From the IMG/VR virus record IMGVR_UViG_3300044273_000015, positions 1-20,081 of that record: a stretch of 20,081 bases of DNA. One strand, given 5' to 3'. The stretch is from a virus. Numbering within the stretch: the stretch's first letter is position 1; each line of letters begins with the position of its first letter. The translations under genes were made by a program, and so were the position numbers. Below are positions 1 to 20,081 of this stretch, piece by piece. The notes beneath the pieces are model-generated. The model was given only the letters and a program-made list of their open reading frames with translations, did not search any database and was not told the DNA's origin.

Positions 1-1379
1 TCAACTACAACATACCGTATCGCATCAAGTAAATGCTCATAAAAACCATCCTTCTTATAATTACCATGACTGTCAGCTTGAAACTTCCCTAAAAACCCCT
101 CCAATGACCTATGAGCTTGATCACTAATTAATAGCTTCTTCTTCTCTAATAAATCTTTTATCATAGCTATGCTCTCAACTATTCTTACACGATTACCACG
201 AAAAATAAGACCATAATCCTTTTTTAATTTGGTAAACAAATCATACCCATCATATATCTCTCTATTTTTTCCTGCAACATCACCTACATAAGTTATCATC
301 TGCGGTCGCTTAATATTAAACTTCTTCCTAAACCGCTCTAACATATACTCAATAAATACCTTTAACGGTTGATTGTCTGAAATGTAATCGTCTAAAATCA
401 CAATCCGCCCTAAATAATCAACTCCTACCAATGCATACGCCGAATGCCTAATACCAAAATCAACCCCACAATAAAGCGTATAGTCAAATGTTATATCAAT
501 TAATCGATTGTCAATCGTAATAATATTCTGCTCGTCAAATACATCTTCAAATAAACCGCCACCATAATCAAATGCACCCCATTCACCATCAAGCATAATC
601 TTTCTATAACCTAATGGCTTCATCTCCATCTCAGTTATAAAAGAATGAGATACATTAAACCGCTTAGCAATCACTATATCACCTATCTCATAAAGCTTCT
701 CATACCTAATATTATTACTCACAAAAAATTCTCGACCATTGTAAATATACGGCGTCATTGCTTCCCAATCTTTCTTATTAACACGAACCACTAAATAATT
801 ATCATAAGTAGATGACCGAACAATATAAGTATCTTTACGATTTTTCTCAACAAACTCTTTATACACCCAATGCTCCTGCGAACATGGATTAAGTATCAAC
901 ATACCCTTCGAAAAATCATGCACCAACCTATAACGCTCACTTACCTCAACAAACGCTTCTTTACTTATCCTGTCAACCTCATCAATAATTATTACATTAA
1001 ACTCATAAGATAACACTGACTTATATTGAGCATTTTTTTCATTAAGAGACAAATAATAAATCTCTACATCCGTTGCCTCGTTCCTTATCACCTGTAAATT
1101 TAAATTTGTCGTAATCAGAGACTTAAGATACGGATTTTCTGCTAATAATCGCTCAAGACCCGCTACTAATGTGTTTCTTAAATCTCTTAAACTTTCACGA
1201 GCAATAAGAATACGAGACCCTCTATACTTCTCATTAGTCAATAACTCATATAAAATGAAAACAGCAAGCTGGGTCTTACCAGAACCCTTACCACCTACAG
1301 ATACAATCCACCGATAATCCGAATTAAAAAATAAATCCCAGATCTTTTCCTGAATTGATGAAAGCGTTAATTGCAACAT
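1..1379 (-). CDS. terL: Phage terminase large subunit (TerL), 3' end outside window
   Basis: ATP-driven DNA packaging motor and headful/site nuclease, acting at the portal of the procapsid. Translating the minus strand from the ATG at 1379 gives 459 open codons to the window edge. The ATPase domain shows Walker A GGKGSGKT (residues 29-36) and Walker B VIIIDE (129-134, with D133/E134). The RNase H-like nuclease domain shows GVDFG (D307), YVGDVAG (D367) and HLLDAIRY (D452), the three acidic residues expected for metal binding. The last motif normally lies within a few tens of residues of the C-terminus, so little is missing. No Shine-Dalgarno precedes the ATG, and a promoter -10 ends 10 bp upstream, so the mRNA is probably (nearly) leaderless. 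Divergent from the gene at 1434. The family call is certain; only the C-terminus is unknown. Confidence 0.95.
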   Translation of the reverse strand, partial: MLQLTLSSIQEKIWDLFFNSDYRWIVSVGGKGSGKTQLAVFILYELLTNEKYRGSRILIARESLRDLRNTLVAGLERLLAENPYLKSLITTNLNLQVIRNEATDVEIYYLSLNEKNAQYKSVLSYEFNVIIIDEVDRISKEAFVEVSERYRLVHDFSKGMLILNPCSQEHWVYKEFVEKNRKDTYIVRSSTYDNYLVVRVNKKDWEAMTPYIYNGREFFVSNNIRYEKLYEIGDIVIAKRFNVSHSFITEMEMKPLGYRKIMLDGEWGAFDYGGGLFEDVFDEQNIITIDNRLIDITFDYTLYCGVDFGIRHSAYALVGVDYLGRIVILDDYISDNQPLKVFIEYMLERFRKKFNIKRPQMITYVGDVAGKNREIYDGYDLFTKLKKDYGLIFRGNRVRIVESIAMIKDLLEKKKLLISDQAHRSLEGFLGKFQADSHGNYKKDGFYEHLLDAIRYVVV

Positions 1380-1389
1380 TCTGAAACAA

Positions 1390-1417
1390 ATTATAACTTG
1401 ACTTCTTGCAAAAACAA
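1390..1417 (-). promoter_or_regulatory. Promoter for terL (leaderless type)
   Basis: On the minus strand, TTGTTT (1417-1412) is followed after 16 bp by TATAAT (1395-1390), a perfect sigma70-type -10. Only 10 bp separate the -10 from the terL ATG (1379), so transcription should start about 3-5 nt before the start codon. No ribosome binding site is present. Confidence 0.55.
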
Positions 1418-1426
1418 GTATATTAT
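1398..1426 (+). promoter_or_regulatory. Promoter for the 1434 gene pair (leaderless type)
   Basis: TTGACT (1398-1403), 17-bp spacer, TATTAT (1421-1426). The ATG at 1434 is 8 nt downstream of the -10 end, so the predicted transcription start falls at or next to the start codon. It interleaves with the terL promoter on the opposite strand, so both promoters cannot be bound by polymerase at once. Confidence 0.5.
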
Positions 1427-1433
1427 TAAACCG

Positions 1434-1868
1434 ATGGATAAAAAAATCATACCAGCTACATCAATACCAGAATTAGTTGAAACATCCGATTTTCATAACA
1501 TCAACCAAAAGCGAGCCATCATTAAATATAAAAACATGGTCATCGGTATCAAAGAAGGCGATGTAATAGTTTTGCGGTCTGATAATGAAGATTATCTAAT
1601 AGCAATCGCCGAATTCATTCGAGACAATAAACATCGGATAGAAATACTACAAGACCCCCACAAACCTCTTTGCCTTTCATTCAAATTACGAGAAGGTAAT
1701 AAAACATACTACCTTGGCTTCGGTCGCCTAAATTTTTTCGAATATAATTATATCATCAACCTGTTAAGAAAATTTAAAATCATTCAAGATGAATTAACAC
1801 CATACGCTGATTTGTTAGTCGAAGATTATAAACAAAATGTCAAATTCTTTTATGAAGGAGTTGCATAA
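1434..1868 (+). CDS. Unknown 144-aa phage protein upstream of the ATP-grasp gene
   Basis: I do not recognise a family. The protein is soluble, mixed alpha/beta and rich in Lys, Ile and Asn, with no signal peptide, membrane segment or cysteine cluster. The frame is open back to a TTG at 1371, but that overlaps terL and lies upstream of the promoter, so the ATG at 1434 is preferred. No Shine-Dalgarno is present, and the start is placed exactly where a transcript from the 1398-1426 promoter would begin. Its stop overlaps the start of the next gene (TAATG, 1 nt), so the two are translationally coupled and probably act together. Confidence 0.75.
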   Translation: MDKKIIPATSIPELVETSDFHNINQKRAIIKYKNMVIGIKEGDVIVLRSDNEDYLIAIAEFIRDNKHRIEILQDPHKPLCLSFKLREGNKTYYLGFGRLNFFEYNYIINLLRKFKIIQDELTPYADLLVEDYKQNVKFFYEGVA

Positions 1869-3091
1869 TGGCTGTATTATGGTTAACAACTGGAATGGAT
1901 TGTGGATACATTGAAGAATTCGCTAAGCATGAAGAAGTCTATTTGTTTGCTGACTTTATTAGTGCATTCCCAGATATGGAAGACCTCGCATTCGGTAGAA
2001 ATATTCAAAATGTCCGAATACTTACTGACTTGCCACCAGAAGTTCTTAGTAAAATCGATAAAGTCATAACACTTGATTGCTATTTTGGCTTCCTTATTGA
2101 ACTTTTTAAACAATTAAATATCGATGTCTTTGGATCTGGATTAGAAGCTCGATTTGAAAATAATCGTTTATTCCAAAAACAATTAATGCCTAAAACCCCT
2201 CGCTATCGTGTTGTAAGCTTCGACAAACTAAGCTACCCAGCAATCACTAAAGTCGACCCAATCTATAGAAATTCCTTCGAAAGTGCAATCATCCGAAACC
2301 AATACGAACTCGAATTCTACAAACAAAAACTCATCCAAACAGCTGGACAATTTGCTAAAGACATTGAATATTACCAAGAAGAAATCCTAACCGATATCGA
2401 AATCGAATTTGGAATTGATTGTTTATGCCTCGGAAATGGTATTGAGCCACCCTTTACCATAGGAATTGAACAAAGCAAAAATACCTATATCGCTAAAATT
2501 ATCCGTAGAAAAGAAGATATCTTAATGAAACCTTGGGCTATCAATCTTAGAATGTGCGATGCTTTCCTGCAACAAACAAAATACATAGGCTTCTTCTCAA
2601 CTGAAGAAATCAAAGTAAAAGGAGAAACAGAACCCTACCTAATTGACATCTGCATGAGACTTGCCTTACCCTTAGGAACAGCCTACCTTAAATTCTACTC
2701 CAATATCTACCAAGCCATTCGAACTAATGTCCCTCTTATCCCAAAAGCTGAATACATCTATGTCATTCCAATATCCTTACCATTAGCTGAACAAACTTTC
2801 GTGCCAATCACTTTCAAAGATGAATATATCTTCGAACACTTCATCGCCTTGCAAACCTACTACAAACCTAAAACGCAAAAAGACCTCACATTCTACGCCA
2901 TCAAAGGTTATTCTACTATCGGATGTATCGTCCTATACTCAAATCATTTGGTAAACTACGAAGAACTCGAAGAACAAATCAAAAAAATCGAAGAAACAAT
3001 CATAGCCCCAGACCTAAAAATTGAATACAACACTTTAAAAGAAAACTACGAAAACTTCCAGAAAATGCTCGAAATTTTTAACTTAAATTGA
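1868..3091 (+). CDS. ATP-grasp-like ligase (PurD/carboxylate-amine ligase type)
   Basis: Probably joins a carboxylate to an amine or thiol using ATP; substrate unknown. An N-terminal preATP-grasp-like part leads to FGSGLEARFENNRLFQKQLM (residues 88-107), which parallels the segment before the ATP-grasp fold in PurD-type enzymes. K128 (ITKVD) is a candidate ATP-binding lysine, QEEIL (170-174) fits the hinge strand, and GFFSTEE (241-247) with PYLIDICMR (257-264) fits the metal-binding strand. There the usual E-x-N-x-R reads D260-x-C262-x-R264, an unusual substitution. The length (407 aa) suits the family. AAGGAG lies 8 nt before the ATG. The 3' end overlaps the convergent gene at 3083 by 9 bp. 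ATP-grasp enzymes are reported in phages, where peptide tagging or metabolite synthesis has been proposed; this role is inference. Confidence 0.6.
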   Translation: MAVLWLTTGMDCGYIEEFAKHEEVYLFADFISAFPDMEDLAFGRNIQNVRILTDLPPEVLSKIDKVITLDCYFGFLIELFKQLNIDVFGSGLEARFENNRLFQKQLMPKTPRYRVVSFDKLSYPAITKVDPIYRNSFESAIIRNQYELEFYKQKLIQTAGQFAKDIEYYQEEILTDIEIEFGIDCLCLGNGIEPPFTIGIEQSKNTYIAKIIRRKEDILMKPWAINLRMCDAFLQQTKYIGFFSTEEIKVKGETEPYLIDICMRLALPLGTAYLKFYSNIYQAIRTNVPLIPKAEYIYVIPISLPLAEQTFVPITFKDEYIFEHFIALQTYYKPKTQKDLTFYAIKGYSTIGCIVLYSNHLVNYEELEEQIKKIEETIIAPDLKIEYNTLKENYENFQKMLEIFNLN

Positions 3092-3391
3092 TGACCTAAC
3101 AAATGATACAAAACTTCCTACATCAACATTAGCATCAATCTCTATTTTAACAAATAAACCTACCAATTCGATAGTTTGCACACCTGATACATTATTAAGC
3201 GTTTGAGAATAAACTTGCAACCAATTTGCATTATCCGTTGACACTTTAATTGTTATAGTCGCTGACCCATTAATGTTGTAAATCAAATAACCATACTTAT
3301 AAACTTGCGTAGGAAGAACTTTATTAATCGCTCCACTATACGCTACATTGATTAAATTTGTCGCTTCCTTTAACGGTGCTATGATAAACAT
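3083..3391 (-). CDS. Small beta-rich protein, last gene of late operon
   Basis: No family recognised. The 102 residues alternate hydrophobic and Thr/Ser/Asn-rich stretches typical of a beta sandwich (for example NGSATITIKVSTDNANW and TIELVGLFVKIEIDANV), resembling small phage decoration, fibre or carbohydrate-binding domains. There is no signal peptide. The start codon directly follows the stop of the upstream gene (TAA then ATG), with GGAG about 12 nt upstream, so it is coupled to the lysis cassette. Its 3' end overlaps the convergent ATP-grasp gene by 9 bp with no terminator between. A virion surface role is inference. Confidence 0.7.
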   Translation of the reverse strand: MFIIAPLKEATNLINVAYSGAINKVLPTQVYKYGYLIYNINGSATITIKVSTDNANWLQVYSQTLNNVSGVQTIELVGLFVKIEIDANVDVGSFVSFVRSSI

Positions 3392-3769
3392 TTACTTAAA
3401 CACTCCAACTAAAATTCCAAACAAAATACCAATACCCAAATACTTACCCTTCTCAATTAACCCAATTTTTGACTTTCTTTCACACTCCTTCAACGCCGTA
3501 TCATATAACTGTTTCTGATTTTTGTAAAGCTCTATCTGCTCTTTCAATAATTGATTTTGCTCCTTCAGTATCTCATTTTGCTTCTTCAAATTCTCAATCA
3601 AAGCTTCATACTCTTGAACTTCCTGCTCTAATACACGCTTCTGTTTCAGCTCTACTACTATTTGCTTCGCCTGCTCCTCAGAAAAACATACCTCATATGC
3701 ATAAACATTCCCTATCATCAATAAACTTCCCAATAAAACACTTACCATCCACTTAAACCATCTAAGCAT
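3392..3769 (-). CDS. Secreted coiled-coil protein with C-terminal TM (spanin-like?)
   Basis: Likely an envelope protein of the lysis cassette. From the ATG at 3769 the protein (125 aa) begins with a clean signal peptide: basic start, hydrophobic core (residues 8-20) and VYA cleavage motif before Y25. Residues about 30-95 form a highly charged Glu/Gln/Lys coiled coil with repeating LKEQ units, and residues 108-124 form a C-terminal membrane helix. Single cysteines at 28 and 96 flank the coil. A longer start at 3808 also has a ribosome site but buries the signal peptide; the 3769 ATG sits in the 3' end of the upstream gene after GGGAG. A periplasm-spanning rod anchored by the C-terminal helix would suit a spanin-like function. 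There is no lipobox, so it is not a classical u- or o-spanin. Confidence 0.75.
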   Translation of the reverse strand: MLRWFKWMVSVLLGSLLMIGNVYAYEVCFSEEQAKQIVVELKQKRVLEQEVQEYEALIENLKKQNEILKEQNQLLKEQIELYKNQKQLYDTALKECERKSKIGLIEKGKYLGIGILFGILVGVFK

Positions 3770-3974
3770 CACACCAACTCCCACAACAGTCATCAAAATC
3801 CCATCCATATGTGTGAACCACCCTCCAATAACAATGCACAGAACATACCCACTTTCCCCACGCCTCAGTATTCTTCAAACGCCAATCATCAACCCAACTG
3901 CCATCGATAAATTTACCCTCAGCACTCTTAGCCCTCTCTTTACCACAATGGAAGCACCTAACCACCTCTCCCAT
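3762..3974 (-). CDS. Small zinc-finger-like protein inside the lysis cassette
   Basis: A 70-aa Cys/Trp-rich protein. CFHCGKE (C7, C10) and WVCSVHC (C44, H47, C48) look like a treble-clef or zinc-ribbon metal site, and three more cysteines (63, 64, 68) lie at the C-terminus. I know no named family. Ribosome site GAGGGAGGG precedes the ATG. Its 3' end overlaps the start of the signal-peptide gene at 3769 by 8 bp. Finding a cytoplasmic-looking metal-binding protein between lysis genes is odd; it may regulate timing or be an unrelated small gene. Confidence 0.65.
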   Translation of the reverse strand: MGEVVRCFHCGKERAKSAEGKFIDGSWVDDWRLKNTEAWGKWVCSVHCYWRVVHTYGWDFDDCCGSWCDA

Positions 3975-3987
3975 ACCTTACCCTCCC

Positions 3988-4329
3988 TCACTTTATCTGC
4001 ACTTCATATCCTAAATTTTTGAACTCTCGCACTATTTCTTCAACATTCTGGGGCTTTTGTATCTGCATCCTTTGCTTTTTTAAGACTACTATCTTTCTTT
4101 CTCTCAACATCTGCTCCTTCTGCAAAGCTTCTAATTGCTCTTGTAACTGCTGTATTTGCTCATCCTTTTGCTTAATCATTTGCTCTTGCTGTTTAATTGC
4201 CTGTCTAAAAACAGTCTCTTGTCTTTTCATATGCATAACAAACCACAAAACAACTACTAACAAACCTACCACAATTAAAACCCAAAACCAACGCTTACCA
4301 ATAACGATAGGCACGCTCGATAATCCCAT
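3988..4329 (-). CDS. i-spanin-like (Rz-like) inner-membrane coiled-coil protein
   Basis: Probably the inner-membrane half of the system that disrupts the outer membrane after peptidoglycan is cut. One N-terminal membrane helix (residues 14-32) is followed by a long Gln/Glu/Lys coiled coil (about 38-88) and a short C-terminal domain ending FKNLGYEVQIK. This topology and length (113 aa) match Rz-type i-spanins. The gene begins 35 bp inside the upstream transglycosylase gene, a nested arrangement common in lysis cassettes. GGAG lies upstream of the ATG. No partner lipoprotein (o-spanin) is visible; the signal-peptide protein at 3392-3769 may be its partner. Function is inferred from architecture and context. 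Confidence 0.65.
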   Translation of the reverse strand: MGLSSVPIVIGKRWFWVLIVVGLLVVVLWFVMHMKRQETVFRQAIKQQEQMIKQKDEQIQQLQEQLEALQKEQMLRERKIVVLKKQRMQIQKPQNVEEIVREFKNLGYEVQIK

Positions 4330-4903
4330 TCCGATACTTCACTCCATTCTTCCAAACTTTAAATCCGTAGTTGTAATTTATATCACAATTAGTCCGCCAC
4401 TGCAAACACTTCCCAGCTTGCCTCCAAACACAAATATTCTCCACATACCGCCCATTACACAACTCAAACGCTCTCTCCCATATACAATCTGCTTGCACCG
4501 CCTCCCTATTCACCTTCCAGCATGAACGATTATAACACTGATACACACACCAAAGCTTTTTACATTTTACTTGGTCAATCAACTGTTTAATCAAATAAGC
4601 TTGAGCCATGAAGTGATCTATATGCCCCTTAACCTTCCAATTCGGAAACTTCTCATTCAACCAAGGCAAAAACCTTTCCGTAAGCTGAGCATATCCCACC
4701 GAACCCCATCCATCTAAAGAAGTCCGCCATATGCAATTAGTCTCCGCCTCAATCTGCCCCACATTATACCAAAAAGGATAATCTAAACCTAACACAAACT
4801 CTGATGCCTGCTTGACTTGATAAACTAACTTCCTACATTCAGCATATGAAAATTGATTTGTAAGTGTTAATATAAAAACCAATGTAAGCAGTAATTGTCT
4901 CAT
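4295..4903 (-). CDS. Exported lytic transglycosylase endolysin (SLT/GH23-like)
   Basis: Cuts the glycan strands of peptidoglycan in the periplasm at lysis. The signal peptide spans residues 1-21 (MRQLLL, hydrophobic core, SYA cleavage motif). The SLT motifs follow: catalytic glutamate E54 in QIEAETNC, then GSVGYAQLT (67-75, matching the G-x-x-G-x-x-Q motif) and CYN (Y124-N125, the late YN motif). The mature part carries 11 cysteines, unusually many, pointing to disulfide stabilisation after export, useful in a hot or acidic habitat. The ATG at 4903 overlaps the TGA of the holin-like gene (TGATG), so they are coupled. A TTG one codon earlier also exists. Sec export would make activity less dependent on a holin hole. 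Confidence 0.85.
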   Translation of the reverse strand: MRQLLLTLVFILTLTNQFSYAECRKLVYQVKQASEFVLGLDYPFWYNVGQIEAETNCIWRTSLDGWGSVGYAQLTERFLPWLNEKFPNWKVKGHIDHFMAQAYLIKQLIDQVKCKKLWCVYQCYNRSCWKVNREAVQADCIWERAFELCNGRYVENICVWRQAGKCLQWRTNCDINYNYGFKVWKNGVKYRNGIIERAYRYW

Positions 4904-5169
4904 CAAGCAAGTGAAACTATTAACGACGATCCTATTAATATTACAAGATAATACAACTTCTTAGCCCACTCATCATCCCAATCTATATGCCCTATCCTCG
5001 TTAACCTTGTCAAATAAGCAAACACATACCACAAAGACAAAAGAAACACCTTCTTAAATACAAATTGAAACGGCTCATAAAATAAACCAATCAAACCCGT
5101 CATAAAAAACACTAAACCTAAACCAATTACCACCCAATGCCAACCAAATTGCTTCCAATATCCCTCCAT
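4903..5169 (-). CDS. Holin-like membrane protein
   Basis: An 88-aa protein with three predicted membrane helices (residues about 11-31, 38-55 and 71-87) separated by charged loops, the central one reading RIGHIDWDDEWAKK. Size, helix number and position immediately before the transglycosylase gene fit a class I-type holin that times lysis by permeabilising the inner membrane. AGGGGTGG precedes the ATG. The stop overlaps the start of the transglycosylase gene. The sequence does not identify a particular holin family to me, so the call rests on topology and context. Confidence 0.65.
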   Translation of the reverse strand: MEGYWKQFGWHWVVIGLGLVFFMTGLIGLFYEPFQFVFKKVFLLSLWYVFAYLTRLTRIGHIDWDDEWAKKLYYLVILIGSSLIVSLA

Positions 5170-5179
5170 AAAACCACCC

Positions 5180-5455
5180 CTACGACCGATCTTGCGTTAA
5201 CATCTTAATCAATAGCTCAATCTTCTCATCTATCTTTCTGTTTATTTTTTCTAATGTCATTTCTAATTTTTCTTCAATCTTTTCTAATCGCTCATATAAT
5301 CTATATATCTCTTCATCAAGTATATCCATCCTTTGTCTACAAACTAATCTTATGCCATTTTGTCCTTTTAACCCAACCAACCAATCCCAAACTATCTTAA
5401 ACAAAATACCCAAAAACCCAGCAATCAATAAATAAACTACTGTTTCAGAATTCAT
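5180..5455 (-). CDS. Membrane-anchored coiled-coil protein of the lysis region
   Basis: A 91-aa protein: one N-terminal membrane helix (residues about 5-27) and a long charged coiled coil (about 45-86, repeated EEKLE / EKINRKIDEKIE units) facing the cytoplasm or periplasm. No family recognised. It sits just before the holin-like gene with 10 bp between. It could be a holin partner, antiholin or second spanin-like protein. The ribosome site is weak (AAAGG about 10 nt from the ATG). Confidence 0.6.
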   Translation of the reverse strand: MNSETVVYLLIAGFLGILFKIVWDWLVGLKGQNGIRLVCRQRMDILDEEIYRLYERLEKIEEKLEMTLEKINRKIDEKIELLIKMLTQDRS

Positions 5456-5460
5456 TTTTA

Positions 5461-5601
5461 TTAACCTTTCTTTTTCTTAATCCACTTACCACCTTTACCA
5501 CGAACCCATCCAGTTGACTTAGAACATATCGCATACGCTTCAGATTTAGTATGACCCTTCCGCATTACCTTCCTAACACAACGATCTAACTTTTCAGGCA
5601 T
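5461..5601 (-). CDS. Small basic 46-aa phage protein (LDRCVRKVM family)
   Basis: A short ORF with a very strong ribosome site (AAGGAGGTG before ATG 5601). The product is compact and basic: LDRCVRKVMRKGHTKSEAYA followed by ICSKSTGWVRG and a Lys-rich tail. The LDRCV-K-x4-G-x4-AYAIC pattern recurs, from memory, in many short phage proteins of unknown function, often near structural or lysis genes. Two cysteines (8 and 26) could bind metal or form a disulfide. It lies in the gap between the fibre-assembly-like gene and the membrane coiled-coil gene, in the same direction as both. Nucleic-acid binding is possible from the charge. Confidence 0.7.
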   Translation of the reverse strand: MPEKLDRCVRKVMRKGHTKSEAYAICSKSTGWVRGKGGKWIKKKKG

Positions 5602-5640
5602 TCCCCCACCTCCTTAAAATCTACGCACCTACAAACCTCA

Positions 5641-6072
5641 TTAGCCCTTAAACTTAATCACTATCCCCTTCAACTCTTCCAAACTTTGTGCATTCCGTAT
5701 AGCCTGCTTCATTTGCTCATTCCAAACCCTAACCGCTTCTCTTTGCTGTAGTTGGGCTGAGTATTTCTGCTTAAGAGCTTCTACTTCTTCCGTGTCATTT
5801 CGTATCTGAGCTTCTGCTATCTTTGTGACAATGTAATCAGTCGGTGTAAGCAATGAAGATACATACCGCTTCAGTTCCTCAAGTTTCCTCTGTTTTTCTT
5901 CCGCAAGTTTCTCTGCTTCTGTTTTTAGTCTGATTTGTCCATTGTCAAGAACTACATCGTCAGGAGATGCTACTTCAAGCTCTACTGCTTGGACACCTTC
6001 GGGAACCTCTTCAGGTAGCAAAGCACAGCAAAGTATATTTAACTGTGGATGTATATAAGCCCAGACTTTCAT
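5641..6072 (-). CDS. Tail-fibre assembly/chaperone-like protein
   Basis: A 143-aa protein with a short beta N-terminus (KVWAYIHPQLNI..), then a Lys/Glu helical segment (residues 50-70) and a core LLTPTDYIVTKIAEAQ followed by a long helix and NAQSLEELKGI. The LL-x-x-TD-x-x-V pattern with downstream helices resembles the C-terminal domain of tail-fibre assembly proteins placed immediately after fibre genes. Here it follows the beta-rich gene at 6072-6737 with a TAATG overlap, which fits. It may chaperone or cap that protein. AGGAGG lies inside the upstream gene's end. Family assignment is moderate. Confidence 0.6.
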   Translation of the reverse strand: MKVWAYIHPQLNILCCALLPEEVPEGVQAVELEVASPDDVVLDNGQIRLKTEAEKLAEEKQRKLEELKRYVSSLLTPTDYIVTKIAEAQIRNDTEEVEALKQKYSAQLQQREAVRVWNEQMKQAIRNAQSLEELKGIVIKFKG

Positions 6073-6737
6073 TATGCTAACCTCCTGACTAAAATCTTTA
6101 AAATTCCGTTAGAACTACCAGCAGTATCTACTGTCCCCAAACTTGTCCATTTGGTTGTTGTATCGTTCCACCTCTGGACACAATAAATTGATCGACAATA
6201 ACTAGTACTACCTACAAATGTTCCTAACCAAACTATAAACTTACCTACTGTATAAGTTGATATATAACTCACCATAAAACCTCCTTGTATTATTCTCTCT
6301 AAACTAAATGAAGATCTCGATGCAGTTCCAGCTCCGACACTAGTAACTCCTTCGTCTGTCCATATTGAAATTTTTGTTATAGCATTTGAATAAGTTTGAT
6401 TGTTAGGGTATAAAGAACAATTTTCATTACTAATCGTCGTATTATACGGAGCATGAATGAACATTAAATATATTCCTTCTTGCGTAGCTATCCTTAAATT
6501 TTTCGTCGTGCTTAAAGTAGTATCAAAATAAATAATTGCCTCCTCTCCCACCTGCAACATATAATCACTCGTCGCACCAGTCAAATCAACTCTGCGAAAT
6601 GTATAAACACTACTTTTCACATAAGTCGCACTTAAATCTAAAATTCCACTCGCATTAAGCGGAACTATCACATTTGGAGCAGGTGTTTGACTTATAGGAA
6701 ATCCAATTCCTGGTATCATCCCCACTGTAAACGCCAT
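6072..6737 (-). CDS. Beta-rich tail fibre/receptor-binding candidate
   Basis: A 221-aa protein rich in Thr, Ser, Ile and Tyr with alternating beta strands throughout, no signal peptide and no membrane helix. The N-terminus is Pro/Gly-rich (IPGIGFPISQTPAPN), like a flexible attachment stalk. It is the longest product in the run of short fibre-type genes and is directly followed by the fibre-assembly-like gene, the usual place for the distal fibre or tip. No specific family recognised. Strong ribosome site AAGGAGGGG precedes the ATG. Confidence 0.6.
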   Translation of the reverse strand: MAFTVGMIPGIGFPISQTPAPNVIVPLNASGILDLSATYVKSSVYTFRRVDLTGATSDYMLQVGEEAIIYFDTTLSTTKNLRIATQEGIYLMFIHAPYNTTISNENCSLYPNNQTYSNAITKISIWTDEGVTSVGAGTASRSSFSLERIIQGGFMVSYISTYTVGKFIVWLGTFVGSTSYCRSIYCVQRWNDTTTKWTSLGTVDTAGSSNGILKILVRRLA

Positions 6738-6766
6738 ATCTACCCCTCCTTCTATCTATCTATTCA

Positions 6767-7039
6767 TTAATACTCTTTTCCATCAACAAATACATTCACA
6801 GTCCCAGTCGTCGATACCAATACAACATCACCACTTGACAACCAAATCGGATCCGTCCTCACAAAATTAGTTGTAGCTGTCCAAAACACAAAATTACTAA
6901 CCCCATCACCAATCTTAATCGTAATCGGAACATTTGACGCATCAGGACTTACTACAGTTATCCTTACAACTGCCGTTTTACCATTTGGACATGTATATAC
7001 AACCGCTTCTGCATTCGTTATCTGTTGCCTTGCTAACAT
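6767..7039 (-). CDS. Small beta-sandwich tail protein
   Basis: A 90-aa protein: VYTCPNGKTAVVRITVVSPD, then VPITIKIGDGVSNFVFWTAT and a final strand VNVFVDGKEY. This pattern of a short N-terminal stretch, a CPNGKTA-type strand and sandwich strands is common in small phage tail or fibre proteins that bind alongside a collar or baseplate. GGAGGG for its start lies in the last codons of the upstream gene, 3 bp before the ATG region. Structural role is inferred from sequence style and neighbours. Confidence 0.65.
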   Translation of the reverse strand: MLARQQITNAEAVVYTCPNGKTAVVRITVVSPDASNVPITIKIGDGVSNFVFWTATTNFVRTDPIWLSSGDVVLVSTTGTVNVFVDGKEY

Positions 7040-7042
7040 ACT

Positions 7043-7372
7043 TTATCCCTCCAAAAACATCATTAATTGTATAAGCATATCTCCAGTTAAAACTATATTA
7101 TTTTCTAAAACTATTTTGTTAACCGTTTGCCATTTTGTTCCATCATAAACATAAATAGTTGGCGGAAAAACTGATACATCCATCCAGATTTGACCTGTTT
7201 TAGGATTTAATGGTGCCGATATTCCTATGTAAGCCCCTCGATAAATCGGATTATTCTCAGGATCAGAGTTATAAAATGCATCCGCTAAAATTGAAAAATT
7301 TGTATTTATTTTTGCTGTATCTTCACTTACTTTACCACTCGGATAAGTTATTGGATTACGAGCATATGGCAT
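7043..7372 (-). CDS. Tail-fibre-type protein with GQIWMD...YVYDGTKW motif
   Basis: A 109-aa protein. It starts with a helical NTNFSILADAF segment, followed by NPKTGQIWMDVSVFPPTIYV and YDGTKWQTV. The GQ-W-D-x-S-x-x-P-x-x-x-V-x-DG-x-W pattern is a frequent small domain in phage tail fibres, usually a surface-exposed beta hairpin. Here it is a stand-alone gene in the run of short structural genes. GGAGGG precedes the ATG. Confidence 0.7.
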   Translation of the reverse strand: MPYARNPITYPSGKVSEDTAKINTNFSILADAFYNSDPENNPIYRGAYIGISAPLNPKTGQIWMDVSVFPPTIYVYDGTKWQTVNKIVLENNIVLTGDMLIQLMMFLEG

Positions 7373-7386
7373 TATCTATCCCTCCA

Positions 7387-7746
7387 TTAAGTTATTTGTT
7401 TAGGTATTTGAAACTCTATCATCCCCGCAAAAAATACCAATTGCTGTCCTGTCCTCACAGTTGCTGGACTTGGTAAAGAAACTAATAAAGCAACTTCCCC
7501 ATCCGAAATCAAACCAACATAATACACATCAGACCAATTCGCCGTCGCTACAGGAAATACAATCGTATTCGAATTCACATAATAAAAATTATCCGCATCC
7601 TCATTTAAATAAACAAACCCAGGAAAAGGTTGCCTACTATACCCACCACCAGATAATTCATTTTTGTTAATGTCAAATAAACCAACCTGCGCCCCATTAA
7701 ATGCAAATGCAATTAAATCCGCTCCTTTCCTATATGTTATCCTCAT
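7387..7746 (-). CDS. Short phage tail-fibre protein (gp80-like)
   Basis: A 119-aa beta-rich protein with features seen in a widespread group of short tail-fibre proteins: a GGGYSRQPFPG segment (residues 33-43), then NTIVFPVATANWSDVYYVGL, an ISDGEVALLVSLPSPATV stretch and a closing QQLVFFAGMIEFQI strand. The pattern FP-x-A-x-x-x-W-x-x-V followed by a cargo-like beta sandwich matches what I recall for gp80-type fibre proteins. The start overlaps the stop of the upstream gene by 4 bp (ATGA). AAGGAG precedes the ATG. Confidence 0.7.
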   Translation of the reverse strand: MRITYRKGADLIAFAFNGAQVGLFDINKNELSGGGYSRQPFPGFVYLNEDADNFYYVNSNTIVFPVATANWSDVYYVGLISDGEVALLVSLPSPATVRTGQQLVFFAGMIEFQIPKQIT

Positions 7747-8876
7747 TTCGCTACTCCTTCAAAATTTATTTTCGCAATCTTCATCTTGGTTGCAACAGGT
7801 AAATACCATACCAAACTAAACTCCTCTCCATATAAATTACATCTAAAATTATGTTCGTCAAGAGGTAAGTTAAATGCTAAAGATCGCTCCTCCCCTCGAT
7901 AATTCGCAATAACATTAAACATAACACTGTCCGCCCTACACTTTTTCACATCATAATAAAACCCTTGAAACCTTTGCAAATAGTCAAAATCAAACAACAA
8001 ATTAACATAACATTTGTCATAATAATAAGTCATCGGCTCATCAGTAAATCGATACCTATAAAAAACCTTCTCAGATACATCAAAAAACCACTCCCTATCA
8101 ACAAAAATCGCCAAATCTCCAAAATACATATCATCATCAATCAAAAACATAAACCGCCCAGTCTCTTCATGACTAAACATAAAAACCTTATGATTATAAC
8201 ACTTCCTAAAATGCCACCTGTCTAATTGCTTGTCCTTAAATACTTCCCTAAACGAATTATAAAACGCCTCAATATCAAATAAAATCCCCGCACTACCAAC
8301 CATTCGTAAACTTAATCCAACCAAACCATTCTGACCCCTAACCCAAATCAACCCATCTTTAACAAGCAAATTGTGATAATCATAAAAACTCGAAGGTATA
8401 TACACACTCATAAATGTAGTCGGTATCAAATCGCTCAACTCAAGAAGCTCCTGTAAACTATAAAACTGAACCGTCGGAACATCCACATACTCAAGAAATA
8501 CAACAGAAAACGGATTATACAAAGCCACCCCAATAAAATTCCGCCCTGCATAACTCTTACTTACTTTCTCCGCTCCATTTATCTTATCTATCGCACTGCT
8601 CCGAATAACAAATAAATTCTCTTTATGCGCTATTAATCCTACCACATCATTATACCCCACATGCTCAAACACTTGCTTCTTATTAATGTCAATATACACA
8701 ACTCTTTGCCCTAACTTATCATAAAAACCAATACACTTATCACTCGTCACACAATCCGTCAAATCAAAAATATTAAAATTCAACGAAATACTATCCACAA
8801 TAATCGGCGTCTCAAATATCAACTCACCTTGCTTCACATTTACTGTCACACAATTACCATTTATGTTGTTAACCAT
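7743..8876 (-). CDS. Large unknown structural protein, possibly beta-propeller
   Basis: A 377-aa protein from the ATG at 8876 (a GTG at 8888 is an alternative). Repeated blocks of alternating strands with aromatic residues (GFYDKLGQRVVYID, LFVIRSSAIDKI, FSVVFLEYVDV, LLVKDGLIWVRG, FMFLIDDDMYFG) suggest a beta-propeller or multi-blade sheet such as head-closure/stabilisation proteins of short-tailed phages. No capsid (HK97-like) signature is visible. It overlaps the Trp-rich gene upstream and the fibre gene downstream (4 bp), so it belongs to the same operon. Function not established. Confidence 0.6.
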   Translation of the reverse strand: MVNNINGNCVTVNVKQGELIFETPIIVDSISLNFNIFDLTDCVTSDKCIGFYDKLGQRVVYIDINKKQVFEHVGYNDVVGLIAHKENLFVIRSSAIDKINGAEKVSKSYAGRNFIGVALYNPFSVVFLEYVDVPTVQFYSLQELLELSDLIPTTFMSVYIPSSFYDYHNLLVKDGLIWVRGQNGLVGLSLRMVGSAGILFDIEAFYNSFREVFKDKQLDRWHFRKCYNHKVFMFSHEETGRFMFLIDDDMYFGDLAIFVDREWFFDVSEKVFYRYRFTDEPMTYYYDKCYVNLLFDFDYLQRFQGFYYDVKKCRADSVMFNVIANYRGEERSLAFNLPLDEHNFRCNLYGEEFSLVWYLPVATKMKIAKINFEGVAK

Positions 8877-9442
8877 AGAGGACCCCACTGATCATTCGGA
8901 AAATCTCCCCAAGTATCAATATCTCCCCATCTATAACTATCAACTACCTGAATAGTATCACTTTCACTTATCACAGCTGAACAACCAATCGCACTATAAA
9001 TCAACCCAGCAAAATTATCCTTCAACAAAGCAGATGTATTAATTTGAACCGCTGGAAATAACACATCAAACAAATTCTTAAGTCTCACATATGTCGCTAA
9101 ATTCACTTGCTTAACAATTATCGGCTCAATAAATGAACCAAATACAACCGCAAAAATCTTCTCCTTAAAAATCTCATCCCACTTAAACCAACCCCATCTC
9201 CTATAAAAACTCTCAGGTAATAACTCACTTAAATACTGCTTTAACCCCTCATACCCTTCCCACTCAACTTTCTTCAAAACATTCCTTACCTTAAAAGGAA
9301 CCTTCAACCAAGCAAATGTATAACTCTGCCATTCATATTCCCAATCTCCCCAAGTCTCTCCAAAATCTTCCCAAGTATCAAAATCACCCCAAGTCCCAGT
9401 AACCTCAGCCTTCTTTATCTTCCGAAACTTCGTATATAACAT
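8861..9442 (-). CDS. Trp-rich repeat protein, first gene of late operon
   Basis: A 193-aa protein with two copies of a Trp/Asp motif, one at each end: WGDFDTWEDF (residues 18-27, followed by TWGDW) and WGDIDTWGDF (172-181, followed by QWGPLW). Between them lies a helical region and FGSFIEPIIVKQVNLATYVRLKNLFDVLFPA. Similar W-x5-W repeats occur in phage structural proteins, but I do not recognise a family. GGGAGG lies about 10 nt before the ATG. It is the promoter-proximal gene of the 9442-3083 operon and is divergent from the portal, so it may be a portal- or tail-proximal virion protein. Confidence 0.65.
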   Translation of the reverse strand: MLYTKFRKIKKAEVTGTWGDFDTWEDFGETWGDWEYEWQSYTFAWLKVPFKVRNVLKKVEWEGYEGLKQYLSELLPESFYRRWGWFKWDEIFKEKIFAVVFGSFIEPIIVKQVNLATYVRLKNLFDVLFPAVQINTSALLKDNFAGLIYSAIGCSAVISESDTIQVVDSYRWGDIDTWGDFPNDQWGPLWLTT

Positions 9443-9444
9443 GC

Positions 9445-9472
9445 TTGCAAATCCTCCCGTTTGTATTATAAT
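9445..9472 (+). promoter_or_regulatory. Promoter for the portal operon
   Basis: TTGCAA (9445-9450), 16-bp spacer, TATAAT (9467-9472), followed after 31 bp by the portal ATG, with AAGAGG as ribosome site. Its -10 shares bases with the opposing promoter. Confidence 0.5.
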
Positions 9473-9493
9473 AAACTAACAAACCGTTGACAA
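9465..9493 (-). promoter_or_regulatory. Promoter for the long minus-strand late operon
   Basis: On the minus strand, TTGTCA (9493-9488), 17-bp spacer, perfect TATAAT (9470-9465). The start codon of the first gene is at 9442 with GGGAGG between. The near-palindromic ATTATAAT serves both directions. Confidence 0.6.
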
Positions 9494-9503
9494 GAGGTTA
9501 CAC

Positions 9504-11204
9504 ATGATTTTATCAATCAACAATCAAATTTACAACTATAGTGACATCGAAAGTTATGTGTTAGGTCAATTGTTAGCTGTCGAAAGTGCTTACTCTCGCA
9601 GGCTCACATCACTCATCCGATACATGCAAGAATTAAACGGCGAAACTAATATCCCACCACCACCATATGAATGGCAATCCAAATTTGTCTCATCAATGTT
9701 TTACCAAAAAATCTTCTTCGCCTATTTCTACCTTCGCTCCTTCCTCGAAAAAGCATTCGAAAACCTTTTCACAATCGACACCGATAACGAACAACTCCAA
9801 ATCCTCCTAACCAAAATTCTCCAACATTACATCAAAACCCTTAACATCAAAGATGCCCTATCCAAAGTCCTCTTCTACAGCCTCCTCTCTGGCTACGGAT
9901 TTATCTACATCACATACAACGAAGACCTCAAACGCTTAGATTTACAAGTTGTTAATCCATTACACTCCAAAATCACACCCGACCTCAATTATGTTTGCAT
10001 CACCGAATACCTACCTATACCCGAAGCCATACGAAGATACAACCTATCATATAATCAAATCGAACCTTATGTCATTCCACAAGACGACCCAGAATTCTCA
10101 GTTTACACATATCTACAAAAAGTCTACAATGAAAAAATCGTCCGCATCGATAAATTCTACGGCATCGTTTTCCTACCAGATGACATCATAACTCCACACC
10201 TCTACACAATTCTCAATAAAACCAAACTCATTGACGCTGAAATAATGCCCGATAAAATCACCCCATTCGTTGTCGAATTCCTTTACGGCGTTAACACTCA
10301 AGTCTCCTATGCTGACCTCATCTACCCATATTATGTCCAAGATACAATTCTAACCCGTGCCATCCTTGATAGTGCATTAGTCAATCTAACACTTGGCTTC
10401 GAAGTCGATACATCAATCATTGAAGAAGACAGCCTCTCCGATGAATTGAAACCTTGGAAAATCTTTTACACCAGAGGTGGTGGAGAAATTCAGGCAATCC
10501 GACCAATCAAACTTGCGAACTTCGACCCGAATGCCTTACCAATCCGCAACCTCATCCAGAATGAAGCCACAAATGTCTCCGCAATCACAGAATTCATCAT
10601 GGGTCTCCCTTCCTCTCGCTCAAGAGTTACCGCTAAAGAAGTCTCCCTCAAAACCCAACAAACCCAAATGACCCTCGCCATCTTCATCGAACGCTTAGAA
10701 ACCGTCTTCATCTCCCAACTCCTTACCAAACTCCTCTACTACATCCTCAAATACGAAGCACCAAACCTACACCAACTCCTAACCCCCGAAGAATTAAACT
10801 TGCTCGCCACCATCACACCCGATGATGTCCTCTCACAAATCAAATTCAAAATCCGTGGCTTCACTAATGTCGTCCAAAAAAACGAACGCCTCGAAAAAAT
10901 CATGTCCCTCCTCGAACTATTCGGTCAACTAAACCTCCTACCCATCCTAAACATCGAAAAACTCATCCACGAAATACTTTACATCCTCGACCTCCCACCA
11001 GATATCATCGAAGTCAATAAACTCGCCCAACTAATACAAGCAATGCAACCCGCCCAACTCACACAACAACAAAAAATCAACGAACTCCTTGCCCTCATTA
11101 CCAAACTATCTAAACACCCATCCATGGAAAATATCGACATCCCAAAACTCCTCTCCGAATTAACTGGCTTACAAATACCCGAAAAACAACCAACCGAGGA
11201 TTAA
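9504..11204 (+). CDS. Phage portal protein
   Basis: Forms the dodecameric ring at one capsid vertex through which TerL pumps DNA and to which the tail attaches. At 566 aa the length fits podovirus-type portals. The most diagnostic stretch is residues 349-388: NLIQNEATNVSAITEFIMG, then SSRSRVTAKEVSLKTQQTQ, leading into the long helix of the stem/crown. The first 150 residues are helical, followed by a beta-rich wing. The C-terminus is Gln/Leu-rich and helical (515-560), like a barrel. AAGAGG lies 7 nt before the ATG. It is transcribed toward the control region, opposite to most left-arm genes and to terL. Codons are strikingly C-ending (ATC, CTC, AAC), unlike the minus-strand genes. Confidence 0.85.
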   Translation: MILSINNQIYNYSDIESYVLGQLLAVESAYSRRLTSLIRYMQELNGETNIPPPPYEWQSKFVSSMFYQKIFFAYFYLRSFLEKAFENLFTIDTDNEQLQILLTKILQHYIKTLNIKDALSKVLFYSLLSGYGFIYITYNEDLKRLDLQVVNPLHSKITPDLNYVCITEYLPIPEAIRRYNLSYNQIEPYVIPQDDPEFSVYTYLQKVYNEKIVRIDKFYGIVFLPDDIITPHLYTILNKTKLIDAEIMPDKITPFVVEFLYGVNTQVSYADLIYPYYVQDTILTRAILDSALVNLTLGFEVDTSIIEEDSLSDELKPWKIFYTRGGGEIQAIRPIKLANFDPNALPIRNLIQNEATNVSAITEFIMGLPSSRSRVTAKEVSLKTQQTQMTLAIFIERLETVFISQLLTKLLYYILKYEAPNLHQLLTPEELNLLATITPDDVLSQIKFKIRGFTNVVQKNERLEKIMSLLELFGQLNLLPILNIEKLIHEILYILDLPPDIIEVNKLAQLIQAMQPAQLTQQQKINELLALITKLSKHPSMENIDIPKLLSELTGLQIPEKQPTED

Positions 11205-11208
11205 ACCC

Positions 11209-11658
11209 ATGCCCAAACAACAAAACCAACAACAAAACCAATTAACCCTCGACCAAATTAACCCAGAACTCCTCAATACCAAAATCCTAATCGCACTACT
11301 CAAAGCCTGCCAAGAACTCGAACACATCTTCACCATCCGAGCTAAAGAATTAGCCTTCGATAACACCGAACTAAATTTAGCCCTACAAAACCTCAACCAA
11401 ATCATCACCTTCAAAGAAAAACTCGTAAACCTAATCGAACGAACTCAAGCAATCCAAAACCTACAACAATCAAAACTTAAACCAATCAACGAAGATACTA
11501 AAATCGCACTCGAAATCCTACAATATATCCAAGATACCTACCAAATCAATCCCAAAAACCTACTAATCTACATCCTACATAAACTCGACCTCGAATTAAT
11601 TAAACACGAAATCCAATTAACTAACCCCCTCTCCCCCTCCCAACTTATTAAACAATAA
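11209..11658 (+). CDS. Helical protein coupled to portal
   Basis: A 149-aa, almost entirely helical protein with a Gln/Asn-rich N-terminus (PKQQNQQQNQ) and no cysteine, membrane segment or known motif. It starts 4 bp after the portal stop, with GAGG inside the portal's last codons, so it is co-translated with it. By position it could be a scaffold-like, head-completion or portal-binding protein; that is inference. Its 3' end overlaps the convergent gene at 11617-11850 by 42 bp. Confidence 0.7.
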   Translation: MPKQQNQQQNQLTLDQINPELLNTKILIALLKACQELEHIFTIRAKELAFDNTELNLALQNLNQIITFKEKLVNLIERTQAIQNLQQSKLKPINEDTKIALEILQYIQDTYQINPKNLLIYILHKLDLELIKHEIQLTNPLSPSQLIKQ

Positions 11659-11850
11659 CTGTAACCTCTTATATAAATCATCCAATGACTTCTGCACAAA
11701 CCAAGGAACTACCCACACCCTCCGATAAAACTCCAACTCCTCCAAAATACCCCTAACCTCACCCCTAACCTCCTCAATCAATCTGCTCAACTCTCCACCA
11801 TCATTTAACTCACCCACTAAATCATTAAACTTTTTACCCCTACGACCCAT
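11617..11850 (-). CDS. Small charged helical protein after the methylase
   Basis: A 77-aa basic-then-acidic helical protein (MGRRGKKFNDLVGELNDGG, then SRLIEEVRGEVRGILEELEF). No family recognised. A full ribosome site (AAGGAGGTG) lies 5 nt before the ATG, and it follows the methylase by 25 bp in the same direction, so it is likely real. Its last 14 codons overlap the convergent gene of the portal operon. Confidence 0.65.
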   Translation of the reverse strand: MGRRGKKFNDLVGELNDGGELSRLIEEVRGEVRGILEELEFYRRVWVVPWFVQKSLDDLYKRLQLLFNKLGGGEGVS

Positions 11851-11875
11851 CTAACACCTCCTTACCTTATTCACC

Positions 11876-12748
11876 TTACAACAGATACTTTTCCACTTTA
11901 TAATTCATCCACACACTTTCTATCCTCTTCGGTCTTTCACAATATTCTGATGATGGAACTGTAGCCCTCAATGACACCTCTTTATCTAACCTTACCCATC
12001 CATGCTCCTCAAGCCTTTTATATATCTCATTTTGATAACCCGACAATATCACTTTACTTTTTAATTTTAAACAAATATCTACCAACTCTTCATGCTCCTC
12101 ATTACTCATCTCATACACATATATTCCTTTACTGTTAGAACGAGTATCCAAAACATACGGCGGATCCATATATATTACAACATCATCCCCATCATACTTC
12201 AATACCACATCCTTCCAATCCCTATTCAATACTACAACACCTCTCAACCTTTTGTGTATAGCTAATAATCTATCCTTCACTCTCTGATAAATCATTGCTT
12301 TATTCTTTTTTTTCCATATCAAAAACTGCTCAGTTAAATTACCATTCAAAGCAAATCTATTAACATAGAAAAACGCTACCGCCTTATCTACTAAATCTAA
12401 CTCCTTACTCTTTAACTTCTCTAACATCTCATAATACAACTTCTCACTCGCACCTACAAACCATATCTTCTCTACAAACTTCTGAAATAACACCTCATCC
12501 GATAAAACCTTAAACAATGCATACACCCTGTCATCTATATCATTAATAACTTCAACATCCGACCTTAACTTGTTAAAAAATACCCACCCAGCACCAAAAA
12601 ACGGCTCCACATATATCTTATGCTTAGGTATAAGCTTCACTATCCAATCCGCTATATAAAACTTACCTCCAATCCACTGAAGAAGTGATTTTACTTCATT
12701 TACCTGACACCTCATAAAATCTTCCATCACTAAATCTTTCAAATCCAT
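11876..12748 (-). CDS. dam: D12-class DNA adenine N6-methyltransferase (Dam-like)
   Basis: Transfers a methyl group from S-adenosylmethionine to adenine N6 in a short DNA motif, probably to protect phage DNA from host restriction or to mark it. Motifs from the ATG at 12748: WIGGK (25-29, motif X), EPFFGAG (48-54, motif I, cofactor binding) and DPPY (195-198, motif IV, catalytic), in the order expected for the D12 class. About 290 aa is normal. The frame extends to a TTG at 12766 with a good GAGGAAG site, so a slightly longer product is possible. The target sequence cannot be read from the protein; GATC is the usual one for Dam. It heads a two-gene minus-strand operon next to the control region. 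Confidence 0.9.
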   Translation of the reverse strand: MDLKDLVMEDFMRCQVNEVKSLLQWIGGKFYIADWIVKLIPKHKIYVEPFFGAGWVFFNKLRSDVEVINDIDDRVYALFKVLSDEVLFQKFVEKIWFVGASEKLYYEMLEKLKSKELDLVDKAVAFFYVNRFALNGNLTEQFLIWKKKNKAMIYQRVKDRLLAIHKRLRGVVVLNRDWKDVVLKYDGDDVVIYMDPPYVLDTRSNSKGIYVYEMSNEEHEELVDICLKLKSKVILSGYQNEIYKRLEEHGWVRLDKEVSLRATVPSSEYCERPKRIESVWMNYKVEKYLL

Positions 12749-12817
12749 CTGCCCAACCCTTATCAAAATAACTTCCTCACTCTATAATCCTCCCATCCCC
12801 TCTCATACCACCACTCT

Positions 12818-12846
12818 ATTTTAAACTACATCAACACAAAATCCAA
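12818..12846 (-). promoter_or_regulatory. Candidate promoter for the methylase operon
   Basis: On the minus strand, TTGGAT (12846-12841), 17-bp spacer, TAAAAT (12823-12818). It would give a leader of about 50-65 nt before the methylase start. Match is moderate; another weak pair (TTGTGT, 17 bp, TATATT) lies just upstream. Confidence 0.35.
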
Positions 12847-12886
12847 CCCCCATATTAATATACAAATCAATACACAAATACACAAA

Positions 12887-12945
12887 CCCCAACCCTAACC
12901 CCCTGCATAAACGACATGAAGAGGGCGACGACCCCCCTCTGGGGC
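12887..12945. other. C-rich tract and GC-rich hairpin before the repeat array
   Basis: Three C runs separated by AA and TAA (12887-12903) are followed by a GC-rich segment that can fold two mutually exclusive ways: AGAGGG (12920-12925) with CCCTCT (12935-12940), or CCCC (12934-12937) with GGGG (12941-12944). The second is followed by CTTTT, so terminator function on the plus strand is possible. It lies between the methylase and the tandem repeats in otherwise AT-rich DNA. Confidence 0.4.
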
Positions 12946-12968
12946 TTTTCACATTTGGCTTGGCTCCT

Positions 12969-13182
12969 CAATTCTTTAGTTTTTTGGTCAATTTTTCAAC
13001 ATTTAAATTTATCAATTTAATTCTTTACTTTTCTACTTAACTTCTCAACAATTCAATTCTTTAGTTTCTCGGTTAACTTCTTAACAACTTAATTTATCAA
13101 TTTAATTCTTTGGTTTTTTAATCAACTTTTCAACTTCTCAATTGTTTAGTTTCTCGATAAATTTTTCAACAATTCAATTTAT
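12969..13182. repeat. 2.5 copies of an 85-bp tandem repeat (44+41 bp half-units)
   Basis: Five units begin CAATT at 12969, 13013, 13054, 13098 and 13139, with lengths 44, 41, 44, 41 and 44. Units 1, 3 and 5 share CAATTcTTTAGTTT at the start and an AATTTAT-type end; units 2 and 4 begin CAATTTAATTCTTT. All contain a (G/C)TYAAYTTYTCAAC-like core. This is a higher-order repeat of 85 bp. It is non-coding and coincides with the change in GC skew, so it is a candidate iteron array. Confidence 0.75.
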
Positions 13183-13410
13183 AAACAATAAAACAATAAA
13201 TATAACCTTATGAAGTCAACTTTTTTGGTGTTACGGAAGGCGGTCGATTTTCACACAATTGTTTAATTCAAATAAATGTAATCTTACAAAGTTAACTTTT
13301 AAAATTTATAAACATATAAACAAATAAACTTATAAACTTATAAACAATAAAACAATAAATATAAACCTACAAAGTCAACTTTTATAATTTATAAACATAT
13401 AAACAATATT
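13180..13410. repeat. AT-rich repeats with GTYAACTT core
   Basis: TATAAACAATAAAACAATAA occurs at 13180 and again at 13339. A second element, (T/A)ACAAAGTYAACTTTT followed by AATTTATAAACATATAAAC, occurs around 13201 (5' part only), 13276 and 13359, spaced about 76 and 83 bp. In the middle copy the core is the perfect palindrome AAAGTTAACTTT. No ORF. A short G+C-richer patch (13230-13250) interrupts the array. Candidate unwinding/initiator region. Confidence 0.6.
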
Positions 13411-13411
13411 T

Positions 13412-13457
13412 TTTGGTAAATAAATAAATTTATATATTTAGTGGTTTGGTCAAGAAT
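13412..13457 (+). repeat. 46-bp dispersed repeat, copy 1
   Basis: Begins TTTGGTAAATAA and ends GGTCAAGAAT. Matches the copy at 14898-14943 at 38 of 46 positions without gaps; the 3' part recurs at 14550. Non-coding. Confidence 0.6.
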
Positions 13458-13514
13458 TGGCTGCTTCGGAAGTGTCTCAAATTACGAGGAAAGCTTGCGA
13501 TAACGGTTCTTAAT

Positions 13515-13529
13515 AAAGAATTATTCTTT
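13515..13529. promoter_or_regulatory. 7-1-7 palindrome, site 1 (Fur-family-like)
   Basis: AAAGAAT-T-ATTCTTT, a perfect inverted repeat with a single central base. Site 2 starts 17 bp later on the same stretch. Same arrangement as sites 2 and 3, differing at the outer bases. Confidence 0.45.
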
Positions 13530-13530
13530 G

Positions 13531-13547
13531 TTTAGAATTATTCTAAA
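13531..13547. promoter_or_regulatory. 7-1-7 palindrome, site 2 (PerR/Fur-like)
   Basis: TTTAGAAT-T-ATTCTAAA, perfect over 17 bp. The inner 15 bp fit the TTAnAATnATTnTAA form of PerR-type operators. No gene starts immediately beside it. Confidence 0.5.
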
Positions 13548-13613
13548 GTAGAGGAATGTATGAGAAGGAGAATTTCTTTTTTGTTTAATTAAATTTTTTT
13601 AAAATTTTAAAAA

Positions 13614-13636
13614 TGTTCCACGAAAAATGTTCCACG
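13614..13636. repeat. Direct repeat TGTTCCACG x2
   Basis: TGTTCCACG at 13614-13622 and 13628-13636, each in an A-rich setting (AAAATGTTCCACGRAAAA), 14 bp apart. TGTTCCACG equals one half of the bacterial parS-type palindrome, but the second half is absent. Confidence 0.5.
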
Positions 13637-13690
13637 GAAAAAAAATAAAAAAAAAAAATTTCGAAAAACTTTTTCTCATAGCTTCCATTT

Positions 13691-13707
13691 TTTAGAATAA
13701 TTCTAAA
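13691..13707. promoter_or_regulatory. 7-1-7 palindrome, site 3 (PerR/Fur-like)
   Basis: TTTAGAAT-A-ATTCTAAA, identical to site 2 except for the central base. Sites 2 and 3 bracket the A-rich segment with the TGTTCCACG pair. Confidence 0.5.
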
Positions 13708-13730
13708 TTAATAACTTTTCTAACTTGCTA

Positions 13731-14036
13731 CGGTATTGGTTAGTTTGGTAGTCGATAGGTTTGGAAGGTAGGTTTGGTATTGGTTACGGTATTGGTTTGG
13801 TAGTTGGTTTATTTATTTGCAATTGAAGTTGCAATTGAGAATGAGTTTCAATTTCGGTATTGATTTGGAAGGTTTGGTAGTTGGTAAGAAGGTTTGGTAG
13901 GTAGGTTAGGTCGGTTTGGTTTGGTAGGTTTCGGTAGGTCGGTTTGGTTATGGTTTGGTAGTTGGTAGGTAGGTAGGTTTGGTTACGGTTTGGTAGGTTT
14001 GGTAGGTAGGTTTGGAAGGTTTACTTGGAAGGCTTG
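13731..14036 (+). repeat. G/T-rich irregular repeat (GGTTTGGTAGGTAGG)
   Basis: About 300 bp of irregular GGTTTGG, GGTAGG and GGTATTGG units on the plus strand with almost no C (13921-13980 has 25 G and 2 C). A TTGCAATTGA pair with a 12-bp period (13817 and 13829) interrupts it. No ORF with a start signal. Closely spaced GG pairs could form two-layer G-quadruplexes in single-stranded DNA or RNA. It lies just upstream of the first early promoter. Confidence 0.7.
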
Positions 14037-14061
14037 TTTTTATTAGGTTTGTAAAAAGGTA

Positions 14062-14089
14062 TTGACAATTTAAAAAAGCATGTTATATT
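14062..14089 (+). promoter_or_regulatory. Early promoter P1
   Basis: TTGACA (14062-14067), 16-bp A-rich spacer, TGt then TATATT (14084-14089). Same design as P2, P3 and P4. Drives the Cys-rich gene at 14128. Confidence 0.75.
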
Positions 14090-14127
14090 ATAGAGTAAGA
14101 AAAAATCAAAAAAAAGGGGGTGTAAGT

Positions 14128-14490
14128 ATGGCAAATCCAAAAATCATTAAAGGAGTAATTGAGAAAGTAGAAGTTCTAAGAGAAGGAGAGGCAGGTCTGA
14201 ATTTCACGGGGGGCAGTTACGACGAAAGAAAATACATTCTGAGAGGTGAAGACGGAAAAATTTATGTATCTTACTGGTCTTCAAGTGATTTTGACTATTG
14301 TTCGTTATGGGGGTATTACACTGATTGTTCAAACTGCATTTGGTGGTGGGAGCGCTGGCTCGAGTGCGAGGAATGCGAAAGACCTAATTGCATAGGTTGT
14401 ATTCACGAGTTTTATCCTTGTCAGAATCCAGACTTGGTTTTAGTGGAAACGGAAAAATGGATATTTAGGGCAAGGTTGTTAGAAGAATAA
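14128..14490 (+). CDS. Cys/Trp-rich small protein, likely metal-binding
   Basis: A 120-aa protein. A beta-rich N-terminus (KGVIEKVEVL.., YILRGEDGKIYVSYW) leads to a Cys/Trp-rich centre with eight cysteines (58, 67, 70, 80, 83, 88, 91, 98) including three CxxC pairs and a WWWERW run, which suggests zinc or iron-sulfur binding. No family recognised. The ATG at 14128 has AGGGGGTG 7 nt upstream and lies about 32 nt after the predicted start of P1; earlier in-frame starts lack a ribosome site. The gene is a single transcription unit closed by the terminator at 14500. The first early gene may act on host transcription or defence, which is inference. Confidence 0.8.
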   Translation: MANPKIIKGVIEKVEVLREGEAGLNFTGGSYDERKYILRGEDGKIYVSYWSSSDFDYCSLWGYYTDCSNCIWWWERWLECEECERPNCIGCIHEFYPCQNPDLVLVETEKWIFRARLLEE

Positions 14491-14499
14491 TTAGAGAGA

Positions 14500-14530
14500 G
14501 GGGGGCTCCAAGCCCCCCCCCTTTTTTTTT
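14500..14530 (+). terminator. Rho-independent terminator
   Basis: GGGGGGCT (14500-14507), loop CCA, AGCCCCCC (14511-14518), then a run of nine T. Very strong hairpin 10 bp after the Cys-rich gene. Confidence 0.92.
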
Positions 14531-14549
14531 ATGTCTAATTGTTTATTTT

Positions 14550-14567
14550 TTTGGTCAAGAATATTTT
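14550..14567 (+). repeat. Partial copy of dispersed repeat
   Basis: TTTGGTCAAGAATATTTT, matching the 3' part of the 46-bp repeat at 13412 and 14898 and located 17 bp upstream of early promoter P2. Confidence 0.5.
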
Positions 14568-14583
14568 AATTCTTTAATGGATA

Positions 14584-14611
14584 TTGACAATTTAAAAAAA
14601 CATGGTATAAT
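14584..14611 (+). promoter_or_regulatory. Early promoter P2
   Basis: TTGACA (14584-14589), 16-bp spacer rich in A, TGG then TATAAT (14606-14611): perfect -35, extended -10. Confidence 0.85.
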
Positions 14612-14640
14612 TAAGAGTAAAAAAGTTAAGGGGGTAGCGT

Positions 14641-14838
14641 ATGGAAAGAGTAGTTAATTTATTAAGAGGCAATTATTGGGTTATTGATTTACAAAAATTT
14701 AAAGTATCAGATCTTGAACTGAATTTTTTAAGCTACTTCTTTGATATCAAATTTGATAAGTTTATGTTTGACGAGTTAAATTTGCAAGAAAAAGTTTATT
14801 TGATTTTAAAGAAAAAAGAAAAGTTCATATATCATTAA
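14641..14838 (+). CDS. Small orphan early protein (65 aa)
   Basis: No family recognised. An aromatic- and Lys-rich protein (YWVIDLQKFKVSDLELNFLS, YFFDIKFDKF, ending KKKEKFIYH) without membrane segment or cysteine. AAGGGGGTA precedes the ATG. It has its own promoter (P2) and terminator (14851), so it is a monocistronic early unit, the arrangement typical of small host-takeover or anti-defence genes; that role is inference. Confidence 0.7.
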   Translation: MERVVNLLRGNYWVIDLQKFKVSDLELNFLSYFFDIKFDKFMFDELNLQEKVYLILKKKEKFIYH

Positions 14839-14850
14839 ATTAGTTCCAGT

Positions 14851-14880
14851 CCCAGGGATGCTATCCCTGGGTTTCTTTTT
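14851..14880 (+). terminator. Rho-independent terminator
   Basis: CCCAGGGAT (14851-14859), loop GCT, ATCCCTGGG (14863-14871), then TTTCTTTTT. Perfect 9-bp stem directly after the 65-aa gene. Confidence 0.93.
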
Positions 14881-14897
14881 GTTTAATTCTCATATTC

Positions 14898-14943
14898 TTT
14901 GGTAAATAATTTTATTTTTAAATTTAGTTTTTTAGTCAAGAAT
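14898..14943 (+). repeat. 46-bp dispersed repeat, copy 2
   Basis: Begins TTTGGTAAATAA and ends AGTCAAGAAT; ungapped match at 38 of 46 positions to 13412-13457. Lies in the 283-bp gap before promoter P3. Confidence 0.6.
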
Positions 14944-15013
14944 ATTTTTTATAAATTTATTAATCAATCAGAAAATCTGTTTTACGATTGAACAAAGCTT
15001 AGTTAGATAGTGT

Positions 15014-15047
15014 CTCTGGCATTCTCTATGGCATTTTCTATGGCATT
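15014..15047 (+). repeat. CTATGGCATT iterated motif, cluster 1
   Basis: CTcTGGCATT at 15014, then CTATGGCATT at 15026 and 15038: three units with an exact 12-bp period, ending 12 bp before the -35 of P3. Placement suggests a regulator site. Confidence 0.6.
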
Positions 15048-15059
15048 TGATAAGGTCTA

Positions 15060-15087
15060 TTGACAAATTAAAAAGTTATGGTATAAT
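15060..15087 (+). promoter_or_regulatory. Early promoter P3
   Basis: TTGACA (15060-15065), 16-bp spacer, TGG then TATAAT (15082-15087). Perfect -35 and extended -10; CTATGGCATT repeats lie just upstream. Confidence 0.85.
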
Positions 15088-15122
15088 ATAAGACAAAGAA
15101 AAAAATCAGAAAGGGGGTAGGT

Positions 15123-15323
15123 ATGATGGAATTAAGAGTAAACAAAATCAAAGAACTTTTTGCTGAATTTTTCGGGCTTACTCCTGATGTAATTTATTTT
15201 GAAAACGGTAAGATTGAAGCTTTCAGGATAATTTCAAAAGACAATTGTATTTTAATGTTAGTCGTTCAAGAATATGATTATAAAGATAAGTCGTATAATA
15301 TCTTGGTTAGAAAAATTGATTAA
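15123..15323 (+). CDS. Small orphan early protein (66 aa), paralogue of next gene
   Basis: No known family. The N-terminal helix and turn KIKELFAEFFGLTPDVIYF resemble KLIEVFKNLFGMEPSKFYI in the next gene: same spacing and the same FG-x-x-P core. After that come beta strands (IEAFRIIS, CILMLVVQEYDY, YNILVRKI). AAAGGGGGTA precedes tandem ATG codons at 15123 and 15126. It is driven by P3 and closed by the terminator at 15332. Confidence 0.7.
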   Translation: MMELRVNKIKELFAEFFGLTPDVIYFENGKIEAFRIISKDNCILMLVVQEYDYKDKSYNILVRKID

Positions 15324-15331
15324 AAGATTGA

Positions 15332-15362
15332 CCCGGGGTTTGTTTCAAGCCCTGGGTTTCTT
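15332..15362 (+). terminator. Rho-independent terminator (may be leaky)
   Basis: CCCGGGGTTTG (15332-15342), loop TTT, CAAGCCCTGGG (15346-15356) with two G-T wobbles, then TTTCTT. No promoter is visible between it and the next gene, so partial read-through is probable. Confidence 0.8.
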
Positions 15363-15389
15363 ACTAAAAAACTCAAAGGGGGTGCGGGT

Positions 15390-15713
15390 ATGCAAGAAAG
15401 AAAACAAAAATTGATTGAAGTTTTTAAAAATTTATTTGGTATGGAACCTTCTAAGTTTTATATTCACAGGGATTATTTGAAAGATCGTATAGAAGAGCGG
15501 TTAGAAGCATATCATTGTTTTCAGTTATTTAATGTGCAGTTTGAGTTATCAATAATTGAATTAAGTGAGTTTGAAAAATCGCTTTGGAAAAATTGTTTTA
15601 TGAAAGAGGATAAAAGTTATAGAAAGTATAACATGAGAATGTTTGTCATTCAGTTTTACATGGAGAATTATAGAATTGAAATTTGGATAGGTATTTTTCC
15701 TTTGAATAAATAA
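15390..15713 (+). CDS. Small orphan early protein (107 aa), paralogue of previous gene
   Basis: Shares the helix-turn FG-x-x-P start with the preceding gene, then carries a longer middle (residues 25-90, Tyr/Phe/Glu-rich) and ends with a strand YRIEIWIGI comparable to YNILVRKI there. No function recognised. AAAGGGGGTG lies before the ATG. Because a terminator precedes it and no new promoter is seen, expression probably depends on read-through from P3, giving a lower level than its neighbour. Closed by a terminator at 15724. Confidence 0.7.
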   Translation: MQERKQKLIEVFKNLFGMEPSKFYIHRDYLKDRIEERLEAYHCFQLFNVQFELSIIELSEFEKSLWKNCFMKEDKSYRKYNMRMFVIQFYMENYRIEIWIGIFPLNK

Positions 15714-15723
15714 TCCATTACCG

Positions 15724-15749
15724 CCAGGGCTTAACCGCCCTGGTTTTTT
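15724..15749 (+). terminator. Rho-independent terminator
   Basis: CCAGGGC (15724-15730), loop TTAACC, GCCCTGG (15737-15743), then six T. Just after the 107-aa gene. Confidence 0.9.
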
Positions 15750-15767
15750 ATTTTTAATTCTATGCAT

Positions 15768-15801
15768 CTATGGCATTGTATCTATGGCACTTTCTATGGC
15801 A
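15768..15801 (+). repeat. CTATGGCA iterated motif, cluster 2
   Basis: CTATGGCA at 15768, 15782 and 15794 (steps of 14 and 12 bp), preceded by a degenerate CTATGCAT at 15760. Same motif as the cluster before P3. It lies between a terminator and the next operon, where no standard -35/-10 pair is visible. Confidence 0.6.
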
Positions 15802-15830
15802 AATTTGATTTTTTAAAGGAGGGTCAAGCT

Positions 15831-16217
15831 ATGGGTCTATTATATCAATTATTTGATTATCCGTTTGTTTATTTGCTTTACCAACCGCAGGATAAAAGAG
15901 CTGTAGTTTTAGTTGACGATGGATTATATATGTTACGAAGCAGGCATCCACGATTGCGTATATTTCCAGATGATCCTATTAAACGATCGATATTGATTAT
16001 CTTACCGTTCTGGATTTATCCAAGCAAGGATTTACTCAGGCGTGCGAAAAGATTATTGCGGATTGACAAAGAAACGACTGCGAAGATTTTTCGATATGCT
16101 GAAGGTTACCCAGAAGAGAGGTTAGATGACTATTGCATTCAAAAGATGAAAGAGCTTTCTGAGGAGAATACAATTGGGATGTTTGAAATAATTGAGGAAG
16201 CGGAGCAATGTCTGTAA
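15831..16217 (+). CDS. Unknown 128-aa early protein
   Basis: No family recognised. An aromatic N-terminus (YQLFDYPFVYLLYQPQ), a short beta part (RAVVLVDDGLYMLRS), a hydrophobic stretch SILIILPFWIYP (residues 53-64) and an acidic helical C-terminus. The hydrophobic stretch is short for a membrane helix but a membrane contact is possible. AAGGAGGG lies 9 nt before the ATG at 15831; upstream in-frame codons run through the CTATGGCA repeats and lack a ribosome site. First gene of a tight plus-strand cluster; the next gene overlaps it by 10 bp. Confidence 0.7.
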   Translation: MGLLYQLFDYPFVYLLYQPQDKRAVVLVDDGLYMLRSRHPRLRIFPDDPIKRSILIILPFWIYPSKDLLRRAKRLLRIDKETTAKIFRYAEGYPEERLDDYCIQKMKELSEENTIGMFEIIEEAEQCL

Positions 16218-16417
16218 GTTTTAGGTTTTTTCCTGAGGCGTGTCTTGAGCGGATAATAGAGCGGGCGATTGAGGAGGGGAAGCTTTTTGAGCTGTTATTT
16301 ACGGAAAATGGGCGCAAGCTCTGGGGGAAGTGGGGGGAAGACAGGATTAGAGCATTAGTAATGAAGAAATTGAGTATTGCTTTTGAGAAGAGAAAAAACA
16401 GAGGAGGTGGGGTATGA
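16208..16417 (+). CDS. Small helical early protein (69 aa)
   Basis: Helical, charged (ERIIERAIEEGKLFELLF, then ALVMKKLSIAFEKRKNRG). No family known. It starts 10 bp inside the preceding gene and its stop overlaps the next start (ATGA), so the three are translationally coupled. A basic C-terminus might bind nucleic acid. Confidence 0.65.
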   Translation: MSVSFRFFPEACLERIIERAIEEGKLFELLFTENGRKLWGKWGEDRIRALVMKKLSIAFEKRKNRGGGV

Positions 16418-16965
16418 TGGTAGAGCTTTATATTACTGATAAAAGTTTTTTAGATTATCCTCACATGTCAAAATTAACATCAGCATCGACTGCAGAAATC
16501 ATTTATGAAAATTGGGATGAAGACGAAGAAATTGAATTTGTTTGGATACCTAATTATCCCATCGGTTCGGGCTTTTATGGTCTTGAAGCATACGGCTTAA
16601 ACAGAGAAGAAGCGATATTAAAAGCAATAGCAAGAGGATTTGCTGCAGAAGAAATTTGTGAATTTTTTGATTTATCAGAAGAGGAATTAGATGAGTATTT
16701 TATCAAATGCTTGAAAGAAATTGATACTGAACAATGGGAATTTGGGAATGCAATTTTTGAATTACCTTATATCAGTTGTTTGACGAGTAGCGATACTGCG
16801 ATGGGAATTTTTAAAGTAGATGAAGATACATTTATTATTGCCAACTGGAAGATAAGTAGCGGAGGACCTTATTGTTTTTCATTCAAAAGAGTTGAAAAGG
16901 AAGTAGCTTTAGAAATAGCGAAAGATAATTTTGAAAAAGAAGAAGTGCAAGAATTATTTGAATAA
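16414..16965 (+). CDS. Unknown 183-aa protein with internal duplication
   Basis: Acidic protein with two related halves: residues 15-68 (YPHMSKLTSASTAEIIY..) and 117-170 (LPYISCLTSSDTAMGIF..), sharing P-x-(M/I)-S-x-LTS-x-x-TA-x-x-I, a following acidic/aromatic strand region and a closing EEAI / EVALEIA helix. Between them lies a helical linker with FAAEEICEFFDLSEEELDE, which resembles a small helix-turn-helix. No family recognised. GGAGGTGG precedes tandem ATGs at 16414 and 16417. Several conserved Ser/Thr and Tyr suggest a ligand-binding or enzymatic fold, but I cannot name it. Confidence 0.7.
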   Translation: MMVELYITDKSFLDYPHMSKLTSASTAEIIYENWDEDEEIEFVWIPNYPIGSGFYGLEAYGLNREEAILKAIARGFAAEEICEFFDLSEEELDEYFIKCLKEIDTEQWEFGNAIFELPYISCLTSSDTAMGIFKVDEDTFIIANWKISSGGPYCFSFKRVEKEVALEIAKDNFEKEEVQELFE

Positions 16966-16978
16966 AAAGAGGTGAGCT

Positions 16979-17209
16979 ATGATGAGGATTAGCGAGAAGG
17001 ATCCATTCAGTTGGTTTCTTGATAATTTTAAAGGTATGAGCAATCATACAGAGGAGCAGATAAGAAATATTTTAAAAGCACTTAGGCTTATTCTTGAAAA
17101 CACAGAGTATGAGGAGCAAGAGTGGCTGGGCAAGTTTCTAATAAAATTAAGTAAAAAACGACGAGCATGTGGGGCAATGTTATATGATTTAATAGAAAAA
17201 GGTTATTAA
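16979..17209 (+). CDS. Small helical early protein (76 aa)
   Basis: Predicted all-helical (TEEQIRNILKALRLILEN, then EWLGKFLIKLSKKRRACGAM). No family recognised. GAGGTG lies 5 nt before the ATG; the gene follows the duplicated-domain gene by 13 bp. A GC hairpin follows 11 bp after its stop. Confidence 0.65.
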   Translation: MMRISEKDPFSWFLDNFKGMSNHTEEQIRNILKALRLILENTEYEEQEWLGKFLIKLSKKRRACGAMLYDLIEKGY

Positions 17210-17219
17210 TTGTAACATC

Positions 17220-17235
17220 GCCCCCTTGCGGGGGC
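17220..17235 (+). other. Intercistronic hairpin without T run
   Basis: GCCCCC (17220-17225), loop TTGC, GGGGGC (17230-17235). No T run follows, so it is probably an RNA stability or processing hairpin rather than a terminator. Confidence 0.5.
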
Positions 17236-17283
17236 AGGAGGTGGGGCGGTAGAAAAAACTGAGAGAGGAGGTGAAGCTATGCG

Positions 17284-17349
17284 TTGAGGGAGGAAATGCT
17301 GTCAGACAGTATAAAGCAAAATTTGGAAAAATCAAGAGGGATAATTTAA
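17284..17349 (+). CDS. Possible 21-aa peptide or remnant, with two-codon ORF at its start
   Basis: GAGGAGGTG is followed by ATG CGT TGA (17279-17287), a start that stops after two codons. A TTG overlapping that stop (17284) opens a 21-codon frame, (M)REEMLSDSIKQNLEKSRGII. Another frame would read on if one base were removed after CGT. It could be a real micro-peptide, a regulatory uORF or a decayed gene; evidence does not decide. Confidence 0.25.
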   Translation: MREEMLSDSIKQNLEKSRGII

Positions 17350-17364
17350 AAAGGAGGGGTGGCT

Positions 17365-17862
17365 ATGGTTGAGGTAAAGAATAAAGCTTTAGAAGAGGTT
17401 TTTGAGAGATATAAGAAGATAGATGGGCGTAAGATACTTGAAAATTTGAGAAAGTTTGAGTTTAGGCACGATGAGAGGACATTTGAGAGGGCGTGTTTAT
17501 CTGGGGCAGTTGAATATTTTAAAAGTAAGGGTGGCGAGATGACGGATGAGGAGTTTTTAGCATTGTTGATACGGTTGACTATTATGTATTTTGTTGAGGT
17601 GAAACATCGATCGGAAATGTGGTATTTGATTTTAGCGGGTCTTCTTCCAGAGGAAATCCAAAAGGCTAAGATGCATGAGGTGGTTAAGCGGTTTGAAGAG
17701 CAGTTTATTGAGTATATGGAAATGATAGCGAAGATGAGAGGGGATGAGGGGATAAGGGATGCGGTGTTGATATTTTTATTTGATGAGAATGCCGATTTTA
17801 CTTTGACATTTTTTGAGGCAACTAAGGCATTGACAGATTACATTAACAAAGTATTGAATTAA
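17365..17862 (+). CDS. Unknown helical 165-aa early protein
   Basis: Almost entirely helical and charged, without cysteine-rich motif or membrane helix. Segments of note: FERACLSGAVEYFKSKGG, EEFLALLIRLTIMYFVEV and IRDAVLIFLFDENADFTLTF. No family recognised. AAGGAGG sits 7 nt before the ATG at 17365; a GTG at 17359 is a less likely start. It ends just before promoter P4 and no terminator separates it from the next operon. Confidence 0.7.
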   Translation: MVEVKNKALEEVFERYKKIDGRKILENLRKFEFRHDERTFERACLSGAVEYFKSKGGEMTDEEFLALLIRLTIMYFVEVKHRSEMWYLILAGLLPEEIQKAKMHEVVKRFEEQFIEYMEMIAKMRGDEGIRDAVLIFLFDENADFTLTFFEATKALTDYINKVLN

Positions 17863-17866
17863 GCTA

Positions 17867-17894
17867 TTGACAATTTAAAAATTTGTGATATAAT
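17867..17894 (+). promoter_or_regulatory. Early promoter P4 (anti-CRISPR operon)
   Basis: TTGACA (17867-17872), 16-bp A-rich spacer, TGA then TATAAT (17889-17894). Same design as P1-P3; leads the operon that carries the ring nuclease. Confidence 0.85.
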
Positions 17895-17939
17895 AAATAA
17901 AAAAGAAAGTGGGAAGAATAAAAAACAGAGGGGGGAGCC

Positions 17940-18167
17940 ATGGCATTAATAAAAATAGGGCACAGGATAATTAATCTACAGAATGTTAAGCTGATTGAGT
18001 TAATAGAAAACTCTCAAGGGAAAGAAATTAGATTTTATTTTATCGATGGAAGTTATAGCTATTGTAACTTGAAAAATGGAGAAGAAGACAGAGATTTTGA
18101 AGTAGCATGGGAAGAATTAAATCGTTTATGGGTTTTTTCTACAGATAAATTTTTCTCAGCAGTTTAA
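17940..18167 (+). CDS. Small orphan protein (75 aa), first gene of anti-CRISPR operon
   Basis: Beta-rich start (ALIKIGHRIINLQNVKLIEL, then KEIRFYFIDGSYSYC) followed by a short helix (VAWEELNRLW). The pattern 'I-x-L-x-N-V-x-x-I ... dG' resembles small LytTR-like or PH-like beta domains, but I do not assign a family. GAGGGGGGAG precedes the ATG. It is promoter-proximal to the 46-aa gene and the ring nuclease, so a counter-defence or regulatory role is possible by association. Confidence 0.65.
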   Translation: MALIKIGHRIINLQNVKLIELIENSQGKEIRFYFIDGSYSYCNLKNGEEDRDFEVAWEELNRLWVFSTDKFFSAV

Positions 18168-18188
18168 AAAAACATAGGAGGTGAGCAA

Positions 18189-18329
18189 ATGAAGAAAGAA
18201 ATTCAGGCACCGAAGTATTTAACGCTTTGGAAGGACGGGAGGTGGGTCTTTCTAAAAAGGGAGGAGTTTGAGAGGCAAGGATTTGTAGAAAGATTGGTTA
18301 AGGTGTTGAAAAGGTTGTTTAAAAGATAA
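18189..18329 (+). CDS. Small basic protein (46 aa)
   Basis: Short ORF with a strong ribosome site (AGGAGGTG, 6 nt before ATG 18189). The product begins MKKEIQAPKYLTLWKDGRWV and continues with a basic amphipathic helix ending VERLVKVLKRLFKR. No family recognised. It lies between two genes of the same operon with short gaps (21 and 23 bp). A membrane- or nucleic-acid-binding peptide is plausible from charge. Confidence 0.65.
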   Translation: MKKEIQAPKYLTLWKDGRWVFLKREEFERQGFVERLVKVLKRLFKR

Positions 18330-18352
18330 AAAACCAAAAAGGAGGTGGGAGT

Positions 18353-18685
18353 ATGTTGTATGTTCTCAACACGCTTATTGTTCCAGTGGATTTTGGAATT
18401 AAGCAGGAGTATGTAGTGTCGTTGTGGAAGATTGACCTTGAGAGAGCTCGGAAAATAGTTAGAGAGATGGAGTTTACTTCAGCAGTTGGGCATGAGGCGA
18501 CAGCGAAATTGCTTACGGAGTTGTTGGGGGTGGAAATTCCTTTTAATAGAATTGCTGTTAAGATGAAAGAGGGGGACGCAGGTTTACATTTTGTTCTTAG
18601 GACAAGGTTACCTGAGGGCAAAGTTCTTTCTGAAGAGGAGCTCAGAGAGCTCGATTTTGACTTAGTCTTAAGTAGAGTAAGCTAA
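18353..18685 (+). CDS. acrIII-1: AcrIII-1 viral ring nuclease (DUF1874 family)
   Basis: Degrades cyclic tetra-adenylate (cA4), the second messenger made by type III CRISPR complexes, so switching off Csx1/Csm6-type effectors. The 110-aa length and the whole pattern match DUF1874: MLYVLN start, SAVGHEATAKLLTELLGV (43-60), FNR (64-66), KMKEGD, RTRLPEGKVLSEEEL (83-97). Catalytic His is at position 47 in GHEAT, exactly as in SIRV1 gp29, and R85 and E88 also coincide with that protein's active-site residues; S11 of gp29 is Pro here. It should act as a homodimer in the cytoplasm. AGGAGGTG precedes the ATG. Placement behind P4 fits early expression. From memory, a homologue exists in Hydrogenobaculum phage 1. 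Confidence 0.93.
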   Translation: MLYVLNTLIVPVDFGIKQEYVVSLWKIDLERARKIVREMEFTSAVGHEATAKLLTELLGVEIPFNRIAVKMKEGDAGLHFVLRTRLPEGKVLSEEELRELDFDLVLSRVS

Positions 18686-18693
18686 TAGGAAAA

Positions 18694-18714
18694 AGAGGGG
18701 GCTACTGCCCCTCT
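18694..18714 (+). other. Intercistronic hairpin after acrIII-1
   Basis: AGAGGGG (18694-18700), 7-nt loop, CCCCTCT (18708-18714). No T run follows, and the next gene starts 32 bp later, so it may tune or process the message rather than end it. Confidence 0.5.
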
Positions 18715-18746
18715 CAATCTGTTAAAAAATCAAAAGAGGAGGAGCT

Positions 18747-19517
18747 ATGCCAACAATAATCGATGTGTCCATTGAGTATATTACTCCTGTGCTCGGGATT
18801 AATCCAATTGATGATCTCGGAGTGGCTTATTTTGAAGAGAAGCTAAAAAAAGAAATTGAAAAAATTGAAAAGAAGTTGTCAAAGGTAAAAGATGAGCAAG
18901 AAAGAGAAACTTTAGAAATGAGGCTTGAGCGGTTACAACAAGAATTAATGGCGATGTCGAGTGGCGAAGATGAGGAGTTCGAGAATAAAAAAGTTAAGGT
19001 ATTCCTTCGCAATCAAGAGGGGGCTCTCTGTTGGAGCCACCATCAAATCAAAGGGCACTTCAAAGAGATAGTCCAGTATAGGATGTCCGAAACTTGGCTT
19101 CGCAATGCAATCTCTCGGTTTGTTGATATTTTCCCGTATCAGTGGGATATAGAGAATGGTATAAGTCCAGAGGCAGATTTGATACCTATTTTACGACATG
19201 GTGAGCCGATCAAGCAACCAGACAGTATTTTATCGAGACCTCTTGCCTCTTGGGTAGGGACGCAGAGAATAGTTACGATATCGAGCTCGGAGATGATTAA
19301 TCCTCCAGCGGAGCTACAGTTCCGAGTGGTCATCTGGGACATTGAGAAAAAGGACAGGATACCAACTCCTGAGTATATTCGGAGGATTTTGGAATATGGC
19401 GTTCAATGGGGTCATTCTGGGTGGCGGACTGCTCGGTATGGTCGGTATACGATAAAAGAATTTAATGTATTAGGGGAAGTTAAAAAAGTGAAGAAGCTAA
19501 CTATTGTGAGAAAGTAA
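18747..19517 (+). CDS. RAMP-like phage protein with coiled-coil insertion
   Basis: A 256-aa protein. A beta start (TIIDVSIEYITPVLG) is broken by a long charged coiled coil (29-72), then VKVFLRNQEGA and IKGHFKE (101-107), RPLASWVGTQR (164-174), SSSEMI (179-184) and a Gly-rich C-terminus, ILEYGVQWGHSGWRTARYG then RYTIKEFNVLG (214-243). The order KGH-KE, RPL...GPR-like, SE, LEYG-x-x-G-x-GxWR-x-x-x-YGR is one I recall from conserved unknown phage proteins; the Gly-rich loop and duplicated sandwich style recall RAMP (Cas5/Cas6/Cas7) folds. GAGGAGGAG precedes the ATG. It directly follows the ring nuclease in one operon. RNA binding or CRISPR interference is inference. Confidence 0.6.
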   Translation: MPTIIDVSIEYITPVLGINPIDDLGVAYFEEKLKKEIEKIEKKLSKVKDEQERETLEMRLERLQQELMAMSSGEDEEFENKKVKVFLRNQEGALCWSHHQIKGHFKEIVQYRMSETWLRNAISRFVDIFPYQWDIENGISPEADLIPILRHGEPIKQPDSILSRPLASWVGTQRIVTISSSEMINPPAELQFRVVIWDIEKKDRIPTPEYIRRILEYGVQWGHSGWRTARYGRYTIKEFNVLGEVKKVKKLTIVRK

Positions 19518-20081
19518 AGTCGAAAGCTGAATTGTCAAGAAAAGAGGTGGAGACGAAGGGATAAGATATGATGAAGTAAAGAGGTGTTGTGAGTTGGGTG
19601 AGGTGAAATAAAGTAAAGTGATGGCTTAGTAATGTGAGGTAAGATGGTGATGGAAAGTGGAGCTGAATTGTCAAGTAAAGTGGGAAGGGGTAAGGTTCTA
19701 AGTGGGGAAGGGAGTGTTAAAGAAGTGTGTAGTTGCGGTCGGGAGACGAGTTGTCAAGTAAAGTGGTGTCTCGGTATTGTGAGGAGGAAAGTTGTTTAGT
19801 ATGGAATTGGTAGTTGTGAATTGTAAAGAATGGAGTTAGAAATGATGAAATGTAAAGTTTTATAATGTAGAAGAAGCGAACTGTTCTGTTGAGTAGAGAA
19901 CGATAGAGTAGAGGGTGATAAGAGGTATAGTTTCGTTGAGGTAACGAGTCGAAAAGAAGCGTCTGGGTTGAGTGCGGTGTGGAGGTGGTGCAATTTATTG
20001 AGAATTGTTTTGGTAAAGATTGATTTAGTATGGAGCTATTGGGACAAGTATGGTGTTAGTAAAGTGGGGAGGTGTGCTGAG
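19518..20081 (+). repeat. C-depleted gene-free region with TTGTCAAG repeats
   Basis: About 560 bp with no credible ORF or ribosome site. Plus strand is almost free of C (19561-19620 has none and 21 G). TTGTCAAG occurs at 19532, 19668 and 19751, twice within AGCTGAATTGTCAAG (19525, 19661) and twice followed by TAAAGTGG. AGTAAAGTGG-like units recur further (for example near 19610 and 20060). The reverse complement CTTGACAATT resembles the -35 of the early promoters, but no matching -10 follows. Confidence 0.6.

Follow-up and report, generated by a model that had tools for sequence, protein, structure and literature searches.

The chemistry of ATP-grasp ligases runs through an acyl phosphate, which is formed from a carboxylate and then transferred to an amine. 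In GAR synthetase (PurD) the ATP-phosphate lysine of the linker is K105, and the motifs GPNTGGMG and GDPE, read here from E. coli PurD, are signatures of that family. The metal motif of the superfamily, E/D-x-N, varies on occasion, and in the R2K clade the lost linker lysine is compensated by a lysine or arginine in the loop that follows the lysine of strand 2; some R2K proteins are encoded by phages, and modification of host proteins has been proposed for them (PMC4431377). LUZ24-like phages encode an ATP-grasp enzyme of 291 aa in an early gene module with an amidoligase and an amidotransferase (PMC3890496), and in the RimABK complex the ATP-grasp ligase RimK is linked with a protease (PMC11957791).

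The putative ligase gene, its 144-aa partner and their surroundings

We analysed a stretch of 20,081 nt (the window) from the IMG/VR virus record IMGVR_UViG_3300044273_000015, in which a first-pass annotation had proposed an ATP-grasp-like ligase. The open frame at 1868..3091 (plus strand) starts with ATG and encodes a putative PurD-like ATP-grasp ligase of 407 aa. A scan of IMG/VR found the gene in 18 loci of the window's lineage, with 73-98% identity where it was complete. Comparison of the window with 8 relatives gave a dN/dS of 0.04-0.11, indicating strong purifying selection, and the terminase large subunit (TerL) fell in the same range (0.04-0.12 where computable). The ligase is preceded by an ORF for a 144-aa protein, p144 (1434..1868, plus strand), whose stop codon overlaps the ligase ATG by 1 nt (TAATG). 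This order was seen in 16 of the 18 lineage loci, the other two (L014 and L019) being cut off at the contig end, and the spacing was identical in the relatives that span the junction, in agreement with the earlier claim that the two genes are coupled. In every lineage locus that extends far enough, TerL lies directly next to the pair or to the 102-aa gene beside it. Because the frame is conserved in the lineage, is under purifying selection and has kept its p144 and TerL surroundings, we regard it as a maintained gene and not a chance frame.

In the window, TerL lies on the minus strand at 3..1379 (PF04466, E 4.2e-16; phrog_2) and is separated from the divergent p144-ligase pair by a gap of 54 nt (1380..1433). 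The gap holds a weak promoter-like match at 1398-1426 (plus strand), with 15 matches in the region against 9.4 +/- 3.1 expected by chance. Downstream, a convergent 102-aa ORF on the minus strand (3083..3391) overlaps the 3' end of the ligase by 9 nt. TerL flanks the pair on one side and small tail/lysis-side genes on the other, and the pair is opposite in direction to both. A portal protein of the SU10 type follows at 9504..11204 on the plus strand (PF23899, E 3.5e-8; phrog_332). In the window's lineage the usual orientation of the pair is opposite to that of the structural genes around it, which we count against the reading favoured below. One lineage locus (L011:2990-6328) differs from the window: there the 102-aa gene has the pair on its other flank, and the pair shares the direction of TerL. 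Elsewhere in the window, at 11876-12766, a family match identifies an adenine-type DNA methyltransferase (phrog_56, E 2e-63).

The partner protein p144 had no match above chance in Pfam, PHROG or the PDB, and a candidate match, TusA (E 0.086), was below the Pfam cut-off and was rejected. A p144 profile gave 19 hits, all within the window's lineage, to which the protein is restricted. The earlier suggestion that it serves the ligase as substrate or carrier gained no support from these results, and the peptide tagging or metabolite ligation suggested for the ligase is a possible role.

Relatives of the ligase and the predicted fold

Single-sequence searches with the window protein against Pfam, PHROGs and the PDB, and by tblastn against named phages, returned nothing convincing, nor did an alignment of 14 close members used as the query. 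In Pfam the window protein matched SwrA at E 0.052, below the cut-off, and relatives did so at E down to 0.005; this match was taken as chance. More distant relatives were reached by scanning IMG/VR with a DNA pattern for Y-x-G-F-F-S-T-E, which matched 37 stretches, some of them from the window's own lineage. An HMM built from the close family picked up several ORFs in other phages, with E 1e-21 to 1e-15 across the greater part of each ORF, and further ORFs with weaker scores. Seven of these ORFs were made into a profile that found 91 relatives, and the 80 best loci were retained. Another scan, using the more divergent members, returned 48 loci, many of which lie on contigs already known. Two contigs (3300020229_000001 and 3300021079_000006) carry two ligase loci each, in different places (L106/L115 and L107/L113). 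Representatives longer than 330 aa and not more than 88% identical to an earlier sequence numbered 38, and the alignment used for profiles and modelling (A6) held 44 diverse sequences; the intein-bearing L085 is not part of A6 but does enter the count of neighbours. Residues were counted on 75 distinct sequences, 62 from other phages and 13 from the window's lineage; L085, four sequences of short length and all identical duplicates had been removed. A count of 111 made at the tree step includes differently trimmed copies of the same sequences and was not used.

The ligase family recurs in many uncultured phages, often near head genes, and is represented by no dedicated model in Pfam, PHROG or NCBIfam. 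No Pfam or PHROG match naming the family was found among the 44 members, and NCBIfam yielded only an echo of purD. In tblastn searches, five members (the window protein, L015, L098, L090 and L082) found nothing credible among 50,697 named phage records; the LUZ24-like enzyme is also a phage ATP-grasp protein, but none of these ligase queries had a credible match in the named-phage collection. One Aeromonas phage hit at E 8 fell in a short ORF (591 bases) and was taken as chance. Because the family is without a model in these three collections and is not found among named phages, it would have been missed so far. Open-licence PMC papers on phage ATP-grasp enzymes describe the R2K clade and LUZ24-type enzymes, but we found no description of this family in them. 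A scan of genome contigs for the ligase also found no relative; its peptide pattern was narrow and does not imply absence from bacteria. The same type of scan with a phage DNA polymerase, intended as a bridge to host genomes and likewise using a narrow peptide pattern, found no relative either. In a FastTree phylogeny the window's lineage formed a long, fully supported branch that was sister to the rest of the family, and monophyly of the family against PurD, PurK and AccC had a support of 0.81.

Structure prediction with AF2 from close relatives only gave a pLDDT of 50.2, with N-terminal Rossmann-like matches only and nothing useful in BFVD, and this model was dropped. With the A6 alignment the window protein was modelled at pLDDT 92.0 and pTM 0.90, and all five models were above 91. 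The best 12 Foldseek matches were GAR synthetases (best E 1.2e-16), as were the best 13 matches by VIA-align, with the human enzyme 2qk4_A at Z 25.2 (3.7 A over 357 residues, 14% identity) and the Aquifex aeolicus enzyme 2yw2_A at Z 24.1 (3.9 A over 365 residues). PurK, PurT and biotin carboxylase share the same ATP-grasp body and came next, at Z about 20. All 50 Foldseek matches listed are ATP-grasp enzymes by their descriptions. In BFVD the good model had 29 matches at E <= 0.001, mostly partial (best TM 0.46/0.51), and no close full-length relative.

Profile comparisons agreed with the model. Nine of the 10 sequences found by the A6 profile in the PDB were GAR synthetases (best E 9e-8), and TIGR00877 (purD) matched 25 of the 44 members (best 3.8e-9), the window protein itself not being among them. 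Against E. coli proteins, hmmsearch with A6 placed PurD first (E 2.9e-5), followed by the C-terminal half of CarB (0.89), DdlB (2.1), PurK (8) and AccC (25), while hhalign also put PurD first (7.5e-6) with the C-terminal half of CarB close behind (E 1.4e-5 over 184 columns). A PurK profile matched 5 of the 44 members, at best with E 0.034. Four unrelated controls without an ATP-grasp fold were at chance, and E. coli RimK had no hmmsearch row and an hhalign probability of 0.1. PurD is therefore the closest of the families tested, and of the other families named in the first-pass annotation RimK gave nothing and CarB gave a partial hhalign match in its C-terminal half. The window protein is predicted to have the ATP-grasp fold that had been claimed for it, as seen in the confident model and in the profile comparison.

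The likeness to PurD extends to the full-length fold, the order of the ATP-binding elements, an E/D-x-x-x-R-x3-P motif and the C-terminal domain. Identity between the ligase and solved GAR synthetases, however, was about 10-16%. The signatures GPNTGGMG and GDPE were absent from all 75 distinct sequences, so the ligase probably differs from PurD in its substrate site and is probably no purine enzyme. A true GAR synthetase, carried as an auxiliary metabolic gene that boosts purine synthesis, would fit PurD being the nearest family as well as the purD-type genes that three surveys report from uncultivated viruses (PMC11097641, PMC12043954, PMC11360552), but it is highly improbable given the missing signatures, the low identity and the position in the head region. 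If such surveys counted this family as purD, some of the viral 'purine' genes reported would not be purine genes.

Active-site residues across the family

Twelve of the residues considered were invariant in all 75 sequences: E97, R100, R134, E138, E180, G182, D184, E201, D260, R264, P268 and G352. Their placement against PurD is given here in order along the gene, with all coordinates on the plus strand. E97 and R100 (2156..2167) stand in the place of PurD E102 and K105, and the PurD linker lysine aligns with R100 and not with K104. K128 (2249..2251), in the place of PurD K145, would be the second ATP lysine; a lysine precedes R[GN]xxE[TS] in 75 of 75 sequences when a length difference of one residue is allowed, and its equivalence to K145 is read from neighbouring columns. 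The glycine-rich loop of PurD is replaced by a loop containing R134-x3-E138 (2267..2281). At 2378..2419 the hinge residue E171 (70 of 75) and the strand E180-x-G182-x-D184 follow, E171 and E180 taking the places of PurD E187 and E193, and E201 (2468..2470) corresponds to PurD D214. The segments that the first-pass annotation had placed in ATP-grasp order proved to be the conserved ones (E97/R100/K104, K128, E171 with E180, and G241 to P268).

Residues of the metal site were also conserved, in an altered form. A GFFSTE strand (2588..2608) ends in E247, which is Glu in 74 sequences and Asp in one, where PurD has Gly; E247 is likely the first metal ligand. Biotin carboxylase also has a Glu in this strand; like PurK and PurT, it has a lower Z than PurD and a weak profile match or none. 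The segment D260-x-C262-x-R264-x3-P268 (2645..2671) takes the place of the PurD motif E-x-N-x-R-x3-P, with D260, C262 and R264 at the positions of E286, N288 and R290. Position 262 is Cys in 44 sequences, Thr in 30 and Ala in 1. The altered motif D-x-C-x-R that had been noticed is thus present at 2645-2659 but is no peculiarity of the window protein, as D-x-[C/T]-x-R is found family-wide (74/75). The phage family therefore differs from PurD in the linker lysine (Arg), the glycine-rich loop (R-[GN]-x-x-E), the metal Asn (Cys or Thr) and the Glu at 247. Two basic ATP-phosphate residues, the first of them Arg instead of Lys, and acidic hinge/ribose residues are present, and Asn is found at the third position of the metal motif in 0 of 75. 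Because the fold shows membership and the motif is known to vary, the missing E/D-x-N does not remove the family from the ATP-grasp superfamily.

All 62 sequences from other phages have Lys at position 203. The window's lineage instead has S, D or N there and a Lys at 204; the window reads S-K at 203-204 where other members read K-D. The lineage also has Asn135 in place of Gly and one extra residue, E246. The change at position 203, together with the replacement of the metal Asn by Cys or Thr (one Ala) throughout, was counted against the reading favoured below.

The loss of the metal Asn, with the head-region position, would suit a catalytically dead ATP-grasp body that serves as a structural or regulatory virion protein. 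We consider this very unlikely, as E97, R100, R134, E138, E180, D260 and R264 are invariant and E247 nearly so, and as an intein interrupts the metal motif of one relative. Inteins usually sit in the active sites of working proteins. In this relative (L085:2-1711) the intein lies inside D-x-T-x-R, with D-M-T of the host protein before it and C-R after it. The intein has a LAGLIDADG-like region, named by eye.

The loop that follows K128 carries the invariant R134, reminiscent of the loop Lys/Arg of the R2K clade (CDC123, R2K.2 and R2K.3), which is likewise known from phages and in which the glycine loop is altered and a basic residue is conserved beyond the lysine of strand 2 (PMC4431377). By analogy with the proposal made there for phage R2K proteins, the ligase might modify a host protein to favour infection. 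This is quite unlikely: the linker basic residue that R2K has lost is kept as R100 in all 75 sequences alongside R134, the ligase has a full PurD-type C-terminal domain, no R2K family was among the 22 Pfam families matched by the 44 members at E up to 10, and the gene lies in the head region in several lineages.

Gene context in other phages and the possible substrate

Neighbouring genes were annotated with Pfam and PHROGs for 10 proteins chosen from many. A P22-type portal lies upstream of the ligase in L171 (PF16510, E 2.6e-52), a capsid gene lies upstream in L179 (PF25209, E 3e-9), and in L181 an SU10 portal lies upstream on the other strand (PF23899, E 3.3e-21). In L138 and L180 the ligase stands beside replication-type genes (named by eye) and not beside recognised head genes, and many ligase neighbours had no family match, which was counted against the reading favoured below. 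Neighbour cluster 3 and the L136 and L131 neighbours were not counted as portals: hhalign gave no support for that identity, nor did Pfam/PHROGs for cluster 3 and L136. Cluster 4 of L153 looked like a terminase by motif only, with nothing in Pfam, PHROGs or the PDB.

Because the gene lies in the head/packaging region of several unrelated phages, a virion or assembly protein is the likeliest substrate. We tentatively favour, at a little under even confidence, an active ATP-grasp ligase that descends from PurD or shares an ancestor with it and acts on a phage-specific substrate, most likely such a protein. The fold, the PurD matches, the invariant catalytic-type residues, the intein in the motif, the dN/dS and the head-gene position were counted for this reading. 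In it, the protein retains a body of four domains, an ATP site and acidic residues for the metal (E247 and D260), while the signature motifs that PurD has for its own substrate are gone; it would convert a carboxylate to an acyl phosphate and pass this to an amine, presumably giving an amide. The enzymes closest in fold (PurD, PurK, PurT and L-amino acid ligases) act on small molecules, which would agree with a ligase for a cell-wall, signalling or DNA-base precursor. We hold this to be unlikely, since no recognised pathway enzyme is fixed beside the ligase in the window's lineage, the gene is near head genes in several lineages, and the open-licence PMC literature on phage ATP-grasp enzymes and hypermodified bases yielded no such ligase. 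If, as we favour, the ligase acts on a virion protein, it would represent a new type of covalent capsid maturation that is widespread in uncultured phages. The structure and the residue list make the substrate question testable with one expressed protein.

A protein of about 130 aa with an HExxE motif, in some cases with a longer C-terminal part, was found in 18 of the 38 non-redundant ligase loci. In the redundant set, 44 of 108 loci with the ligase contained it, 39 of them within 300 nt. It occurs in no locus of the window's lineage, and p144 was rejected as its relative (hhalign probability 0.13). In L089:8346-9044 the HExxE protein carries an Erv1/Alr domain (PF04777, E 4.4e-8). It had no match in named phages by tblastn or among solved structures. 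In a more speculative and rather doubtful scheme, a phage-only ATP-grasp branch in the head-assembly region covalently tags a virion protein during maturation. Its partner in many relatives would be the metallopeptidase-like HExxE protein, which in some carries a fused Erv1-like thiol oxidase domain, and the two would form a write/trim system for capsid proteins. We found no description of such a system in open-licence PMC papers. The ligase-protease link of RimABK resembles this pairing by analogy only, as the phage family has no RimK profile match and the HExxE neighbour is absent from the window's lineage.

Other features were seen in these contigs. Another example of the HExxE protein lies at L180:5622-6020. 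On the contig that carries L068 and L069 (G003), residues of an ORF near one terminus recur in a helicase-like ORF at the opposite terminus, which suggests end redundancy or a circular genome. The same contig encodes a family-A DNA polymerase, PolA (L069:16162-17754), whose best PDB match, 8jrb_A (E 7.4e-51), was far above Taq and Klenow. As a lead only, this type of genome recalls the Aquificae viruses described in PMC7689252.

Follow-up and report, generated by a model that had tools for sequence, protein, structure and literature searches.

The window considered here, i.e., the whole stretch of viral DNA analysed (20,081 nucleotides; IMG/VR record IMGVR_UViG_3300044273_000015), is a phage contig closely related to Hydrogenobaculum phage 1 (HP1), and its last part carries a cluster of genes on the plus strand (Table 1). 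Ahead of this cluster, upstream of position 17940, lies a sigma-70-type promoter-like site which, judging from its match to the consensus, possibly serves the whole cluster. It is followed by a 75-aa open reading frame (ORF) with no Pfam match, a 46-aa basic ORF, the viral ring nuclease AcrIII-1 and, after a gap of 61 nt, a gene encoding a 256-aa protein with which AcrIII-1 is probably co-transcribed. Directly after the stop codon of the latter gene begins a block that is non-coding on the gene strand and contains 5% C. In HP1 (L009), a tRNA gene (1773-1846; Rfam 75 bits) stands upstream of the cluster and has no counterpart in the window. Farther to the left in the window, a non-coding region of 1.3 kb (12767-14080), C-rich at its left end, separates leftward from rightward genes, with a D12-class adenine-N6 DNA methyltransferase gene at its border (11876-12766, minus strand; PF02086, E=3.9e-30); parts of this divergent region are 64-89% similar to other Hydrogenobaculum-type phages. 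Within it, positions 13700-14060 are filled with the G/T-rich words GGTTT, GGTA and GGTTAC and are periodic at both lags, 4 and 5; this G-rich stretch was considered as a second array and rejected, since a strong lag 4 beside lag 5 denotes GGTTT/GGTA low complexity.

Table 1. Position of the features discussed in the text (coordinates are those of the window).
Feature	Position	Strand	Remarks
Sigma-70-type promoter-like site, TTGACA-N16-TATAAT	17867..17894	+	TG before second hexamer, 12/12; consensus match only
75-aa ORF, first gene after promoter-like site	17940..18167	+	No assigned function
Basic ORF (46 aa), shortly ahead of AcrIII-1	18189..18329	+	Read from sequence
AcrIII-1 (DUF1874, PF08960) viral ring nuclease	18353..18685	+	PF08960, E=9.2e-26
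vipr-like gene	18747..19517	+	ATG start, 256 aa, open; single-domain RAMP; HP1 gp16 homologue
Helical-hairpin (coiled-coil) insertion, residues 23-71	18813..18959	+	AF2 helices 23-46 and 50-71
RAMP glycine-rich loop, residues 217-234 (YGVQWGHSGWRTARYGRY)	19395..19448	+	Near-invariant residues, profile match
Candidate guide-RNA (vrRNA) array	19518..20081	+	About 110 tandem G-W-R-N-N units, occasional 6-nt units; truncated by contig end

The 256-aa protein is 87% identical to HP1 gp16 and is kept at 81-88% identity in eight IMG/VR contigs together with HP1 gp16. No model of Pfam, PHROGs or NCBIfam covers it or its family, so the original prediction fairly described a phage family without known function; scans with the single protein (Pfam, PHROGs, NCBIfam and PADLOC) yielded weak coiled-coil matches only, which were caused by an insertion and were set aside. 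More distant members were collected with WDYQxKGFFK, a motif of gut-phage proteins, giving 71 IMG/VR loci, to which 53 bacterial genome contigs and 80 viral loci were added. The distant family is homologous to the window protein along the whole length (hhalign, E=8.7e-11), and profiles built without the window protein match it as well (A2, E=1.5e-15; A3, E=1e-23). The protein, itself conserved in Hydrogenobaculum-type phages, belongs to a large phage family. In the alignment of 136 homologues, the invariant or near-invariant residues include L16-G17, F86, G103, K106, R164-P165-L166 and S181-E182, besides G218, G222, W226, R227 and G232 within the glycine-rich C-terminus, a segment already singled out by the original prediction. 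Distant members of the family are encoded in the vicinity of genes for SSB, a DnaB-type helicase and a recombination ATPase.

Respective to the fold, an AF2 model computed with nine close homologues only reached a pLDDT of 48 and was discarded, and the model computed with 136 homologues reached a pLDDT of 88.5 and a pTM of 0.76. Compared with the PDB by Foldseek, the latter gave 50 matches at E<=0.001, every one of them a CRISPR RAMP (Csm3-type, Cmr or type VII Cas7), the best being 6xn3_F (E=2.3e-6, probability 1.00). The corresponding TM-scores, normalised by query length, reach a moderate 0.4-0.47, in part because of the insertion. This insertion had been anticipated as a coiled coil and is modelled as a helical hairpin, the helical blocks of which have a mean pLDDT of about 87-97; most of its columns are filled in only some 9 of the 136 homologues, essentially the Hydrogenobaculum group, to which it is thus essentially lineage-specific. 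At the sequence level, the family profile matches type VII Cas7 (E=5.9e-6) and Csm4 (E=5.5e-4), and it is on the glycine-rich loop that these matches fall; in addition, the PADLOC model Cas7_IIId is matched by 33 of the 136 family members (best 4.9e-6). Taken together, the Foldseek matches, all to RAMPs, the family profile and the PADLOC matches support the RAMP/Cas7-type fold proposed at the outset. Such a fold is shared with the Cas7 proteins of type III and type VII CRISPR systems (Csm3; 6xn3_F, 8yhd), including the C-terminal glycine-rich loop, but identity to these amounts to 8-13% and the window differs in having neither a cas operon among the ORFs examined nor CRISPR repeats, the tract at 19518-20081 not being a repeat-spacer array. 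The protein is accordingly not classed as a Cas7/Csm3 subunit of a CRISPR system; it is a small phage RAMP with an RRM core and a glycine loop, as in VIPR.

VIPR was reported only in 2026, in a preprint (PMC13142463) which presents it as a phage-encoded and possibly ancestral relative of the CRISPR RAMPs. There, Vipr is described as a phage RAMP working with vrRNAs in RNA-guided, inter-phage conflict; the vrRNAs consist of tandem units, in which a constant GGY alternates with a variable NN, and are encoded in long intergenic tracts adjoining the gene (PMC13142463). The system reads double-stranded DNA with one base skipped per unit, and its loci comprise a vap accessory gene, coding for a DNA-binding protein or an enzyme (PMC13142463). 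Seven types are distinguished, some with “a related consensus” or with staggered arrays; in type II (the SUSP1 and P. fulva clades), each vrRNA is made of 9-16 YNNGG units and ends in a structured 3' tail that is invariant (PMC13142463). With the SUSP1 Vipr sequence taken from the phage record KT454805 (ALH47069.1), comparison to the A4 profile of the present family gave a full-length hhalign match (E=4.9e-7, probability 92.5%), and by this sequence comparison the family is homologous to Vipr. From sequence alone, the family profile also weakly matches the solved SUSP1 Vipr 36pp_D (E=0.033) over most of its length.

The block behind the gene, which the original prediction had missed, has the periodicity expected of such a guide-like repeat array. 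In the window, the autocorrelation of G at lag 5 is 1.46, a value attained by none of 500 dinucleotide shuffles (1.00 +/- 0.07); pooling the downstream blocks of nine contigs, it is 1.38 vs 0.996 +/- 0.022 for dinucleotide shuffles (z=17.5), with further peaks at lags 10 and 15 and a trough at lag 4. As a positive control, the SUSP1 VIPR block gave 1.73/1.70/1.74 at lags 5/10/15. Among cyclic HMMs with periods of 3 to 7, period 5 is preferred by 361 log units (log-likelihood -6605 vs -6966 for the next best), and its unit reads G(.86) - T/A(.99) - A/G(.74) - N - N, which differs from GGY. Parsing into units further revealed 6-nt units, which most often follow 4-7 regular ones and as a rule contain an additional G; even without parsing, the maxima of base identity fall on lags 21 and 26, not on 20 and 25. 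When homologous modules are compared between phages, 58 of the 60 changes at the W position are T<->A, the constant positions change mainly within the consensus, and substitutions at the NN positions are more frequent and go in every direction. The tract is therefore composed, as in VIPR, of tandem 5-nt units with a conserved triplet and a hypervariable dinucleotide. Variability in the homologous modules is highest at the base before G (0.25), then 0.21 and 0.14; by register with GGY/NN, the paired bases would be the two that follow G-W, and the order of variability agrees with this.

Concerning the RNA itself, a tail attached to each guide was sought, and 0-5 repeated 14-mers were found per block, none of them repeated with each guide. 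The array RNA folds no more stably than shuffles (z=+0.96), and a search of the window and four relatives with Rfam matched the HP1 tRNA but neither a hammerhead nor any further family. Five contigs agree in how the tract ends downstream (GACATGWGCYGTRATGWATTG; L004 (HP1) 4557-4615, L002, L003, L006 and L007), and the rest diverges; this end may represent one 3' tail for the whole tract or a last guide that has been conserved. Close to where the tract stops, the module GAAAA GAACT GACTT AAAAT GAGGN GNTTG GAGTA is common to five contigs (L001, L008, G010, G011 and G018), the arrays of which otherwise differ in their constant part (G-T-R vs G-A-N); it is a candidate for a common target. Minus-strand ORFs overlapping the array (158 aa in L001, 136 aa in L007) were rejected as genes and are judged artefacts of the G-poor complement. 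In L003, a 122-aa ORF with several cysteines (6860-7228) lies inside the tract and splits the array; the block taken as a whole shows no lag-5 excess, and parse and scan still find array stretches in it.

The association between gene and array is strict. In the contigs of close homologues, the tract lies behind the gene in nine out of nine. Another 17 contigs were chosen by their terminase alone; four of these have the gene, and exactly those four have the tract, on the gene strand and directly behind. Overall, the tract is present in 13/13 contigs with the gene vs 0/13 related contigs without it, some of the latter being short fragments. The constant part is G-T-R in the nine contigs and G-A-N in the four terminase-chosen contigs. 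The linkage extends to the distant family, where the strongest period-5 G window falls within <=1 kb on the gene strand at 89 of 134 loci (17.5 expected) and within the same distance on the other strand at 33 more. Canonical arrays are found there, namely 21 consecutive near-perfect GGY/NN units in L162 (8085-8190) and, in L167 (2640-2940), five GGY/NN arrays of 9-15 units, each ending with GGCag.

Compared with VIPR of Escherichia phage SUSP1 (type II), the Hydrogenobaculum-phage locus shares (i) one small phage-encoded RAMP, homologous over its full length, (ii) a long non-coding tract directly behind the gene, made of 5-nt units of a constant triplet plus variable NN, and (iii) the periodicity signature of this tract. 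It differs in the constant part, i.e., G-W-R (or G-A-N) vs GGY, and in the layout, namely one tract of some 100 units, interrupted by 6-nt units at intervals of 4-7, vs separate RNAs of about 100 nt comprising 9-16 units. Furthermore, no repeated 3' tail occurs in the array of the window, the protein has a coiled-coil insertion and AcrIII-1 is found next door. Since no structured 3' tail is repeated with each guide, the array is not assigned to type II; it may belong to one of the types with a related consensus or staggered arrays already named in PMC13142463.

In view of the protein homology, the RAMP fold, the array, its unit consensus and its strict linkage to the gene, as well as the linkage in distant relatives, the gene is best explained as a Vipr-family RAMP and the block as its guide-RNA array, the two making up an RNA-guided system of VIPR type in a Hydrogenobaculum phage, to which we attach a probability of roughly 0.86. 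Weighing against it are the constant triplet other than GGY, the interspersed 6-nt units, the absence of a tail repeated with each guide, the moderate TM-scores, the L003 block, the truncation of the window's array and the target searches described below, which returned none. By homology to the system of PMC13142463, the protein would bind RNA, follow the skip rule, target DNA, act as a repressor and serve against competing phages. By this analogy, the block would be transcribed with the early cluster, in the orientation of the gene, and every 5-nt unit of the RNA would be covered by one RAMP subunit, gripping the constant G-W-R by its glycine loop and thumb and presenting the variable dinucleotide of the unit. 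The variable bases could then jointly read a gapped double-stranded DNA target, one base being skipped per unit, and the bound ribonucleoprotein would act as a transcriptional repressor on a competing phage, prophage or satellite. A more specific version is put forward tentatively, at somewhat less than even odds, namely that the locus is a VIPR variant with an RNA grammar of its own, where the constant part is cut to G-W, guide modules of about 4-7 units are closed by a 6-nt unit, the transcript is continuous and tail-less, and the system travels with AcrIII-1, so that one early cluster would both disarm type III CRISPR signalling and silence competing phages.

Were the protein a Vipr-like RAMP, the array could still act in cis rather than as guides, i.e., as a regulatory RNA, a replication origin, a packaging or recombination element or a DNA-level protein binding site. 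This is unlikely, even if the tract is single and continuous, shares modules between phages and has a conserved downstream end, and even if the searches for targets returned none. In related phages (511 kb), guide patterns with 0-3 skipped bases, in two registers and with three treatments of the 6-nt units, were in no excess over shuffles or other skips, and exact 20-base patterns derived from the L162 and HP1 guides had 0 matches in IMG/VR. The canonical guides of L162, L167, L198 and L153, searched against 3 Mb, gave windows with at least 16 matches in 11/49 cases at skip 1, compared with 3 at skip 0 and 2 at skip 2; the windows overlap, and this slight excess is not significant. Against an array in cis, the two-part code of a constant portion and a fully variable dinucleotide is the same as in vrRNAs that have been proven (PMC13142463), canonical GGY/NN arrays occur in distant members, and a cis site has no need of hypervariable NN positions.

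Quite improbable, too, is that the protein acts as a Cas7/RAMP mimic, a second anti-CRISPR which, alongside AcrIII-1, would block assembly or activity by binding to crRNA of the host, to target RNA or to subunits of a type III effector, in line with the second CRISPR-interfering component that the original prediction had suggested from the pairing of the two genes. The nearest folds are indeed Csm3 and type VII Cas7, and the neighbourhood on which that idea was built stood in part, as AcrIII-1 adjoins the gene in 7/8 close relatives, the eighth contig being cut off. Beyond these, the pairing dissolves: G011 has gene and array without AcrIII-1, G025 has AcrIII-1 without the gene, and none of roughly 200 distant-family loci contains an AcrIII-1-like ORF. 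Since G011 lacks AcrIII-1 and no distant locus has it, a second anti-CRISPR is not supported; the gene follows its own array, not AcrIII-1, and a mimic would leave unexplained both this array and the homology to Vipr. Despite a common neighbourhood, strand and set of phages, AcrIII-1 is unrelated in fold and family and separable from gene and array. The cluster of AcrIII-1 and the gene is thus lineage-specific, the unit is the gene plus the tract, and AcrIII-1 is a neighbour outside the RNA-guided unit. Finally, an RNA- or ssDNA-binding accessory of DNA replication or recombination, followed by a C-poor block of functionless mutational low complexity, would suit the early gene region with its adjoining Prim-Pol and Cas4-like nuclease genes and the replication and recombination genes near distant members, but is scarcely credible, as low complexity can yield neither the lag-5 excess over dinucleotide shuffles, nor the gene-tract linkage, nor changes at constant positions confined to the consensus.

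As a VIPR-type system, the locus would bring a member from hot-spring Aquificota phages. With its different unit consensus and layout, this member would allow what is indispensable in the code to be tested on a natural variant, and it might supply a heat-stable DNA binder that is guided by RNA and very small. The adjacency to AcrIII-1 further suggests a cluster joining counter-defence and inter-phage attack. Scanning for period 5 detects such tracts even where their sequences are not similar, and annotations as “hypothetical protein,” such as HP1 gp16, become testable guide systems. Among the distant members, L162 has an NN string which, when assigned to the first two positions of codons, looks like a target that encodes a peptide. 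Whichever gene follows the array of the window lies past the window's end. In one subgroup of the related phages, the first gene after the array encodes a small RHH-like protein (L219, 5299-5634, minus strand; Antitox_RHH, E=1.2e-4, a match below the cut-off), and in another subgroup the array is followed by a 74-aa protein and a Prim-Pol/DUF927 gene; all of these are candidate VIPR accessory genes.
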